NCBI RefSeq assembly: GCF_013402875.1
Contig: NZ_CP058579.1
Location: 3,162,001-3,226,000, forward strand
Source: Halorarum salinum
Lineage (GTDB): Archaea > Halobacteriota > Halobacteria > Halobacteriales > Haloferacaceae
Direction: 5' to 3'
Length of the DNA: 64,000 nucleotides
Shown: positions 1 to 64,000 of the stretch, piece after piece
How the letters are laid out: the number at the start of each line of letters is the position of its first letter
Position numbering within the stretch: position 1 is the stretch's first letter
Notes under the pieces: model-generated
The model's database searches: none
What the model was told of the DNA's origin: nothing
Seen by the model: the letters and a program-made list of their open reading frames with translations, nothing else
Position numbers and translations under genes: made by a program

Positions 1-2090
1 AGGAAGGGAAGGACCTCCACGACCGCCTGAACGGGCTCCGGTCGGACCTAAAGGAGCTGGACGCGAACGTCGAGCACTACGAGGAACAGCGCGAGCAGGC
101 CGAGACGACCCGGGAGGACGCGCGCGACGTGCTCGACCGGTACGAGGAGCGGCGGTCGGAGCTGGAGGAGCTCGAGGACCGCATCGACGAGCTCGAGTCC
201 GCCATCAGGGAGGGCGAATCGGAGCGGGAGGAGCTCGCCGGTTCGATCGCCGAGACCCGCGACCGGCTCTCGGAGCTCAGGACGGAACTGGACGAACGGC
301 TCGCCGACACGGAGCTCGACGGACCGAGCGGCGAGGCGGTCGAGGCCCGCCGGGCGGAGCTCGACGACCGGGAAGCGGAACTGCGCGAGGACCGCGACGA
401 GGCCCGGAACGAGGCCACCGCGTTCGAGAACCAGTCCGAGAACCTCGCCTCGAGCGCCGAGGAGTGCGCCGAGCGCGCCGACGAGAGCCGGGAGCGTGCC
501 GCGGAACTCGATGACGACGTGGAGGCGGCGCGCGAGACGCTCGCCGACCGCGAGGGGTCGCTCGCGGACCTCGACGACGAGCGCGGGGAACTGGAGGCGA
601 CGTTCGTGGAGGCCCCCGTCGACGTCGGGGAGGCCGACTCCCATCGGGACGAGCTCCGCGGCGACCTCGAGACGCTCCAGGAGGAGATCACCGGGACGAC
701 GGCGGCGCTCTCGACGGCGCGGGCGAGCGTCGAGGAGGCGGAATCCCTCCTCGAGGAGGGGAAGTGTCCCGAGTGCGGCCAGCCCGTCGACGGGTCGCCG
801 CACGTCGACACGCTGGAGGAAGACCGGGAGCGAGTGGCCGACCTCGAATCCGAACTGGCGGACCTCCGGGAGCGCGAGGACGAACTCGAGGACGGGCTCG
901 CGCGTGCCGAGGAACTCGTCGACGCGGAGAGCCGGCTCGGCGAACTGGAGAGCACCCGACGCCTCCTGGACGACGGCATCGAGGAGAAGCGGGCCGAGAT
1001 CGAGGAGAAGCGCGAGCGCGTCGAGTCGCTCCGCGAGGAGGCCGCCGAACTCGAGGCGGAGGCCGCCGACGAGCGCGACGTCGCCGAACGGAAGGCCAAG
1101 GAGGCCCGGGCGGCCCGGGAACGGGCCGCGGAGATCGACGCGGACCTCGCGGACGTCGACGAGGCCCGCGATCGGCTCGACGCGGTCGAATCGACCCGCG
1201 GGGCGATCGCCGACGCCGAGGACGGGATCGAACGGCTGGAGGAGAAGCGCGCGGACCTCGCCGACCGCAACGACGAGCGACGGGAGTTCCTCTCGGAGAA
1301 GCGCGAGCGGCGGGACGAACTTCGCGACGCGTTCGACGACGAACGGGTCGAGAACGCACGCCAGCGGGTCGAGAACGCCGAGGAGTACATCGAGCAGGTG
1401 TCGGAGACCCTCGCGAAGCTCGCCGACCGGCGCGACGAACTCGTCGGCGCCATCGACAGCACGAACACGGAGCTCGAACAGCTCGAGGAACTCCGCGACC
1501 GGCACGACGAACTCGCCGACCGCGTCGATTCCCTGGAGTCGGTCCACGAGGAGTCCGAGGAGCTCGAGGCGATGTACGGCGACCTCCGGGCCGAACTCCG
1601 CCGCCGCAACGTCGAGAGCCTGGAGCGGATGCTCAACGAGACGTTCGACCTGGTGTACGCCAACGACGCGTACTCCCACATCGAACTCGACGGCGAGTAC
1701 GCACTCACCGTGTTCCAGAAGGACGGGGAGCCGCTCGATCCCGAACAGCTCTCGGGCGGCGAACGGGCGCTGTTCAACCTCTCGCTCCGGTGTGCCATCT
1801 ACCGCCTGCTCGCGGAGGGGATCGAGGGCGCGGCGCCGACCCCGCCGCTCATCCTGGACGAGCCCACGGTGTTTCTCGACTCCGGACACGTCTCCCGGCT
1901 GGTCGACCTCGTCGACGAGATGCGCGGCTTCGGCGTCCGACAGATCCTCATCGTGAGCCACGACGACGAACTCGTCGGCGCCGCCGACGACCTCGTGCGC
2001 GTGGAGAAGAACCCGACGACGAACCGCTCGACGGTCGAGCGGACGAACGCGGCCACGCTCGCGGACGTCGACGCCACCGCCGACGACTGA
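1..2090 (+). CDS. rad50: DNA double-strand break repair ATPase Rad50 (5' end outside window)
   Basis: The frame is open from the window edge (first full codon at 3) to TGA at 2090, so about 695 C-terminal codons are present and the N-terminal Walker A lies upstream. Long Glu/Arg/Asp-rich coiled coils flank a CPxCGQ zinc hook near 769-780, the Rad50 dimerisation element. The C-terminal ABC half shows the signature [14 protein letters not shown], Walker [14 protein letters not shown] and a VSHDDEL switch. Rad50 works with Mre11 in processing double-strand breaks; mre11 would be expected just upstream, outside the window. The archaeal SMC-related Sph family is the main alternative, but the zinc hook and the downstream order (small DUF genes, polB, suf) favour Rad50. 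Confidence 0.9.
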
Positions 2091-2121
2091 GTCGGCGCCG
2101 GGGGCGTTCAGTCGGGACGGG

Positions 2122-2541
2122 TCAGTCGCGGAGGCGGCCGACGGCCTCGCGGGCGTCCGCCGTCGGCTCGTACCCCCGCTCGCCGGCGACCGTCGTCTCG
2201 ACGATCAGGCCGGCCGCGCGGAACTCCGCCAGCAGGCCGTGGAGGTCCGACTCGCAGAGGTCGTACGCGTCCAGGAGGGTCCTGACCGACGTCGGTCCAC
2301 GGTCCACCAGTTCCACGAGCAGGCCGAGCGCGCGGTCGTCCGGGCAGGCGAGCACGGCGCGGCGGACGGCCGCCGGGAGTCCGCCCGCGACGACCGCGAG
2401 CGGCGACGCCTCGTCGGGGGTCAGTTCGTCGTTCGGGAGGTAGCGCTCCTCGCCGGTCCCCGGATCGCGCACGCGGCTGGACTCCGCGGACCGCTTGAGC
2501 AGGACGTACCGGTTCCCGTCCCCGTCGCGGACTGACTGCAC
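2122..2541 (-). CDS. Haloarchaeal conserved protein, probable winged helix (DUF7346-like)
   Basis: A 139-residue protein encoded convergently to rad50. The N-terminal third is beta-rich (GNRYVLLKRS) and ends in a conserved-looking YLPNDEL stretch. The C-terminal 80 residues read like a MarR/ArsR-type winged helix: two helices, a TSVRTLLDAY turn, a recognition-like helix, then a GLIVETT wing. I recall this family (DUF7346) as a regular neighbour of rad50/polB in haloarchaea. No enzymatic motif is visible. The function is unknown; a regulator or adaptor linked to repair is only a guess from its neighbours. Confidence 0.75.
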   Translation of the reverse strand: MQSVRDGDGNRYVLLKRSAESSRVRDPGTGEERYLPNDELTPDEASPLAVVAGGLPAAVRRAVLACPDDRALGLLVELVDRGPTSVRTLLDAYDLCESDLHGLLAEFRAAGLIVETTVAGERGYEPTADAREAVGRLRD

Positions 2542-2586
2542 GGGTGCGACCAGGGGGGCGGGACCGAAATCGGTGTCGGTCGGGGG

Positions 2587-2994
2587 TCAGGGTCGGTCGT
2601 CGGGGTCGACCCCGGACGGCTCCCCCGGGTCCTCCCCCCGGTCGCGGTTCTTGAACGCCCGGTACGTCTGGTACGTCCGGAACGCGGCGAGGACGCCGAC
2701 GAGGACGGCCGCGCCGCCCCACTGCCACTGTCCGCGGAAGCCGACGAGCATGAGGCCGAGCGACACGCCGAAAAGGGCGACGTTGGCGTACACCACCGCG
2801 CCCCAGAACGCAGACTGGATCTCGGAGTCGACCTCCGTCGCGTCCGGGAGGTCGTCCGCGGGGTTCCTGACCGTCGGCGGTTCGACCTCGGGGACGTCGA
2901 CGAGGTCCTCCTCGGGGTTCCCCCAGCGCTCCTCCGGGTCCACCTCGCCGAACGGGAGGTCGCCCTCGTCATCCTCGTCGAGCACGGCCCCCAC
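2587..2994 (-). CDS. Small membrane protein (DUF7322-like)
   Basis: A 135-residue protein. The N-terminal 60 residues are acidic and proline-rich (contains PFGEVDPEERWGNPEEDLVD). They are followed by two hydrophobic segments (about residues 73-91 and 97-110), then a basic/acidic tail. It is transcribed toward the winged-helix gene with a 45 nt gap, so the two may be co-transcribed. It fits the haloarchaeal DUF7322 family, which I recall from this rad50-polB interval. The function is unknown. Confidence 0.75.
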   Translation of the reverse strand: MGAVLDEDDEGDLPFGEVDPEERWGNPEEDLVDVPEVEPPTVRNPADDLPDATEVDSEIQSAFWGAVVYANVALFGVSLGLMLVGFRGQWQWGGAAVLVGVLAAFRTYQTYRAFKNRDRGEDPGEPSGVDPDDRP

Positions 2995-3027
2995 TTCGGC
3001 GATGGCGGTGAAAAGGGTTCGTTCCGG

Positions 3028-3204
3028 TCAGGCGAGTTCCTTCAGCGACACGGCGAGGCTCGCCTCGACCCAGGCGAGCGGGTTCGCGGCGTCGTACAGC
3101 ACCACCTGTCCGTCGTCCTCGTACGCCTCGACCGTGTCGACGGCCTCGTCCGGGCGGTCGTCCCCGCCCGTGCTGTCCCACGAAGAGTCGGCTTGGTGGC
3201 TCAT
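3028..3204 (-). CDS. 58-residue haloarchaeal protein (DUF7331-like)
   Basis: This gene is short. ATG is at 3204 on the minus strand and TGA at 3028; the protein starts MSHQADSSWDSTGGDD and ends ASLAVSLKELA. The core VEAYEDDGQVVLYDAANPLAWVE looks like a conserved beta-hairpin followed by a helix. It lies between the DUF7322-like gene and divergent polB, the place where a DUF7331 protein occurs in related genomes (recalled). No biochemical role is known. Confidence 0.7.
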   Translation of the reverse strand: MSHQADSSWDSTGGDDRPDEAVDTVEAYEDDGQVVLYDAANPLAWVEASLAVSLKELA

Positions 3205-3395
3205 GGGCTACTCCGTGGTATAGCGTGACACGGTAAATGCCTTTCCGTCGCGGCCGGTGCTGCAGTCGGGGATAGAGCCGCCGCAGTCCGGCGATCAGTC
3301 GGTCCGGCGCGGTCGGACACACTCCCCGCGGAGCGCCGGCCCGGGAGGTCGCGTGGTCCGTCCGCCGTCGCCGCGCCGAACCGCGAAGGGCGGGC

Positions 3396-3401
3396 TTTTT
3401 A
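3396..3401 (+). promoter_or_regulatory. TATA-like box of polB
   Basis: TTTTTA sits 24-29 nt before the ATG at 3425, the spacing expected for a leaderless haloarchaeal transcript. It supports starting PolB at 3425 rather than at the upstream in-frame codon at 3257. Confidence 0.6.
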
Positions 3402-3424
3402 CCCGGGACGCCGAAGCCGCTGGC

Positions 3425-6163
3425 ATGACCAACGCGAGCCTCACGGACTTCGGTCCGGCCGACGCCGACGAGGGGGACGGCGGGCGACCGGACGAGGAGG
3501 CGGCCTTCGTGGCGGGCGACGGCGCGGGCCACGTCAGCGACGTCGTCGACGCGCAGGACGTCCGGGTGCCGGACGCCGACGGGACGCTCGAGCTGATGGT
3601 GACGGCGGTCGACTACACGGTCGAGGGGAGCGGCGCGACGGAGTACCCCGTCGTGCACGTGTTCGGGCGGACGAGCGACAACGAGGTCGAGCACGTGCGG
3701 GTGCTCGGCACCGAGCCGTACTTCTACGTCCCGACGGCGGACCTGGAGGGCCGGGACCTCCTCGAGGAGTACGACGTCGTCGTCAACACCAGGGAGCGCC
3801 CGCGGGGCGAGGAGGACGCGGAACCGTTCGAGAGCATCCGGGGCGAGGCGGTGACGAAGGTCGTCGCCCGGACCCCGCGGGACGTCGGACAGATCCGGGA
3901 CGACTTCGCCCGGACGTACGAGGCGGACATCCTGTTCCCGAACCGCTTCCTCATCGACAACGGCGTCAGCTCCGGCATCCGGGTCGAGGAGCGGCGCCTC
4001 CCGGACGGACGCCTACAGGTGTTCCCCGGCCACCTCGAACCCGCGGAGGTCGACGCGGACCTCCGGGTGAACTACTTCGACATCGAGGTCGACGACCGCC
4101 GGGGGTTCCCCGAGGACGGCGAGGAACCGATCGTCTGTCTCACCAGCCACGACTCCTACCGCGACGAGTACGTCGCCTGGCTGTACGACGCCCCGGACGG
4201 CGACGCGGTTCCCCCGACCGCGCTCCCGACCTACGAGCCGTACCGGGAGGGACAGGAGATCGAGGTCCGGAGCTTCGAGGACGAGGACGCGATGCTCGAC
4301 GCGTTCCTGACGTACGTCGCCGATACCGACCCGGACGTGCTCACGGGGTGGAACTTCGAGGACTTCGACGCGCCGTACTTCCTCGACCGGTGTGAGGTGC
4401 TGGACGGTGCGAGCGAGTTCGACCTCTCGCCCGACCGCCTCTCGCGCGTGGACGAGACGTGGCGCTCCGGCTGGGGGGGCCCGGACGTGAAGGGCCGGAT
4501 CGTCTTCGACCTGCTGTACGGCTACCAGCGGACGCAGTTCTCCGAACTCGACTCCTACCGGCTGGACGCGGTCGGGGAACTCGAACTCGACGTGGGGAAG
4601 GAGCGGTACACCGGCGACATCGGAACCCTCTGGGAGGAGGACCCCGAGCGGCTGCTGGAGTACAACGTCCGCGACGTGGAACTGTGCGTCGAGATCGACC
4701 GCAAGCAGGACGTCGTCACCTTCTGGGACGAGTCCCGGAAGATCGTCGGCTGCCAGCTCGAGGACGCGCCGACCCCCGGCGACGCGGTCGACATGTACGT
4801 CCTCCACGAGGCGTTCGGCGAGTTCGTCCTGCCGACGAAGGGCCAGCAGGAGGGCGAGGAGTTCGAGGGCGGCGCCGTCTTCGAACCCATCACGGGCGTC
4901 CGCGAGAACGTCACCGTGCTCGACCTGAAGTCGCTGTACCCGATGTGTATGGTGACCATCAACGCCTCGCCGGAGACGATCGTCGAGGATCCCGAGGCGT
5001 ACGACGGAGAGACGTACCGGGCGCCCAACGGCACCCGGTTCCGGAAGGAGCCCGACGGGATGATGCGCGAGATGGTCGACGAGTTGCTCGCCGAGCGCGA
5101 CCGGAAGAAGGCCGCCCGGGACGAGCACGAACCCGGTTCGGCGACCTACCAGCAGTACGACCGCCAGCAGGCGGCCGTGAAGGTGATCATGAACTCGCTG
5201 TACGGCGTCTCCGGCTGGGAGCGCTTCCGCCTGTACGACAAGGAGAACGCCGCGGCGATCACCGCGATGGGCCGGCGCGTCATCGAGTTCACCGAAGAGG
5301 CCGCGAACGAGATCGGCCACGAGGTCGCGTACGGGGACACCGACTCCGTCATGCTCGAACTGGGCCCCGACGTCACCACCGGGGAGGCCATCGAGCAGTC
5401 GTTCGACATCGAGGACCACATCAACGGCCGCTACGACGACTTCGCGCTGGAGGAGCTCGACGCGGAGGAGCACCGCTTCCAGATCGAGTTCGAGAAGCTC
5501 TACCGCCGGTTCTTCCAGGCGGGCAAGAAGAAGCGGTACGCGGGCCACATCGTCTGGAAGGAGGGCAAGGACGTCGACGACGTCGACATCACCGGCTTCG
5601 AGTACAAGCGCTCGGACATCGCGCCGATCACCAAGCGGGTCCAGAAGGACGTCATCGAGATGATCGTCTACGGCGAGGACCTGGCCGACGTGAAGGAGTA
5701 CCTCCACGACGAGATCTCCCGCTTCCAGTCGGGGGACGTGGACCTGGAGGAGGTGGGCATCCCCGGCGGCATCGGCAAGCGGCTGGAGGGCTACGACACC
5801 GACACCGCGCAGGTCCGGGGAGCGAAGTACGCGAACATGCTGCTCGGGACCAACTTCCAGCGCGGGTCGAAGCCGAAGCGGCTCTACCTGGAGAAGGTTC
5901 ACCCCGACTTCTTCCGTCGGATGGAGGAGGAGGGGGGGTTCGACGCGGCGACGGACGACCTCTACCGCGAGTTCAAGCGGAACCCCGACGTCATCTGCTT
6001 CGAGTACGCCGACGAGGTCCCCGAGGAGTTCGAGGTGGACTGGGACAAGATGCTGGAGAAGACACTGAAGGGACCCATCGCCCGCGTCATCGAGGCGCTG
6101 GACATGTCGTGGGACGAGGTCAAGACCGGACAGGAGCAGACGGGACTCGGCTCCTTCGTGTAG
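3425..6163 (+). CDS. polB: Replicative DNA polymerase B (PolB1), intein-free
   Basis: A 912-residue family B polymerase. The exonuclease domain has Exo I YFDIEVD (D219/E221), an Exo II-like TGWNFEDFDAPYF and Exo III YNVRDVEL. The polymerase palm has motif A DLKSLYP (D500), motif B KVIMNSLYG (K586) and motif C YGDTDS (D638/D640), so both activities look intact. The first 45 residues form an acidic haloarchaeal extension. Start 3425 is chosen because a TATA-like box lies 24-29 nt upstream. All three common archaeal polB intein sites (motifs A, B and C) are uninterrupted. It sits head-on to the three small minus-strand genes and upstream of the suf operon, the classical haloarchaeal polB1 location. 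Confidence 0.95.
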   Translation: MTNASLTDFGPADADEGDGGRPDEEAAFVAGDGAGHVSDVVDAQDVRVPDADGTLELMVTAVDYTVEGSGATEYPVVHVFGRTSDNEVEHVRVLGTEPYFYVPTADLEGRDLLEEYDVVVNTRERPRGEEDAEPFESIRGEAVTKVVARTPRDVGQIRDDFARTYEADILFPNRFLIDNGVSSGIRVEERRLPDGRLQVFPGHLEPAEVDADLRVNYFDIEVDDRRGFPEDGEEPIVCLTSHDSYRDEYVAWLYDAPDGDAVPPTALPTYEPYREGQEIEVRSFEDEDAMLDAFLTYVADTDPDVLTGWNFEDFDAPYFLDRCEVLDGASEFDLSPDRLSRVDETWRSGWGGPDVKGRIVFDLLYGYQRTQFSELDSYRLDAVGELELDVGKERYTGDIGTLWEEDPERLLEYNVRDVELCVEIDRKQDVVTFWDESRKIVGCQLEDAPTPGDAVDMYVLHEAFGEFVLPTKGQQEGEEFEGGAVFEPITGVRENVTVLDLKSLYPMCMVTINASPETIVEDPEAYDGETYRAPNGTRFRKEPDGMMREMVDELLAERDRKKAARDEHEPGSATYQQYDRQQAAVKVIMNSLYGVSGWERFRLYDKENAAAITAMGRRVIEFTEEAANEIGHEVAYGDTDSVMLELGPDVTTGEAIEQSFDIEDHINGRYDDFALEELDAEEHRFQIEFEKLYRRFFQAGKKKRYAGHIVWKEGKDVDDVDITGFEYKRSDIAPITKRVQKDVIEMIVYGEDLADVKEYLHDEISRFQSGDVDLEEVGIPGGIGKRLEGYDTDTAQVRGAKYANMLLGTNFQRGSKPKRLYLEKVHPDFFRRMEEEGGFDAATDDLYREFKRNPDVICFEYADEVPEEFEVDWDKMLEKTLKGPIARVIEALDMSWDEVKTGQEQTGLGSFV

Positions 6164-6193
6164 TTCGCCCCTCCGGTTCGTCCGCCGACCGCT

Positions 6194-6210
6194 CTTTCCG
6201 ATTCGGAAAG
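6194..6210. promoter_or_regulatory. Perfect 17-bp palindrome between polB and sufC
   Basis: CTTTCCGA-T-TCGGAAAG is a perfect 8-bp inverted repeat with a 1-nt centre, 31 nt after the polB stop and about 90 nt before sufC. Its size fits a dimeric regulator operator better than a transcript hairpin, since the loop would be only one base. An Fe-S or metal-responsive operator for sufCBD is possible but not shown. Confidence 0.4.
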
Positions 6211-6300
6211 GAATGTTCGCGTGATACGAGCTCACACGCACGGATGCGAAACCATTAACCCCCGAAGACCCCGATACCCGTGCACGAGGAGATACACCAC

Positions 6301-7218
6301 ATGGCAACACTCGAACTGCGGAATCTTCAGGCGGAGGTCGCCGAGACCGGCGAGGAGATCCTTCGGGGCGTCGACCTCGAGGTGAAAAGCGGCGAGATCC
6401 ACGCGCTGATGGGGCCGAACGGGTCGGGCAAATCCACGACCGCGAAGGTCATCGCGGGTCACCCGGCCTACGAGGTCACGGACGGCGACGTGCTGCTCCA
6501 CCTCGAGGAGTCGGACGTCGCCGACGTCGACGAGGAGCTCGACGAGGACGACTACACCTGGGACCTGCTCGAACTGGAGCCGAACGAACGCGCCGCGCTC
6601 GGCATCTTCCTCGGCTTCCAGTACCCCGCCGAGATCGAGGGCGTCACGATGACGAACTTCCTCCGGCAGGCGCTCAACGCCAAGCTCGAGGAGCGCGAGG
6701 AGCTCTTCGAGGACGAGGAGGCCGAGGCCGAGGCCGACGACGAGGAGGAAGCGGGCTACGACACCTCCCCGATGGAGGGGGACGTCGACGAGGGCGAGAT
6801 CGGCGTCGCCGAGTTCCAACAGCTCCTGAAGGGGAAGATGGAGCTGCTCGACATGGACGAGACGTTCGCCTCCCGCTACCTCAACGCCGGCTTCTCCGGC
6901 GGAGAGAAGAAGCAGAACGAGGTGCTCCAGGCAGCCATCCTCGAGCCGTCGATCGCCGTGCTCGACGAGATCGACTCCGGGCTCGACATCGACCGCCTGC
7001 AGGACGTCTCGGAGGGCATCAACGCCCTCCGCGACGAGCAGGACACCGGCATCCTCCAGATCACCCACTACCAGCGCATCCTCGAGTACGTCGAGCCCGA
7101 CCACGTCCACATCATGCTCGACGGGAGGGTCGTCAAGAGCGGCGACGCGTCCCTGGCCGAGAAGCTCGAGGACAAGGGGTACGACTGGGTCCGCGAGGAA
7201 GCCTACGAAGCCGCGTAA
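6301..7218 (+). CDS. sufC: Fe-S cluster assembly ATPase SufC
   Basis: A 305-residue ABC ATPase. It has Walker A GPNGSGKSTT, Q-loop FLGFQYPAEIEGV, signature FSGGEKKQNEVLQ, Walker B IAVLDEIDSGLD and switch ITHYQR, all SufC-specific variants. The loop after the Q-loop carries an acidic insert (about residues 133-160) common in halophiles. SufC powers the SufBCD scaffold that builds Fe-S clusters in the cytoplasm. ATG 6301 is chosen because family homology starts there and a GAGGAG ribosome-binding site lies about 10 nt upstream. It is first in sufC-sufB-sufD. Confidence 0.95.
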   Translation: MATLELRNLQAEVAETGEEILRGVDLEVKSGEIHALMGPNGSGKSTTAKVIAGHPAYEVTDGDVLLHLEESDVADVDEELDEDDYTWDLLELEPNERAALGIFLGFQYPAEIEGVTMTNFLRQALNAKLEEREELFEDEEAEAEADDEEEAGYDTSPMEGDVDEGEIGVAEFQQLLKGKMELLDMDETFASRYLNAGFSGGEKKQNEVLQAAILEPSIAVLDEIDSGLDIDRLQDVSEGINALRDEQDTGILQITHYQRILEYVEPDHVHIMLDGRVVKSGDASLAEKLEDKGYDWVREEAYEAA

Positions 7219-7275
7219 CCGGATTCGGCTACTAAACAGGCTAATAACCGTTCGACCGTAAACCACAACCAAGAC

Positions 7276-8706
7276 ATGAGTTCGGATCAAGACCATCTGA
7301 AGCAGACGGACACGGAGGACCGCTTCGACTTCAAGAAGGAGGAGAAGTCGGCCTTCCGGAGCGAGAAGGGACTGAACGAGGAGACGATCAGGGCCATCTC
7401 CGAGGACAAGGACGAGCCGGAGTGGATGCTGGAGCGGCGCCTCCGCGCGCTGAAACAGTACCACGCGATGCCGATGCCGACCGACTGGCCGGGCCAGCCC
7501 GACCTGAGCGAGGTCGACGTCGACGAGATCGTCCCGTACATCCGACCCGACGTCGACACCCGCGGCGGCGTCGACGACTGGACGGAGCTCCCGGACGAGA
7601 TCAAGGACACGTTCGACAAGCTGGGCATCCCGGAGGCCGAGAAGAACGCGCTCTCGGGCGTCGGCGCCCAGTACGAGTCCGAGGTCGTCTACCAGAACAT
7701 GCAGGAGCGCTGGGAGGAGAAGGGCGTCGTCTTCTGCAACATGGACGAGGCGGTCCAGGAGCACGAGGAGCTCGTCCGCGAGCACTTCATGACGACGTGC
7801 GTGCCGCCGAGCGACAACAAGTTCGCCGCGCTCCACGGCGCCGTCTGGTCCGGCGGATCGTTCGTCTACGTCCCGGAGGACACGACCGTCGACATGCCGG
7901 TGCAGGCGTACTTCCGCATGAACTCCGAGGGGATGGGCCAGTTCGAGCACACGCTCATCATCGCCGAGGCCGGCTCGGAGGTCCACTACATCGAGGGCTG
8001 CTCGGCGCCGAAGTACTCGGCGTTCAACCTCCACTCGGGCGGCGTCGAGGTGTTCGTGAACGACGACGCGCACGTCCAGTACTCGACCGTCCAGAACTGG
8101 TCGAAGAACACGTACAACCTCAACACCAAGCGCGCCATCGTGGAGAAGGGCGGCCGCATGGAGTGGATTTCGGGCTCGATGGGCTCGAAGGCGACGATGC
8201 TGTACCCCTCCTCGATCCTGAAGGGCCGCGGCGCGAGCGACAACCACATCACCATCGCGTTCGCCGGCGAGGGCCAGAACATCGACACCGGCGCGAAGGT
8301 GTACCACAACGCGCCGAACACGAAGTCGACCATCGAGTCGAAGTCCATCTCGAAGGACGGCGGCCGCACGAACTACCGCGGCCTCGTCCACATCGCCGAC
8401 GGCGCGGAGAACTCCTCGACCGCGGTCGAGTGTGACGCGCTGATGTTCGACAACGAGTCGACCTCCGACACGATGCCGTACATGGAGATCAACGAGTCGA
8501 AGGTCGACGTCGCCCACGAGGCGACCGTCGGAAAGATCGGCGACGAGGACGTGTTCTACCTCCAGTCGCGCGGCCTCGACGACGACGACGCCAAGCAGAT
8601 GATCGTCTCGGGCTTCATCGAGCCGATCACGGAGGAGCTACCCATCGAGTACGCGGTCGAACTCAACCGCCTCGTCGAACTCGAGATGGAGGGGTCGCTC
8701 GGATGA
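7276..8706 (+). CDS. sufB: Fe-S cluster assembly scaffold SufB
   Basis: 476 residues matching SufB along its whole length: an N-terminal helical part, then the right-handed beta-helix with EAGSEVHYIEGCSAP, SGGVEVFVNDDAHVQYSTVQNW and YRGLVHIADGAENSS, and the C-terminal helical domain. SufB is the main scaffold on which SufC and SufD assemble clusters. It starts 57 nt after sufC. Its stop overlaps the sufD start by 4 nt (ATGA), indicating translational coupling. Confidence 0.95.
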   Translation: MSSDQDHLKQTDTEDRFDFKKEEKSAFRSEKGLNEETIRAISEDKDEPEWMLERRLRALKQYHAMPMPTDWPGQPDLSEVDVDEIVPYIRPDVDTRGGVDDWTELPDEIKDTFDKLGIPEAEKNALSGVGAQYESEVVYQNMQERWEEKGVVFCNMDEAVQEHEELVREHFMTTCVPPSDNKFAALHGAVWSGGSFVYVPEDTTVDMPVQAYFRMNSEGMGQFEHTLIIAEAGSEVHYIEGCSAPKYSAFNLHSGGVEVFVNDDAHVQYSTVQNWSKNTYNLNTKRAIVEKGGRMEWISGSMGSKATMLYPSSILKGRGASDNHITIAFAGEGQNIDTGAKVYHNAPNTKSTIESKSISKDGGRTNYRGLVHIADGAENSSTAVECDALMFDNESTSDTMPYMEINESKVDVAHEATVGKIGDEDVFYLQSRGLDDDDAKQMIVSGFIEPITEELPIEYAVELNRLVELEMEGSLG

Positions 8707-9917
8707 GCACGCAGGTGCCACAGGGACTCTCCGAGGAGGCGATCCACACCGTCTCGGAGGAGCGCGACGAGCCGGAGTGGCTGCTCGAACGCCGCCTCGC
8801 GGCGTTCCGCGCGCTCGACGGACTCGACCTGCCGGACGTCATTCAGACGCCCGGCCGCAGGTGGACGAACCTGCGGAACCTCGGGTTCGAGGACCTCGTC
8901 GACCCGCTGAACCAGCGCGACGAGACCGAGCGCGTCAGCGCCGAGGGCGCGACGGTGCTCTCGTTCGCCGACGCGCTCGACGAGCACGAGGAGCTCGTCC
9001 GCGAGCACTTCGGGTCGGTCGTCGACCCCGAGACGAACTACCTGACCGCGCTCTCCGCGGCGCTTTTCACCACCGGAACGGTCGTCCACGTCCCGAAGGG
9101 CGTCGACGCCGAGGACGTGAAGATCCGCGCCGAGATGAACAGCCGGTCGCTGTTCAGCCACACGCTCGTCGTCGCCGAGGGGAACGCCTCCGCGACGATC
9201 CTCGAGCGGGTCAGCAACGGCGCCGACGCCGACGGGGAGGGCGACCGCTACTTCAGCAACGTCGTCGAGGTCGCGACCGACGAGAACGCGTACGTCCAGT
9301 ACGGCTCGCTCCAGAACCTCGACGAGGACGTGTACACGTACTCGCTGAAGCGCGGCGACGCCGCCCGCTACGCGACCGTGAGCTGGATCGAGGGGAACCT
9401 CGGCTCCCGGCTCACCCGCTCTGACATCGAGACCGAGCTGAACGGCGACTCCTCGGAGACGAAGATCGTCGGCGCGTTCTTCGGCCACGGCGACCAGCAC
9501 TTCGACGTGAACGCCCGCGTCTGGCACGACGCCGAGCACACGACCGCGGACCTCGTCACGCGCGGCGTGCTCGACGACGAGGCCCGCTCGGTGTACGAGG
9601 GCGTCCAGGACGTCGGCCGCGACGCCTGGGACACCTCCAGCTACCAGCGCGAGAACACGCTGATGCTCTCGGACGAGTCCGAGGCCGACGCCTCCCCGAA
9701 GCTCATCATCCACAACCACGACACCGAGGCGTCCCACTCGGCGACGGTCGGGCAGGTCGACCGCGAGGACCTGTTCTACATGACCTCGCGCTCGATCCCG
9801 CCTCGGACGGCGCGGAACATGCTCGTGGAGGGGTTCTTCGTGCCGGTCCTCGAGGAGGTCGAGGTCGACGAACTCCGCGAGGACATCGAGGCGCTCGTCC
9901 GGCAGCGGCTGGACTGA
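8703..9917 (+). CDS. sufD: Fe-S cluster assembly protein SufD
   Basis: A 404-residue SufB/SufD-family beta-helix protein, paralogous to the gene before it. The LEERLDEHEELVREHFG-type segment and the C-terminal SATVGQVDREDLFYMTSRSI are shared with SufB. The typical SufD C-terminal RNMLVEGFFVPVLEEV helix is present. It is the partner of SufB in the SufBC2D scaffold complex. The start overlaps the sufB stop (ATGA), and it is last in the operon, followed by the hairpin-rich repeat region. Confidence 0.93.
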   Translation: MSTQVPQGLSEEAIHTVSEERDEPEWLLERRLAAFRALDGLDLPDVIQTPGRRWTNLRNLGFEDLVDPLNQRDETERVSAEGATVLSFADALDEHEELVREHFGSVVDPETNYLTALSAALFTTGTVVHVPKGVDAEDVKIRAEMNSRSLFSHTLVVAEGNASATILERVSNGADADGEGDRYFSNVVEVATDENAYVQYGSLQNLDEDVYTYSLKRGDAARYATVSWIEGNLGSRLTRSDIETELNGDSSETKIVGAFFGHGDQHFDVNARVWHDAEHTTADLVTRGVLDDEARSVYEGVQDVGRDAWDTSSYQRENTLMLSDESEADASPKLIIHNHDTEASHSATVGQVDREDLFYMTSRSIPPRTARNMLVEGFFVPVLEEVEVDELREDIEALVRQRLD

Positions 9918-10011
9918 GTAGAGTCACGCAGCTTTTCGTTTTCCGGTGTCTCCTCGGCCGACAGTGGCCACTCCGAACGCTCCTCCCGGCAATGGGTGGC
10001 AATGGACAGCC

Positions 10012-10383
10012 TCGAAAGCCCCCGCGGCTGTCGGCTCGGTGCGGCCGCTGTCGTTCAAGAGAGCTTCGCTCTCTCGTGGTGCTGTCAGGTTCCACGGGAA
10101 CCTGACCGCAAGCGGGAAATCCTTGATTTCCCGCACTGACGAGACGCCGAAGGCGTCTCGAACCACGCTCCTCGTCGCTCGCGTCGCTCGCTCCTGTGAT
10201 GCTCGCCGGTCCGCGCCATCGCCGATAGCCGCGGCCCCTTTCAGCCCCACCCACCGCAACCGCACCGCACGGCAACCACACATCTCCCCAGCCGATTGCG
10301 CCCCTCACGCTCACTGCGTTCGCGTTGCGGTGCTCATCCCTCGCGCGATTCGGCCGCCCACGAGGGGGCGGCCGCCGCGCGCC
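10012..10383 (+). repeat. Interspersed intergenic repeat, copy A
   Basis: This non-coding 490-bp gap between the convergent sufD and MFS genes contains a repeat. It has a left arm CGAAAGCCCCCGCGGCTGTC, a variable middle, and a conserved core of about 160 bp from 10224 (GCCGCGGCCCCTTTCAG) to CGGCCGCCGCGCGCC at 10383. The same core occurs at 29680-29968 (reverse) and 31106-31340. The left arm and the core start are imperfect inverted repeats of each other (GAAAG...CGCGGCTCTC). Translating the core gives the recurring artefact GCGRAGLKGAA, so ORFs over it are not genes. Confidence 0.8.
10058..10159. other. Four perfect stem-loops in tandem
   Basis: Within the middle of repeat copy A, four perfect hairpins follow each other: AGAGAGC/GCTCTCT (10058-10074, loop TTC), TCAGGTTCC/GGAACCTGA (10085-10105, loop ACG), GCGGGAAAT/ATTTCCCGC (10112-10134, loop CCTTG) and GAGACGCC/GGCGTCTC (10141-10159, loop GAA). 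They lie between two convergent genes and may act in transcription termination or as a structured RNA. None has a T-run, so a bacterial-type terminator is not implied. Confidence 0.65.
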
Positions 10384-10407
10384 ACTGAGGCGTGGTTGAG
10401 CCGGTCG

Positions 10408-11622
10408 TCAGTCGCCGGATCCGAACACCGCCGTGCGTCCGGTCCGCCGGCCCAACCTGAGCAGCGCCGGCAGCGTCGCCAGCGCGACGAGCACCTCCAG
10501 CCCGCCCGCGACGACGAACGCCGGGAGGTAGCCGTACGCGGAGGCGACGCCGCCGCCGACGAGCGAACCGGCGAGGAAGCCGACGCTCCCCGCGGCGTTG
10601 AAGCCCGCGACGGCGACCCCGCGCTGGTCCTCCCCCGCCAGGTCGACCACGAGCGCGAGCGTCGCGGGCGCCATCAGCGCGCCGAGCACGCCGACCACGA
10701 CCATCGCCACGGCGGCCAGGTCGGGCGAGGGTGCGAACCCGACCGCCATGACGGCGAGGCCGAACGTCGCGGAGCCGAGCGCCACCGGGACGACGCGGCC
10801 GACCCGGTCCGAGAGCACGCCGAACGGGTACTGGAGCAGGGCGAACGGCGCGAAGAAGGCCGCGAGCATGAGGCCGGTCGCGCCCGGCCCGAGCCCGAAC
10901 GCCTCCCGGAAGTACAGCGTCCCGACGAGCGCGAAGAAGCCGGCCGTCAGCCGGTCGACGAACGCGAACGCGTACGGGACCGCCAGGTCCTCGCGCTCGC
11001 GGAGCCCCCGGACGAGCGCGGCGAGCCCCCGGTCGCTCCCGCCCTCCGGGGCGCGGTCGGGGACGACGAGCGCGAGCAGTCCCGCGACGGCGAGCAGCCC
11101 GGCGGCGGCGTACAGCGGACCGAACACGTCCAGTTCGTAGAGCTGTCCGCCGAGCGGCGCGCCGACGGCGGTTCCGAGCCCGATGGCGATGCCCGCGGCG
11201 CCCATGTTCCGCCCGTTGCCGCCGCCCAGATCCGCGAGCGCGCTCATCGCGAGTGAGAAGGCGCCGACCGTGAGCGCCCCCTGAAGCCCGCGGAGCGCGA
11301 GCGCGCCGACGAACGGGAGCCCCAGCGTCGGCGGCAGCAGCGCGAGCGCGAGGTAGCCCAGCGAACCGCCGAGCGCCGCGGCGACGACGAGCGGACGCCG
11401 CCGACCCGCGGCGTCGCTCAGCGCGCCCCAGCCGCCGACGAAGAGGACGAACGCGGCGAACTCGACCGAGAGGAACAGCGTGGGCGCCGCGACGCCCGTC
11501 CCCCCGAGCTCCGCGGCCAGGAGGTCGACGCCCGGGTAGACGAGCGTCTGGGCCAGCATGACCGCGAACACGACCGTCGCGAGCGCGACCCGGTCCCGGC
11601 GTCCCTCCCGTCGCTCCGTCAT
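10408..11622 (-). CDS. MFS transporter
   Basis: A 404-residue integral membrane protein with about 12 hydrophobic segments. The MFS loop 2-3 signature is visible as GGWGALSDAAGRRRPLV, and a second copy after TM8 as YPFGVLSDRVGRVVP. ATG at 11622 (MTERREGRRDR) is chosen because it places a short basic N-terminus immediately before TM1; the frame is open further upstream but that part looks non-coding. It belongs to the multidrug/sugar-efflux-like MFS group. The substrate cannot be read from the sequence. Confidence 0.88.
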   Translation of the reverse strand: MTERREGRRDRVALATVVFAVMLAQTLVYPGVDLLAAELGGTGVAAPTLFLSVEFAAFVLFVGGWGALSDAAGRRRPLVVAAALGGSLGYLALALLPPTLGLPFVGALALRGLQGALTVGAFSLAMSALADLGGGNGRNMGAAGIAIGLGTAVGAPLGGQLYELDVFGPLYAAAGLLAVAGLLALVVPDRAPEGGSDRGLAALVRGLREREDLAVPYAFAFVDRLTAGFFALVGTLYFREAFGLGPGATGLMLAAFFAPFALLQYPFGVLSDRVGRVVPVALGSATFGLAVMAVGFAPSPDLAAVAMVVVGVLGALMAPATLALVVDLAGEDQRGVAVAGFNAAGSVGFLAGSLVGGGVASAYGYLPAFVVAGGLEVLVALATLPALLRLGRRTGRTAVFGSGD

Positions 11623-11695
11623 CGGCCGCCGATTGGTGGGGCGGGGGCTTGAGGGTTCGCGATTCGGTCCCGGACGCCGGCCCGCGAGGGAACCG

Positions 11696-11701
11696 CTTAA
11701 G
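11696..11701 (+). promoter_or_regulatory. TATA-like box of the ferritin-like/DtxR operon
   Basis: CTTAAG lies 25-30 nt upstream of the ATG at 11726. This predicts a leaderless transcript whose first codon is that of the 15-codon upstream ORF rather than of the ferritin-like gene. Confidence 0.45.
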
Positions 11702-11725
11702 TCTCCCGTGACCCGAGGACTGCCA

Positions 11726-11773
11726 ATGAGTACCGTATCGATGGCCGGTCGTCGGGAGGGGCGGGGCCGATGA
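11726..11773 (+). CDS. 15-residue leader ORF overlapping the next start
   Basis: ATG at 11726 opens a 16-codon frame (MSTVSMAGRREGRGR then TGA) whose stop overlaps the ATG at 11770 in an ATGA junction. The TATA-like box is spaced for a transcript beginning at 11726, so ribosomes would translate this leader first and reinitiate on the ferritin-like gene. A GGAGG ribosome-binding site at 11754-11758 supports internal initiation. It is suggestive but unproven, since chance short ORFs are common. Confidence 0.35.
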   Translation: MSTVSMAGRREGRGR

Positions 11774-12258
11774 GCGTCGGCCAGCAGGTCGCCTCCGACC
11801 ACCAGCTCGCGCGACTGCTCCAGATCGGCGTCGTGCTGGAGGAGGTCGTCGAGGCGCGCTCCACGCACCACTACCGGGAACTGGACGCCGACTTCGACCC
11901 CGAGGTCGAGTCGCTGCTCGAACACGCGGCCGAGGAGTCGGCCGAACACCGCGAGCGCCTGGAGGACCTCATCGCCGAACTCGACGCCGAGTCGGTGTCC
12001 TACGAGGAGATCGAGGCGCTCGTCGAGGCCCAGTACGGGAAGACGAAGCCGGAGGACTTCGACGGCGTCCTCTACGACCAGCTCTGCAACGAGGAGACGG
12101 CGTACAAGTTCTACGACGACCTCGTCGGCGCCATCCGCGGCAGCGACGCCGAGTTCTCGGTGGACCGGGAACGCCTGCTCGCCACCCTCCGCGGGATCCG
12201 CGAGGAGGAGGCCGAGGGCGTCGAGGAAGTGACCGCGGTCATGGAGGGACGCGAATGA
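11770..12258 (+). CDS. Ferritin-like/rubrerythrin-type protein paired with a DtxR regulator
   Basis: 162 residues, almost entirely helical. Glu/His-rich helices carry ExxH-like spacing (EEVVEARSTHHYRELD, EHAAEESAEHRERLE and LCNEETAYKFYDDL), as in ferritin-like four-helix bundles that bind a di-iron centre. It is the first full gene of a two-gene operon with a DtxR/SirR-family regulator (ATGA overlap), implying a role in iron or manganese homeostasis. The exact activity (storage, oxidase or sensor) is not decidable from sequence. Confidence 0.7.
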   Translation: MSVGQQVASDHQLARLLQIGVVLEEVVEARSTHHYRELDADFDPEVESLLEHAAEESAEHRERLEDLIAELDAESVSYEEIEALVEAQYGKTKPEDFDGVLYDQLCNEETAYKFYDDLVGAIRGSDAEFSVDRERLLATLRGIREEEAEGVEEVTAVMEGRE

Positions 12259-12689
12259 ACACCGCAGACCAGTACCTGAAGGCGATCTACCTCGTACAGG
12301 AGATGGAGGACGGCCCTGCCTCGACCGGCGCCGTCGCGGACGCGCTGGACGTCAGCCCCGCGAGCGCCAACGAGATGATCGGGAAGCTCGAGGACCGAGA
12401 GCTCGCCGAACACGAGAAGTACAAGGGAGTCATCCTGACGGAGGCCGGCATCGTCCGGGCCCGCGACGCCATTCAGAACTACTGCATCATCGAACGCTTC
12501 CTCGCGAACGTCCTCGAGGTGGAGGAGTTCCGCGCGGAGGCCCGCTCGCTGGAGGCCGTCATCGACGACACGGTGGCGGAGCGACTCGACACCATCATCG
12601 ACCGCTCCTCCGAGTGTCCCGACTGCTTCGACGCGAAGGCGGACGCGTGCCGGTACCTCGAGGTCGAGCAGGAGAAACCCGCCGACTGA
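12255..12689 (+). CDS. DtxR/SirR-family metal-dependent transcriptional regulator
   Basis: A 144-residue DtxR family protein. The N-terminal winged helix (MNTADQYLKAIYLVQE; helix-turn-helix around DALDVSPASANEMIGKLE) is followed by the metal-binding dimerisation domain (QNYCIIERFLANVLEVEEF). There is a Cys-rich C-terminal CPDCFDAKADAC. It lacks the SH3-like domain of long DtxR members. Such regulators repress iron or manganese uptake genes when metal-loaded. It is translationally coupled to the ferritin-like gene, so the pair probably responds to the same metal. Confidence 0.88.
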   Translation: MNTADQYLKAIYLVQEMEDGPASTGAVADALDVSPASANEMIGKLEDRELAEHEKYKGVILTEAGIVRARDAIQNYCIIERFLANVLEVEEFRAEARSLEAVIDDTVAERLDTIIDRSSECPDCFDAKADACRYLEVEQEKPAD

Positions 12690-12768
12690 ACGGGGACGAT
12701 TCCACGATCGGGCGCCGTACCGACCCAGTGGAGTTAAGGGATGGGGGTGATTGGGGCTATCCAGTTCC

Positions 12769-12921
12769 ATGGGTGGGAGCATATCGAATCGACTTCGGCA
12801 GTTCGTCGGCCTGGGTGGACGACGGTCGGCCGCGTTCGAGTGCCGAGGGTGTGGTGCGGGGTTCGAGAAGGACAGACAGCAGTGTCCCGACTGCGGCGGG
12901 TTCGACATCCGGCGGACGTGA
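12769..12921 (+). CDS. 50-residue CPxCG-type zinc ribbon protein
   Basis: ATG at 12769 encodes MGGSISNRLRQFVGLGGRR, then two zinc knuckles CRGCGAGF and CPDCGG, ending FDIRRT. A GTTAAGG TATA-like box lies about 30 nt upstream. Small zinc-finger proteins of this kind are numerous in haloarchaea and act as regulators or assembly factors, but this one cannot be assigned. It is encoded just upstream of tRNA-Gln. Confidence 0.7.
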   Translation: MGGSISNRLRQFVGLGGRRSAAFECRGCGAGFEKDRQQCPDCGGFDIRRT

Positions 12922-12975
12922 GGCCGTTCCGGAACCGCTTAGTTTCGCCCGTCGGTAGTGGTGGGTGACGGTGGA

Positions 12976-13048
12976 AGTCCCGTGGTGTAGCGGCCAATCA
13001 TAATGGCCTTTGGAGCCATTGACGGCGGTTCGAATCCGCCCGGGACTA
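12976..13048 (+). tRNA. tRNA-Gln (anticodon TTG)
   Basis: The acceptor stem AGTCCCG (12976-12982) pairs with CGGGACT (13041-13047). The anticodon arm is ATGGC-CTTTGGA-GCCAT with anticodon TTG, and the T-arm contains GGTTCGAATCC. The discriminator base is A and CCA is not encoded. The molecule is 73 nt with no intron. Confidence 0.92.
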
Positions 13049-13306
13049 TGTTCCTGCGGTATCGAATCCGCTGTTTAGGATCCCATAGCTGACGGCACTA
13101 GTCGACGGAAGTTCGAGCGGTCGTCGTGCCGTGTGCGGTAACCAGAGATTCGACACGCAAGCAACCAAATGGTATCGCTTGACCACGCATCGGTTCTGCC
13201 CGCCCTTGCTCCCGTTACGCAAACACAGTATGCAGTCTTGGATGGACAGCGACCTCCGGTCAGCACAGAAGACTTATCGCGCCAAAGTTATTCTGGACGT
13301 TCGGAG

Positions 13307-13705
13307 ATGGAAAGAAAGTGCTTCCCGAAATCAATCACGGGCGTTGGAGTGGTTGCAACGTCTGGTTGCCTTTCCCAGCGTTCTGGTTTCACGGTTAGTA
13401 ACCCTCCAGGCAGTCTGGTCCTTTCAAATCAAACAGAATCGAAGCACGGGATCTCCGTACACTCCTCACGCGATGATGGTTGGACCGACTCCTACGGATT
13501 TTCACTCGGACCATCCGAAACGAAAGGTCGGGAGGAACTGCTTACTGACCCGGGAACGTATGAAGTTGAGGCTACCCCCGATAGTAAGGAAATTGATACT
13601 CCTGGTCGTGAGTTGGGACCAGGGCCCGACGCGGTGACTGGGGAGTATATCAGAGTATCCGTATCCGACGGGAACTTTTCTACAACCTCTGTTATAGAGG
13701 ACTAA
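13307..13705 (+). CDS. Putative small lipoprotein / exported protein
   Basis: A 132-residue ORF with lower GC than the flanking genes. ATG 13307 gives MERKCFPKSITGVGVVATSGC, a short basic start, a weakly hydrophobic stretch and a lipobox-like TSGC at residues 18-21. This is followed by a Ser/Gly/Asp-rich beta-like domain (contains TYEVEATPDSKEID and YIRVSVSDGNFST). CTTATCG at about 13272 could be its TATA box. There is no recognised family. It may be horizontally acquired given the composition and its position next to a tRNA gene. Confidence 0.5.
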   Translation: MERKCFPKSITGVGVVATSGCLSQRSGFTVSNPPGSLVLSNQTESKHGISVHSSRDDGWTDSYGFSLGPSETKGREELLTDPGTYEVEATPDSKEIDTPGRELGPGPDAVTGEYIRVSVSDGNFSTTSVIED

Positions 13706-13833
13706 GCTGATTCATATAGAGATACGGCCCCTCGTCGGGGCCCGTAATCGCCTTCGGGACTCTCCCTGCGAACTACCCTCCGTACGGCAATCAGCCGTAG
13801 CTACCCGACCGCATCTTCGTCCCAAAATGGAGT

Positions 13834-14232
13834 TCAGCGGCCCGCTGGCCGCCGGGCCTCCGTCTCGTCGGCCCCGCCGCTCGTCCGGTTCAGCATCACC
13901 CCGACGGCGCCGCCGAGAGCGCCCGCGACCGCATAGAGCCCGACGAGCAGGAGCGGAACGAGGGGTACCCCCTCGAGGACCGTTCCGGCGCCGTCGAGCA
14001 CGACGAGCACCGCGAGGGCGCCGAGCGCCGCGGCAACGACGCCGTGGGTCGCGCCCCCGTTAACTCCGCGGCCGACGACGTATCCGGCCGCTCCCCCGCC
14101 GATGATTCCCGTGATCGCCCAGCCCACGCCCGAGAGCGTGACGTCCGCGATCGGGATCGAGAACCCGACCACGAGGCCGACGACCAGCGTTACGACGAAA
14201 CCGATTCCTACCGCACGCCAGTTGATGCTCAT
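13834..14232 (-). CDS. Four-TM membrane protein (DUF5518-like)
   Basis: A 132-residue protein with ATG at 14232 (MSINWRAVGIGFVVTLVVG). It has four hydrophobic Gly-rich segments separated by short loops, with paired glycine motifs (GIIGGGAAGYVVGRG and GALGGAVGVML) typical of the haloarchaeal DUF5518 family. It is probably a small integral membrane protein; no function is known. The frame extends far upstream but that part is antisense to other genes. Confidence 0.75.
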   Translation of the reverse strand: MSINWRAVGIGFVVTLVVGLVVGFSIPIADVTLSGVGWAITGIIGGGAAGYVVGRGVNGGATHGVVAAALGALAVLVVLDGAGTVLEGVPLVPLLLVGLYAVAGALGGAVGVMLNRTSGGADETEARRPAGR

Positions 14233-14367
14233 GGTTGCGGGTGAGAGTACGCCTCGCGAGGTAGTAAGCGCGCATTGGAGAATGAGAGCCCGATAGTTGC
14301 CGCGGGGGCACGGGTGTCGATGTCGGGCTGGAGCCACAGCCCCCGCGACGACGGTCCGGATAGTCGC

Positions 14368-14374
14368 GTTTTTG
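14368..14374 (+). promoter_or_regulatory. TATA-like box of the DUF2240 gene
   Basis: GTTTTTG lies 25-31 nt before ATG 14399, consistent with a leaderless transcript, and fixes the start over the longer upstream frame. Confidence 0.45.
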
Positions 14375-14398
14375 GTGCCGGCCGCGGACGACCGGAAC

Positions 14399-14854
14399 AT
14401 GACACTCGAGGCGGCCGTCGCCGTCCCCTTCCGCGGGGCGGGCGCCGACCGGATGGGCGAGGGCGAGTTCGTCGTGGCCCTCTCGCTGGACCGCGACTGG
14501 TTCTCGCCCGACCAGGCGAAGCGACTCGTCGACGTCGCGACGGGCCGGGGGCTCGTCGCCGAGGAGGACGGCGACCTCGTCGCACAGTTCGACCCCGCCG
14601 AGGTCGCCGTCCCGTCCGACTTCGTCCCCGACGAGTCGGTGCTCCGCGAGCAGTCCACCTTCGAACGGGTCGTCGACGCATTCGTCGCCGCCGGCGTCGA
14701 GAAGCGGGAGGCGGTCGCCGCCTCGAACGAGCGCCAGCGCGAACTCGGCGTCACGCTCGAGGCGGCGTCCGTCCTCGTCGCGCGCGAGCGCGGGGTCGAC
14801 GTCGGCGAGGCGGCGGCGGCGGCCCGGGCCGACCTGGTTCCGGGGGAGGACTGA
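14399..14854 (+). CDS. DUF2240 family protein
   Basis: 151 residues. The N-terminal 70 residues resemble a winged-helix module (FVVALSLDRDWFSPDQAKRL, then GLVAEEDGDLVAQFDP), followed by a helical C-terminal half (STFERVVDAFVAAG and VTLEAASVLVARERGVD). This layout matches the archaeal DUF2240/COG3612 family, whose function is unknown. It precedes an uncharacterised gene and nurA on the same strand. Confidence 0.75.
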   Translation: MTLEAAVAVPFRGAGADRMGEGEFVVALSLDRDWFSPDQAKRLVDVATGRGLVAEEDGDLVAQFDPAEVAVPSDFVPDESVLREQSTFERVVDAFVAAGVEKREAVAASNERQRELGVTLEAASVLVARERGVDVGEAAAAARADLVPGED

Positions 14855-14910
14855 TGGGGGATGCACGCGAGTGACGGACCGAGGGGGACCCGCCCCCGGG
14901 TGAGGAACTG

Positions 14911-15291
14911 ATGTCCGCGGATCGAACGACCGACGGCGTCCGCATCGCGCAACTGCTCGCGTCCGAACTGACGGGGAACCGACGTCGACTCGCCGACGTC
15001 GCGGTCACCGACCCCGACCCCGACGTTGCGCCGACGACCGACGGCGAACTCGCCTACCGGGTCGCGGACGGGGAGGACACGGTCGCCGAGGTGTACGTCC
15101 ACCCCGACCGCGTGCGCGTCGAGTTCGTCGCCGCCCCCGACGCGGCGGCCGACGCGGGGACGGCGGCGGAGCTCCGGGTTCGCCCGAAGGCCGTCAGCCC
15201 CCCGCGAACCGTCGTGTTCGTCGAGGACGGCGCGCAGGTGAAACGCGCCCTCGGGGCCTTCGAGGCCGTCCTCTCCCGGGACCGACCGTAG
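14911..15291 (+). CDS. Conserved hypothetical protein upstream of nurA
   Basis: A 126-residue alpha/beta protein starting MSADRTTDGVRIAQLLASEL, with beta-type stretches ELAYRVADGEDTVAEVYVHP and VRVEFVAAPD and a helical end (VKRALGAFEAVLSRD). I do not recognise the family. Halophilic codon use and the 56 nt gap after the DUF2240 gene suggest a real gene in the same transcription unit. No catalytic motif is visible. Confidence 0.65.
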   Translation: MSADRTTDGVRIAQLLASELTGNRRRLADVAVTDPDPDVAPTTDGELAYRVADGEDTVAEVYVHPDRVRVEFVAAPDAAADAGTAAELRVRPKAVSPPRTVVFVEDGAQVKRALGAFEAVLSRDRP

Positions 15292-15352
15292 CCGTCCGTC
15301 GGGTCGAACGCGACCGTCCGTCCCGATCGGGGCGCCGCGCCGGACCGCACCG

Positions 15353-15357
15353 TTTTT
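15353..15357 (+). promoter_or_regulatory. TATA-like box of nurA
   Basis: The TTTTT core (CGTTTTTG) lies 26-30 nt upstream of GTG 15383, pointing to a leaderless message with a GTG start. Confidence 0.5.
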
Positions 15358-15382
15358 GCTCCGCCCGGGTAGTGACCAGGTA

Positions 15383-16621
15383 GTGACGCTCGACCCGATC
15401 CACGTGGACACCATCGCCCACCTCGCGTCCGCCATCGCCGACGGGGTCGACGACGGCGACCACGACGACCTCGCGGCCACCGTCTGGGCCGAGTGGCTCG
15501 ACCCGCTTCGCGACGGGGGTCGGCCGGTGGTCGAACCGGTCGACGGACACGAACTCCGGCGGGTGTCCGTCGAGGACGCCGCGCTCGCCGACCGGCCGTT
15601 CGAGACGAGCAACGGGGTCGACGCGGGGACGCTGAACCCCACGGCGTTCAAGAACGGGCTCGTCCTCGACGTCGCGCACGCCGCGATGGGGACGGAGCCG
15701 ACCGACCTCGACGTCCACGGTGCCCGGTCCATCGTCGTCACCGTCCACGCGAACGACGCGACGGTCCACCTGCCGGACGGCTGGAGCCGGTACGACGGCG
15801 GAAACAGCGAACGCCGGATCCTGACGGTCCCGCGGACGCGGCGGTTCGCCGACGAGACGGTCCACGAACTCGCGCTCTCGCTCGCGGAGTCACACCACGC
15901 GCTCGGCCACTCCAACGTGGTCTCGGACCTGCTGGTGCTCGACGGGCCGCTGTACCCCAAGCGCCTGCTGAACTGGGCGACGCGGGACAGCGAACTCCGG
16001 GAACTCGCCTACGGCGACGCGGTCACCGAGGCGGTCGAGAACTACGTGCGGCTCGTCGAGCGACACGTCGAGCGGGACGTCCCCCTCGTCGGCTTCGTGA
16101 AGAACCCGACGTCTGGCTACCTCACCCGGACGCTCGGTTCGAAGGGCGTCGAGGCTCCGTGGCCCGACGACGCCGCGATGTTCACGCGGCTGCTGGAACG
16201 CCGGGTCGACGACGAGCGCCGGACCGACGAGGTGACGTTCACGACGTGGCTCCACTCTCGGGGCGGATCCGACGAGCCGCTCTCGGCGACCGGCGACGCC
16301 CTCGGCGTGGACCGGAACCTCGACCCCGAACTGTACGAGGTGACGTTCATGTTCGTGTACGACCCCCGTGGGGACCTCCTGTTCAAGGTCGAGGCGCCGG
16401 CGGCGTTCACGACGGACGAGAGGGTCCGCTCGGCCCTGACGAGCCAGGTCGTCTCGGAGGTCGCCGCCGAGGGCGGGCCGCCCAGGGCCGTCGAGAAGGC
16501 CGACGAACTCGCACGCATCGGCGTCGGCGAGAAGGAGTCGCTCCGCCGGAAGTTCGAGGAACGGTTCGACACGGAGTTCCTGCACACGTACGACGACCAC
16601 CGGTGGGACCGGGAGGGGTGA
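15383..16621 (+). CDS. nurA: NurA-domain 5'-3' nuclease
   Basis: 412 residues from GTG 15383 (VTLDPIHVDTIAHLASAIADG). The family hallmarks are an early acidic motif region (VVEPVDGHELRRVSVEDAAL), the NPTAFKNGLVLDVAHAAM segment, the VVSDLLVLDGPLYPKRLLNW block (Asp/Gly catalytic strand), LVGFVKNPTSGYL, and a C-terminal DELARIG...EFLHTY region. NurA resects DNA ends together with the HerA translocase during double-strand break repair. The herA gene follows at 17192, separated by one minus-strand gene. Confidence 0.88.
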   Translation: MTLDPIHVDTIAHLASAIADGVDDGDHDDLAATVWAEWLDPLRDGGRPVVEPVDGHELRRVSVEDAALADRPFETSNGVDAGTLNPTAFKNGLVLDVAHAAMGTEPTDLDVHGARSIVVTVHANDATVHLPDGWSRYDGGNSERRILTVPRTRRFADETVHELALSLAESHHALGHSNVVSDLLVLDGPLYPKRLLNWATRDSELRELAYGDAVTEAVENYVRLVERHVERDVPLVGFVKNPTSGYLTRTLGSKGVEAPWPDDAAMFTRLLERRVDDERRTDEVTFTTWLHSRGGSDEPLSATGDALGVDRNLDPELYEVTFMFVYDPRGDLLFKVEAPAAFTTDERVRSALTSQVVSEVAAEGGPPRAVEKADELARIGVGEKESLRRKFEERFDTEFLHTYDDHRWDREG

Positions 16622-16700
16622 GCCGCCGGTACCGAGACCGGAAAGGGTGAACTCGCCGGTACCGAGGCGGTACCGGACGCTCGACTGCGACGCGGGCGGC

Positions 16701-17036
16701 TCAGTTCGGCTGCGTCTTCTCGACCTCGACCTCCACCGTCTCCTCGGGAACGCCGAGGCGGGCGAACTGCGTCCGCACGTGCTCCTTCGCCGCCGCGAGC
16801 GCCTGCTCGCGCGTCTCGAAGCCGCGGGGCATCGGCGACTCGAAGGCGACGCGGACGGTCCGGCCGTCGAGTTCGAGCGCGGAACCCCCGCTCTCCACCT
16901 CGTAGAACTCGTCGCACACCCAGACGTACGGCGCGTGCTCGTCGGGGGCGCCCCTGAACGTGGGGGACTCCTCCCCCCGCTCGTGGATCGACCCCGTGAG
17001 CTCGGTCCCCCCGGCCCGACCGTGGACGAGCAGCAT
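16701..17036 (-). CDS. Haloarchaeal conserved protein (DUF7113 / HAH_0734-like)
   Basis: A 111-residue single-domain protein with strands MLLVHGRAGGTELTGSIHERG and APYVWVCDEFYEVESGGS and a C-terminal helix (TREQALAAAKEHVRTQFARLG) followed by VEVEVEKT. The pattern fits a haloarchaeal family I recall as HAH_0734/DUF7113, of unknown function. It is embedded between nurA and herA on the opposite strand. Confidence 0.7.
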   Translation of the reverse strand: MLLVHGRAGGTELTGSIHERGEESPTFRGAPDEHAPYVWVCDEFYEVESGGSALELDGRTVRVAFESPMPRGFETREQALAAAKEHVRTQFARLGVPEETVEVEVEKTQPN

Positions 17037-17161
17037 ACTCTAACTGGGGGTCGAAGCCGGAAAAGTCGCCCCCTCCCGTCCGACCGGACGTCGAATCATT
17101 CCCCAGCGGACATCGGATCGCTCCCCGTTCGTCCGCACGACTCGCGTCCGGGTGAACGGGC

Positions 17162-17167
17162 TTTTTA
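17162..17167 (+). promoter_or_regulatory. TATA-like box of herA
   Basis: TTTTTA is 25-30 nt before ATG 17192. It makes that ATG, not the in-frame GTG at 17180, the likely leaderless start. Confidence 0.5.
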
Positions 17168-17191
17168 GGGGATGGCGCCGTGGCCCGCGAC

Positions 17192-19129
17192 ATGGCTGAC
17201 CCCGGCGACTCCGAACTGGGCGACTTCGAGGACGTGACCCCGGCCGCCGACAACGGGTCCGGGTCCGATTCGGCGGCGCCGTCCGGGACGGACGACGCGA
17301 CGGTCGAGGGCGGGACGGAGCGGGGGACCGGACCCGACGACGCGGCCGCTGCCGACGACACATCCGCTGCCGGCGACCCGTCGGGCGGCGGGAACGCGCC
17401 CGCGGGGAGCGACGACGGCTTCGAGCAGTACGCGATGGACGCCGCGGGCGGTCCGGCGGCCGCCGGCATCGGCACGCTCTCGGTCGCACAGGGCCTGCGC
17501 GTCGCCGAGGACGGCGACGACACCACGCTCAAGGCGTTCGTGACCGCGAACAACCGGGCGGACGTCCGACTCGGGACGTACCTGCTCGTCCCGTACCCCG
17601 ACGACGAACTGCTGTTCTCGCGCATCACGGCCCTGGAGTACGCCCAGGAGTTCCACACGGACGACGCGACCGAACTCACCGCGCGCCGGCGGTTGCGGAA
17701 CGGCGGGAGCGAGTTCACGGAGGCCGACTACAAGTTCGTCGCCGACCTCGACCCGACGGCGGTCCTGTTCGAGGACGGGGACGAACTCGGGCGTCGGATG
17801 GCCGACAGGGTGCCGAAACCCGGCGCGCCCGTCCGGCAGGCGACCGACCCCGAGCAGATCAAGACAGGACTCGCCATCCCGGAGGAGGGCGTCTTCCTCG
17901 GTCACCTCTCGGTCGGCGGCGAGAAGGTCCACACCGCGGCCGAGCCGCCGACGGTGGACTACCGGCTGAAGGACGACTACGCCGACGGCGACCCCCTCGT
18001 CTTCCGCCACACGCTCGTCGCCGGCGGCACCGGTTCGGGCAAGACCCACGCCGCGAAGAACGTCCTCAGACAGTACCTAGGGCGGCGCTACGAGATGGAC
18101 GACGGCCGCGACGCGAGCGCCGCCGTGGTCATGTTCGACCCGCAGGACGAGTACGCCCAGATGCACGACGACAACCCCGCGCTCGACGGCGACTGGACGC
18201 GCCGGCTCGACCGCGAGGGGATCGAGCACGGCGGCCACGACGACACCGTCGCGCTCGTCCCGAAGGAGGCCGGCGCGAGCTACCCCGGCGAGGGCCACAG
18301 GGCCGAACAGGTGGAGTTCACCGTGCCGTTCAGCATCGTGGACGAGTACGACATGCCGTGGCTCGTCGCGGGCGCGGCGCTGAACGACAACCAGTATCCC
18401 GCGCTTCTGAGGCTTCTGAACCGGTTCTTCCGCAACTACGACGACGGCACCTACGAGCAGTTCCTCTCGTTCCTCGACGACCCGGCGCTGAAGGAGGAGC
18501 TCCACGAGTCGGGTCGCGTCCACGAGGCGACCTACGACGCGGTGAAACGGCGGGTCCGGGGCATTCCCTCGGGCGTCTTCGACCAGGACGCGCGGCCGAT
18601 CACCGAACTGGACACGACGCTCGTCCGCTCGGGCGGCCTGACGGTCATCCCGACGTACCACCTCTCGTCGGCCAGGGCCAAGGAGACGTTCGTGCTCGCG
18701 GTGTCGGCGCTGCTCGTCGACGACAAGCTCTCGAACGACCCGAACAGCGGGCGGATCGACGAGACGCCGCTCGTGCTCGGGATGGACGAGGCGCACAACT
18801 TCCTGGCGGACGCGGACAACGTCCAGGCGCGGAAGGTGATCCAGAAGTTCACCGAGGCGGCAAAGCAGGGGCGAAAGGAGCGGCTCGGCCTGTTCCTCGT
18901 CACCCAGGACCCACAGGACGTCGCCGAGCCGGTGTTCAAGCAGGTGAACACCCGACTCGTGCTCAACCTCGGCGACGAGGACGCCATCCGCAGCGTGAAC
19001 ATCCCGCCGTCGCTCGCCGGCAAGGTCCCCTACATGGAGAAGGGGCAGATGGTGGTGTACTCGCCCGATAACTCCGAGCCCGTCGAGGTGACCGGCCTGT
19101 CGGAGTGCGTGACTCGCCACGGCGAGTGA
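17192..19129 (+). CDS. herA: HerA-type DNA translocase/helicase
   Basis: A 645-residue HerA/FtsK-superfamily ATPase. An acidic, disordered N-terminus (about 95 residues) leads into the HAS barrel (LRVAEDGDDTTLKAFVTANN and GTYLLVPYPDDELLFSRI). The RecA-like core has Walker A GGTGSGKTHAAK (K284), FDPQDEYAQM, Walker B LVLGMDEAHNF, and a C-terminal LNLGDEDAIRSVNIP...MEKGQMVVYSPDN end. It should form a hexamer with NurA to drive end resection. It has its own promoter, since a minus-strand gene separates it from nurA. Confidence 0.9.
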   Translation: MADPGDSELGDFEDVTPAADNGSGSDSAAPSGTDDATVEGGTERGTGPDDAAAADDTSAAGDPSGGGNAPAGSDDGFEQYAMDAAGGPAAAGIGTLSVAQGLRVAEDGDDTTLKAFVTANNRADVRLGTYLLVPYPDDELLFSRITALEYAQEFHTDDATELTARRRLRNGGSEFTEADYKFVADLDPTAVLFEDGDELGRRMADRVPKPGAPVRQATDPEQIKTGLAIPEEGVFLGHLSVGGEKVHTAAEPPTVDYRLKDDYADGDPLVFRHTLVAGGTGSGKTHAAKNVLRQYLGRRYEMDDGRDASAAVVMFDPQDEYAQMHDDNPALDGDWTRRLDREGIEHGGHDDTVALVPKEAGASYPGEGHRAEQVEFTVPFSIVDEYDMPWLVAGAALNDNQYPALLRLLNRFFRNYDDGTYEQFLSFLDDPALKEELHESGRVHEATYDAVKRRVRGIPSGVFDQDARPITELDTTLVRSGGLTVIPTYHLSSARAKETFVLAVSALLVDDKLSNDPNSGRIDETPLVLGMDEAHNFLADADNVQARKVIQKFTEAAKQGRKERLGLFLVTQDPQDVAEPVFKQVNTRLVLNLGDEDAIRSVNIPPSLAGKVPYMEKGQMVVYSPDNSEPVEVTGLSECVTRHGE

Positions 19130-19240
19130 ACGCCGGGGGGTGAGCGACCAGCCACGGCCGCTGACGCCGTGGCGGTGGTGACCGAACCCGGCCGCCGAAC
19201 GGCGTCAACATTTTGTCCCCTCGATATGCTATCATTACCC

Positions 19241-19660
19241 ATGGGGAAGCGCATCCTCGTCGCGTTCGACGGGACCGACCAGTCCGTCGACGCCCTGGAG
19301 TACGCCGCCGCCGAGTGGCCGGACGCCGAACTCACGCTGCTCTACGTCATCGATCCGGCCGAGGCGGGCCTCAGCGCGGGCCGCGGCGTGCCGAGCGGCG
19401 CCGAGGAGTGGTACGAGCGCACGAAAGCGAGCGCGGAGGCCACCCTCGCCGACGGGGCGGCACTCGTCGACCGCGAGGTCGGGACCGCGACCGAGGTCGG
19501 GAAGCCCTCGGAGGCGATCGTCGAGTACGCTGGCGGGGGCGACGTGGACCTCGTCGTGATCGGGAGCCACGGCCGCAGGGGGATCTCGCGGATGGTGCTC
19601 GGCAGCGTGGCGGAGGAGGTCGTCCGCGCTTCGCCCGTCCCGGTCACGGTCGTTCGATAG
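19241..19660 (+). CDS. Universal stress protein (UspA family)
   Basis: A 139-residue single Usp domain: MGKRILVAFDGTDQSVDALEY at the start, a DLVVIGSHGRRGISRMVLGS ATP-binding-type motif (G-x2-G-x9-G-S/T form) and the terminal VPVTVVR strand. This suggests the nucleotide-binding subtype. ATG 19241 is chosen because the family begins at this Met; an in-frame ATG at 19226 is an alternative. It is monocistronic after herA. Confidence 0.9.
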   Translation: MGKRILVAFDGTDQSVDALEYAAAEWPDAELTLLYVIDPAEAGLSAGRGVPSGAEEWYERTKASAEATLADGAALVDREVGTATEVGKPSEAIVEYAGGGDVDLVVIGSHGRRGISRMVLGSVAEEVVRASPVPVTVVR

Positions 19661-19821
19661 TGCGATCGTTCCCCGATGGGCATCCGAGTCACCGGGTAAC
19701 GACGGCGTCACCTCCCGGAAGGGTGAAACGGCCGGCGTCGTGGGAGGGATAAGCCGCGCGGTAGGCGAACCCGCCGCCGGGTTCCGTCGCCTCATACGGC
19801 CCGACGCCGTACGGACCGACG

Positions 19822-20523
19822 ATGGACTTCGAGGAAGTCGTCACGAGCCGTCGTTCGGTTCACGAGTACAGCGATCGCGAGCTGGACGACGAGACGCTCG
19901 CGGAGATCTTCGAGCGGGCCCGGTTCGCGCCGTCGAGCTTCAACCTCCAGCCGTGGGAGTTCCTCGTCGTGCGCCGGGAGGGAACCAAGCGACGCCTCGC
20001 CGAGGCCGCCAACGGGCAGGAGCACGTCGCCGACGCGGCGGCATCGGTCGTCGTCCTCGGAAACCTCGACCCCTCCGCCCACGCCGAACCGACGTTCGAG
20101 GATCAGCTCCGGAAGGGCTACATCCCGGACGAGGAGACGAAGGGGTACCTCCTCGACACCGTCGAGGGGATGGCCGGGCAGTCCGAGGAGGAGCGACGAC
20201 TCTGGACGGTCCGCTCCTCCGCGCTGGCGGCGATGGCCGTGATGAACGCCGCGTGGAACCGCGGCGTCGCCTCCTGTCCCGTCGGCGGCTTCGACCCCGA
20301 CGCGGTCGCGGAGGCGTTCGACGTCGGCGACGGCTACGAGCCGGTCCTCGTCGTCACCTTGGGATACCCCGCCGAGGAAGCCGCGGACGTAGAGAACGAG
20401 CGAAAGTACCGCCGGTCCGTCGACGAGATCGTCCACCACGAGTCGTTCGATCCCGTCGAGGAAGCCGCCCTGCCACGGGCGGACGTGGGCGCATCGGCGG
20501 GGGCGACCGCGACGGACGACTAG
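19822..20523 (+). CDS. Nitroreductase family protein
   Basis: A 233-residue FMN-dependent nitroreductase-fold protein. It has the N-terminal FMN-binding SRRSVHEYSDREL and a RFAPSSFNLQPWEFLVV phosphate/flavin contact, then a middle helical interface and GYEPVLVVTLGYPAEEA at the C-terminal end. It likely reduces quinones or nitro compounds using NAD(P)H, or acts as a flavin-binding oxidoreductase. The last 25 residues are low complexity (GASAGATATDD). Confidence 0.88.
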   Translation: MDFEEVVTSRRSVHEYSDRELDDETLAEIFERARFAPSSFNLQPWEFLVVRREGTKRRLAEAANGQEHVADAAASVVVLGNLDPSAHAEPTFEDQLRKGYIPDEETKGYLLDTVEGMAGQSEEERRLWTVRSSALAAMAVMNAAWNRGVASCPVGGFDPDAVAEAFDVGDGYEPVLVVTLGYPAEEAADVENERKYRRSVDEIVHHESFDPVEEAALPRADVGASAGATATDD

Positions 20524-20591
20524 CCGGCGCCGTTTTCAGCCGCGATAGCCGGGGGCGAGCATTTAGGGGCGCCCCCGACCCCGCGGGGAGT

Positions 20592-21125
20592 ATGGGAGCA
20601 CGGAGCGGAACGCTGGCGGCGCTACTCGTCCTGTTCGCGGCTACACTCGCGGCGGGATCGGTCGCGGGGACCGGGACCACGTGTGCGGCCGACGGCGACC
20701 GGAAGCTCTGTCTCGCCGACGTGCACCTCTCGACCGACCGAATCGCGGCCGGCGACTCGGCGACCCTCGAGATCACCGTCGGGAACGAGGGGGACGCCGC
20801 GGCGAACGCCTCGGTCGTGATGAACACCGTCGACCCGGAGAACGTCACCGAGTCGTACACGCTCCGTGAGGAGCGGCTCGAACCGGGGGAGGAGCTGACC
20901 GTCTCCCAGCGGCTCGACGCGAGCACCGTCGGGACCCACGGCCTGCAGGTGCTCGTGTTCGACGGCGCCATCGACCACCGGTACGACGCCTCCGAAGTGC
21001 GGATCCTCGAGGTCGAGCCGAGATCCGACGGCCTCGGCGGCTCGGTCGACAGGGCGGAGTACGCGCTCGTCGCGCTGCTCGGGTCGCTCGGCGTGGCCGG
21101 TGTGATCGTGTACCGGTACGACTGA
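20592..21125 (+). CDS. Secreted, C-terminally membrane-anchored CARDB-like protein
   Basis: 177 residues. The Sec-type signal peptide is MGARSGTLAALLVLFAATLA. The central domain is Ig/CARDB-like (SATLEITVGNEGDAAANASV, YTLREERLEPGEELTVSQRL), with several potential N-glycosylation sites (NASV, NVTE). One C-terminal TM segment (ALVALLGSLGVAGVIVY) is followed by RYD. It is predicted to sit outside the membrane on a C-terminal anchor. The role is unknown; extracellular scaffolds of this kind are common in haloarchaea. Confidence 0.75.
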   Translation: MGARSGTLAALLVLFAATLAAGSVAGTGTTCAADGDRKLCLADVHLSTDRIAAGDSATLEITVGNEGDAAANASVVMNTVDPENVTESYTLREERLEPGEELTVSQRLDASTVGTHGLQVLVFDGAIDHRYDASEVRILEVEPRSDGLGGSVDRAEYALVALLGSLGVAGVIVYRYD

Positions 21126-21269
21126 CCGGCCGTTCCCCGTGGAGCGACCGCAGAGCAACCGGCTGTACCGACTGCCGACCTTCTGCGGGACACCAGCGAC
21201 CGGACCGCGAGGGAGGGAGACGGGGCGAAGCCCCGCCGACCGAGCGAGCGGCGTTTTGGCATGAACGGG

Positions 21270-21333
21270 TTTTGCCGGGGGTCGACGAAGCTCGCGCGCC
21301 GGAGGCGCGCGAGAGAGGACGCCCCCGGCAAAA
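21270..21333. terminator. Compound hairpin between convergent genes
   Basis: The outer arms TTTTGCCGGGGG (21270-21281) and CCCCCGGCAAAA (21322-21333) enclose an inner perfect 10-bp hairpin CTCGCGCGCC-GGA-GGCGCGCGAG (21291-21313). It lies between the secreted protein gene and the KaiC-like gene, which converge here. In both transcripts the outer stem brings a T- or A-run to its edge. A bidirectional terminator is the simplest reading. Confidence 0.5.
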
Positions 21334-21342
21334 GAGGTTCGT

Positions 21343-22533
21343 TCAGAAGATGTTCGCCTGCCGGTACACGGAGATGCCCTCGTTCGTTATCTCGTAGGGC
21401 TTCGTCTCCCGGGAGTGGTTCGCGTCGCGGATCTTCTGGATCTCGACGGCGAGTCGCGTCTCCCGGAAGTTCGACGGGCGGACGTACTGGAGGACGAAGA
21501 CGGCGTCCGTGAGGTACTCGACGATGCCGTGGCGGGAGGCGTACGGGTTGTCCTCGCTCGCCTCCGAGGTGAGCATCGTCGTGACGCCCGCCTCCTTCAG
21601 CGACCGCGTGAAGTCGAACACCTCGGATCGCCGCTTCGAGGGGTGGTCGTACATCATCTCCAGCAGCGACACCGAGTCGAGCACCAGCCGGTCGGCGCCG
21701 AACTCGTCGACCAGCCGGGAGATGTCGTCCCGGATGGAGTCCAGCGAGTTGGCCATCTCGATCGGGTCCATCGAGACGACCGCGAGCTCGTCGTCAGCCT
21801 CGTACTCGCGGTACGGCCATCCCTTCTCCTCGGCCGTCGCGAGGATCGCCTCCCGCGACTCCTCGAGGGTGATGTAGACGGCGCTCCCGTCGTTCGCGAG
21901 CGTCTCGTTGAGGAACTGGAGCCCGAACGTCGTCTTGCCGGTGCCGGCGCTCCCGATGACGGTCATGAGCGAGCGGCGGGGCACGCCGCCGAGGATCATC
22001 TCGTCGAGGCCCTCGATGCCGACGTCGATCCGCTCGATGTCCGAGTCGAACTCCGCCTCGTCGAAGCCGGTCGAACCACCGAAGTCGTCGAAGCCGGCGA
22101 ACTCGTCCCCCTCGCCCGTTCCGAAGCCCTCGCCGAACGCGTCCCCCTGCTCGCCGGCGGGCGACGGAGCCCCCTGCATCGCGTCGGCGAAGCTACTGTC
22201 GAACGGGTCTCCGCCGCCGAACGCGTTCCCGCCCGCGTCGGCCGATCCGAAGTCGACGGCGTCGTCGCCGTCGCTGGGGGCGTCGCCGAACCCGTCCCCC
22301 CCGTTCGATCCGAACCCCGTCCGTCCGTCACGATCGGTATCCGCGTCGGCGTCCGCTCCAGTGGCGGTCGACTCCGTCCCCGAGTCCTCCGCCGTGCCGG
22401 GGCCCCCCTCGGACGTCGCATCTTCGTCGGGCTCCGCGTCCGCTCCCCCGTCCTCGCCGTTCGATTTGGACTCCCCCTCCTCCCGGAGGGCCTTCTCGAA
22501 CCAGTCCTCGTCCTCGTCACTCACGCGAGCCAC
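21343..22533 (-). CDS. KaiC/RadA-like ATPase with acidic N-terminal extension
   Basis: 396 residues from GTG 22533; GTG 22524 (M-SDEDEDWFEKAL) is an alternative. The first 150 or so residues are acidic/Gly-rich low complexity. The KaiC domain begins at ERIDVGIEGLDEMILGGVPR, with Walker A IGSAGTGKTTFGLQF, a YITLEES strand, Walker B ADRLVLDSVSLLEMM, and C-terminal VFVLQYVRPSNFRETRLAVEIQKIR. Such single-domain KaiC proteins are regulatory ATPases (signalling/motility type) in archaea. The specific target is unknown. Confidence 0.85.
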   Translation of the reverse strand: MARVSDEDEDWFEKALREEGESKSNGEDGGADAEPDEDATSEGGPGTAEDSGTESTATGADADADTDRDGRTGFGSNGGDGFGDAPSDGDDAVDFGSADAGGNAFGGGDPFDSSFADAMQGAPSPAGEQGDAFGEGFGTGEGDEFAGFDDFGGSTGFDEAEFDSDIERIDVGIEGLDEMILGGVPRRSLMTVIGSAGTGKTTFGLQFLNETLANDGSAVYITLEESREAILATAEEKGWPYREYEADDELAVVSMDPIEMANSLDSIRDDISRLVDEFGADRLVLDSVSLLEMMYDHPSKRRSEVFDFTRSLKEAGVTTMLTSEASEDNPYASRHGIVEYLTDAVFVLQYVRPSNFRETRLAVEIQKIRDANHSRETKPYEITNEGISVYRQANIF

Positions 22534-22663
22534 CTCCGGCGGCGGAAACCGGCGGAGAGCGACGTCGGGGGAACGGTTCGATCGACCGGCCGGACGCGTT
22601 CATCGCCGGTGACAACTGGCCGGGAGGGTATGAACCTTCCCCAGCGTGCCGGGGTCGGCGGGG

Positions 22664-22668
22664 TTTTT
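22664..22668 (+). promoter_or_regulatory. TATA-like box of NAD kinase
   Basis: GTTTTTGG with its TTTTT core is 26-30 nt before ATG 22694, indicating a leaderless start there rather than at the upstream in-frame codon at 22646. Confidence 0.5.
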
Positions 22669-22693
22669 GGTCGGGGCGGGAAAAGGCGACGGC

Positions 22694-23515
22694 ATGGACG
22701 TCGGCATCGTCGCCCAGCGGGGGAACAACCGGGCCGCCTACCTCGCGGGGGACCTGCGCGAGCGCCTGCGGGAGGTGGACGTCCGCGTCCGCCTCGACGA
22801 GGCGACCGCCGCGGAGCTGGACGCCGAGGGCGTCCCGGTCGACCGGATGGACGCCCCCGACCTCGTGGTCTCGATCGGCGGCGACGGCACGTTCCTGTTC
22901 GCCGCCCGCGGCGCGGGTGGAACGCCGGTTCTCGGGGTGAACCTCGGCGAGGTCGGCTTCCTCAACGCCGTCCCCCCGGACGAGGCGGTCGAGGCGGTGC
23001 TCGCGGAGGTGGAGGCGTTCCGCGAGGGGGAGATGCGCGTCCGGGAGGCCCCCCGTCTCGCCGCCACGTGCGAGGGCTGGGAGAGCCCCCACGCCGTGAA
23101 CGAGATCGTCGTACAGGGGGAGCGTCGCGGACACGGCGGCGGCGCCGGCGTCGAGGTTCGCGTGGACGGGTCGCTCTACTCGGGCGGGCACGCGGACGGC
23201 GTGCTCGTCGCAACGCCGACCGGGTCGACCGCGTACAACCTCTCCGAGCGGGGCCCGCTCGTCCACCCGGGCGTCGACGGCCTCGTAGTGAACGAGATGT
23301 GCGCGACCGGCGGGATGCCGCCGCTGTTCGTCGCCCCGGACGTGACCGTCGGCGTGACGCTGACCGACGCCGCGGAGGCGGTGATCATCAGCGACGGCCG
23401 ACGGCCACACACGGTCGAGGTTCCGACCGAGGTGGTCGTAGAGCGAACCGGGCCGCCCGTGCGGGTCGCGGGGCCCTCGTCCGACTTCTTCGAGGCGCTG
23501 AAGAAACTGGAGTGA
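22694..23515 (+). CDS. nadK: NAD kinase (NAD+/ATP -> NADP+)
   Basis: A 273-residue NAD/diacylglycerol-kinase fold. It has the GGDGTF motif (about residues 62-67), the conserved NE pair in [10 protein letters not shown], the beta-domain motif [13 protein letters not shown] and a C-terminal [13 protein letters not shown]-like ATP site ([12 protein letters not shown]). It supplies NADP for biosynthesis. Start 22694 follows from the family N-terminus [10 protein letters not shown] and the TATA spacing. Confidence 0.92.
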
Positions 23516-23527
23516 GGTCGCGGTACG

Positions 23528-23866
23528 TTACGGGACCAGAGGCCGGTCGTAGTACCGGTCGAGGTCCTCGGCGCTGTCGACCAGCGAAACGAGATCGCGC
23601 TCCTGGTCGTACGTGACGAGTTCCGCGTCCGCCAGCTTCGGAACGTGGGAGTGATAGAGCGAGAGGTAGACGCGTTTCACGTCCTCGGGCGGGATTTCCG
23701 CGATGGAGGTGTCGTTCTCCAGCACCGAAACCTCGTCGGCTAGATCGGCCAACGTTATCGGGTTCTCGTACTCACGAAGACAGTGGATCGCGTAGCGACG
23801 ACGATGATGTGCCAGCACTTCGAACATCGTACTGTCCGTTTCGTGGAACATCTGGTAGGCCTCCAT
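23528..23866 (-). CDS. Winged-helix regulator (DUF7344-type)
   Basis: 112 residues. The core is an ArsR-like winged helix: FEVLAHHRRRYAIHCLREYEN, then ITLADLADEVSVLEN, a VKRVYLSLYHSHVPKLADAELV recognition segment and the wing VTYDQERDLVSL. This YxxLxHxHxPxLxxxGxV form is a large haloarchaeal family of putative repressors. It overlaps nothing and converges on the NAD kinase gene with a 12 nt gap. Confidence 0.8.
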   Translation of the reverse strand: MEAYQMFHETDSTMFEVLAHHRRRYAIHCLREYENPITLADLADEVSVLENDTSIAEIPPEDVKRVYLSLYHSHVPKLADAELVTYDQERDLVSLVDSAEDLDRYYDRPLVP

Positions 23867-23957
23867 TACGTCCCTCCGTAGTCGCTCTTCGACAGTGAGG
23901 GCCGGGGTTGTAACGACAACCGATTGATGGCGCGCGGGTCGCCGTTCCGAGGACGCG

Positions 23958-24620
23958 TCACCGGTCGTCCGGATGGTCGATCGTCAGCGTGCTCCTGATG
24001 AGGTTCTCGTGGGCCGCGTGAAATCGCTTCGAGAGCGCCTGCTGGGAGATGCCAATCCCGTCGGCGAGTTCGCTCATCGTCACCTCCTGTGGCGTCGCGT
24101 AGTAGCCCGCTTCGAGCGCGGAGACCAGCGTCTCGCGCTGTTTCGGGGTCAGATCGTACTGGGCGCTCGCCATCGGCTGTTCCTGGTCCTTCAGCCGGTT
24201 GAGTTCGAACGGGATGTCGTTCCGGTCGCAGTACGCCTGAAACCCCGACACCTTTTCCTCGTCGTCGAACCGCATCCGGAGCTCCCAGCTCTCGTCCCGC
24301 CCCGTCGCCCTGAGGATCGTCGCGCCGATCTCGACGTACGCGTAGACGATGGTCTGGACGTTCTCGGTCCACTCGGCCCGGTAGAGCTTGGCGTCGTCGA
24401 CCTCGTCGATCGCGACGACGTTCGTCACCGAGTCGTCGTCGTGAAACGCCGCCTCGAACTCGTCGTGATCCCCGCCAGTGACCCAGAAGTAGGGCATCAC
24501 GCGGGCCTCCATGGTCGCGACGACTCGCTCGATCTCGACCACCATGTGCGGGGCCGCCGTCAACGCGTGGGACAGCGCGAAATCCGAGGACTCGACGGTG
24601 AACTCCGCGACGACGCTCAT
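23958..24620 (-). CDS. Bat-type HTH regulator (HTH_10)
   Basis: 220 residues. The N-terminal 150 residues form a beta-rich sensor-like domain (FTVESSDFALSHAL onward). The C-terminal HTH_10 domain has the YDLTPKQRETLVSALEAGYY entry and the ISQQALSKRFHAAHENLI recognition helix, diagnostic of bacterio-opsin-activator-like regulators. The ligand is unknown. The gene is 91 nt upstream of, and on the same strand as, the ArsR-like gene. Confidence 0.88.
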   Translation of the reverse strand: MSVVAEFTVESSDFALSHALTAAPHMVVEIERVVATMEARVMPYFWVTGGDHDEFEAAFHDDDSVTNVVAIDEVDDAKLYRAEWTENVQTIVYAYVEIGATILRATGRDESWELRMRFDDEEKVSGFQAYCDRNDIPFELNRLKDQEQPMASAQYDLTPKQRETLVSALEAGYYATPQEVTMSELADGIGISQQALSKRFHAAHENLIRSTLTIDHPDDR

Positions 24621-24696
24621 ATCGACGATTCGAGTTCGAACCGATTAAGCACGCCGACGATCCGAACGGTCCCCCTCGCCGCCCGTCGGCGGCCGG

Positions 24697-25266
24697 TCAG
24701 GCGTCCCGGAGGTCGTCGAGCGCGCGCGACCGGATGGCGGCCGCGGCGACCGCGTCCGCGCGGGCGACGAGGACCGCCTCCATCGTCGCCGGTTCGACGG
24801 CCGTTCGGCGGGAGTGCGAGAGGACGACGTGGGAGAGTTCGACCGGCAACCCGGCCGACTCGCAGACGTGGACGCCGGCGTAGGGGTGGCCGAGCAGATC
24901 GTAGTACGCGGTTCCCCCCGGGGAGTCCGGAGCGAACTCGAGGAGTTTGCTCACGTCGTGGATCAGCGCGCCCGCTAGCACGAGGTCGGTCGAGACGACG
25001 TCCCCCCGGCGACCCCCGAGCACCTCGGCCATCGACCGCGAGAGTTCGACCACGTCGTTCACGTGCTCGACGAGCGTCTCGTCCGGGAGACCGAGCCGTT
25101 CCTGCTCGTCGGGGAGCCACGGAACCGACGCGAGGTCGTCCCATCCGGACTCGGCGAGCGCGATCGCCCACGCGTCTCGGACGCCGGCCCGGAGCGTCGG
25201 GTCCTCGACGTCGTCGAGCGAGGGGAAGGCGTCCGCGGGGTCGTCGCCGGCGGCGGTGTCGGTCAT
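24697..25266 (-). CDS. HD-domain phosphohydrolase
   Basis: 189 residues with the HD metal-binding pattern: EHVNDVVELSRS (first His), ALIHDVSKLLEF (HD pair), GHPYAGVHV and a late Asp in LVARADAVAA. HD proteins hydrolyse nucleotide or cyclic-nucleotide phosphates. The substrate here is not predictable. It sits between the HTH_10 regulator and carB, all on the minus strand. Confidence 0.8.
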   Translation of the reverse strand: MTDTAAGDDPADAFPSLDDVEDPTLRAGVRDAWAIALAESGWDDLASVPWLPDEQERLGLPDETLVEHVNDVVELSRSMAEVLGGRRGDVVSTDLVLAGALIHDVSKLLEFAPDSPGGTAYYDLLGHPYAGVHVCESAGLPVELSHVVLSHSRRTAVEPATMEAVLVARADAVAAAAIRSRALDDLRDA

Positions 25267-25326
25267 CGACCGCGGGGACGGGCGGCGGGGTGAAAAGCGT
25301 TCAGCGAAGGGGGCCGCCGGGCCGGT

Positions 25327-28300
25327 TCAGCGGCCCCACTCGGCCGCCCTGCGCGGGCGATCCGAGACGGCCATCACGTCGGAGTCGTCGTTCCGACTCG
25401 CCAGCGCCTCCAGCGACGCGCGGGCGGCCGCCTCGGTCGAGACGTACGCCACGTCCTCGTCGACCGCGGTGCGGAGCGCGTCGCGGTCGTCGGTGACCAG
25501 CAGGTCGACCGCCCCTTCGCGGAGCGCGGTCGCGAGGTCCGCGAACGTCCCGTGGTCGTAGTAGTCGGCGAAGCCGTCCTCGAGTTCCGCCGCCTCGTCG
25601 GTCCCCGCGGCCGGCAGCGCGTCGCCGACGAGTTCGAAGGCGACGGTCCCGGACTCGGGGAGCCCCTGGCCGGCGGCGTCGAGCGCCTTCCCGTACGCCT
25701 TCCCGAAGCTGCTGGCGGTGCCCATCACCTCGCCGGTGGACTTCATCTCCGGGCCGAGCCGCGGGTCCGAGTCCGGCAGGCGGTCGAACGGGAGCACGAC
25801 CTCCTTCACGCTGTAGTGGTCCGGGACGGCCTCCGACGCCTCGAGGTCCGCGAGCGAACGGCCGGTCATCACCTGGGCCGCGAGCTTCGCGATGGGGACG
25901 CCCGTCGCCTTCGAGACGAACGGGACCGTGCGCGAGGAGCGCGGGTTCGCCTCCAGCACGTACACGTCCGGCTCGGCGCCCTCCCCCTCGCGGACCGCGA
26001 GCTGGACGTTCAGGAGCCCGACCGTGTCGAGCGCGCGGGCGATGTTCTCGGTGACCTCGCGCACGCGAGCCAGCGTCTCCTCGCTCAGCGAGCGCGGCGG
26101 GATGACGCATGCGGAGTCGCCCGAGTGCACCCCGGCGCTCTCGACGTGTTCCATCACGCCGCCGATCAGCACGTCCTCGCCGTCCGAGACGGCGTCGACG
26201 TCGAGTTCGACGGCGCCCTCGAGGAACTCGTCGACGAGGATGGGCTTGTCCGGCGAGACGCGGACCGCCTCGGCGATGTACTCCTTCAGCTCCTCGTCGT
26301 CGTGTACCACCCGCATGGCGCGTCCCCCGAGCACGTAGCTCGGACGGACCAGCACCGGGTAGCCGATCTCCCCCGCGAGTTCGAGCGCCTCGGCCTCGCT
26401 GGTCGCGGAGCCGCCCTCCGGCTGGGCGACGCCGACGTCGTCCATCAGGCCGTTGAACCGGTCGCGATCCTCCGCGAGGTCCATCGCCTCGACGGTCGTG
26501 CCCATGATCTCGCAGTCGAGCCCCCGGCGGTCGAACTCCGCGGCCAGCGGCTCGCCGATGTCGACCGAGGTCTGGCCGCCGAACTGGATCATCACGCCGT
26601 CGGCGTCGCTCGCCTCGACGACGTCGGCGACCTCCTCGGCGGTGATGGGTTCGAAGAACAGCCCGTCGGAGGTGTCGTAGTCGGTCGACACCGTCTCGGG
26701 GTTGTTGTTGACGACGTGCGCCTCGATCCCCTGCTCGCGGAGCGCGCGGACCGCGTGGACCGAGCAGTAGTCGAACTCGACGCCCTGGCCGATGCGGATG
26801 GGGCCGCCGCCGACCACGACGACCGACTCGACGTCGCGGTCGACCTGCAGTTCGCCCGCCGCCGCGTCGCCCTCGTAGGGTCCGGAGAACCACTCCGGCT
26901 GGCGCGAGGAGTAGTAGTACGGCGTCGAGGCGGCGAACTCGCCGGCGCAGGTGTCCACCTGCTTGTACGTCCGGCCGGGCACCGACGCCTCGACCTCGCC
27001 GACGCCGGCGCGGGCGGCGGAGACGGGGATGGCGCCGTCCTCGCCCTCCGCGGCGCCCGCGGCGGCCGCCTCCGTCGCCTCGGCGGTCCGCCACGCCCCT
27101 CGCGTCTCCGGGAGCCACGTGAGGCTGCTGTCCTCGAAGACGTTGCCCGCGAGCGCCGAGATCTCGGCGTTCGTGAAGCCGGCGGAGGCGGCGGCGGTGA
27201 ACTCCCCGTCGACGACCTCCTTGCTCGCCTCCACGATGCGCGAGAAGCGCTCGACGTACCACTCGTAGATGCCCGTGGCCTCGACGACCTCCTCGACGGA
27301 GAAGCCGCGCTCGAACGCCTCGAACATCGCGTACGGGCGGTCGGGGCTCGGGCGCTCGAGGTACTCCGCCGTGAGTTCGTCGTCCTCGAGGTCCCCGAAG
27401 TCCTCGGCCGGGTCGTACTCCGAGGAGCGCAGCGCCTTCAGGAGGCTCTCCTCGAACGTGCGCCCGATGGCCATCGCCTCGCCGGTCGACTTCATCGCCG
27501 TGCCGAGCGTGAAGTCCGTGTCCTCGAACTTGTCCTTGGGCCAGCGCGGCACCTTCGTCACGACGTAGTCGATCGCCGGTTCGAACGCCGCGGTCGTCTC
27601 GCCGGTGATCTCGTTGTCGATCTCGTGGAGGCGCTTGCCGAGCGCGACCTTCGCGGTCACGCGGGCGATGGGGTAGCCGGTCGCCTTCGAGGCGAGCGCG
27701 GAGGAGCGGGAGACGCGCGGGTTCACCTCGACGACGCGGTACTCGCCGCCGGGCGTGCCGTCGTCGCGCCAGGCGAACTGGATGTTACAGCCGCCCTGGA
27801 TGCCGAGTTCGCGGATGACCCCCAGCGCCGCGTCGCGCATCTCCTGGTGGCCGTCGTCGGGGATGACCTGGCTGGGCGTCACGACCATCGACTCGCCGGT
27901 GTGGATGCCCATCGGGTCGAGGTTCTCCATGTTGCAGATGATGATACAGGAGTCGTCGGCGTCCCGCATCACCTCGTACTCCAGTTCGACCCAGCCCGAG
28001 ATGGACTCGGTGACGAGCACCTCGTTGTTGCGCGAGAGGCGCAGGCCGGTCCGGACGCGCTCGATCAGTTCGTCCATCTCGCCGACGACGCCGGATCCGG
28101 AGCCGCCGAGGGTGTACGTCGTGCGGGCGATGACCGGCAGGCCGCCGACCTCGTCGGCCGCCGCCTCCACGCGCTCGCGGAGCGATTCCCCGTCCAGTTC
28201 GGTGACCGACTCTCCCTCGTCGAGCGAGATGGTCGTCGAGCGCGGAACCGGCTGGCCGATGTCCTCCATCCGCTGGCGGAACAGGTCGCGGTCCTCCGTC

Positions 28301-28668
28301 GCGTAGATGGTGTCGAGCGGCGTGCCCATGATCTCCACGTCGTGCTCGTCGAGCACGCCCTCCTCGGCGAGTTCGGCCGTGACGTTCAGCCCGGTCTGTC
28401 CGCCCAGTCCGGCGATGACGCCGTCGGGCTGCTCCTTCCTGATGATCTCCGCGATGGCCTCGGTCGTGATCGGCTCGATGTACACCCGGTCGGCCATCTC
28501 GGGGTCGGTCATGATCGTCGCGGGGTTCGAGTTCACGAGCACGACTCGGGCCCCCTCCTCGCGGAGCGCGCGGCAGGCCTGCGCCCCGGAGTAGTCGAAC
28601 TCCGCGGCCTGCCCGATCTGAATCGGTCCGCTGCCGACGAGGAGGATGGTGCGACCGTCTCCACTCAT
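25327..28668 (-). CDS. carB: Carbamoyl-phosphate synthase large subunit
   Basis: 1113 residues with two homologous ATP-grasp halves. The first starts ILLVGSGPIQIGQAAEFDYSG. The second starts VVVVGGGPIRIGQGVEFDYC at about residue 637. Each has ATP-binding loops (RTTYTLGGSGSG and RPSYVLGGRAMR) and the ENxDPMGIHTG / ESAGVHSGDS elements. The C-terminal MGS-like allosteric domain is present. The enzyme makes carbamoyl phosphate for pyrimidines and arginine from ammonia delivered by CarA; carA is not in the window. The linker before the second half is long and Ala/Gly-rich. A TATA-like TTATTA on the minus strand lies about 27 nt upstream of the ATG. Confidence 0.95.
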   Translation of the reverse strand: MSGDGRTILLVGSGPIQIGQAAEFDYSGAQACRALREEGARVVLVNSNPATIMTDPEMADRVYIEPITTEAIAEIIRKEQPDGVIAGLGGQTGLNVTAELAEEGVLDEHDVEIMGTPLDTIYATEDRDLFRQRMEDIGQPVPRSTTISLDEGESVTELDGESLRERVEAAADEVGGLPVIARTTYTLGGSGSGVVGEMDELIERVRTGLRLSRNNEVLVTESISGWVELEYEVMRDADDSCIIICNMENLDPMGIHTGESMVVTPSQVIPDDGHQEMRDAALGVIRELGIQGGCNIQFAWRDDGTPGGEYRVVEVNPRVSRSSALASKATGYPIARVTAKVALGKRLHEIDNEITGETTAAFEPAIDYVVTKVPRWPKDKFEDTDFTLGTAMKSTGEAMAIGRTFEESLLKALRSSEYDPAEDFGDLEDDELTAEYLERPSPDRPYAMFEAFERGFSVEEVVEATGIYEWYVERFSRIVEASKEVVDGEFTAAASAGFTNAEISALAGNVFEDSSLTWLPETRGAWRTAEATEAAAAGAAEGEDGAIPVSAARAGVGEVEASVPGRTYKQVDTCAGEFAASTPYYYSSRQPEWFSGPYEGDAAAGELQVDRDVESVVVVGGGPIRIGQGVEFDYCSVHAVRALREQGIEAHVVNNNPETVSTDYDTSDGLFFEPITAEEVADVVEASDADGVMIQFGGQTSVDIGEPLAAEFDRRGLDCEIMGTTVEAMDLAEDRDRFNGLMDDVGVAQPEGGSATSEAEALELAGEIGYPVLVRPSYVLGGRAMRVVHDDEELKEYIAEAVRVSPDKPILVDEFLEGAVELDVDAVSDGEDVLIGGVMEHVESAGVHSGDSACVIPPRSLSEETLARVREVTENIARALDTVGLLNVQLAVREGEGAEPDVYVLEANPRSSRTVPFVSKATGVPIAKLAAQVMTGRSLADLEASEAVPDHYSVKEVVLPFDRLPDSDPRLGPEMKSTGEVMGTASSFGKAYGKALDAAGQGLPESGTVAFELVGDALPAAGTDEAAELEDGFADYYDHGTFADLATALREGAVDLLVTDDRDALRTAVDEDVAYVSTEAAARASLEALASRNDDSDVMAVSDRPRRAAEWGR

Positions 28669-28802
28669 TGTCGGGTTGAGTTCGCGTATCGTAATAAGCC
28701 CGGCGAACCGTCGCGATATTCGTAGCGACTTTGCGAATTTCGCAAGTCAACCGTTGTCACACCCGCGGAGGAACATATGCCCCGACGCTGACGTCGGCTC
28801 CC

Positions 28803-29605
28803 ATGGACGCCACACCCCCGCCAGCCCTCTCGCCGGGCGACACGGTGGCCCTGCTCGCCCCCTCCAGCCCGGTCGCGGACGATCGACTCGCCGTCGCGGA
28901 ACGGCGGCTCGAGGGGGGTTCGACCTCGAAGTCGTCCGCTTTCCGACCGCCGACCGCGAGCCGGAGGACGGTCCCGCCCCGCCCGAAGAGCGCGCGCGGG
29001 AGCTGACGGACGCCTTCGAGGACCCGACCGTGCGCGGCGTCGTCGCGGCCACCGGCGGCGACGACCAGCTGCGCGTCCTCCGACACCTCGACCCCGAGCG
29101 TCTCCGCGCGAACCCCACGCGCTTTCTCGGCTACTCGGACAACGACGACCTCCGGCTGTTCCTCCTCCGACTCGGACAGGTTTCCTGGGGCGTGCAGGCC
29201 CACCCCGACGTCACCGTCGACCCGGAGTTGCACCCCTACAGGGAGCAGTACCTCGCACGTGCGCTGTTCGACGACGCGCTCGGCGAGGTGAAACCGGCCG
29301 GGGCGTGGACCGACGAGTGGTACCGGGGACGGTGTGGGGAGGCTGCCTCACCGTCGTCGCGTGGCACCTCCGGAGCGAGCGGTTCCTCCCCGAACCGGAG
29401 GCCCTCGACGACGCCGTGCTCGCGCGAGTTCGACGAGCACCGCGAGACCATCCGCGCCGAAGTGAACCGCGAACTAGACCGATACGCCGATGACGCGACC
29501 GCCGCGTTCGGCGTGGACTTCGGGCACACCTCGCCGACGTTTCCGCTCCCCCTCGGCGCGACGGCGACGCTGGACCCGTCGGAGGGGACGATTCGGTTCG
29601 ATTGA
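28803..29605 (+). pseudogene. Broken LD-carboxypeptidase (peptidase S66 family)
   Basis: The start MDATPPPALSPGDTVALLAP is S66-like. The frame shifts near a G6 run at 28913-28918 into GGFDLEVVRFPTADREP and the conserved GDDQLRVLRHLDPERLRANP and LGYSDNDDLRLFL. About 29330 it shifts again: VWGGCLTVVAWHLRSERFLP is in a third frame. Roughly 60 residues of the expected C-terminal half are missing before FDEHRETIRAEVNRELDRY and the ending VDFGHTSPTFPLPLG. Two frameshifts plus a deletion argue for a real pseudogene rather than one sequencing error. It is divergent from carB. Confidence 0.75.
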
Positions 29606-29679
29606 CCGTCGATGGCATCGACCGATTCCCGTCGCGACGTGTCAGGAACCGTGGCTCCGACGTTGGGGACCCAACCGGC

Positions 29680-29968
29680 CGGCGCGCGGCGGCCGCCCCT
29701 CGTGGGCGGCCGAACCGCGCGAGGGATGAGCACCGCAACGCGAACGCAGTGAGCGTGAGGGGCGCAATCGGCTGGGGAGGTCGTGGCTGCGGTCGGGCGG
29801 GACTGAAAGGGGCCGCGGCTCTCGGCGATGGCGGACCCGACAAGCACCGCAGGCGAACGCAGTGAGCCGAGGGTCACGCGAGCGGAGCGAGGGTGACTTC
29901 CGAGGAGCGTGCTCCGAGGTAAAGCGCAGGCGTGGTCCTCCGAGTCGAGAGCCGCGGGGGCTTTCGAG
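29680..29968 (-). repeat. Interspersed intergenic repeat, copy B (reverse orientation)
   Basis: It fills most of the 468-bp gap before the acidic-protein gene. Reading the minus strand, the CGAAAGCCCCCGCGGCTCTC arm lies at the 29968 end, and the core GAGAGCCGCGGCCCCTTTCA through CGGCCGCCGCGCGCC runs to 29680. The core is nearly identical to copy A (10224-10383). ORFs crossing it encode the artefact GCGRAGLKGAA and should not be annotated. Confidence 0.8.
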
Positions 29969-30073
29969 ACCTACCCCCGCCGAAAGGACCGACCTCGGAA
30001 TGTGAGCCATTTCGCGTGCAATTCCGACTGATCGGCGACAATGCTGAAACGTGCCGAACCCGTAACCGCACGC

Positions 30074-30394
30074 ATGCCAGAGGAAGCCACGGAGGACGAC
30101 GTCCGCGTCGACGTGGAGGTCGAGGTCGAGGTGGACCGCGACGAACTGGAGATCGAGGTCGGCGACGTGATGGAGGCCGAGGCGGAACTGGAGCGGGACG
30201 GCCTCGAGATCGAGGTCGAGGTCGAGATCGAACGCGAGGGCGAGTCGGACTCGGAGGGAGAGACCGAGGACGAGTGGGAGGAGGCGGACGAGGACGACGA
30301 GGACACCGGAACCGACGACGACCTCGACCAGCCGGTCGGCGAGACGGACGCCGTGCCCGAGGGCGAGGAGCCCCCGTACGAGGATCTGGAGTAG
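30074..30394 (+). CDS. Highly acidic low-complexity protein
   Basis: 106 residues from ATG 30074; ATG 30041 is an in-frame alternative. The first half is built of alternating Val/Glu/Ile/Asp (VDVEVEVEVDRDELEIEV) and repeats the block ELEIEV / LEIEVEVEI, as in an edge-on beta strand array. The tail is Asp/Glu/Gly-rich (ADEDDEDTGTDDD). There is no known family. It is probably a small soluble halophilic protein, though the extreme composition leaves some doubt that it is expressed. Confidence 0.5.
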   Translation: MPEEATEDDVRVDVEVEVEVDRDELEIEVGDVMEAEAELERDGLEIEVEVEIEREGESDSEGETEDEWEEADEDDEDTGTDDDLDQPVGETDAVPEGEEPPYEDLE

Positions 30395-30446
30395 CCACCG
30401 GCCGGACCGCCCGCGACCCCGTCACCGCAGTCGCCGCGGAACGCGC

Positions 30447-30453
30447 TTTTTAA
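30447..30453 (+). promoter_or_regulatory. TATA-like box of the DUF5815 gene
   Basis: TTTTTAA lies 26-32 nt before ATG 30479, supporting a leaderless start. Confidence 0.5.
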
Positions 30454-30478
30454 CCGATCCGGCCCGTTACGGTCGGGT

Positions 30479-31012
30479 ATGACACAGCCGCGCGTCCCCG
30501 GCGGCGGGGGCGAGGAGTTCGAACTCCCCTGCGGGGAGACCGCCCGCGTCCACGAGTTCGACATGGGGATGCGGGAGTTCGAGTGCGACTGCGGGGCGAC
30601 CCACGCGGTCGTCACCGACGTGAACCCGCCGGACCGCTTCCTCCCCGAGTTCCTCGTCTCGCTGCTGCGGGACGCGATCGAGACGACGAGCGACGAGATG
30701 CCCGAGTTCGGCACCCCGCACCTGATGGGCATCGTGCTGGAGGAGTTCCCCGAGTCGGTCGCCACACGGGACGTGAGCGAGGACCAAGACGTCGGGTACA
30801 CGATGCTGTGGGTGACGGAGTTCGACTCGCGGCGCCTCCACGAGATCATCGTCGAACTCGTCGTGGAGCTGATGGAGCACGCCGTCTCGCACAGCGACGA
30901 CAACTCGGCGATGACCGAGTTCGAGGAGCAGATGCTGGAGTTCGACGTCGGCGAGTTCGTCGACGAGTACCGGGCCCAGCGCGACCTCGACGCCGACGAC
31001 GTGTACGTCTGA
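30479..31012 (+). CDS. DUF5815 family protein
   Basis: 177 residues. The N-terminal part is metal-site-like (PCGETARVHEFDMG and FECDCGATHAVV, with Cys-x-Cys-Gly and Cys-Gly pairs). The helical body includes GTPHLMGIVLEEFPESV, TMLWVTEFDSRRLHEIIVELV and MEHAVSHSDD, and it ends FVDEYRAQRDLD. This layout matches the haloarchaeal DUF5815 family, of unknown function. It has a clear leaderless promoter. Confidence 0.75.
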   Translation: MTQPRVPGGGGEEFELPCGETARVHEFDMGMREFECDCGATHAVVTDVNPPDRFLPEFLVSLLRDAIETTSDEMPEFGTPHLMGIVLEEFPESVATRDVSEDQDVGYTMLWVTEFDSRRLHEIIVELVVELMEHAVSHSDDNSAMTEFEEQMLEFDVGEFVDEYRAQRDLDADDVYV

Positions 31013-31105
31013 TTCCGTTTCTGGTTCGGACTTCCTGGCGACGTGGCTCGCGCTAGTTCGATGGGTTTGGTGGCCGATTCGCGATACGGTACGTTGGTGA
31101 CGACC

Positions 31106-31340
31106 GCGAAAGCCCCCGCCGTTCTCGGGTCGCGCGGCCGGCAGCGCTCCTCGCGCTCACGTCGTTCGCGCTCCGGTGCTTGACCGCCCGTGCTTCCCCG
31201 AGAACGGCGGCCCCTTTCAGTCCCGCCCGACCGCAGCCACGACCTCCCCAGCCGATTCGCTCGGTCGGCTCCCTCCGGTCGCCCCCCTCACTCATCCCTC
31301 GCGCGGTTCGGCCGCCCACGAGGGGCGGCCGCCGCGCGCC
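31106..31340 (+). repeat. Interspersed intergenic repeat, copy C
   Basis: It occupies the 437-bp gap before the FAD-oxidoreductase gene. The CGAAAGCCCCCGCC arm is at 31106. The core GGCGGCCCCTTTCAGTCCCG onward ends at GGCCGCCGCGCGCC (31340). The sequence GACCGCAGCCACGACCTCCC is identical to copy B. The central TGCGCCCC...GTTGCGG part of copies A and B is replaced by CGCTCGGTCGGCTCCC, so this is a variant. Confidence 0.75.
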
Positions 31341-31449
31341 GGCCGGCTGATTCGTAGAGCGTCGCGACGAGGAGAACTCCGATGGCCGTAGCGGAACGTC
31401 GGGACTCGCATCCACAAGCGACTTAGCCCGTGCGCGCCGATTCGTGGGT

Positions 31450-32862
31450 ATGATCGCCATCGTCGGCGGGGGCATCGCCGGACTGGCCGCGGCCTACCGA
31501 CTCCGGGAACGCGGCCACGACGTCCGCGTGTTCGAGGCCGGCGGACCGGAGGCGCTCGGGGGGCTGGCGCGCACCTACCCGACCGCCGGCGACGACCTCG
31601 AGCAGTTCTACCACCACCTCTCGAAGTCCGAGGAGACCATCGTCGAACTCGCCGAGGACCTGGGCGTCGGCGACGACCTGGACTGGCTCGTCGGGAAGAA
31701 CGCCTACTACGTCGACGGCGTCGTCCACCCGATGGACGCGCCCTGGGAGATCCTCGCGTTCCCCCACTGGAGCCTCTACGACAAGTTCAGGCTGGGGATG
31801 CTCACCCTCGACGTCGACGTGCGCGGCGGCGTCCCCTCGTTCGACACCTACGAGAACCTGGAGGACTTCGAGCGCCAGTCCGCCGTCGAGTTCGCGAGGG
31901 AACACACGACCGAGAACGTGTACGAGACGTTCTTCGATCCGCTGCTGGAGGCGAAGTTCGGCTCCCGGAAGGGGGATGTGAGCGCCGCGTGGCTGCTCGG
32001 GCGCATCAAGTTCCGCGGCGAGCGCGACCTCCTGCGCGGGGAAATCCTGGGCTACTTCGACGGCGGGTTCCGGACCCTGCTCGACGCGCTCGTCGACGCC
32101 GTCGGCAGGGAGAACATCGAGACGAACGCCCGCGTGGCCGAACTCGCCACGGAGGACGGCGAGGTCTCGGAGATCATGGTCGTGTCGGAACCCGGCGCGA
32201 GCGACGATGGCACGGAGGTCGAGGCGGGCGACGGGAGCGCCGTGGCCGAGGCGAACGGCGGGACGAGCGCCGACGGCGGAGGCGGGGAACGGGTCGAGGA
32301 GGTCGACGACGTCGTCGTCGCGGCGATGCCGAACGTGCTGGAGGACCTGAGCGGCTACCCCTGCGAGATCGACTTCCAGGGCGCCGTCTGCGCGGTCGTG
32401 ACGATGGAGGAGTCGCTAACCGACACCTACTGGCTCAACGTCGCCGACGAGGCCCCGTTCGGCGCGCTCATCGAGCACACGAACTTCGTCCCGCCCGAGC
32501 GCTACGGCGGCGACCACCTCCTGTACGTCGCCAGTTACGTCCAGTCGCCCGACGAGTGGCTCTGGGACGCGACCGACGCGGAGATCGAGGAACGGTGGCT
32601 CGACGGCGTCGCCGACCTGTTCCCGGCGTTCGACCGCGGTTCGGTGACCGACTTCCGCCTCGCCCGCGCTCCCCGCGCGGCGCCCATCTACGAGCAGGGC
32701 TACCTCGACCTGGTCGTCCCGTACGACCTCGACGACGAGGTGGCCGAGGGACTGTACTACGCCGGGATGGCCTCCCGCGCACAGTACCCCGAGCGGAGCC
32801 TCAACGGCGGCGTCGTCGCCGGGTTCGAGGTCGCCGACCGCATCGACGGGAAGCGACCCTGA
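31450..32862 (+). CDS. FAD-dependent oxidoreductase (protoporphyrinogen-oxidase/desaturase-like)
   Basis: 470 residues from ATG 31450. The N-terminal Rossmann motif is MIAIVGGGIAGLAAAYRLRE (GxGxxG), with the E at the end of strand 2 (VFEAGG). It continues through the amine-oxidase-type body (YHHLSKSEETIVELAEDLG) to the C-terminal FAD motif (GLYYAGMASRAQYPERSLNG). A Gly/Ser/Asp-rich halophilic insert lies around residues 245-285. The substrate is unclear; it resembles haloarchaeal phytoene-desaturase/UDP-galactopyranose-mutase-like proteins. Confidence 0.85.
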   Translation: MIAIVGGGIAGLAAAYRLRERGHDVRVFEAGGPEALGGLARTYPTAGDDLEQFYHHLSKSEETIVELAEDLGVGDDLDWLVGKNAYYVDGVVHPMDAPWEILAFPHWSLYDKFRLGMLTLDVDVRGGVPSFDTYENLEDFERQSAVEFAREHTTENVYETFFDPLLEAKFGSRKGDVSAAWLLGRIKFRGERDLLRGEILGYFDGGFRTLLDALVDAVGRENIETNARVAELATEDGEVSEIMVVSEPGASDDGTEVEAGDGSAVAEANGGTSADGGGGERVEEVDDVVVAAMPNVLEDLSGYPCEIDFQGAVCAVVTMEESLTDTYWLNVADEAPFGALIEHTNFVPPERYGGDHLLYVASYVQSPDEWLWDATDAEIEERWLDGVADLFPAFDRGSVTDFRLARAPRAAPIYEQGYLDLVVPYDLDDEVAEGLYYAGMASRAQYPERSLNGGVVAGFEVADRIDGKRP

Positions 32863-33048
32863 CCGGCCGGGCCGGGTAGCCGTCGACGGGTAGCGACCGG
32901 TTGCAGCCGTTTAGTTACGCCGCCGTCGGCCGCCGGTCGACGGGTCAAAACCGCGGGACTCGACGGGGTCGAACCGGTCCGGAGGCGTTTCACTTCCGTC
33001 CCGGTGGTCCGGGTCGGGGTTTTGACGGAAGCCGTCGAACGCGGTGAC

Positions 33049-33720
33049 ATGTTCGATCGCACACCGGATCGGCCCGAGCCGACGACCGACCTGCCGACCC
33101 TCGAGCCGGGGGTGACGGTCCTGCGCCCGCCCGACCCGCGTTCGACCGCGCTCCACCGGCTCGTCGCGGAGACGCTGGCGGGCGGGGGCGGTCCGGCCTA
33201 CTGGGTGGACGCGCGCAACGCGGCGAACACCCACGCGCTGTACGACGTCGCGCCGTCGCGTCGGACGCTGTCCGGACTCGTGGTGGCCCGGGCGTTCACC
33301 GCCTACCAGCACGCCGGGTTGATCCACGAACTCCCGCGGCGCGTCCGCCCGGGGACGCGGCTCGTCGTCGCGCCGAACGTCGCCGCGCTCTACCGCGACG
33401 GCGACGTGGCCGACGCGGCGGCCACACGACTGCTCGAGGCGAGCCTCGGCTACCTGGCCGAACTGGCGGACGCGCTCGACTGCCCGGTCCTGACCTCCGC
33501 GACCGGCGAGGACGAACTCGCCGCGCGGGCCGTCGACGTCGCCGACGCCGTGGTCGACTGCGAGCGCACCCGGCTCGGGCTGACCTACGACGCGCCCGGC
33601 TTCACGCCGTCGGGCTACCACCGCGGCGGCTACTGGCAGACCACGATTCCGTACTGGGTGGACCTGTTCGGCCGGGTCACGCCGCACGAACCGCCGGTCA
33701 CGCCGGAGGTGTTCGCGTGA
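33049..33720 (+). CDS. Degenerate RecA/RadA-like protein in the PolB2 operon
   Basis: 223 residues. The fold pattern follows RecA/RadB: strand GVTVLRPPDPRSTALHRLV, where the P-loop should be but without GxxxxGK[ST]; then AYWVDARNAANTHALYDVAP, corresponding to the strand after the Walker A helix; LSGLVVARAFTAYQHAGLI; and TRLVVAPNVAALYRDG in place of Walker B with no Asp. It therefore probably does not hydrolyse ATP but could bind RadA or ssDNA. It is the first gene of a four-ORF operon ending in PolB2. It is analogous in position to ImuA-type RecA-like proteins of bacterial mutasomes; that is inference. Confidence 0.75.
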   Translation: MFDRTPDRPEPTTDLPTLEPGVTVLRPPDPRSTALHRLVAETLAGGGGPAYWVDARNAANTHALYDVAPSRRTLSGLVVARAFTAYQHAGLIHELPRRVRPGTRLVVAPNVAALYRDGDVADAAATRLLEASLGYLAELADALDCPVLTSATGEDELAARAVDVADAVVDCERTRLGLTYDAPGFTPSGYHRGGYWQTTIPYWVDLFGRVTPHEPPVTPEVFA

Positions 33721-33818
33721 CTCGGAACCGGGACGCGCGTCGCTCGCGCCGGGGGCCACGCGGCAGGGGCAAGGGGATGCAGGTCCAGACGGTGCAGCGT
33801 CGGGAGGTGTCCGGCTGA
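33717..33818 (+). CDS. 33-residue basic peptide linking the operon genes
   Basis: GTG 33717 overlaps the previous stop (GTGA). The frame ends in TGA 33816-33818, which overlaps the next ATG (TGATG). The peptide is very basic, starting MTRNRDARRSRRGPRGRGKG and ending MQVQTVQRREVSG. Both junctions match the overlaps used elsewhere in this operon, which argues for translation, but no homology is known to me and chance remains possible. Confidence 0.4.
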   Translation: MTRNRDARRSRRGPRGRGKGMQVQTVQRREVSG

Positions 33819-34141
33819 TGGGCAGGACCAACCCCACCTACCGGAACTTCCTCGAGTCGTACGAGTCCGAGTGGGCGCCGTTCCGACGCGCGCTCCGGCG
33901 GCAGTACCGGAGCGACTTCGACCGGTTGTTCGAGCGCGCCGCCGAACACGCCGGGGCCGCCGGGATGCAGAACCCCCCGGACCCGACGGAGGCGCTCCTG
34001 CTCTCGCTCTCGGTCGCCCACGAGGCCGAACTCCGCCGGCTCCGCGATCGGGTGGAGGCGCTGGAGGCGGAGGGAACCCCGGAGGACGGAGGGACGTCCG
34101 AGGGCGCGGGGCCGTCGGAGCGCGGGGAGGACGGGCCGTGA
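33818..34141 (+). CDS. Small helical protein of the PolB2 operon
   Basis: 107 residues. The N-terminal 85 are helical and charged (NPTYRNFLESYESEWAPFRR, YRSDFDRLFERAAEH) and include PDPTEALLLSLSVAHEAELR leading into a short coiled coil (RRLRDRVEALEAEG). The tail is Gly/Glu/Ser low complexity. There is no enzyme motif. Sandwiched by overlaps between the RecA-like and PolB2 genes, it is probably an accessory or adaptor subunit. Confidence 0.7.
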   Translation: MGRTNPTYRNFLESYESEWAPFRRALRRQYRSDFDRLFERAAEHAGAAGMQNPPDPTEALLLSLSVAHEAELRRLRDRVEALEAEGTPEDGGTSEGAGPSERGEDGP

Positions 34142-36300
34142 CCGTCACGGTCGACTTCCGCGACGGCGACGCGGTCGTCTGGACGCGGACCGCCGACGGC
34201 GTCGAGCGCGAGCGGGTGGCCGGCTACGAGCCGTCGCTGCTCGTCGCCGGCCCGACCGACGCCCGGGAGCACCTCGCGGCCTGGCTCGGCGACGACGACC
34301 GGGTGGCGGGAACGGGGACGGTGGAGCGCTACCGGTCGCTGGCAGCGCGCGAGCCATCCTCCATGCTCCGTGTCGACCTGACCCGGCCGGACGCGGCCGG
34401 CCCGGTCGCCCGTCGGGTGGAACTCGAGTTCGAGCCGGCCCACTGCACCCCGTGGGACCTGCGGCTCTACGACGTGGACCTCTCGCCGGGGTTCCGCTTC
34501 CACCTCGACACCGGACGGAACCCCGCACTCGAGGAGGACCCGGTGACGCTCCGGATCGACCTCCCCGAACCCGCGCTTTCGGCGAGGGACGCCGGCGGCC
34601 TGCGTGTCGAGGGTAACCCCCTCGCGGACGACGAGCGGGACGCCGTCGAGGAGCTGTTCGACCGGCTCCGGGCGACCGACCCGGACGTGCTCGTGGCGTC
34701 GAGCGCGGACCTCGTGCCCGTGGTGTCCCGGCGGGCCGAGGCGCTCGACGTCCCGTTCGCGTGGGGCCGTGACTCGAACGGGACGAACGCTGCCGGGGAC
34801 GCGAGCCCTTCCGTGGACGAGTCGGACCCGAACGAGCGCGGCTGGCGACGGCTCGCGGGTGAGAACACCTACGAGGGCTACGGGCGGGTCGGCCACTCGC
34901 CGGCGCGGTACTCGATTCCCGGCCGAGCCATCGTCGACCGGTGGAACAGCTTCATGTGGGGGAAGGCCGGACTCGACGGCCTGCTGTACCTCGTCGAGCG
35001 GTCGTGGCGGCCCATCCAGGAGGCGGGGTGGGCGAGCATCGGGAGCGTCCTCACGTCGATGCAGATCAGGCACGCCAGGGCCCGGTACGTCCCGGCGCCG
35101 TGGCGGCCGTGGGAACACGAGCGGTTCAAGCCGGTCCGGACGCTCCACGAGGCCGACCGCGGCGGGGTGACGCTCGGCTCGGCGGTCGGCTACCACGAGG
35201 ACGTCGTCGAACTCGACTTCGCGTCGCTGTACCCGACGATCATCCGCGAGCACAACGTCAGCGCGGAGACGGTGCGGTGTGACTGTTGTAGCCGGCGGGA
35301 CGTCCCCGAACTCGGCTACGGCATCTGCGACCGGGAGGGGTTCCTCCCGAACGTGCTCGCCCGGCTCATCGACGACCGCGCGGGGTTCAAGGGGGCCGCC
35401 GTCGAGGGCGAGGAGGCGGCCGGGGCCAAGGCGGACGCCATCAAGTGGGTGCTCGTCTCCTGTTTCGGCTACCAGGGCTACCGCAACGCGAAGTTCGGCC
35501 GCATCGAGTGTCACGAGGCGATCAACGCCATCGCCCGGGACACCCTGCTCGACGCCAAGGGCGCGCTGGAGGCGGGCGGCTGGGAGGTGCTCCACGCCAT
35601 CGTGGACAGCGTCTGGATCCGGGAGGACGAACCGGGCGCGACCCCGCCCGAGGAACTGGCGGGAGCGGTGAGCGCGGCCGCGAACGTCCCGCTCGAACTG
35701 GAGTCGACCTACGACTGGGTGTGTTTCGTCCCCAAACACGACTCGAACGCGGGCGCGCTGACGAAGTACTTCGGCCGGAAACGGGACGGGTCGTACAGGG
35801 TCCGCGGCATCGAGTGCCGCCAGCGGAGCACGCCCGCGTTCGTCGCGGACGCCCAGCGGGACCTGATCCGGGCGGTCGACGCCGAGCGGTCGCCCCGGGC
35901 CGTCCGGGACCGCCTCGCCCGCCACCTCCGTCGGCTCGACGGCGGCGACGTGGACCCGGCGGACCTCGTCGTCACGACGCGCGCCACGAGGGGACCCGGG
36001 GAGTACGAGGCCGACACGCTCACCGCGGCGGCGCTCGACCGCCACTCGCACCTCGGCGTCGGGCGTTCTGCCGGCCAGTCGGTCCGGTACGTCGTGGTCG
36101 ACGACGGGGCCCGCGAGCGCGGCCGGGTTCGGCTCCCGTTCGAGGAGCCCGGCGGCTACGACGAGGGGTTCTATCGAGAGCTGCTGGTTCGAGCGGCCGC
36201 GAGCGTGGTGTCGCCGTTCGGCTGGGATCGCGACCGGCTCGACCGGGAACTCTCCTCCGAGCGCGACGCGAGGCTCGGCTCCTTCGGCGTTCGCGGGTAG
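34138..36300 (+). CDS. polB2: Family B DNA polymerase PolB2 (divergent, exonuclease motifs absent)
   Basis: 720 residues from GTG 34138, overlapping the previous stop (GTGA). The polymerase half shows motif A ELDFASLYPTII (D360 kept) and motif B IKWVLVSCFGYQGYRNAKFG (K436 kept, Asn replaced by Ser). Motif C reads HAIVDSVW, where the first Asp of YGDTDS is Ile488 and D490 is kept. KYFGRKRDGSYRVRGIECRQ follows the fingers-thumb pattern. No DxE Exo I, Exo II or Exo III motif is present in the N-terminal half. Archaeal PolB2 proteins of this sort were long viewed as inactivated, and a Sulfolobus member (Dpo2) is implicated in damage tolerance. A repair or translesion role is the likely one here. 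Confidence 0.85.
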   Translation: MTVTVDFRDGDAVVWTRTADGVERERVAGYEPSLLVAGPTDAREHLAAWLGDDDRVAGTGTVERYRSLAAREPSSMLRVDLTRPDAAGPVARRVELEFEPAHCTPWDLRLYDVDLSPGFRFHLDTGRNPALEEDPVTLRIDLPEPALSARDAGGLRVEGNPLADDERDAVEELFDRLRATDPDVLVASSADLVPVVSRRAEALDVPFAWGRDSNGTNAAGDASPSVDESDPNERGWRRLAGENTYEGYGRVGHSPARYSIPGRAIVDRWNSFMWGKAGLDGLLYLVERSWRPIQEAGWASIGSVLTSMQIRHARARYVPAPWRPWEHERFKPVRTLHEADRGGVTLGSAVGYHEDVVELDFASLYPTIIREHNVSAETVRCDCCSRRDVPELGYGICDREGFLPNVLARLIDDRAGFKGAAVEGEEAAGAKADAIKWVLVSCFGYQGYRNAKFGRIECHEAINAIARDTLLDAKGALEAGGWEVLHAIVDSVWIREDEPGATPPEELAGAVSAAANVPLELESTYDWVCFVPKHDSNAGALTKYFGRKRDGSYRVRGIECRQRSTPAFVADAQRDLIRAVDAERSPRAVRDRLARHLRRLDGGDVDPADLVVTTRATRGPGEYEADTLTAAALDRHSHLGVGRSAGQSVRYVVVDDGARERGRVRLPFEEPGGYDEGFYRELLVRAAASVVSPFGWDRDRLDRELSSERDARLGSFGVRG

Positions 36301-36568
36301 GAACGGGACCCGTCGGTAGGGGAGGGAGCCGGTCGGCGTCCGGGCCGCCGTTCGCGACCAGGGCGGCGGTCGGGAGGGAACTGGTCCGGGACCGCGAACA
36401 GTGAGTATCCGTCGGAATGTCCCGGTGCGCGGCCACCGTCCTCCCAGTATGCGGCACGGGAGTGATACAAATCTCTATCCTGCGCCCCGGCGTTTAGCTG
36501 CACGGGTTTTTGGGCTCGCAGCGCCGCGAACCGGAGCGTCGCCGAGCCAGGGAAGCCCGGAGAACATC

Positions 36569-36973
36569 ATGGTATCAGACCGAACGAGAGGGGAGATAGA
36601 GGAGTACCTCGGCCAGGTTCCGAGCTGGCTCGAGTCGCTCTCGGACCCGGCCGCCGACCACAGCTGGGGCGTCGTGCGCGACCTCGAACTGGGGGAGACG
36701 GCCCTGCCGAACCGGGAGAAGTCGCTCGTCGCGCTCGGCGCCGCGGCCGCGATGAACTGTCCGTACTGCATCCGCTTCCACACGGAGGAGGCGAAGCTAC
36801 ACGACGTCTCCGACGAGGGGCTCGCCGAGGCCGTGAACGTCGCCGCCAACGTGAAGTACTTCTCGACGATCCTGCACGGCGCGGAGGTCGACATGGACGC
36901 GTTCGCGACCGAGACGGACGAGATAGCCGAACACATCAGGGAGCAGGAGGCGGCCGCCGCAGGCGCCGACTGA
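36569..36973 (+). CDS. Carboxymuconolactone decarboxylase / AhpD-like protein
   Basis: A 134-residue all-helical protein with the AhpD-type redox motif MNCPYCIRFHTEEAKLHDVSD (CxxC followed by H). The preceding ALPNREKSLVALGAAAA is the conserved helix. It probably acts as a thiol-based peroxidase or alkylhydroperoxidase partner. ATG 36569 is chosen from family length; the longer upstream frame from 36401 looks non-coding. Confidence 0.85.
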   Translation: MVSDRTRGEIEEYLGQVPSWLESLSDPAADHSWGVVRDLELGETALPNREKSLVALGAAAAMNCPYCIRFHTEEAKLHDVSDEGLAEAVNVAANVKYFSTILHGAEVDMDAFATETDEIAEHIREQEAAAAGAD

Positions 36974-37097
36974 CGGGGCGCCCGCGACCGGCCATTTTTC
37001 CGCGGCCGATTCACCGCTCCACGCGGTACCGACGAGGAGGCGCTGTCCCCCTCAGGGCAGGGAAAGCATTTACCAAAGGGGAATTTCTCTGCAGTCG

Positions 37098-37562
37098 ATG
37101 TATCGACGACAGGTTCCGTCCCTCCTGGTGCTTCTCGCTCTCGGTGCAGGCTGTACCACGCCCGGCGATCGAGACGCACCGAAGGGCGGGTCGCCCACTC
37201 CCGTGGTCGGTGCTCCCACCGAGACGACCACGAGTACAGCGGGAACGGGATCGCCGATGCCATCCTCCGAACTGTCGAACGAGGAAGCGAAAGCACGGGC
37301 ACTTCGTGCCGAAGAAGCGTACATCACTCGACGGTTCGAAAACTCGTCCTGTCTCGACGGCTGGGGGTTAACCGGATACACCGGAATCGAGAAAGAAGCG
37401 ATAGTGACCGATCGCACTGCCGACGGCGTCCACGTAGAGGTCACGCAGCCGTACTGGTACTCGACGGACCGAGACGAAGCGGACGGCGGTTCGAACGCGC
37501 GCTACCGCGTCACACCTGCTGTGATTCGGCGAACCAGCGGCGACGACGTGTCTCCGTGTTGA
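37098..37562 (+). CDS. Putative lipoprotein
   Basis: A 154-residue exported protein. The signal MYRRQVPSLLVLLALGAGC ends in lipobox LGAGC, followed by a Thr/Ser/Pro/Gly spacer (about residues 20-55) and a small domain with two Cys (SSCLDGWGL and the terminal DDVSPC), which could form a disulfide. A GCATTTACC box about 30 nt upstream may be its promoter. There is no known family. Confidence 0.65.
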   Translation: MYRRQVPSLLVLLALGAGCTTPGDRDAPKGGSPTPVVGAPTETTTSTAGTGSPMPSSELSNEEAKARALRAEEAYITRRFENSSCLDGWGLTGYTGIEKEAIVTDRTADGVHVEVTQPYWYSTDRDEADGGSNARYRVTPAVIRRTSGDDVSPC

Positions 37563-37629
37563 GTTTGCAACCAGACTCAGCGTCGGGGACGGTTCGACGA
37601 CCGACGCCGAGAACGGACTACGCCTAGAG

Positions 37630-38025
37630 TCATTCCTCCATCATCATCTCAGTACCGTCATCGTGGATTTCCACGATGAGACCGGAGCCGTGTTGGAGGT
37701 CGTATTCGTCGATCTTGAATGGGTGAGAGGACTGAAGTTCGCCGTCTCCCTCGATACGGAGCTCGTGTCGGCCCGTGGCGTCGATCCTCGTTGCAACGGA
37801 CTCGTATCCCCCCTGAGGCACCTGCACCTCGCCCTCGGAAACCACTGAACCCCCCGCCGTAATGGAAAACTGAACGGCTACGTCCGTAGAGGATTCGTTG
37901 CTGAACGCGAGCGTGATCTCCTCCGTTGACGGCAGGTCCAGCTGAGTAATACATCCGCCTCCGATCGCAAGGGCGACTACGGGAACTCCTCCGAGGAGGG
38001 CTTGACGGCGTGAGAGCGGGGCCAT
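37630..38025 (-). CDS. Tat-exported lipoprotein
   Basis: 131 residues. The twin-arginine signal SRRQALLGG is followed by a hydrophobic stretch and lipobox IGGGC at about residue 25. The mature part is a single Ig-like beta domain (EITLAFSNESSTDVAVQFSI and GYESVATRIDATGRHELRIEG) and ends in acidic DDGTEMMMEE. It is likely anchored on the outer face of the membrane. The function is unknown. Confidence 0.8.
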   Translation of the reverse strand: MAPLSRRQALLGGVPVVALAIGGGCITQLDLPSTEEITLAFSNESSTDVAVQFSITAGGSVVSEGEVQVPQGGYESVATRIDATGRHELRIEGDGELQSSHPFKIDEYDLQHGSGLIVEIHDDGTEMMMEE

Positions 38026-38190
38026 CGACCGACACCGGGAGTAGTACTGATAAGTGTCTTGTGTCGATAGAACACGCAGACCAGTTTAGCGGCTGTCGCA
38101 TGCCGAACCGTGTCTCGAACTCGAATTCCGACGGGGCCGGTAGAGCAGGTCCGCGGCGGAACGAAGCGGCGTCTTCGCGGACGGGGACGG

Positions 38191-38308
38191 TTCGAAACCC
38201 CCGCGTTCCCCGTGAACCCCGGATCGCACCGTGCTCCTCGCTCCCTTCGGTCGCGCTGTCGTTCGGAGGGCGCTTCGCACCTTCTCCGGGACTCGCGGGC
38301 TTTCGAGG
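38191..38308. repeat. Remnant of the interspersed repeat (copy D); 338-bp gap
   Basis: The gene-free stretch 38026-38363 contains TTCGAAACCCCCGCGTTCC (38191-38209) and ACTCGCGGGCTTTCGAGG (38291-38308). These are inverted relative to each other and match the CGAAAGCCCCCGCG arm of copies A-C. The 160-bp core is missing. No gene is seen here. Confidence 0.5.
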
Positions 38309-38363
38309 TCGTCAGGTCCCGTGACGCGCCGGGACCTACCGGCAGCAACCCGAGAGAATCCAC

Positions 38364-38960
38364 CTAGTCGGCGTTCACGCCGTCGTCGTCGACGCCCGGC
38401 ACGTCCGAGAGGCTCACGTCCTCGGGCTCGTCCCCGCCGCCGGCCGACACCTCGCCGGAGTCGTCCTCGACGTACACGTCGTCCGCGAAGCCGGCGACCG
38501 CGTTGGCGTACTTGCCCTCCTCCAGTTTCTCCGGGGTGGCCGGCGCCTCGGCGACGCCGTCGGCGGGGCGGAACTCCCCGAGCGGGTCGTCGATGGTGAT
38601 TCCGTGGGCCGAGAAGAACGACTCGTACCGGCGGTAGTGGGGCTCGAGTTCGTCGGCCGGGATCTCCATCATCTCGGTCCAGCCGTGCTCGAAGAAGTCG
38701 AAGTTCCCCTGGAGGTGGGTGATCTCGCGCGCCTCGGCCTCGGAGTAGCCCTCCTCCAGCGCGGCGACGTAGGCGTCCATCGTCGCCGCGAAGAAGTCGT
38801 CGAGGTGGTCGCGCCGCTCCTCCCGACGGGACTCGTCCGCCTTCCCGAGGAAGATGCGGGTGTGGAGCTTCACGAGCCCGTAGGTGGCGACGTTCCTGAC
38901 CCCGGGCGTGGTGAGCGCCTTCCTGGCGGCCCAGTGTCGCGGGTTCTGGCGGAGCTTCAT
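38364..38960 (-). CDS. DUF6149 family protein
   Basis: A 198-residue helical protein. It starts MKLRQNPRHWAARKALTTPG. The middle includes DDFFAATMDAYVAALEEGYSEAEAREITH and HLQGNFDFFEHGWTEMMEIP. The tail is long, acidic and disordered (VYVEDDSGEVSAGGGDEPED). This matches the haloarchaeal DUF6149 family as I recall it. The function is unknown. Confidence 0.75.
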   Translation of the reverse strand: MKLRQNPRHWAARKALTTPGVRNVATYGLVKLHTRIFLGKADESRREERRDHLDDFFAATMDAYVAALEEGYSEAEAREITHLQGNFDFFEHGWTEMMEIPADELEPHYRRYESFFSAHGITIDDPLGEFRPADGVAEAPATPEKLEEGKYANAVAGFADDVYVEDDSGEVSAGGGDEPEDVSLSDVPGVDDDGVNAD

Positions 38961-39142
38961 CGGCGTCGCGTTGGGGGGCGATCGACATAAACGGTGGGCC
39001 GTTCGGACGGCGCGGCGGACGGACGGCGCGGCGACGGGGCGCGGGGAACCCCGAGGAGAACGCCGGAGCTGCCGCGCTCGCGCGAATCAGCGAGAATGCA
39101 CGGATAGCAACCCACATTAACCCCGAAGCCGAACCGCGGTGT

Positions 39143-40387
39143 ATGACCGAGTCGTTCGTCATCATCGGCGACGGAGTCGCGGGGTCGTCCGCCGCCGAGA
39201 CCCTCCGGGAGGAGGAACCCGACGCCGACATCACCGTGCTCACGGACGAGGGCGAGGCCCTCTACAATCGAATCCTCATCAAGGAGTTCGCGAAGGGGAA
39301 GCTCCCCGAGGCGCCCATCTCCATCCACGACGAGGGGTGGTACGAGGAGCGCGACATCGACCTGCGGCTCGACACGCTCGTCGTCGACCTCCGCACCGAC
39401 GCCCACGAGGTCGAGACCCACGAGGGCGAGGTGTTCGAGTACGACAAGCTTCTCCTCGCCATCGGCGGCACCCCCCAACAGCTCCCGGTCGGCAACTCGG
39501 ACGCCGACGGCGTCCACCACTTCTGGACGTTCCAGGACGCCAGGGGCATCAAGGAGGCCGTCGAGGGGGCCGAGAACGGCGTCATCGTCGGCGCCGGCCT
39601 CCTCGGCATCGACTTCGCCGCCATCTGTGGCGCCCAGGGGGTCGAGGCGAACTACCTCATGCGCGGCGAGTGCTGGTGGCGCTACGCGCTCTCGAAGGAC
39701 GGCGCCGAGATCATGCACGAGGCGATGCGCGAGCGCGGCGTCGAACCCGTCTTCGACTCCGGGGTCGACCGGTTCGAGACGGACGACGACGGCCACATCG
39801 AGGCCGCCGTCGACCCGAACGGCGAGCGCTACCCCGCGGACTTCGCGGGCGTCGCCATCGGGCTGAACTTCAACACGGAGCTCGTCGAGGACACGCCCAT
39901 CGAGATCGACGACGGCATCGTCGTCGACGAGTACATGCGGACGAACCTCGAGGACGTGTACGCGGCGGGCGACATCACCCAGTTCCACGACGTCATCCTG
40001 GGCGAGCGCGCCCAGAACGGCGCGTGGGGCTCCGCGAAGGAGCAGGGCACCGTCGCCGCGAGGAACATGCTCGAGTACGGTTCGGAGGGGTTCAGGTGGG
40101 TCTCCTCGTACTCGATCACCCACTTCGACTTCCCGTTCCTCTCCTTCGGCCACCCGACGCTCGGCGACGACGAGATCGAGCGCAAGTTCGGCGAGGACGA
40201 GTGGCGCCGCCTCGCGCTGAAGGACGGCAAGATCGTCGGCGGCGTCCTCATCGGCAACCTCGCGCCGCAGTCGGCGTACAAACAGCTCATGCGCGAGCAG
40301 GTCGACGTGGGGGCACAGAAGGAGACGCTGATGAAGGAGGGGTTCTCGGTCGAGGACCTCGAACAGGAGGCGGCCGCGGGCGAGTAG
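39143..40387 (+). CDS. NAD(P)/FAD-dependent pyridine nucleotide oxidoreductase
   Basis: 414 residues in the rubredoxin/nitrite reductase-like FAD family. The FAD motif is VIIGDGVAGSSAAETLRE, the NAD(P) motif GVIVGAGLLGIDFAAICGAQG, and the third FAD contact VYAAGDITQFHD. There is no CxxC redox-active disulfide. It probably transfers electrons from NAD(P)H to a small redox partner; no partner gene is adjacent. A C-terminal reductase-type domain (LSFGHPTLGDDEIERKFG) is present. Confidence 0.85.
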   Translation: MTESFVIIGDGVAGSSAAETLREEEPDADITVLTDEGEALYNRILIKEFAKGKLPEAPISIHDEGWYEERDIDLRLDTLVVDLRTDAHEVETHEGEVFEYDKLLLAIGGTPQQLPVGNSDADGVHHFWTFQDARGIKEAVEGAENGVIVGAGLLGIDFAAICGAQGVEANYLMRGECWWRYALSKDGAEIMHEAMRERGVEPVFDSGVDRFETDDDGHIEAAVDPNGERYPADFAGVAIGLNFNTELVEDTPIEIDDGIVVDEYMRTNLEDVYAAGDITQFHDVILGERAQNGAWGSAKEQGTVAARNMLEYGSEGFRWVSSYSITHFDFPFLSFGHPTLGDDEIERKFGEDEWRRLALKDGKIVGGVLIGNLAPQSAYKQLMREQVDVGAQKETLMKEGFSVEDLEQEAAAGE

Positions 40388-40546
40388 GCGGATCGTCGCG
40401 CGCGACGAACCGGAACCGAACCGACGCGCCGCAGTTCTCGCGAACGCGAACGACGACCAGCGGCGGCGACGGTCGGGAGCACGGCGAGACGCCGCCGGGA
40501 GCCGCCGACCGACACCGTTTTCGGCGGCTCGCCCCCATCGGAGCGT

Positions 40547-40963
40547 ATGGACGGCGGCGGCTCAAGCGACATGACGCTCGCGTTCGAACTGGCGGCGCTC
40601 AAGCGCCTCGCCGACCCGAACGGCGTGTTCAACGACGCCCGTGGGTGGACCGAGTACGTCGGCGTGGTCTCGGAGAAGCCGACGTACGTGGTGACGAACT
40701 TCACGCGCAAGCACCGCGTCCGGCAGGACTTCTTCTCGGGCCCGCGCGGCGTACGGGAGTCGCTGGAGAACGTGAAAGCGCAGTTCGACACGGACCGGCA
40801 CGTGTTCGTCGGGACGACCGAGGAGGACGAGGCGACGGCCGGGGCCGCGGGGTGGGAGTTCCTCCCGCTCGAGTCGGCGGCCGACGCCGCCGGCTGGGAG
40901 CTGACCGACGGCGAGGAACCGGAGGACCCGTTCGGCGACGAGGGACGGGACGACTGGCCGTAG
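40547..40963 (+). CDS. Haloarchaeal conserved protein (DUF7124-like)
   Basis: 138 residues. The core SDMTLAFELAALKRLADPNG, then GWTEYVGVVSEKPTYVVTNF and RKHRVRQDFFSGPRG, followed by FDTDRHVFVGTTEEDE, matches a strongly conserved haloarchaeal family I recall as DUF7124. The tail is acidic. It has a nucleotidyl/HAD-like alternation of strands and helices, but no motif allows a function. Confidence 0.75.
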   Translation: MDGGGSSDMTLAFELAALKRLADPNGVFNDARGWTEYVGVVSEKPTYVVTNFTRKHRVRQDFFSGPRGVRESLENVKAQFDTDRHVFVGTTEEDEATAGAAGWEFLPLESAADAAGWELTDGEEPEDPFGDEGRDDWP

Positions 40964-41121
40964 GCGACGGACGACGACCCCCACCGGGAACTCCGAGCGA
41001 CGGCCCGGACTTTTTCACACGCGAACCGTAGCCGCCGATCCGAGCAGTAATTGCACGGAATCCCGAACTCGAGCTACCCCTTTCGAAAGCCATAATCGCC
41101 GTCCGCCCCTGCACCCGACCG

Positions 41122-42045
41122 ATGAGCCACAACTTGCCCGACGTGCAGGCGAGCCGACCGGACGTGACGGTCGGGCTCAGCCAGGTCGGGGTGACGGGGG
41201 TCGAGAAGCTGGTGAAGATCAGCCGGAACGGCGACCGGCCGTGGGTGCTGATGGCCGACTTCTCCGTCTTCGTGGACCTGCCCGGCGAGCGGAAGGGCAT
41301 CGACATGAGCCGGAACATGGAGGTCATCGACGAGGTGCTGGAGGCCGCGACCCGCGAGGAGGCCTACCGCGTCGAGGACGTCTGCGGCGACGCGGCGGAC
41401 CGACTCCTCGCGAAACACGAGTACACCTCGACGGCCGTGGTCGAGATGACCGCGGAACTGGTCCAGCGGGAGGAGACGCCCGCCAGCGAGCACGAGACCC
41501 AGAGCACCGTCGACGTCATCGCCTCCGCGACCGCGACCGAGGAGGGCACGCGCGAGGAAATCGGCGCCCGCGTCACCGGAATGACCGTCTGCCCCTGCTC
41601 GCAGGGGATGTCGGAATCGCGCGCCCGCGACAAGCTAGCGGATCTCGGGGTCGACGACGACACGGTCGAGGAGTTCCTCGACGCGGTCCCCCAGCCGGGA
41701 CACTCCCAGCGCGGCCACGCCACGCTCACGTTCACCGCCGAGGGCGCCCCGGAGGTGGACCTGCTCGACGTCATCGACACCGCGCGGGACTCGATGAGCG
41801 CGCGCATCTACAACTACGCGAAGCGGCCCGACGAGGACCACATGACCTACCACGCCCACGTGAACGCGAAGTTCGTGGAGGACTGCGTGCGGACGATGGC
41901 CGAGGACGTGGTCGAGGAGTTCTCCCACCTGGAGGACGACGTGACCGTCCACATGAAGCAGTCGAACGACGAGTCGATCCACCAGCACAACGCACACGCC
42001 GAACGGGAGGTTCCGATGGGGCTGCTTCGCGAGGAACTGTCCTGA
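41122..42045 (+). CDS. mptA: GTP cyclohydrolase MptA (archaeal type)
   Basis: 307 residues, FolE2/MptA family (GTP cyclohydrolase IV). It begins [20 protein letters not shown]. The metal-site motif [11 protein letters not shown] has Cys residues, [12 protein letters not shown] carries His, and [15 protein letters not shown] and [15 protein letters not shown] are further conserved blocks. It converts GTP to 7,8-dihydroneopterin cyclic phosphate, the first step of tetrahydrofolate/methanopterin-type pterin synthesis. It is monocistronic. Confidence 0.93.
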
Positions 42046-42102
42046 GCCCACCGGTCGACCACGCTTCCTCCCGGTGCTCGACCCCGTCCACAGTGCCCGA
42101 CG

Positions 42103-42933
42103 TCACCCCCGCGACCCGTCCCCGTTCGCCCGAAACCGTAGCGGCTCCGCTTGCTCCCACCGACGCCGGAACCGCTCGCGCGCGTCGCCCGCGAACTCGG
42201 GATCCTTCAGGTCGATCATGGCGAACGAACGCTCCGGGTCGACCGGGCTCGGGACCTCCAGACACACCTCCGCGTCGTCGACGAGCGTGAACGTCCCCCG
42301 GACGCCCGCGGCGGTCCGAACCTCGAAGTTGGGGTGGGCCATCACGCGGTCGGCGTACTGGCGCCCGACGCTCTCCGGGAGTCGCGCCGGCAACCCCTCC
42401 TCGAGGAGGACCGAGACGTCGACCCCGCGTTCGAGCGCCCCCTCCAGTTCGTCCATCACCGCCTCCCCCACGTCGCCCAGGTCGAGCCCCGAGGCGGGCG
42501 CGGAGGCGATCATGGCGACCCGGTCGGCGGCCGCGGCGAGCCGTTCGAGCAGGAGGTCCGCCGTCTCGGCGGATCCGACCGCGGCGGTCCAGAACTGCTC
42601 GTCGGGCGGTTCGCCGGCCTCCAGTTCCGTCGAGAGGGTCTCGACGACGCGCTCGTACTGTTGGGCCGTCTCCTCGAGCTCCCGCTTCTTCTCCTCCAGC
42701 AGGCGGTCGAGCGCGGCGTCCGGCTCGACGGCGACGTACTTCTTGGGGCGACTCGCCGCCTGACTGCGGGCGAGTCGGTGGCGCTCGAGGCTGTTGAGCA
42801 CGTCGTACACCCGGCCCATCGGGACCTCGCTGGCGTCCGACAACTCCTTGGCGGTTGCCGGGGCGGCGTCGAGCAGTGCGCGGTACGCGCGTGCCTCGTA
42901 CTCCGAGAGGCCGAGGTCGCGAAGCGTGGCCAT
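42103..42933 (-). CDS. TrmB-family transcriptional regulator
   Basis: 276 residues from ATG 42933 (MATLRDLGLSEYEARAYRALL). The TrmB winged helix has ATAKELSDASEVPMGRVYDVLNSL and the basic wing RPKKYVAVEPDAAL. A coiled segment follows (EEKKRELEETAQQYERV), then a PLD-like effector domain. TrmB proteins sense sugars or other metabolites. The ligand here is unknown. It is convergent with mptA. Confidence 0.88.
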   Translation of the reverse strand: MATLRDLGLSEYEARAYRALLDAAPATAKELSDASEVPMGRVYDVLNSLERHRLARSQAASRPKKYVAVEPDAALDRLLEEKKRELEETAQQYERVVETLSTELEAGEPPDEQFWTAAVGSAETADLLLERLAAAADRVAMIASAPASGLDLGDVGEAVMDELEGALERGVDVSVLLEEGLPARLPESVGRQYADRVMAHPNFEVRTAAGVRGTFTLVDDAEVCLEVPSPVDPERSFAMIDLKDPEFAGDARERFRRRWEQAEPLRFRANGDGSRG

Positions 42934-42975
42934 GCCCCCGAGGTCGGACTCGACCGTCAAAAACGCACCGGGAGT

Positions 42976-44550
42976 TTATTCCTCGACCGTGGCCGCGACG
43001 CGGTCCATCAGTTCCCTCGGGGTCTCCACCGGTTCGTGGTCCCGACCGCGGAGGACGGCGGCGCCGTCGGGCGCGTCCGTCGCGTCCGGGACGACGACCT
43101 TCTCGTGGTCGGCGATCCGAAGCGCGGCCCGGTGGAGATCCGACCCGGCGGGGGTTCCCACCGCCACGACGAGCGGTTCCCCCACGAGTCGGGCGGCGAC
43201 GCCGCCGTAGCCGGCCACTTGGGCGCCCATGCGGTCGGCCGCGCCCGCGAAGGCGCCGACCGCCTCGCGGGCCCGCTCGCGGTAGGCGTCCTCGCCCGTG
43301 AGCGCCGCCAGGTCACACAGCGCGTCCGCGAACTCGACGGCACCGTCGATGGGCCGGAGGGGGCGGTCGAGCAGCCCAGGCCCGGTCGCGGGTCCGTCGC
43401 GGAGGGCGGGTCCGTCGCCCAGGACCTCGAGCGTGCGGTCCGCGACCGCGCCGGCGAGGTCGGCCCCCTCGCCGGTCGTCTGGGCGGCGGTCGCGAACGC
43501 GCCGGCGACGCGGGCGGCGCCGGACAGCAGGTCGGCCTCGCCCGCCTCGTCGCGGTCCCGGAAGTGGACGACGCGGCCGTCCTCGTCCACGAGTTCCGAG
43601 CGGAGGTACGCGAGCGTCCCCTGGGCCGTCTCGCGCGCGTCCGCGTCGTCGGTGTAGGCGTACAGGGTGAGCAGGGCGTCCGCCGCGAGGGCGTTGCCGC
43701 CGGCGTACGCGGTCAGGTCCCGGCGGTCGCCGTCCGGGCCGACGCTGCCGCCGAAGGCGAACCCGGACCACAGCTCCTCCCCGAGGAACCCGGCCGCGTC
43801 CCGTGCCACCTCGCGGTAGGACTCCTCTCCCGTGTGGAGGTAGGCGTTCGCGTACGTCCGGAGGAGCGCGGCGTTGGGGACGAGCAGTTTCTCCCGGTGG
43901 GGGTCGCTCCAGTCGCGGGCGCCGGCGTAGCGGAAGAAGCCGCCGTCCCCGTCCCGCAGGTTCCGGTCGATGGCGTCGAGCGTCTGTGTGGCCTTGTACC
44001 GGTCGCGCTTGAGGGCGAACTCGATCGTCCGCGGGAGGGGGAACTTCGCGTCGGTCCCCCAGCCGGCGAACTCGGGGTCCCACTGGCTCTCGAGTTGCCC
44101 GGCGATGTGCTCCTCGATGCGCTCGTCCACCGGGCCTGCCGGCGTCGGGTCGTCGGCGAGCGCACGGGGGACCCGTCCCGCGTCCTCGCCCTTCTCGTCC
44201 CACGTCTCGCGGACGCGCTCGAGGACCTGTCGCATGCCGGTCGGCCCGAGGTACGTCGCACCGGTGAGCAGTTCGCCCGCCGGCGTGGTGAAGACGACGG
44301 AGGGGAACCCGCCCATGTTGTACCGCTCGCGGACGCGAGGATGGCGATCGACGTCGACGCGAACGGGGACGAACGCGTCCCCGACGTTCGCCGCGATTCG
44401 GGGCTCCCCGAACGTCTCGGCCGCCATCTCGTGACAGTCGTCACACCACGTCGCGGTGAGCCAGAGCAACACCGGCTTGCGGTCCCGTCCGGCCGCGTCG
44501 AAGGCGTCCGTGCCCCACTCGCGCCACTCGACGCGCGTCTCGTCGGTCAT
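42976..44550 (-). CDS. Thioredoxin-domain (DUF255/YyaL-like) protein
   Basis: 524 residues. The N-terminal thioredoxin-like domain has the active-site-like motif TATWCDDCHEMAAETF and cis-Pro loop MGGFPSVVF. It is followed by an (alpha/alpha)6-barrel-type domain with YGGNALAADALLTLYAYT and the C-terminal LVVAVGTPAGSD. This is the short haloarchaeal form of the DUF255/spermatogenesis-associated-protein-20 family, shorter than the usual 650-700 residues. It may act in redox-linked glycan or protein processing; the role is not established. Confidence 0.85.
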   Translation of the reverse strand: MTDETRVEWREWGTDAFDAAGRDRKPVLLWLTATWCDDCHEMAAETFGEPRIAANVGDAFVPVRVDVDRHPRVRERYNMGGFPSVVFTTPAGELLTGATYLGPTGMRQVLERVRETWDEKGEDAGRVPRALADDPTPAGPVDERIEEHIAGQLESQWDPEFAGWGTDAKFPLPRTIEFALKRDRYKATQTLDAIDRNLRDGDGGFFRYAGARDWSDPHREKLLVPNAALLRTYANAYLHTGEESYREVARDAAGFLGEELWSGFAFGGSVGPDGDRRDLTAYAGGNALAADALLTLYAYTDDADARETAQGTLAYLRSELVDEDGRVVHFRDRDEAGEADLLSGAARVAGAFATAAQTTGEGADLAGAVADRTLEVLGDGPALRDGPATGPGLLDRPLRPIDGAVEFADALCDLAALTGEDAYRERAREAVGAFAGAADRMGAQVAGYGGVAARLVGEPLVVAVGTPAGSDLHRAALRIADHEKVVVPDATDAPDGAAVLRGRDHEPVETPRELMDRVAATVEE

Positions 44551-44801
44551 ACTCCCGACTCGGCGACGGGCGAGGGTAAAGTCGGCGTTCCGGGCAGGAC
44601 GTTCAGACGACCCTCAGCGTTTCGGAGCCGCGGCGGGGACGGATCAGCGGGTCAAGATTCGTCCTCGGCCCGGCCGTACAGGTCCCGGAACCGGGCGAAC
44701 GGCGCGCCCCGGTACCGTGCGCGGCGATCACCGCCGGCGGTCGGCATGTCCCCCGCTCTACACCGTGGGGTTCGACGTTTCGGTTTCCCTACCCGCAAGG
44801 G

Positions 44802-44808
44802 ATATAGG
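44802..44808 (+). promoter_or_regulatory. TATA-like box of fxsA
   Basis: ATATAGG lies 22-28 nt before ATG 44830. It fits a leaderless transcript and rules out the very long upstream frame as the start. Confidence 0.5.
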
Positions 44809-44829
44809 GGACCCTCGGGAACCCCCGGT

Positions 44830-45405
44830 ATGCGCATCCGCGCTCGCTACGTCCTGGCACTCCTGTTGCTGATCCCGCTGGCGGACGCCGCGTTCCTGGT
44901 CGTCGTCGCCCGCGAGATCGGGGCGGTCACGACGGTGGCGCTCGTCGTCCTGACGGGGCTACTCGGCATGCTGCTCGTGCGCGCCGAGGGGCGCCACACG
45001 CTCCGGCGCCTGGAGCGGAAGCTCGCGGGCGGAAAGCTCCCGACGGACGAACTGCTCGACGGTGGCCTGCTCATCGCCGCGGGCGCATTCCTCCTCACCC
45101 CGGGGCTGGTGACCGACGCCATCGGCTTCCTGCTCGCCGTGCCGCCGACCCGGTATCCGGTCCGGAGGATGCTCGACCGTTACGTGCTGACGCCGTACGT
45201 CGACCGGAAGACGGACGGGTTCGCCACCGGCGCGGTGTGGACCGGCGGCTTCCCCGGCGGGGACGGCGACTTCGACGGCGGTCCCCCGGGCGGCGCAGGT
45301 GGTCCGGACGACGGCGGTCCGAACGGACCCGGCGGCTCGTCGGGTAACTCGGGCGAGGACGTGGTCGACGTGGACCCGGACGACTACTCCGTCCAGGACG
45401 GATGA
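44830..45405 (+). CDS. fxsA: FxsA family membrane protein
   Basis: 191 residues. The FxsA core (residues 1-115) has TM segments YVLALLLLIPLADAAFLVVV and VTTVALVVLTGLLGMLLVR. A conserved cytoplasmic loop with GRHTLRRLERKLAGGKLP follows, then GLLIAAGAFLLTPGLVTD. A Gly/Pro/Asp-rich tail ends VDVDPDDYSVQDG. In bacteria FxsA overproduction affects phage exclusion; the archaeal role is unknown. Confidence 0.85.
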   Translation: MRIRARYVLALLLLIPLADAAFLVVVAREIGAVTTVALVVLTGLLGMLLVRAEGRHTLRRLERKLAGGKLPTDELLDGGLLIAAGAFLLTPGLVTDAIGFLLAVPPTRYPVRRMLDRYVLTPYVDRKTDGFATGAVWTGGFPGGDGDFDGGPPGGAGGPDDGGPNGPGGSSGNSGEDVVDVDPDDYSVQDG

Positions 45406-45481
45406 GAACGCACGACGTGGCGGCGTTGCCGAACGGAAACGCTTAAACGACTACCACCGCAACTCCTGAATGCGCTCACCT

Positions 45482-45555
45482 GGGCCAATAGCTCAGTCAG
45501 GTTGAGCGCTCGGCTGATAACCGGGAGGTCCGCGGTTCAAATCCGCGTTGGCCCA
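45482..45555 (+). tRNA. tRNA-Ile (anticodon GAT)
   Basis: The acceptor GGGCCAA (45482-45488) pairs with TTGGCCC (45548-45554), discriminator A. The anticodon arm is CTCGG-CTGATAA-CCGGG with anticodon GAT, and the T-arm contains GGTTCAAATCC. It is 74 nt with no intron and CCA not encoded. The upstream GCTTAAAC is a plausible promoter. It marks the border between core chromosome and accessory DNA, a typical integration site. Confidence 0.93.
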
Positions 45556-45631
45556 TCACATGCCTGACCTGTTCTCGGGTCGGGCAAAATTGGGGCCGTT
45601 GGCTCCCCAGCCACCCAATTTCCGCGTTTAC

Positions 45632-45652
45632 TACCCTACTTAGGGTATTTAA
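45632..45652 (+). promoter_or_regulatory. Palindromic operator overlapping a TATA box, upstream of the Rep operon
   Basis: The perfect inverted repeat TACCCTA-CT-TAGGGTA (45632-45647) runs directly into TATTTAA (45646-45652), a strong haloarchaeal TATA element. A regulator bound to the palindrome would block the promoter. It is located 77 nt after tRNA-Ile and about 115 nt before the first Rep-operon gene. Confidence 0.55.
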
Positions 45653-45766
45653 TGGGTCTCTGTGGAAGCATGGTTCTCGGCGGCCCTCCGAGCTTGCTGG
45701 CACTCTAAATAGCCATGCGGCTCGGTGTCTTCGGCCTGTTCTTGCCGCTATCGGGGGTGAACTGCG

Positions 45767-46291
45767 GTGAGCTCCCCATCTTCTGGGGGCGCCCTCGCGC
45801 ACGCGAAGGCGATCGGTCACGACGTCGAGGAACTCGTCGTCGACGCGATCGACGCGTTCGAACTCGCGTACGAAACCGACGCGCACCACGACGCCATCGT
45901 AACCGAACCCGTCAGCTGTGACCTCGAGGCCTCCGGTGGCGTCCCGGTCGTCTTCGTCGGCCTGGTCGCGCTCGACGTCGACCAGCTCGTCGAGGTCAAA
46001 GCGTGCGTCCGGAGTGCGTCGAACGGCGATGCGACCACGCCCGGCCGGTGGTTGTTCAAAGGCCCCGACGACGGGCAGCACGGCGCGCTCGTCGATGAGG
46101 ACGCCGTCTACGCGCTCGCAGTCTACCGTGAGGACGGTGCGTCGCGGGAGCTCCTCGCGATCGCGATCATTCCCGCCGACGTCGTCGACGAGCTCGTCGC
46201 CGACTCCTGGTACGGCGTCGACCGCCGGGAGAACTGGGTCGCGAAACTCGGTTGGACGCACGTCCTCGACGAGGAGGTGGTCCGGGCGTGA
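45767..46291 (+). CDS. Putative PD-(D/E)XK-like protein of the Rep operon
   Basis: 174 residues from GTG 45767 (M-SSPSSGGALAHAKAIGHD). A helix is followed by IVTEPVSCDLEASGGVPVVFVG and DVDQLVEVKACVRS, where the ExK of a possible PD-(D/E)XK nuclease core is visible. RWLFKGPDDGQHGALV and YALAVYREDG... LLAIAIIPADVVDELV resemble the remaining strands. It would be a nuclease or resolvase-like protein of an integrated plasmid or virus; this is tentative. It overlaps the next gene by 4 nt (GTGA). Confidence 0.6.
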   Translation: MSSPSSGGALAHAKAIGHDVEELVVDAIDAFELAYETDAHHDAIVTEPVSCDLEASGGVPVVFVGLVALDVDQLVEVKACVRSASNGDATTPGRWLFKGPDDGQHGALVDEDAVYALAVYREDGASRELLAIAIIPADVVDELVADSWYGVDRRENWVAKLGWTHVLDEEVVRA

Positions 46292-46749
46292 CGTCCGACC
46301 GCTTCACCGAGTCGTTCCCCGGCCTTCGCGAAGAGATTGGCGAGGACCCGGCGCGGTTCCTGGACGTCCCGCTGCTCGGATTCAGGAACGCGTCGACGCC
46401 GTTCGGCCTCGCTCGAGCTCGGATCCGCGGCATCGACGAGATCGCCACGGCGAACGCGTGGCTCGCGGTCGAGCGCGCGCTCGGTCGTGGTGACGATGAC
46501 GGTCCGCGTGAGCAGGTGGTCGACCTCCTCGAGGCGCGGATCGATGACCTCGAGGGAGAGGGCGAGCGCCCGAGCGATGAGGAACTCCGGGCGATCGCCG
46601 AGGCCGTCCGCGCCGATCACTCCGAATGGGACGAGCGCGAGCCCGTCGACCTCGCACCCTGGGCCGAGCGCGTGGGGATCCCGACGTGGGACCGCGCCGA
46701 TCCCGAGCCGGATGACGAGCCGGCCACCGAGGAGGTGGTCGAGGCGTGA
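46288..46749 (+). CDS. Hypothetical protein of the Rep operon
   Basis: A 153-residue helical acidic protein. It starts with GTG (M-TSDRFTESFPGLREEIG) and contains PLLGFRNASTPFGLARARIRG, DEIATANAWLAVERALGRGD and EEPVDLAPWAERVGI-like segments. It is coupled on both sides by GTGA overlaps and ends VVEA. I do not recognise the family. Its position between a nuclease-like protein and Rep suggests a replication accessory role. Confidence 0.65.
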   Translation: MTSDRFTESFPGLREEIGEDPARFLDVPLLGFRNASTPFGLARARIRGIDEIATANAWLAVERALGRGDDDGPREQVVDLLEARIDDLEGEGERPSDEELRAIAEAVRADHSEWDEREPVDLAPWAERVGIPTWDRADPEPDDEPATEEVVEA

Positions 46750-48341
46750 GCGACGCCGGCGACGTCCCGAGTTCGGGACCGAACAGCTCGCCGAGCTCCG
46801 GCGGAGGTGGAAGCCATCCGGGCACCCCTCGCGGGACACCCGTCTACTCGGTCGACGCCCAGGACATCATCGCCGCGATCGAGCGCCCGAACATGATGCC
46901 CGACGACGTTCCCTTTCACCGCGGGCTGCTCCCGCTGCTCGACCTCCCCTCGTTCGGCGAGCCCGACGATGACTGCGGTGATCCGTGCCCTGGGTCGATG
47001 TACTTCTGCCCGTCGTGCTGTACAGTCCACCAGAAACCCCACGTCTGCTATCGGTACGACTGTCCCCTCCACTGGGCCCACGCCGTCCGACGTCGAGCGG
47101 CTGGGTCGAAAGACGCTGCTGGCGTCTGCCCACAGCTCGACGCGCTCCGGCGCTACCTCAACGCCTACCGCGACGACAACCAGTACTTCCACCATCTCGT
47201 CATCTCGCTCGGGAAGGAGTGCCGCCTCGCAGCGAACGAGCCCCTCGAGCGCGAACTTGAGACCGTCCGCGAGATCATGGACGAGATCGGCATCCAGGGG
47301 CTCGTTGGGTACCACCCGCGTGCCGGCGATAACGAGGACCACGAGGGCGACGACCGCGGTGACTGGAAGAACCGTATCGGGAAGGATACTGACTGGGAGG
47401 ACGTTCGCGAAGAGCTCGAGTTCCGCCCGCACTTCCACATCGTCGGCGTCGCTCCGTTCATCGACTTCTCCGAGACGCCGGAGATCCAGTCCGAGACCGG
47501 CGCCGTCCTCCACCGGATCACCCAGGAGGATTCGAACATCTCGATCGAGGACACCGAGGCCATGTGCAGTGCCGTCACCTACGTCCTCTCCCACTGCGGG
47601 ATCTACGATACCGACGGCGACCAGCGCCGCCTCGCTGCCTGGATGAAGGGCCCCGACATCGGCCGGATCACGCCGCTCGAGCGGAACAAAGCGAAGATCC
47701 AGGCCACCGTCTACGACGTCGCGAGAGACACCCTCGGGGTCGAGCCACCCAACCTCGAGTGCGATTCCGAGCTCGACCAGGACGAGGAGCGCCAGGGCAA
47801 TGTCGACGAAGGCCCCGCGATCGATCGCGAGCAGCGCAACCCCATGCTCGACGCCTGGGACACCGGTGACGACGTCGAGCGTGTTGGCGCCACCTCGACC
47901 GGGAACGGCGTCACGATCGACGGGCCGCCCGGCCCGGATGGGCCCGCGGGCCCGATCGCCTCCGCCGGCTCCGGTGCGACACCGAGCCGATCGACCGACC
48001 TCCCCGGTCGTCGAGATCCCTTCGACACGCCAGCGGGGAACCCGACGTTCACGTCGTCGACGTCGTCGACGAGCTCGCCGACGCGCTCCAGGTCGACCTC
48101 GAGCAGCGACGACCAGGACGACGAGTCCGAGACCTGCGGAACTCGCCTGCGGCACATCTCCCAGGCGAACGAATACCTCCTCGATCGCGAGTGGAACGAG
48201 AGCCACGACGACGGCGTCCTCGACGTCGAGACCGCCTACCGGTCGTACGTCACCTGGATGGAGGCGAAGGATCTCGAGGCGACGGACGATCCGACACCGC
48301 TCCCCGAAGAACGTGTGACCGACTACCCGCCAGACGACTGA
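46746..48341 (+). CDS. HUH-type rolling-circle replication initiator (Rep)
   Basis: 531 residues. A Cys/His cluster (FCPSCCTVHQKPHVCYRYDC, then PLHW) at residues 88-110 looks like a zinc-binding module. Rep motif 1 is probably FHHLVISLG (about 148-156). Motif 2 is FRPHFHIVGVAPF with H229-x-H231. Motif 3 is probably VTYVLSHCG with Tyr279 as nucleophile; it lacks the usual Lys three residues later. The 200-residue C-terminus is low complexity, Ser/Thr/Pro-rich, ending in a small helical domain. It is the third gene of the overlapping operon after tRNA-Ile. Confidence 0.75.
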   Translation: MSDAGDVPSSGPNSSPSSGGGGSHPGTPRGTPVYSVDAQDIIAAIERPNMMPDDVPFHRGLLPLLDLPSFGEPDDDCGDPCPGSMYFCPSCCTVHQKPHVCYRYDCPLHWAHAVRRRAAGSKDAAGVCPQLDALRRYLNAYRDDNQYFHHLVISLGKECRLAANEPLERELETVREIMDEIGIQGLVGYHPRAGDNEDHEGDDRGDWKNRIGKDTDWEDVREELEFRPHFHIVGVAPFIDFSETPEIQSETGAVLHRITQEDSNISIEDTEAMCSAVTYVLSHCGIYDTDGDQRRLAAWMKGPDIGRITPLERNKAKIQATVYDVARDTLGVEPPNLECDSELDQDEERQGNVDEGPAIDREQRNPMLDAWDTGDDVERVGATSTGNGVTIDGPPGPDGPAGPIASAGSGATPSRSTDLPGRRDPFDTPAGNPTFTSSTSSTSSPTRSRSTSSSDDQDDESETCGTRLRHISQANEYLLDREWNESHDDGVLDVETAYRSYVTWMEAKDLEATDDPTPLPEERVTDYPPDD

Positions 48342-48865
48342 CGCGGGATTCACCCCGGTGTTTGCCCCGCGGATAGCTGTGCGTCCGACCCGCTTCTTTT
48401 GTTCCACGCGTATCGTTTCAGGCCACTAACGCGACGTCGCGAGCGGCGCCGCGATCGCCGTCGACGGGGCGGCTGAGCGGCCGCAACCCCCCACCCCCCG
48501 CCGCGCTCAGGCAGGATAAGAATGAAAACCGCGACCGCCCCGCAGTGCCGAAGCGCGAAAATTTTGAGGTAGGGGGCCTCTCCCCGCAGTCGCCTTACGG
48601 ATAACGCCGTATGCGAAGAAAGGGGGAACGAACTGGTCACGACCGGGACGTCATCTTGGATTTGAGCGATTCAGCGGCTCTCGGGCGACCGGGTGCCTCC
48701 AGGAGGCTCCCACACCGTCGCAGGCTCCAGGTGATGCGTGAGAAATGCCCCCCTTCTATCATTGGAGCGCCCTTCGTTTCGGGTCGAATGTTGGAGCGGC
48801 CCGGAAGTGGTCGAGCAGTCTTCCACCCCTGGAAATTATCCGGTTGGCCATAGTGGTCAGGTCTG
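48342..48865 (+). other. 524-bp gene-free stretch after rep (possible origin region)
   Basis: No convincing gene. It contains a CCCCCCACCCCCCG tract (about 48487-48500) and then an AT-richer patch (AAAATTTTGAGG at 48567). A polycytosine run next to an AT patch downstream of rep could be a nicking or unwinding site, but no nick-site consensus can be verified. An ORF at 48611-48853 has non-halophilic composition and is not called. Confidence 0.3.
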
Positions 48866-49366
48866 ATGTCAGTTGAGGTTGCCTTCGATCACCTGGACTC
48901 GAGCAACGATTTAGAACAGGAAGCCGAGGAACACCGGGAGCGAGCAGCTGAGAAGCTTCGCGAACTGGTGGAGGATGGAATTGACTTCGACGCTGAGGTC
49001 ACGATCGAACACGGAGAGACCGATTCGTTTTCGGTGACAGTGGTCCCCGACGCTCTGAAGGATTTCACAGATTCGATCCTTGAGGAGGGCGAGTACGGAG
49101 CGTCAGTTTCTGGCGCCCGCTTACTCGTATCCCGAGGTGAGTCTGATCTGCTCCTCAGCCAACGTGATCGAATCAAGGGATTGAAGGACATTATCGCTGC
49201 CCTCTCAGACCATTATTCCAATGAGCCGGGCGCCCCGATCGACGTCATTATCCAACAGTCCAGCCGCGTGGGAATGGACCCTGATAAGGCCGAGCAAGAA
49301 ATTGAGTCTCTCCGACGGAAAGGCGAGGTATACGAGCCGCAGAACGGGTACCTTCGGACAACGTAG
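48866..49366 (+). CDS. Protein with free-standing MCM-type C-terminal winged helix
   Basis: 166 residues. The N-terminal 90 residues contain a charged helix (EQEAEEHRERAAEKLRELVE) and a beta region (DFDAEVTIEHGETDSFSVTV). The C-terminal 60 residues, from RIKGLKDIIAALSDHYSNEP through IESLRRKGEVYEPQNGYLRT, closely resemble the C-terminal winged helix of haloarchaeal MCM helicase (consensus KGEVYEP-x-x-YLRTT). No AAA+ domain is present. It could modulate MCM or bind DNA for the element. Composition is AT-richer than the flanks. Confidence 0.7.
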   Translation: MSVEVAFDHLDSSNDLEQEAEEHRERAAEKLRELVEDGIDFDAEVTIEHGETDSFSVTVVPDALKDFTDSILEEGEYGASVSGARLLVSRGESDLLLSQRDRIKGLKDIIAALSDHYSNEPGAPIDVIIQQSSRVGMDPDKAEQEIESLRRKGEVYEPQNGYLRTT

Positions 49367-49417
49367 TACTTCAGTACAGCCGACGCGGTTTCTGTCCGTG
49401 GAATCATCATTGGAGCG

Positions 49418-49445
49418 CTTCCGAGAATTGACGTTGAGACGGAAG
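49418..49445. repeat. Degenerate member of the CTTCCGAGA palindrome family (copy 1)
   Basis: CTTCCGAGA at 49418 is followed by GACGGAAG ending at 49445, an inverted repeat with a longer spacer than the other copies. It lies in the gap after the MCM-like gene. Confidence 0.35.
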
Positions 49446-49516
49446 AATCGAATTCACCACCATCCAATATACTGACACCAAAATCTTACATATATAGTCG
49501 CCAATTGATGGCCGTC

Positions 49517-49765
49517 ATGAATTACGAAATTCCCGAACAGAACCCTGAAATGCCTACTGTCGCCGCTCTCAAATGGGCGAACGACGCGTACCTCGAGGAC
49601 CGGATTATTGTTGCTGACTTCATTCCCGGCGGAGACGTGTGGCATATTCCCCAGACGGAGGGGTCAAAGACCGCGAATTGCGGTTTCGAGGGAGAAACTT
49701 CCCCCGCCGAGTTCAGGCTACACGACATGCAGGTGTGCGGGAATTGTATCGCGTGGCAGGACTGA
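49517..49765 (+). CDS. Small Cys-containing protein
   Basis: 82 residues from ATG 49517, chosen because the TACATATATAG box lies about 20-30 nt upstream. It contains TVAALKWANDAYLEDRIIVA, IPGGDVWHIPQTEGSKTANC and LHDMQVCGNCIAWQD. The CxxC plus the earlier Cys may bind zinc. Proteins with this layout occur in haloarchaeal accessory regions; no function is known. ATG 49508 is an alternative start. Confidence 0.6.
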   Translation: MNYEIPEQNPEMPTVAALKWANDAYLEDRIIVADFIPGGDVWHIPQTEGSKTANCGFEGETSPAEFRLHDMQVCGNCIAWQD

Positions 49766-50103
49766 GATTTCCTATTGAGTTCAATAACAAATCCGGCGCT
49801 TCCGAGAATGGGCCAGTCGCGGTAGCGGTCCGTCTGAATGGCCTATTCACAGCCAATCACGATACTACTGTCCGGTTATCTTCATCTATGAGCGACTGAA
49901 TCTGCCGCTAAGTAGGTCTGCGTATCGACCATTCGGAGTCTCCGATAGTCGTCCACACTCGCTACGAGACACCGGTTAAATTTGAGTAACGTCAACTAGT
50001 TGGTTGGTACTCTCTCTGCATCTGTCTCGGTGCTTCCCAAAAGGCTTCTCAATGAGCCTACCGGGGGATGGAGGTTTATACTCGTCGGGTGCCGAATGGC
50101 GAT
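49766..50103. repeat. 338-bp gap with palindrome copy 2
   Basis: No gene seen. CTTCCGAGAATGGGCCAGTC at 49799 and following GCGG is a decayed member of the CTTCCGAGA-N9-TCTCGGAAG family. A TTTATACTCG box at 50078-50087 likely serves the stress-protein gene that follows. Confidence 0.4.
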
Positions 50104-50520
50104 ATGGCAATTCTCGTGCCCTACGATGGGTCACACCCAGCGCAGAACGCGGTAGAGCATGCGGTCAAAACAACGGGCGACGAGGAGATTATTCTGTTAC
50201 GTGTCATCGAAGTGGCCAGCGGGTCGATCGAAGCAGGGATCAACCTTGTGCAGGAGAAGCTCAAAGAGAAGCAGGAAGAGGAAGCAGATGAGTTGTCTGA
50301 AGAGATTGAAACGATTTTGGACACAGACCGCGTCGAATTTCGAGTGGAAACTGCCGTTGGCAAGCCCTCCAGAGAGATCGTCTCCTTCGCGGAGGAACAC
50401 GATATCACTCAAATCATCATCGGCAGCCACGGTCGAGAAGGCGTCTCTCGCGTGTTACTGGGGAATGTCGCCGAGAACGTTGTCCGACGTGCCCCAACCA
50501 CAGTTACCGTTGTTCGCTGA
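50104..50520 (+). CDS. Universal stress protein (UspA family)
   Basis: 138 residues, single Usp domain: MAILVPYDGSHPAQNAVEHA, a Lys/Glu-rich helix (INLVQEKLKEKQEEEADELS), the motif IIIGSHGREGVSRVLLGNVAE and the terminal TTVTVVR. ATG 50104 is preferred because a TTTATAC box is about 25 nt upstream; ATG 50068 is in frame. Lower GC than the chromosomal Usp at 19241 suggests independent acquisition. Confidence 0.88.
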   Translation: MAILVPYDGSHPAQNAVEHAVKTTGDEEIILLRVIEVASGSIEAGINLVQEKLKEKQEEEADELSEEIETILDTDRVEFRVETAVGKPSREIVSFAEEHDITQIIIGSHGREGVSRVLLGNVAENVVRRAPTTVTVVR

Positions 50521-50614
50521 CTCAGACCCGGTTTGCGGAATCCATAGTTACGTGTCGTGATAGATAGCTCGTCTGCACTTAAATCTACGTCTCAGAGACT
50601 AATCTATCCATCCA

Positions 50615-51664
50615 TCAACGTTCCTCCTCAAACACCGCAGAGGAGCGCCCAATTGGCCCACCGATAAACAGTTCTCGAATGGAGAGTTTATCCCTCTCTC
50701 CCGTTTCTTCCGGAATTACATGTTCTTCAGTAAGGCCGTAATTGAGAATCGCCACCAGAACGACCCCGCCCAATGTGTTTCCCAACAATACTGGAAGCAG
50801 GAGGTTCCACGCGAGCGGCCACAGCGCAGCCTCACCTTGAAAGAAGAGATACAGCGCGTCGCACATTGAGGTGATAATGTGGAACAGACCCATGGCTGGA
50901 ACTAGATACATGATGAAGAACACGATGATGATTCGCGCAGTCACGGATCGAGCGGCATGGTCTAACCAGACGAGTCCCGCGACAAGCCACCCTGCGAAAA
51001 CCCCCTTGAAAAAGAGATCCCACCACGGCAAATGAAGGGCTTCGGCCCCGAACTCCTCAGCCACGGCTGCGGCCTCCGGTGACAGGATGCTCGTGTTCGC
51101 CAGCACGTACGCCCCGATACTTACGCCGACGAGATTGCCGAACAGGACGAGGCCCCAGATACGCAGGAGGCCGGGAATGCTGATAAGACGGAGGAGGACA
51201 AGCGCCACCGGTGGCAGCGTGTTTTCGGTATACAGCTGGTAGTGGCCGATGATAATGAAGATAAATCCCACTGGATAAAACAGTGGACCAATGAGGCCCG
51301 ACGGGTCATCCACGGCAGCAGTCCCGACAGCGTATGCCAGCACAGTCACTGTGATTGCGAACCCTGCGGCGACACCGCTGAAGAACAACTCACGTTTCCG
51401 AGTGTCATATTCGTCTTCGGCGCTCGCGATGATGCGCTGGAAGATCTCCTCCGCTGTGAAGTGGCTCGGGACTGCTTCACCGCTTGCGGGCGCACCACTT
51501 TGGGTAGTGTTTCTTTTACTGCTCCCACGAACAGTATCTTGACTGCAAGCGCCCTCGTTCTCATCGCCACCGGGCACATCTAATCCACTCGTTTTCTCCC
51601 TAAGTATCTGTGGTCTGGTGGAGACTTCCCATTCCGAGAACACTAGGCAGTTTGGGCCAGTCAT
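50615..51664 (-). CDS. Formate/nitrite transporter family channel
   Basis: 349 residues. An N-terminal hydrophilic extension of about 75 residues is followed by the FNT fold of six TM segments: ELFFSGVAAGFAITVTVLAY, GPLFYPVGFIFIIIGHYQLY, RIWGLVLFGNLVGVSIGAYV, LFFKGVFAGWLVAGLVWLDH, a MYLVPAMGLFHIITSM segment and LPVLLGNTLGGVVLVAILNY. The GHYQLYTENT, GNLVGV and GNTLGG motifs are family hallmarks. It conducts small monovalent anions such as formate or nitrite. Confidence 0.88.
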   Translation of the reverse strand: MTGPNCLVFSEWEVSTRPQILREKTSGLDVPGGDENEGACSQDTVRGSSKRNTTQSGAPASGEAVPSHFTAEEIFQRIIASAEDEYDTRKRELFFSGVAAGFAITVTVLAYAVGTAAVDDPSGLIGPLFYPVGFIFIIIGHYQLYTENTLPPVALVLLRLISIPGLLRIWGLVLFGNLVGVSIGAYVLANTSILSPEAAAVAEEFGAEALHLPWWDLFFKGVFAGWLVAGLVWLDHAARSVTARIIIVFFIMYLVPAMGLFHIITSMCDALYLFFQGEAALWPLAWNLLLPVLLGNTLGGVVLVAILNYGLTEEHVIPEETGERDKLSIRELFIGGPIGRSSAVFEEER

Positions 51665-52028
51665 GGGGATAGTGCTGATTTGTCACCCCCACATAGCGGG
51701 CGTATGACGGCCGTATTAAAGGGACAGACAGTATCCGCTACCTAAGTCAGATTTCATCGAACCACCTCTGAGAATACGGGAGAACCTTACTCATAGAGAT
51801 AGAATACGTATATACGCAGAAAATGAGCGTGTTCAATGTACGCTCTGTATATAGCGTTCCATCGGTCAGCCACCGGGGTCACTTCCGAGAATACCCCAGT
51901 CCCGGCAACGAGCCATGGGGTATTGGACGATTCATTCGGTGAGAGTAACTTCCAGCCCGTTTTTATTCAGATGTGTATAGATGAATTAGTCGCTAAGAAG
52001 AACCTGCGTATCTATTGAGCACTTTCGT
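51665..52028. repeat. 364-bp gap with palindrome copy 3
   Basis: No confident gene. CTTCCGAGA-ATACCCCAG-TCCCGGCAA (51882-51908) is a family member with a decayed right arm. Its left flank, GTCAGCCACCGGGGTCA, matches that of copy 5 at 54561-54579, so these two copies share a longer common sequence. Confidence 0.5.
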
Positions 52029-52787
52029 TTAGACTGCACTGCGCTCGGACTTGATGTGCTCGACGTAGGCCTCTACGACTCTTTGGATAATCATTTCCCC
52101 GGCCTCAGCAGTCGCCTCATTCGGATCGCCGAGGACACCGTTTTTCGTGATCGATTTGAACCCCTCGCTGAGCAAGCGGGCAGGCGAAATCTTGCCCTCG
52201 GGTCCAGGTTCGATTTTCTCTGTCCTAACGAGAGTCTCGTCGATTGCTAACACCATCGCCGTCTCAGCGGCTCCGGCGTGAATCACGTCTTGGTCGTACT
52301 CAATCCCGGCCTCACTGAGACCATCGTTCAGCAACTGCATGTGTTCGTCGAGATCGGCAAGCGAAATCACCGCAGCCTCAAGCTCACGGGCGATCTCAGG
52401 GGCTATGGTCTTGACCGGGCCAAAGTTCCCGCCGTGGGTAGGGACGAGGGCGATGTATTCGAAGCCATGGTCATCGAGAGACTGGCAGTACGAACGGATC
52501 ACATCCATCAACGTTTCGGCTGGAACCGTGATCGTGCCCGGGAACTCCATGTGATGGCCTGAACACCCAGGGCGAATCGTAGGTGCGGCGAGGGCATCCC
52601 CTAACTCTGCCGCGATTCGGCGAGAGAGTTCGTCGCCGTCCAATGTATCCATATTCAACGGCAGGTGTGGACCGTGCTGTTCAATCGATCCGACGGCTAC
52701 GATCGCCGTCCGCGTTCCGTTTTCCAAGGCTGATTCGACCTCTGGCCATGCCATCTCCTCAAGGCTTACTGACCTGCGAGAATACAT
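52029..52787 (-). CDS. Creatininase family amidohydrolase
   Basis: 252 residues from ATG 52787 (MYSRRSVSLEEMAWPEVESA). The metal-binding motifs are VAVGSIEQHGPHLPLNMDTL (E, H, D), GCSGHHMEFPGTI and VPTHGGNFGP. A late Glu is in the HAGAAETAMVLAID segment. Family members hydrolyse cyclic amides, including creatinine, mycofactocin-related and riboflavin-pathway formamides. It could be an F420/riboflavin-type ArfB-like enzyme, but the context (accessory DNA) does not decide. The frame upstream of 52787 looks non-coding. Confidence 0.87.
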   Translation of the reverse strand: MYSRRSVSLEEMAWPEVESALENGTRTAIVAVGSIEQHGPHLPLNMDTLDGDELSRRIAAELGDALAAPTIRPGCSGHHMEFPGTITVPAETLMDVIRSYCQSLDDHGFEYIALVPTHGGNFGPVKTIAPEIARELEAAVISLADLDEHMQLLNDGLSEAGIEYDQDVIHAGAAETAMVLAIDETLVRTEKIEPGPEGKISPARLLSEGFKSITKNGVLGDPNEATAEAGEMIIQRVVEAYVEHIKSERSAV

Positions 52788-52994
52788 GCGATTACAGTTG
52801 TCATGTCCAAAGTGAAAATCTTGTGATGATGGCGTATCGATCCGCGCAGATCTGCTGTTGACTACAGCCGCTGTAGTTATCACCGACCAGCCCACCTCTC
52901 GATTTCCCTAGGAGACGTTATCCTACTGCGATTTTATCAAACGGCTGGTTGTCCTTACAGAAAGGACTTACAGCCGCTCCTATATCGTTGGGAC

Positions 52995-53486
52995 ATGAAA
53001 CGACGGTCGATCATCAGCACAATGGGCGCCGGTCTCGTCTCGTTCGCTGGCTGCATAGCCGGCGGGGGGCAGTCCGACACAGACCCTCCAAAGCGGACCG
53101 ACACGGAATCGCCGGAGAGTACCGACGGACCGGCCGACAATACGACCTCGCTTACGGACTGGGAGCGTTCGACCGACTGCGAAGGCGAGTACGATGGCAT
53201 GTACGACAGCGTCATCCGAGTCGAACGAGTCACGACCAGCCTTGGGGACGAGTACACACCGATTCACTTCACGAACCTCACGTCCGAAGAGCAGACTATC
53301 CTCCGCCCTGTCACCGAGAAAGGCGGGTTCGGCACATGTGACGCCTCCGATGCGTTTCATCGATTCGTCGACCGTATCAGTGACACCTCCGAGCGCCAAG
53401 ATGGAGACATGCATGTATACCTGGACCGGGAGGGGACATACTATGGACTGTACGTCGAGGTACAGGACCAGGTCTACGCCTACTGA
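52995..53486 (+). CDS. Tat-exported lipoprotein
   Basis: 163 residues. The signal MKRRSIISTMGAGLVSFAGC has twin arginines and ends with lipobox SFAGC. An acidic Thr/Ser/Pro linker (residues 22-52) leads to a small domain with two Cys (RSTDCEGEY, FGTCDASD), then DGDMHVYLDREGTYYGLYVE. The family is unknown; the layout is similar to the lipoprotein at 37098. It is outside the cell, probably a binding or stress-related protein. Confidence 0.75.
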   Translation: MKRRSIISTMGAGLVSFAGCIAGGGQSDTDPPKRTDTESPESTDGPADNTTSLTDWERSTDCEGEYDGMYDSVIRVERVTTSLGDEYTPIHFTNLTSEEQTILRPVTEKGGFGTCDASDAFHRFVDRISDTSERQDGDMHVYLDREGTYYGLYVEVQDQVYAY

Positions 53487-53856
53487 CAGGCGGTCCAAAT
53501 CCACGTCAGCGGGTGTCCACCGGGAGAATTGAAACTGGGCGCGGGTCCGTAGTTGTTCCGTATATCCCCTGTACATAGCAAATGACTGATCAGGTGAATT
53601 AGAGAGACTTCCGAGAATAGCCAAGTCTCGGAAGCTCTTCCTCAAGGATCCAAATAGTCATCGACAACGGTCACACTCAATATCGGAACTGTTCAATCGG
53701 CTGAGTCTGAATCAACTGCTACGTAGAACTGCGAACTGATCGGTGGATTTTCTGTCAGGTATCGATGATGTTCGTCGAACCATGCTGAATACAATGCGCG
53801 TAGGCAGTAGCGAAGCCGACTGAGACCTATTCGAGTCCGGTTATAGGTAAGTGAAC
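53487..53856. repeat. 370-bp gap with the perfect palindrome (copy 4)
   Basis: It contains CTTCCGAGA-ATAGCCAAG-TCTCGGAAG at 53608-53634, the perfect form of the family. GCTGAATACAATGCGCGTAG at 53783 and following belongs to the second, IS-end-like family. No gene seen. Confidence 0.6.
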
Positions 53857-54015
53857 ATGGGTCTACCCAGCAAAACCGCCGACCACGACGCTATTGAGGT
53901 CTACGAGTGGGCGGTCCGAGATAACTCTGAAGAAAAGAACGGATATGAGCTAGTGGAAATCCCGGCTACAGGTCGGGGCCATCCGAAGATAATGTTCAGG
54001 TGGTCGGAACATTGA
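53857..54015 (+). CDS. 52-residue hypothetical protein
   Basis: ATG 53857 to TGA 54015 encodes MGLPSKTADHDAIEVYEWAV, then RDNSEEKNGYELVEIPATGR and GHPKIMFRWSEH. A TTATAGGT element is nearby but too close (about 13 nt) for a leaderless start. It lies 26 nt before the next small gene on the same strand, so the two may form a two-gene unit. Unknown; low GC. Confidence 0.4.
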   Translation: MGLPSKTADHDAIEVYEWAVRDNSEEKNGYELVEIPATGRGHPKIMFRWSEH

Positions 54016-54041
54016 AGGTAAATTAACTGTGAGTTCCAGCA

Positions 54042-54362
54042 ATGGATAATGAGGAATACGCCGTAATCGAGGATATGATTTCGAAATACGAAATCAACCT
54101 CGCAAATGAGTTGGACTTCGAAGAACAGATGCAGGACGCAGACAAGTTCTGGAGGCAGATCAGGATGCACCTACATGGGCTTGGCCTTGGGTATCTCTGG
54201 ATGCTCCGTAAGTTCAACAACCTGTCTGAAATGATCGGGGAACCGAATTTTTCGGCCAAGAAAATTCGAGAAGGCGCTGCCCCTACTAAAGAGGACCACA
54301 TCGAGATGATGGAGATAGTGGATAAACAGGAAGAACGAGTAAGGCGAGAATGGTTCAGATAA
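54042..54362 (+). CDS. Hypothetical helical protein
   Basis: A 106-residue helical, charged protein (MDNEEYAVIEDMISKYEINL, EQMQDADKFWRQIRMHLHGL, LGYLWMLRKFNNLSEMIGEP), ending ERVRREWFR. GC content and codon use (AAA, GAA, ATA) are clearly unlike the chromosome, suggesting recent transfer. The family is not recognised. Confidence 0.55.
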   Translation: MDNEEYAVIEDMISKYEINLANELDFEEQMQDADKFWRQIRMHLHGLGLGYLWMLRKFNNLSEMIGEPNFSAKKIREGAAPTKEDHIEMMEIVDKQEERVRREWFR

Positions 54363-54722
54363 CGAGGAAATGGATTGAAATGGAAGTTCACTACTTCAGT
54401 TGTTTGAATAGAGGGTGATTTGCCAATCCGATAGACCGATTGTAGAGAAGGCCCCGTTTGCTGAACAGCATCTCTCTATTCAGCAGGCGACGTTTGGCAG
54501 ATCCCGGAGGGATCGGTAGTCGCTTCGGTAACTGCTTCACCTGTACTTTGCGTTACATCAGTCAGCCACACAGGGGTCACTTCCGAGAATCGGTTAGTCT
54601 CGGCACCGCCGACGTCGGAGACCGTCCTCGAGGACGCAAATTACCGCTACGACCGGGCCAATCGTCCCGGTTCCCAAACCTCACCTTCCGGGATGTAGCA
54701 TCATCGAGCAATTCCCGGAACC
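54363..54722. repeat. 360-bp gap with palindrome copy 5 and IS-end-like sequence
   Basis: GCTGAACAGCATCTCTCTAT / TCAGCAGG at 54460-54487 is a decayed inverted pair of the GCTGAATACAG family. CTTCCGAGA-ATCGGTTAG-TCTCGGCAC (54580-54606) is palindrome copy 5, with the flank GTCAGCCACACAGGGGTCA shared with copy 3. It is located about 120 nt before the integrase gene. Confidence 0.5.
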
Positions 54723-55346
54723 ATGCAAACCCGACCCTATCCCGAGAAGGACGGCCTCCGGATCTGGTTATCGCGCACCGAATGGACGGCGCTCCTGGAG
54801 GCAGTCGACGACGAGCCCCGCCGACGGATCGCGCTTCAGCTGGGCCTCCACGGTCTCCGCACACACGAACTTCTCCAGGTCGAGCCTCGTCACGTCCGCG
54901 CGCTCGCGAACGGCGCCGATGGTCACGTCCTCACGGTCGAGGACGGGAAGACTGGGAAGCGAGAGCTCCCCGTCTCCGCCGACCTCGTCGAGCGGATCCG
55001 CTACCTCAAGAGCGCTGCGCGGATGCGCCAGGACGAGCCGATCGTCGATGTCTCGAAACGGACGGTTCGCAACTGGATCGCGAGCGCCCGCGACGTCCTG
55101 GTCGATCCCAACCTCGAGGAGAATCCGGCGGGCGCGCTCGGAATGCACGACCTCCGGCGGACCTGGGCGACGGACAGTTACTATAGTCTCGCGTTCGCCG
55201 GCGTCCCGATCGCCGAGCAGTTGGTGATGAGCTGGGGCGGCTGGGCCCAGACGTCGACGGGGCGCGAGACGTTCCGGCAGAACTACCTCGGGCCAGTGCC
55301 CGATCACGTTACGGCGCAGACGTTCGACGAACTTCCGCTGGCGTAA
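54723..55346 (+). CDS. Tyrosine recombinase/integrase (short form)
   Basis: 207 residues, mostly the catalytic domain: LGLHGLRTHELLQVEPRHV (R46), a beta-hairpin Lys in VEDGKTGKRELP, GMHDLRRTWATD (H142/R145), W171 or W174 in MSWGGWAQTSTGRETF, and the nucleophile Y188 in RQNYLG. All five catalytic positions seem filled, with Trp at the usual His/Trp site. Only about 25 residues precede the catalytic fold, so the core-binding domain is missing or very short. It probably integrates the element that begins at tRNA-Ile, 9 kb upstream. Confidence 0.85.
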   Translation: MQTRPYPEKDGLRIWLSRTEWTALLEAVDDEPRRRIALQLGLHGLRTHELLQVEPRHVRALANGADGHVLTVEDGKTGKRELPVSADLVERIRYLKSAARMRQDEPIVDVSKRTVRNWIASARDVLVDPNLEENPAGALGMHDLRRTWATDSYYSLAFAGVPIAEQLVMSWGGWAQTSTGRETFRQNYLGPVPDHVTAQTFDELPLA

Positions 55347-55370
55347 CTCCCTCCAGTTTTCCTGAGTTAT

Positions 55371-55459
55371 GGCTCTGTTGAAAACCTCAAAGAGCGCCTT
55401 ATTGAAATCCTCTATCGGTGAAAGGTCACCAGAATCCTGCTGAATAGATAGCGCATATT
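55371..55459 (+). repeat. IS-end-like motif pair (copy R1)
   Basis: GGCTCTGTTGAAAACCTC at 55371 and CCTGCTGAATAGATAGCGCA at 55436 flank about 45 bp. It is the same pairing (CTGTTGAAA ... GCTGAATACAG) as at 56565, 58713 and 60438, and looks like the two ends of an insertion element with its middle lost. The rest of the 316-bp gap (55347-55662) holds no gene. Confidence 0.5.
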
Positions 55460-55662
55460 GGCCATCCGCGTTCTGCGGAGCAGTGAGACGGTGAATCGCT
55501 CAATAAAGTTGTTCTAACGATCGGTACGTGACGTCGGCTGATAACACGGAAAAATAGACAGTGAGAAAAAGAATGGAAACATTGTGTGGTGATAATCAAT
55601 CGACCAGTCAAAACACGGTGGGAATAACTAATCACTCAGAGGTTATCCTTGACATTGGTATC

Positions 55663-56466
55663 ATGGCTCGAATAGAAGTTGAAGACGGAGTAGAACTGTT
55701 CGTTCAGGACTGGGGATCGGGGACTCCGCTCGTGTTCGTTCACGGGTGGCCACTGAGCCATAGGATGTTCGAATACCAATACATCCGACTCCCGAGGAAC
55801 GATGTCCGGTGTATCGGTATCGATCTCCGTGGCTACGGGCAGTCGAGTAAACCGTGGAGTGAATACGACTTCGACACGTTTGCTGATGATCTCAGGACGG
55901 TTCTCGACGAACTCGATGTCGAGGGTGTCACGCTCGCGGGCTTTTCGATGGGTGGGGGAGTCGTCACCAGGTATATGAGCCGCCATGACGAAGAACACGT
56001 GGAAAAACTGGCGCTTCTCGGTGCTGCGAGCCCCGTTTTGGCCAAGAAACCCGACTTTCCGGAGGGTGTCGAAAAAGCGGGGTTCATGGACCTTGCCGAG
56101 GGGTGCTATGAGGACAGGGCGAAGGTAAGCAGTGACTTCGCCGATTCGATGTTTCACTCCGCACCGAGTCCCGAGCTGAAAGATTGGCTCCAGAACATGA
56201 GCATGGAATCGTCGCCGCAGGCCATGGCCGATTCGATCGAAGCGGTCGGCGAGATGGATCTTCGTTCCGACCTCGCGGACATCTCCGTTCCGACCCTCAT
56301 CTGTCACGGTGTCCACGATCAGGCCTGTCCGTTCGAGCTTACGGCGGAGAAACTCCACGACGGAATTGAAAACACGGAGCTCGTTCGTTTCGAGGAGAGT
56401 AGTCATGCACTCTTCTACGAGGAGAAAGAGAAACTCAACCAGGAGTTGATCGAATTCAGTACGTAA
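55663..56466 (+). CDS. Alpha/beta hydrolase (non-haem haloperoxidase-like)
   Basis: 267 residues. The oxyanion motif is PLVFVHGWPLSHRMFEYQ, IDLRGYGQSSKPW is next, then the nucleophile elbow LAGFSMGGGVVTRYM (Ser). The acid Asp is in HGVHDQACPFELTA and the catalytic His in FEESSHALFYEE. It is close to cofactor-free haloperoxidases/esterases. ATG 55663 is chosen from the family start (MARIEVEDGVELFVQDW); the longer frame upstream is AT-rich and unlikely. Cargo of the accessory region. Confidence 0.88.
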   Translation: MARIEVEDGVELFVQDWGSGTPLVFVHGWPLSHRMFEYQYIRLPRNDVRCIGIDLRGYGQSSKPWSEYDFDTFADDLRTVLDELDVEGVTLAGFSMGGGVVTRYMSRHDEEHVEKLALLGAASPVLAKKPDFPEGVEKAGFMDLAEGCYEDRAKVSSDFADSMFHSAPSPELKDWLQNMSMESSPQAMADSIEAVGEMDLRSDLADISVPTLICHGVHDQACPFELTAEKLHDGIENTELVRFEESSHALFYEEKEKLNQELIEFST

Positions 56467-56862
56467 CGCCAAATGGAGGGCGATCTCGTTGGAATCAGCA
56501 TCGTCGGATATGAATACCGACGGAACTTCACCATTCTACCGGTAATGAGGGGTGAGAAACACGTCCTCTGTATTCACCACACAATTTGTATCAGTTTCTG
56601 AGGGTCTCAACAGGGCCCGATAGAGTGAACCGCTCATCTGTGGTTGGGAGAGTCATCAAAACTTCCAACAATAATTGACAATTGTCTACAGATTCTAGAA
56701 TTAGTATGGCGTTATGAGGGTATTCAGGAGAATTACCGTACACAAGCCGGTTCTAACTAAGCACATTGGGGCTGAAGGCTGCTGTGGCCAATTCGACCAC
56801 AGTAATCCTGCTACAGGGGGTCCGGTCCCCCCGCGAATTGGAGGACGCTACGCTAAGAAACC
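56467..56862. repeat. 396-bp gap with IS-end-like motif pair (copy R4, reverse)
   Basis: At 56565-56617 on the minus strand, GGCCCTGTTGAGACCCTC and GGTGAATACAGAGG enclose about 20 bp, again the CTGTTGAAA / TGAATACAG pairing. AT-rich sequence (56660-56710) follows. No gene seen. Confidence 0.45.
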
Positions 56863-57873
56863 ATGATGGAGATTGACCACACTCAATCAGAGACCGACCC
56901 CAGTGAGCGCCGAGCAGAGACCCTTGATGCAGATGCCCAAGCACTGTTAGACGCATTGGAGGAGGCAGGTGCACCTGACCTCACACACCTCTCGCCCGAA
57001 CAAGCCCGGACCCTGCTCGGCGACCTATTCACGCCGGATGTCGATTCTGAACCGATCGCTCAGGTGGACGAGCGCAAGATTCGTGCGTACGCCCGCGACA
57101 TTCGGGTGCGGATCTACGACCCCGATCCGGACCAGGCACTCCCGGCTGTCGTCTACTTCCATGGCGGGGGCTGGGTCGTTGGCGGCCTCGACTCGCATGA
57201 CAAGGTCGCTCGTGCGCTCGCAACCGAGGGTGGCTGCGTCGTCGTCTCTGTCGACTACCGAAAGGCGCCGGAACACGAGTTCCCCGCGGCCGTCGAGGAC
57301 GCCTATCTCGCGACGAAGTGGACCGCCGACAACGCTGAGGAGATTGGCGCTGGCAGGGGACTCGCCGTTGCGGGCGAAAGCGCAGGCGGGACCCTCGCGA
57401 CCGTCGTCGCGCAGATGGCTGTCGAGAAGGACGTCGGCGCGCCGGGGATCGACCACCAGCTGCTGTTTTACCCGGTGACCAACCACTCGTACGACACCCA
57501 CTCGTACGAGGAGAACGCCGACGGGTACTTCCTGACTGGGCGAGGGATGGTGTGGTTTTGGAACCACTACCTCCGTGACGACATCGACGGGGCGAACCTC
57601 CGGGTGTCGCCGCTTCGCGCCCGCGAGAAAATCCTGGCAGAACTCCCGCCGGTGACCCTGTTCAGTTGCGGCTACGACCCGCTTCGGGACGAACAGTTCG
57701 CGTACGCCGATGCGCTGGCGGACGCTGGGGTCCCCGTCGAGCACACCAACTACGACGATATGATCCACGACTTCGCCAACATGAGTCAACTTTCGGACCC
57801 GTTCCCGGGAATCGACGCCGCGAACGACGTGCAGGAGCGGGCTGGCGAAGCGCTCCGAGAGACATTCGAATGA
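56863..57873 (+). CDS. Alpha/beta hydrolase, hormone-sensitive-lipase family
   Basis: 336 residues with the HSL-type HGGG oxyanion motif (VVYFHGGGWVVGGLDSHD), nucleophile elbow VAGESAGGTLATVV, the acid Asp region SCGYDPLRDEQFAYADAL and the His in YDDMIHDFANMSQLSDP. The N-terminal cap (residues 1-75) is typical of archaeal carboxylesterases of this group. Start 56863 gives MM; the second Met is equally possible. It is likely an intracellular esterase, cargo of the region. Confidence 0.9.
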   Translation: MMEIDHTQSETDPSERRAETLDADAQALLDALEEAGAPDLTHLSPEQARTLLGDLFTPDVDSEPIAQVDERKIRAYARDIRVRIYDPDPDQALPAVVYFHGGGWVVGGLDSHDKVARALATEGGCVVVSVDYRKAPEHEFPAAVEDAYLATKWTADNAEEIGAGRGLAVAGESAGGTLATVVAQMAVEKDVGAPGIDHQLLFYPVTNHSYDTHSYEENADGYFLTGRGMVWFWNHYLRDDIDGANLRVSPLRAREKILAELPPVTLFSCGYDPLRDEQFAYADALADAGVPVEHTNYDDMIHDFANMSQLSDPFPGIDAANDVQERAGEALRETFE

Positions 57874-58190
57874 CGGCCTCCGTGGCTCGAGGTAAACCGG
57901 CTCCTCCGGAGGCTGGGGCAGTCCAAAGAGTAGAATCGCTTTCAGCACTCGAAAGTTACAGAGTCAGGTCGCAGGAAGATGCAAACTGGATTGCCCCTTC
58001 CGAACGGGGACGATGCAGCGTAACACAGGCGAACTTGACGGCGACACTGACGCGGCTAACTCGATTACGCTCACCGAACAACAGCCGACCATGGAAACGG
58101 AGGAAAAATGACCTCATCATCACGAGCCACCGGATTGCGGACACGACTCGATAACGGCGACGTCGTCGACGAGGTCCAAGTTCATGTCCA
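57874..58190. other. 317-bp stretch without a confident gene
   Basis: There is a 32-codon frame at 58013-58111 (MQRNTGELDGDTDAANSITL...) whose TGA overlaps an ATG at 58108 preceded by a GGAGG site. The downstream frame runs antisense to a better-looking minus-strand frame and neither extends convincingly. It may be remnants of decayed small genes. Confidence 0.3.
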
Positions 58191-58592
58191 GTGGATCCCC
58201 CAGCTCGAAAGATCCGGTTCGACGAGCTCTATTTCGTCTTCGCCGGTCCGAACGTACCAGTCAGGTTCGGATTCCCAGACGCCGAGGACCTTTTCAGACC
58301 ATACCCAGCGGTTTCGGATCCCGCTGACGGGACCGTTCGCAAACGGGTGGACGTGATAGCCCGACCGCTTGAGCGCGCGCTTCAAGTCGTGAATATCGTC
58401 CGGGTCGTGCTCGTGCTCCTCACCGCGTACAACCTTCTGCTGAACCCGACCGTCGGCATCGAGCTCTGGTTCGGCTACCGCGAGATCTTCGTCCAGACGC
58501 TTGCGTCCCAGGGCGGCAACGAGATCGGCCTCTACATGATCTCCGACGTCGTCGTGATGGTCATCGGGATGATCGCCGCCTGGTTCGCGTAG
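58191..58592 (+). CDS. Putative two-TM membrane protein, possibly truncated
   Basis: Up to 133 residues from GTG 58191. The C-terminal half is convincing: VVNIVRVVLVLLTAYNLLLN and LYMISDVVVMVIGMIAAWFA are two TM segments, separated by PTVGIELWFGYREIFVQTLA. The N-terminal half is doubtful because the opposite strand (58182-58385 and upstream) also reads as halophilic protein (HDLKRALKRSGYHVHPFANG, WVWSEKVLGVWESEPDWYV). A later start (GTG near 58350) or a fusion of two gene fragments is possible. Confidence 0.4.
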   Translation: MDPPARKIRFDELYFVFAGPNVPVRFGFPDAEDLFRPYPAVSDPADGTVRKRVDVIARPLERALQVVNIVRVVLVLLTAYNLLLNPTVGIELWFGYREIFVQTLASQGGNEIGLYMISDVVVMVIGMIAAWFA

Positions 58593-58712
58593 GCCATCAC
58601 GACGAAGTAGTTTTAGCGACGATATCGAGCGGGTCGCGAGCGCTGATACCCACTCGCGGCCTGATTTCGAAGCGACATCGAAGTCCGCGTCGGAAGTGAT
58701 CTACTTCCACTC

Positions 58713-58777
58713 GGCCTTGTTGAAACCCTCACTCAGAGATAGTTCTCAGAGGCCGTGCTGAATACAGGGCGCGAATA
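58713..58777 (+). repeat. IS-end-like motif pair (copy R2)
   Basis: GGCCTTGTTGAAACCCTC at 58713 and GTGCTGAATACAGGGCGCGA at 58755 enclose about 25 bp. The right motif ends 3 nt from the stop codon of the MgtE-like gene on the minus strand. Confidence 0.5.
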
Positions 58778-58779
58778 GA

Positions 58780-59745
58780 TCAGAGCAGAGCAATGGCGAA
58801 CAGGAAATATATGACGATACTGATGATGTCCTGAAGTGCGGTGGCCAGCGGCCCGCTCCCGAGTGCCGGATCGACGTCTAACAGTATGAATCCTATTGGG
58901 ATGGCCGAGGCGAGGACTGTTGCAACAATACTGGAAATGAGCAATGAGAGGCCCACCACGACGCCGATTTGCGTCGAACCAACGATGACCGCGGCCCCCA
59001 ATCCGCCGAGGACGCCCAACATGATTCCGATAAGTATCCCGGCAAGGAGCTCTCGTAGCAGGTAGCGTCCATAATCGACGTCCGAGATGGCGAACGCCCT
59101 GATGGCGATGGCTTCCGACTGTGTCCCCACGGAATCAGCGATGTAAGCAACCACCGGAGCGAAAAAGGCGAGCGCGATGGTCTGCTCCAAGGTTGCCTCG
59201 AATTGACTCGTGACAACGCTGAGAATTAGTCCGGCAACCAACCCGAACAAGAGCCACGGGGCCCGTGTTAGGAACGCGACGCGAACTCGAGTAGAAGCGA
59301 GGTCTCTAATCCTGAGCCTGGCTTGCTGAATCCCAGCACTGAGAAGTATATCTTCGAGATGTTCCTCATGCATGGAGTCGATGATGGCCTTCGAGGTCAC
59401 AGCCCCGATGAGCTGACCATCGGCATCAACCACAGGTATCTCGGTGCGATCGCTTTTGATGGCGAGAAATACGGCGCGCTCTCGGTCAGCGTTTGGAAGC
59501 AACCGGGCTGTCACTGGCTCCATTAGACGCGAGGCAGGAATGTGGTCCGCCGACCCGAAGAGGGCGGCGATATCGATTCGACCGACGAGTTGTCCACCCT
59601 CGGTGACGTAGATAGTGTCAGCACTCTCCCACATCTCGCCGTCGAGTTGGTCCAGTATGTCACCTTTAGTGTCCTCTGGGTGGCAAGTGGGGATATCCTT
59701 TGATAGGATGTCTCGGATAGTCTCGTCCCCTACGCTTGACCCCAT
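58780..59745 (-). CDS. MgtE-like magnesium transporter (CBS pair + membrane domain)
   Basis: 321 residues. Two CBS motifs span about residues 10-120 (IYVTEGGQLVGRIDIAALFG, then IPVVDADGQLIGAVTSKAII). They are followed by the connecting helix and five TM segments (WLLFGLVAGLILSVVTSQ, IALAFFAPVVAYIADSVGTQ, LAGILIGIMLGVLGGLGA, LSLLISSIVATVLASAIPIG and IISIVIYFLFAIALL). PVVAYIADSVGTQSEAI is the ion-binding TM2/TM3 region, where the conserved pattern is PxxxxxxGNxGxQ. The usual N-terminal superhelical domain is absent, so gating may differ. It ends next to IS-end-like copy R2. Confidence 0.82.
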   Translation of the reverse strand: MGSSVGDETIRDILSKDIPTCHPEDTKGDILDQLDGEMWESADTIYVTEGGQLVGRIDIAALFGSADHIPASRLMEPVTARLLPNADRERAVFLAIKSDRTEIPVVDADGQLIGAVTSKAIIDSMHEEHLEDILLSAGIQQARLRIRDLASTRVRVAFLTRAPWLLFGLVAGLILSVVTSQFEATLEQTIALAFFAPVVAYIADSVGTQSEAIAIRAFAISDVDYGRYLLRELLAGILIGIMLGVLGGLGAAVIVGSTQIGVVVGLSLLISSIVATVLASAIPIGFILLDVDPALGSGPLATALQDIISIVIYFLFAIALL

Positions 59746-60005
59746 GTTAGAACATGTACCGAACCTACCCAGATAACATCAAGGGAGCGCTGAATACAGC
59801 CTCTGACTCGGTCACCACGATCCTGACGGAAGTCGAGCAGTTCGAGCCACGCGTGCTGAATACAGGGCGCGTATCTTGCACACTGCCTTTGCGAAAAACG
59901 GCGTCACCTACAGTCGGCTTCGTGTTCGACATCGAGAACGACGTCGAGCGTTCCTGGTTATTATCGGAGCGCGTTCGGAATCGTGAATTCCTGGTTGCAG
60001 GCCGT
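59746..60005. repeat. Gap with two isolated GCTGAATACAG motifs
   Basis: GCGCTGAATACAGCCTCT at 59788 and GTGCTGAATACAGGGCGCGT at 59853 are two solo right-end-type motifs in direct orientation. No CTGTTGAAA partner is visible. No gene seen; an ORF over 59754-60095 reads through both motifs and has no halophilic signature. Confidence 0.4.
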
Positions 60006-60401
60006 TCACGGATTTGTCGTCGTGTGCGTACCGCGGATGAACTGTATCACAGCAGCGAGGAGGACGAGACAGATGACGATCATCGTACCCTGTGAGACGG
60101 CCGCGATGGTCGATTCGACTGCGTCACCAGTTAGCAACGCGAGTATGTCTGGAATTCCACGCGTCGATCCCAGCACTCCGAGTACCGCCAGCAGACCGAT
60201 TCCGTAGGCAGCCAGTCGTTGCCGATCCGTCTGTTGGTTTCCCACCATGCCCAGGATAGCGATGAGAAGGCCGAAGAAGGCTGGAATGAGCGCCGTGATA
60301 CTCGCAAAGTCGGAGAGAACGTAGGCAGCGACGCCCAAGACGACGAGTGCGATTCCGAGTACGATGCCCAGCAGAAATACGGACATCCTGGAGCTCGCCA
60401 T
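60006..60401 (-). CDS. Small multi-TM membrane protein
   Basis: 131 residues with four TM segments: VFLLGIVLGIALVVLGVAAY, ITALIPAFFGLLIAILGMVG, LAAYGIGLLAVLGVLGSTRG and GTMIVICLVLLAAVIQFIRG. A short loop, NQQTDRQR, lies after TM2. The C-terminus is THTTTNP. It is similar in form to haloarchaeal uncharacterised membrane proteins; no family is named with confidence. Confidence 0.7.
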   Translation of the reverse strand: MASSRMSVFLLGIVLGIALVVLGVAAYVLSDFASITALIPAFFGLLIAILGMVGNQQTDRQRLAAYGIGLLAVLGVLGSTRGIPDILALLTGDAVESTIAAVSQGTMIVICLVLLAAVIQFIRGTHTTTNP

Positions 60402-60437
60402 GTACTGGACCTTGTACGGGGAAGGCGTATAGGTTTA

Positions 60438-60490
60438 CCCTCTGTATTCAGCAGGCCTTTTTGTCAGGTGATAAGGGTTTCAACAGAGCC
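60438..60490 (-). repeat. IS-end-like motif pair (copy R3, reverse)
   Basis: On the minus strand GGCTCTGTTGAAACCCTT (60490 inward) and TGCTGAATACAGAGGG (ending 60438) enclose about 20 bp. This is the best-preserved pair of the family. It lies between two divergent small genes. Confidence 0.55.
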
Positions 60491-60550
60491 TTCCACTTCC
60501 ACTGTCCGTGTGGCTCGGCTTGATACAAGTTTGCTGTCGAAGTAGTTTCA

Positions 60551-60787
60551 ATGTCGACATCCGGAATCACACGCGTCGACCTGGACGAGCCGACAGACGT
60601 CTGGCGCTTCGAGTGCCTTGAGGGCCACAGTAGCTGGCGACTCGCGGGCGACGTCATCTACTGTCGTACCTGTCGCGAGCAGCGGCTCGGCGCCGGCCAC
60701 ACCTATCTCTGGGACAAGCGAGAGGAGCAAGATATCGCCGTCGACGAGATCGAGTTCGTCGCCGATCGGTCGGAGTGGCGCCGATGA
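60551..60787 (+). CDS. Small zinc-ribbon-like protein
   Basis: A 78-residue protein starting MSTSGITRVDLDEPTDVWRF. Candidate metal ligands are ECLEGHSSW and YCRTCREQR, and the ending includes DIAVDEIEFVADRSEWRR. One CxxC plus Cys/His would suffice for a single zinc site. It is encoded immediately downstream of repeat copy R3. The family is not known. Confidence 0.6.
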   Translation: MSTSGITRVDLDEPTDVWRFECLEGHSSWRLAGDVIYCRTCREQRLGAGHTYLWDKREEQDIAVDEIEFVADRSEWRR

Positions 60788-60849
60788 AGAGTCGTCCGCT
60801 CTCAGCGATGCTTGTCGATCTAGCTACGGAGGCAGCCAAACGCCTTCGG

Positions 60850-61080
60850 TTAGTTCTCCTCTCGCTTAGGAACCCACTCGCCATTTCGTTCGAGTCTCGC
60901 CTTTTCGACGGCGACCAGTTCGCGCAGCGCCGACTCGATGTAGAGGACTCTCATCAACAGGAGGATTATCGCTGCTGCTGCGACACCCATCACGATGTTC
61001 CCGATGGCGAGCAGCGAGTAGAGAAAGCAGAACGCGGCGGCCAAGATCGATGCGAGCTCAAGATTCCTGTATTGTTCCAT
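60850..61080 (-). CDS. Small membrane protein
   Basis: A 76-residue protein: MEQYRNLELASILAAAFCFL, then two hydrophobic segments (FCFLYSLLAIGNIVMGVA and AAAIILLLMRVLYIES) and a charged C-terminal helix (VAVEKARLERNGEWVPKREE). It is 48 nt downstream of, and on the same strand as, the winged-helix gene, so possibly co-transcribed. The function is unknown. Confidence 0.6.
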   Translation of the reverse strand: MEQYRNLELASILAAAFCFLYSLLAIGNIVMGVAAAAIILLLMRVLYIESALRELVAVEKARLERNGEWVPKREEN

Positions 61081-61128
61081 GGGCCCGCGTTGAAAGGAAA
61101 CTTCTTCAGTGTTTTGTCATGATCCACG

Positions 61129-61401
61129 TTACTCAAGTTCGGAGGCGTCGAGTTCTCCGCGGAGGTACTCCTCCCCCTGGTCGTTGATCCGGTAGTAACC
61201 TCTGGAGGGTTTGTCGAGCAAACCGAGGTCGACGAGCTTCCGAAGGTGGTCCCCAACGTAGTCGGGGTGTTTGTCTATTCCATCTGCGACAGCGCTCGGC
61301 GTCCCAGCAACGTTCTCTTCCAACCATTCCAGTATCTCATCGTCGACTCGAGTCATCCAATCAGCCCGCCGTCTCCGCATTGGGTCAACTATGCGAAGCA
61401 T
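61129..61401 (-). CDS. Winged-helix regulator (PhiH1-repressor-like)
   Basis: 90 residues; ATG 61401 or 61380. RADWMTRVDDEILEWLEENV, then GTPSAVADGIDKHPDYVGDH, LRKLVDLGLLDKPSRGYYRI and the tail GEEYLRGELD form the compact wHTH typical of halophage PhiH1-repressor-like proteins, widespread in proviruses and plasmids. It is divergent from the overlapping array at 61633, so it may control that array. A direct repeat (AAGCATAGAT) overlaps its start region. Confidence 0.8.
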   Translation of the reverse strand: MLRIVDPMRRRRADWMTRVDDEILEWLEENVAGTPSAVADGIDKHPDYVGDHLRKLVDLGLLDKPSRGYYRINDQGEEYLRGELDASELE

Positions 61402-61494
61402 AGATGTTTCAATGCGAGTCTTTGGAGAGATTGGATATGGTTATGGGGTTCCTATACCAGTGAACAACTCTATCTATACCTTCAAAGCATAGAT
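61396..61494. promoter_or_regulatory. Direct repeats AAGCATAGAT in a divergent control region
   Basis: AAGCATAGAT occurs at 61396-61405, overlapping the ATG of the wHTH gene, and again at 61485-61494, with 79 bp between them, in an AT-rich segment separating divergent genes. They are plausible operator half-sites for the adjacent regulator. Confidence 0.4.
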
Positions 61495-61632
61495 TTATGT
61501 CGGGAGGGAGTAACAGCGTTTCCTAACGGAAGCACTTCGCGGACTCGTCACTCGGTGATGGGTCCCACCAAAAGCGGACCCGACGCTGGGACGTCGGCCC
61601 GCGCGGGCTTCCGTGATGTAGGCACGAAAGCC

Positions 61633-62397
61633 ATGTACGACGACACCACGCGGGGGCTTGAACCCCTCGCAACGACGGAGGGATCGGACACTAAGTGCCC
61701 CCACTGCAGCGAGCGCGCGCTCGGCATCGCGACGTCGGGCCCCGGCGAGCACAAAGTCGACCCATGCGGATGTGCAGTCGGAACCCACTCGGTTGCGGAA
61801 CTCGCGCACCTCAGCGGTCGCGAGAAACAGGCGCGCCCGATCGTCACCGACGGCGGAGAGGTCGTCGCGGACCCGCCCGACCAGGACGTTGGGACCGACG
61901 ACGTCGATGTCCACCCGACGGAACTGCACGCATTCCAGCGGCACATCCTCGCCGTCCTGGCCGAAGAATCCCGATACGGGCTCGCCATCAAGGAGGAACT
62001 CCAGTCGTACTACGAGCCCGAGATCAGTAACGCGCGACTCTACTCGAACCTGCCCGATCTCGCCGGGCAGGGCCTCATCGAGGTCAGCGCACTCGACAAG
62101 CGCACGAACCAGTACGAACTCACCGAGGCCGGACGCGACGCGATCGAGACGCACGCGCACTGGTACCGGGATCTGCTCGGCCTGCTCGATTCGGAAGCCG
62201 ACGAGGAGGCGGTGTACGTCTACCGATGTACCAGCAGAAATGCGCAGCCGAAGCTCCACTTCGATCCGGAGTGCTCCAAGCTCGGAACGTCCGAGACGAT
62301 CTCCCGGAAGCTGCTCTCGGTCTTCCCCGAGTCCCACCAGGACTGGTGTACGCAGTGTGCCCCACAGCGGGCGGACGACCAGGGAGGTGACGCCTGA
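61633..62397 (+). CDS. PadR-like winged helix protein with zinc-binding flanks
   Basis: 254 residues from ATG 61633; ATG 61558 is in frame. The N-terminal zinc module is TKCPHCSERALGIATSGPGE and KVDPCGCAVG, followed by a RPIVTDGGEVV linker. The central PadR-type winged helix is ELHAFQRHILAVLAEESRYG, SNARLYSNLPDLAGQGLIEV and NQYELTEAGRDAIE. The C-terminal Cys/His group (LHFDPECSKLG and WCTQCAPQ) may bind metal. It heads an array of overlapping genes; its stop overlaps the next ATG (TGATG). Confidence 0.8.
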   Translation: MYDDTTRGLEPLATTEGSDTKCPHCSERALGIATSGPGEHKVDPCGCAVGTHSVAELAHLSGREKQARPIVTDGGEVVADPPDQDVGTDDVDVHPTELHAFQRHILAVLAEESRYGLAIKEELQSYYEPEISNARLYSNLPDLAGQGLIEVSALDKRTNQYELTEAGRDAIETHAHWYRDLLGLLDSEADEEAVYVYRCTSRNAQPKLHFDPECSKLGTSETISRKLLSVFPESHQDWCTQCAPQRADDQGGDA

Positions 62398-62624
62398 TGT
62401 CGTGGACCATTTCGAACCGGCTCCAGTACGGCGCCGTCGTCGCGGCACTCGCCGTCCTCGGGACGAGCCTCGCCTACTCCCAGCTCGTCGCGACCGGGAA
62501 CGCGACCGAGGCGGCGATGCTCACCGCCTACTGGGTGGTGGCGTTCACGATCGTCTCCTGGCTGGCCGTCCGGAACCTCGGTGTCGACGAGCCGGTCACG
62601 GCCGAGGGAGGTGACGAGGCGTGA
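62397..62624 (+). CDS. 75-residue two-TM protein of the array
   Basis: MSWTISNRLQYGAVVAALAV leads into TM1, and MLTAYWVVAFTIVSWLAVRN is TM2. It ends EPVTAEGGDEA. The start overlaps the previous stop (TGATG) and the stop overlaps the next GTG (GTGA). Function unknown; small membrane proteins of this sort occur in halovirus/plasmid gene arrays. Confidence 0.7.
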   Translation: MSWTISNRLQYGAVVAALAVLGTSLAYSQLVATGNATEAAMLTAYWVVAFTIVSWLAVRNLGVDEPVTAEGGDEA

Positions 62625-63133
62625 CCGGGATCGTCGAGGTCCACGGTCACCGCCTCCAGCACTTCCGGCACGGGAGTGACGAGCAACGCTGCATCAGCTG
62701 TCCGCTCGTCGTCGATGAGTCGGAGGAGGCGGCGAGCGCCGACTGCGAACCCCGGCTCGTGACCGACGGTGGTCAGACTGCGAACGGCACTGATCGCTGC
62801 GGTACCTCGATGGAGAGGATAGAACCAGTGTCAGAGACGGCGAGAGAGCCTCAGCGATTTTGGCAGGTGTTGATCCCAAGAAGAGCGTTTGCTGGACACC
62901 ACTGTGCGAACACGTTGACCGAGAGTTCGGCGATTGCGTACACAGTCAGGAGTTCCGAAAGGGTGATGGATCGATCGTCGATCTCCTGCTGTCTGGAGGA
63001 GCGAAACAAGTTCCACAACAGAAGCACGCCCAGGACGGCACGGACGAGACGATCGGCGCCGCATACGTTCTTCTCCATACAGTCGATACGCTCTGATCGA
63101 CAAAAATTCCTTCCAGGGGGTGTGGAGGCGTGA
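62621..63133 (+). CDS. Zinc-motif protein of the array, apparently interrupted
   Basis: The 170-codon frame starts at GTG 62621 (M-TGIVEVHGHRLQHFRHGSD). The first 60 residues look genuine: EQRCISCPLVVDESEEAASA, then PRLVTDGGQT, echoing RPIVTDGG of its neighbours. The middle (62790-63110) is antisense to a clear DUF2892-type gene and has no coding look. The last codons GGVEA-TGA overlap the next GTG exactly as elsewhere in the array. It is best read as an array gene disrupted by insertion of the antisense gene, the frame being kept by chance. Confidence 0.45.
   Translation: MTGIVEVHGHRLQHFRHGSDEQRCISCPLVVDESEEAASADCEPRLVTDGGQTANGTDRCGTSMERIEPVSETAREPQRFWQVLIPRRAFAGHHCANTLTESSAIAYTVRSSERVMDRSSISCCLEERNKFHNRSTPRTARTRRSAPHTFFSIQSIRSDRQKFLPGGVEA
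62851..63078 (-). CDS. DUF2892 (YgaP-like) membrane protein
   Basis: 75 residues from ATG 63078: MEKNVCGADRLVRAVLGVLL, a hydrophobic middle (LSELLTVYAIAELSVNVFAQ) and the diagnostic ending WCPANALLGINTCQNR, which matches the CPxxxLLGINTC signature of the DUF2892 family. A TTTTT element on the minus strand precedes the start. Members often accompany rhodanese or sulfur-handling proteins; no such partner is here. It is nested antisense in the array gene 62621-63133. Confidence 0.8.
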   Translation of the reverse strand: MEKNVCGADRLVRAVLGVLLLWNLFRSSRQQEIDDRSITLSELLTVYAIAELSVNVFAQWCPANALLGINTCQNR

Positions 63134-63585
63134 GGTACCTCTGTCACTACCCGGCGGAGAGCCCGAAGGGGATCTGTTTCGACTGGCAGATATTCGAGGT
63201 GCTCTGGCGACTCTACGAGAACGAGGAGGAGCGCGGCCCGCTCGAGGGCGGCGTTCTCCCCGAGCGACTCGCCGAGGAGTTCGGCGCCTCGCCCGACACG
63301 ATGGCCCACCGCCTCCGCGGGATGCAGCGCGAGGGCGCCGTCACCCAACTGGAGACGTGGAACTTCGACTCGGGCCTGACGAAGAAATCCTGGGCGCCGG
63401 TCGCGCTGATCGACGACGTCGTCTGCCCGACCTGTGGGAAGATCGCGAAGGACGTCCAGCGCTCCGGGCCCGGCGACGTCCGCGCCTCCCCGTGTGGCTG
63501 TCCCGTCACCCCCGAGGAAGCGCTCGCGATCTCCGGAACGCGGCCCATCGTTTCCGACGGGGGCGTTCCCGGAGGTGACGACTGA
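63130..63585 (+). CDS. Winged-helix protein with CPxC / PCGC zinc module
   Basis: 151 residues from GTG 63130 (M-RYLCHYPAESPKGICFDWQ). The winged helix is FEVLWRLYENEEERGPLEGG, LPERLAEEFGASPDTMAHRL and GMQREGAVTQLETWNF. The zinc module is DVVCPTCGKIAKDVQRSGPG and RASPCGCPVTP, ending RPIVSDGG. That SGPG...PCGC...RPIV[ST]DGG block recurs in the array's first gene (61633). It is coupled by GTGA upstream and TGATG downstream. Confidence 0.75.
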   Translation: MRYLCHYPAESPKGICFDWQIFEVLWRLYENEEERGPLEGGVLPERLAEEFGASPDTMAHRLRGMQREGAVTQLETWNFDSGLTKKSWAPVALIDDVVCPTCGKIAKDVQRSGPGDVRASPCGCPVTPEEALAISGTRPIVSDGGVPGGDD

Positions 63586-63773
63586 TGGCGTGCAGTCGCT
63601 GCGGGCGGCAGTGTGCTGGCCGGCGCTGCGCGCACTGTCTCCGCGAGAAGAACCAGGAGGAGACCCGACAGTCGGGCGCGTTCGATATGGAGTCGTTCGA
63701 GTGTCCCAAGTGTGGAGGCGAAACGAGCGGTCGGAACGTCGTCTGTGCCAGCTGTCGCGGGGGTGCTGCCTGA
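63585..63773 (+). CDS. 62-residue double zinc finger protein
   Basis: MACSRCGRQCAGRRCAHCLR and SFECPKCGGETSGRNVVCAS (then CRGGAA) give eight or more Cys in two CxxC...CxxC ribbons. Both ends overlap neighbours (TGATG). It is probably a DNA- or RNA-binding or assembly factor of the mobile-element array. Confidence 0.7.
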   Translation: MACSRCGRQCAGRRCAHCLREKNQEETRQSGAFDMESFECPKCGGETSGRNVVCASCRGGAA

Positions 63774-64000
63774 TGGCGCTGTTCGACCTCAACGACGACA
63801 AGGAAGACCAAGAGGCATCGAAACTCGCCATCGAACTCAACTCGGTCGATGCCGTCCTCGGGGCGGGGCTCCAGCAAGACGAGGCGGGAACGTACGTCGA
63901 GGCCGTTCTCGACGAGGACCGCGATCGCGTGCCGGCCTCTATCGTCTGGCCGACCTACAGCGCCGAGTTCGGGATCGCCAACGTCTCCCCGCAGGGGACC
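63773..64000 (+). CDS. Hypothetical protein (3' end outside window)
   Basis: ATG 63773 overlaps the previous stop (TGATG). The visible 76 codons start MALFDLNDDKEDQEASKLAI, then ELNSVDAVLGAGLQQDEAGT and YVEAVLDEDRDRVPASIVWP, open to the window edge. Acidic, no recognised motif. Continuation of the overlapping array implies the element extends beyond the window. Confidence 0.6.
   Translation, partial: MALFDLNDDKEDQEASKLAIELNSVDAVLGAGLQQDEAGTYVEAVLDEDRDRVPASIVWPTYSAEFGIANVSPQGT

Follow-up and report, generated by a model that had tools for sequence, protein, structure and literature searches.

The 64,000-nucleotide stretch of Halorarum salinum DNA analysed here (NZ_CP058579.1, positions 3,162,001 to 3,226,000 of the forward strand; hereafter the window) carries what is very probably a haloarchaeal version of the PolB2 mutasome operon already described; the operon is probably inducible by DNA damage, and its spacer ORF is unlikely to represent a conserved subunit. 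The enzyme system is already known, and what the analysis adds is the link to a promoter. An inactivated RadA family, arCOG07300 and PolB2 have been assigned to one predicted operon, haloarchaea included (Makarova 2014, PMC4104785), and the parts were subsequently named iRadA and PPB2 and the complex a mutasome, modelled as a heteropentamer with single copies of PolB2 and iRadA and three of PPB2 (Timinskas 2025, PMC11791011). An earlier note on this DNA had suggested that the haloarchaeal four-part form was undescribed; a claim of novelty in haloarchaea is not supported, given that haloarchaeal arCOG07763, arCOG07300 and PolB2 were covered in 2014.

PMC11791011 treats gene order, loss of DxD, a D(K/R) motif and the MGRT arm as diagnostic, and all of these were found in the window operon along with the RadA fold. 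The families (arCOG07763/04294/08101, arCOG07300 and PolB2), their order, the MGRT arm, the lost DxD and the P-loop-less RadA relative are shared with the published operons, from which the present one differs in two respects: a 97-nt spacer containing a 33-codon ORF, confined to the genus, and a promoter box shared with radA, which was not found reported for PolB2 operons in the literature searched. The coordinates of all features are collected in Table 1.

Table 1. Features of the PolB2 operon, in window positions.
Feature	Position	Strand	Description
Promoter box TTTCACTTCC	32988-32997	+	radA-type, TTTCACTTYC
TATA-like TTTT	33020-33023	+	26-29 nt 5' of ATG 33049; GGGGTTTT kept in congeners
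iRadA (ORF1)	33049-33720	+	223 aa
Spacer ORF	33717-33818	+	33 codons, GTG start, in 97-nt spacer
PPB2 (ORF3)	33818-34141	+	107 aa
PolB2 (ORF4)	34138-36300	+	720 aa, GTG start

Four overlapping ORFs had been described in the earlier note and were recovered at these positions, with junctions of 4 nt (GTGA, 33717-33720), 1 nt (TGATG, 33816-33820) and 4 nt (GTGA, 34138-34141). The open frame of PolB2 extends farther upstream, overlapping PPB2, and the GTG at 34138 is its likely start. A gene-order search across the haloarchaea, which the note had proposed, found the order and co-orientation of iRadA, PPB2 and PolB2 kept in approximately 90 loci, and because of this retention the chain, judged from gene order, is far beyond chance.

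As a single sequence, the ORF1 product had no family match in Pfam or NCBIfam. A profile of the iRadA family (40 relatives) did match RAD51/RadA chains (best E 3e-11), and an AlphaFold model of the protein (mean pLDDT 88, pTM 0.82) matched RadA, Rad51 and Dmc1 in Foldseek searches (best E 7e-10, TM about 0.55-0.63). The entire protein contains no lysine and consequently lacks a Walker A motif or P-loop. Both the predicted RadA/Rad51 fold without a P-loop and the RecA-like outcome expected of structure prediction were therefore borne out by the profile, the model and the absence of lysine. What is retained is the RadA/Rad51 core fold, with the N-terminal domain and the ATPase residues absent. 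The tails of iRadA differ in length and sequence among relatives, and no clamp-binding motif was seen in the tail of the window's protein.

The third ORF, anticipated as a small helical partner of 107 residues, proved to be PPB2, with an all-helical predicted structure and the N-terminus MGRTNPTYR, which contains the MGRT motif of the arCOG07300 type. Residues M1, G2, T4 and R9 were invariant in an alignment of 31 sequences. PPB2 had no Pfam or NCBIfam family match, and a fold search found no solved structure with significant similarity (best E 3.6); the likeness to a sigma-factor N-terminal region reported in PMC11791011 appeared here only among the insignificant fold hits.

The identification of ORF4 as a divergent family B polymerase was confirmed by NCBIfam NF004418 (type B DNA polymerase), which it passes at 748 bits against a cut-off of 692, and the Pfam DNA_pol_B family (PF00136) was matched at 53 bits. 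The first Asp of the DxD motif was lost in 30 of 30 aligned haloarchaeal PolB2 proteins, reading IVDS in that of the window, and the catalytic residues D360, K436 and D490 were invariant in the same number. The D(K/R) motif that contacts the PPB2 arm is represented by D267-R268; D267 was at least 90% conserved across the 30-protein alignment, and the following R was present in many rows, not all. At its C-terminus (window 36250-36297) the protein ends RDARLGSFG, and a similar LxxF or LxxY closes most of its haloarchaeal relatives; such tails weakly resemble a PCNA-binding motif. A second B-family polymerase, with a far stronger DNA_pol_B match (161 bits) than that of PolB2, lies at window 4820-5812 (+) and is probably the replicative PolB3.

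Loss of catalytic residues had first led to the inference that the operon is a degenerate remnant, in which PolB2 is inactive and serves solely as scaffold or regulator. The missing first Asp of DxD and the low DNA_pol_B score are in keeping with this, but the other catalytic positions are invariant across 30 sequences, the ORFs are intact with a strong codon-position bias, and the Dpo2 (PolB2) of Sulfolobus, which has the same DxD loss, is robustly active as a mismatch extender polymerase without exonuclease (PMC8764526), so that a remnant appears very improbable. Dpo2 belongs to the same polymerase family; it is crenarchaeal and a biochemically demonstrated extender. Sulfolobus PolB2 is also reported to be induced by damage and required for targeted mutagenesis (PMC11791011). 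Halobacterium NRC-1 tolerates the loss of polB2 (PMC1906834), and a deletion was reported possible in H. volcanii, which fits a non-essential translesion enzyme and proves nothing.

The mutasome-like logic proposed in the earlier note stood, in that PolB2, a P-loop-less RadA relative and a helical partner are all present; its choice of ImuA-ImuB-DnaE2 as the parallel did not, the published parallel being Pol V (UmuC, a UmuD' dimer and RecA; PMC11791011). That likeness consists of a polymerase, a small partner with an inserted arm and a RecA-fold subunit; Pol V differs in having a Y-family polymerase and an active RecA, and the polymerase and small partner of the two systems are non-homologous. 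A relationship by descent with ImuA-ImuB-DnaE2 could draw on the fact that one operon combines a polymerase with an adaptor and a RecA-fold partner. The polymerase is nevertheless of family B and not a C-family DnaE2, and the 107-residue helical partner, with no family match, is not like the Y-family-like ImuB; there is virtually no chance of such a descent, homology being rejected by the polymerase family and only the analogy being kept.

The same genome contains further copies of these genes. A second complete iRadA-PPB2-PolB2 operon is present at C1:127724-130859 (-), with a PolB2 49% and an iRadA 38% identical to those of the window and a promoter with GTTCACTTTCACCG. A PPB2-iRadA pair with PPB2 first, two ACTTTCACCG repeats upstream and no PolB2 match in the adjoining stretch examined lies at C1:3090498-3091606 (+); PMC4104785 notes that several haloarchaea carry additional two-gene copies. 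An iRadA gene fragment (36% identity over 64 residues, with an internal TAA) was found at C1:989642-989833 (+).

The earlier note had further proposed a haloarchaeal four-part form with a conserved peptide, encoded by the 33-codon ORF. This was examined in 96 distinct iRadA ends outside the window, of which five had no classifiable PPB2 start, leaving 91 comparison junctions. In 89 of these, the PPB2 start falls within -14 to +6 nt of the iRadA stop; iRadA thus abuts or overlaps PPB2, and a peptide-sized gap is absent. The two exceptions were the two congeners compared, whose spacers measure 67 and 46 nt. The 33-codon ORF is accordingly absent from 89 of 89 classifiable junctions outside the genus, and the four-part complex is rejected on these junctions.

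Within the genus, a spacer ORF with a GTGA start and a TGATG end was found in all three congeners (33, 23 and 16 codons), differing in length by in-frame steps of 30 and 21 nt, and in the window GC3 is higher in its frame than in the other two. These observations would accord with a real, genus-specific fourth subunit, a basic peptide that binds DNA or protein. The peptide has 11 K+R against 2 D+E, however, and its neighbours are acidic; there is no clear residue conservation across the three congeners, and GC content by codon position is not consistently coding, the coding-like pattern being absent in one of them (G104). A stop-free frame of 33-codon length was obtained in 89% of shuffles of the spacer (89-100% over the congeners) and, because such frames are expected in GC-rich DNA, is little evidence of a gene; retention of the frame in both congeners would occur by chance about once in nine cases. 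From these comparisons, the 33-codon ORF as a gene is not supported, a genus-specific subunit seems very improbable, and a conserved subunit gene is unlikely because of the junctions without space, the lack of similarity, the non-coding GC pattern, the shuffles and the chance of one in nine.

The spacer ORF may instead act as a translational bridge that couples PPB2 to iRadA, its product being irrelevant, in replacement of the usual overlap and possibly after a frameshift had shortened the iRadA tail. Stop-start overlaps occur at both ends in three of three congeners, iRadA elsewhere runs straight into PPB2, and iRadA tails are variable. On the other side, the in-frame retention may be the same one-in-nine coincidence, and a frameshifted iRadA tail, sought in all frames of the spacer in three congeners, was not recognisable by any consistent coding pattern or similarity; we put this reading slightly short of an even chance. 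The bridge reading applies to the spacer alone and does not conflict with the PolB2 mutasome as the explanation of the operon, in which the 33-codon ORF would be a genus-specific spacer doing no more than pass ribosomes on from the end of iRadA to the start of PPB2.

The promoter of the operon suggests a link to DNA damage. In Halobacterium, a UV-B box TTTCACTTTCA lies 5' of the TATA box of the UV-induced radA1 and is found also at top6B, vng17 and vng280, and it recurs in the radA promoters of other haloarchaea (Boubriak, PMC2556686). The box upstream of iRadA has the same core and likewise precedes a TATA-like element; polB2 is unmentioned in that study, whereas here the box precedes the PolB2 operon, and a literature search retrieved no paper linking a TTTCACTTYC-type box with PolB2. 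The position of the TATA-like element relative to the ATG fits a putative leaderless transcript from 33049. A pattern search of the whole genome found 13 TTTCACTTYC sites, including the promoters of radA (TIGR02236), replication factor A (NF005553) and the PolB2 operon. The box was present 5' of radA, the PolB2 operon and a 59-codon ORF in three of three congeners, and 5' of replication factor A in two of three. In the window the box occurs once, as TTTCACTTCC, ahead of a weak TTTT in the TATA position, whereas most radA promoters have the tandem form. As the box is common to the radA and replication factor A promoters, the PolB2 operon is probably induced by DNA damage through it. The 59-codon ORF, at approximately C1 3801757 behind a perfect CACTTTCACTTTCACTCCG box, is a candidate small damage-response protein.

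A promoter survey was conducted on the regions 5' of 95 distinct iRadA genes, with 653 other genes in the same loci for comparison, and two tandem elements emerged. Sites of class A, the radA-type box family, were found at 24 of 95 iRadA genes and six of 653 others, and those of class B, GGAA-N3-6-GGAA[AC] (tandem CGGAA, with the consensus TTTCGGAANTTCCGGAAACG then CTTAT), at 44 of 95 and 23 of 653, counts that derive from patterns written after inspection of the data, except for TTTCACTTYC itself (14 of 95). The two classes occurred together in none of the 95 loci when about 11 were expected (p 1e-8), although the loci are related by descent and the p-values of the operator survey hence overstate the evidence. 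Sixteen loci outside the pattern-building, all drawn with a class B query, included nine matches to class B and none to class A. Among 30 readable genomes (one further genome was unreadable), radA promoters were of class A in 25, regardless of the class of PolB2, and of class B in none.

Class B operons also differ in their surroundings. A gene with Cdc6 lid and AAA matches, on the same strand and at most 1.3 kb upstream, was found in 20 of 32 class B loci as opposed to none of 12 of class A (p 1e-4, overstated by descent in the same manner), and the window operon, of class A, has an amine-oxidase-type gene at that position instead. Orc1/Cdc6 genes are known to be enriched near polB2, with a role in the damage response cited (PMC11791011), and we infer that an Orc1/Cdc6-type protein may regulate the class B operons. 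In four other genomes the strict CGGAA pattern gave four sites only, including those 5' of a family-less 182-residue protein and of an integrase. It appears evenly balanced whether the haloarchaeal PolB2 operons form a damage regulon under one of two mutually exclusive operators, a radA-type ACTTTCACTTTC box or a tandem CGGAA, the latter often behind a candidate Orc1/Cdc6 regulator.

Under the proposed mechanism, damage would cause RadA, replication factor A and the mutasome to be made together, and the ORF overlaps suggest that iRadA, PPB2 and PolB2 would be translated as a coupled chain. PolB2 would serve as a B-family translesion polymerase in which, as the alignment demonstrates, the first Asp of DxD is lost. 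Following the published model, iRadA, without ATP binding by a P-loop, is probably a fixed subunit gripped by PolB2 in the manner of RadA protomers, and PPB2 is probably a trimer with its MGRT arm wedged between PolB2, iRadA and the primer-template. By extrapolation from Dpo2 alone and from these models, PolB2, with a built-in ATP-independent iRadA and the PPB2 arm near the primer, may extend termini opposite lesions.

Comparative genomics and work on Sulfolobus have made the PolB2 system known, but it has hardly been studied in the haloarchaea, where genetics is easy. The junction data set right the view that the haloarchaeal complex has four parts. If the radA-type box acts as proposed, the mutasome would be under the control that governs radA and, in this genus, the replication factor A gene; a regulon with two operators, if true, would give haloarchaea an equivalent of SOS control over mutagenesis. 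With a radA-type box set against CGGAA and Orc1/Cdc6, how UV mutagenesis is switched in haloarchaea would become a question of promoters and deletions.
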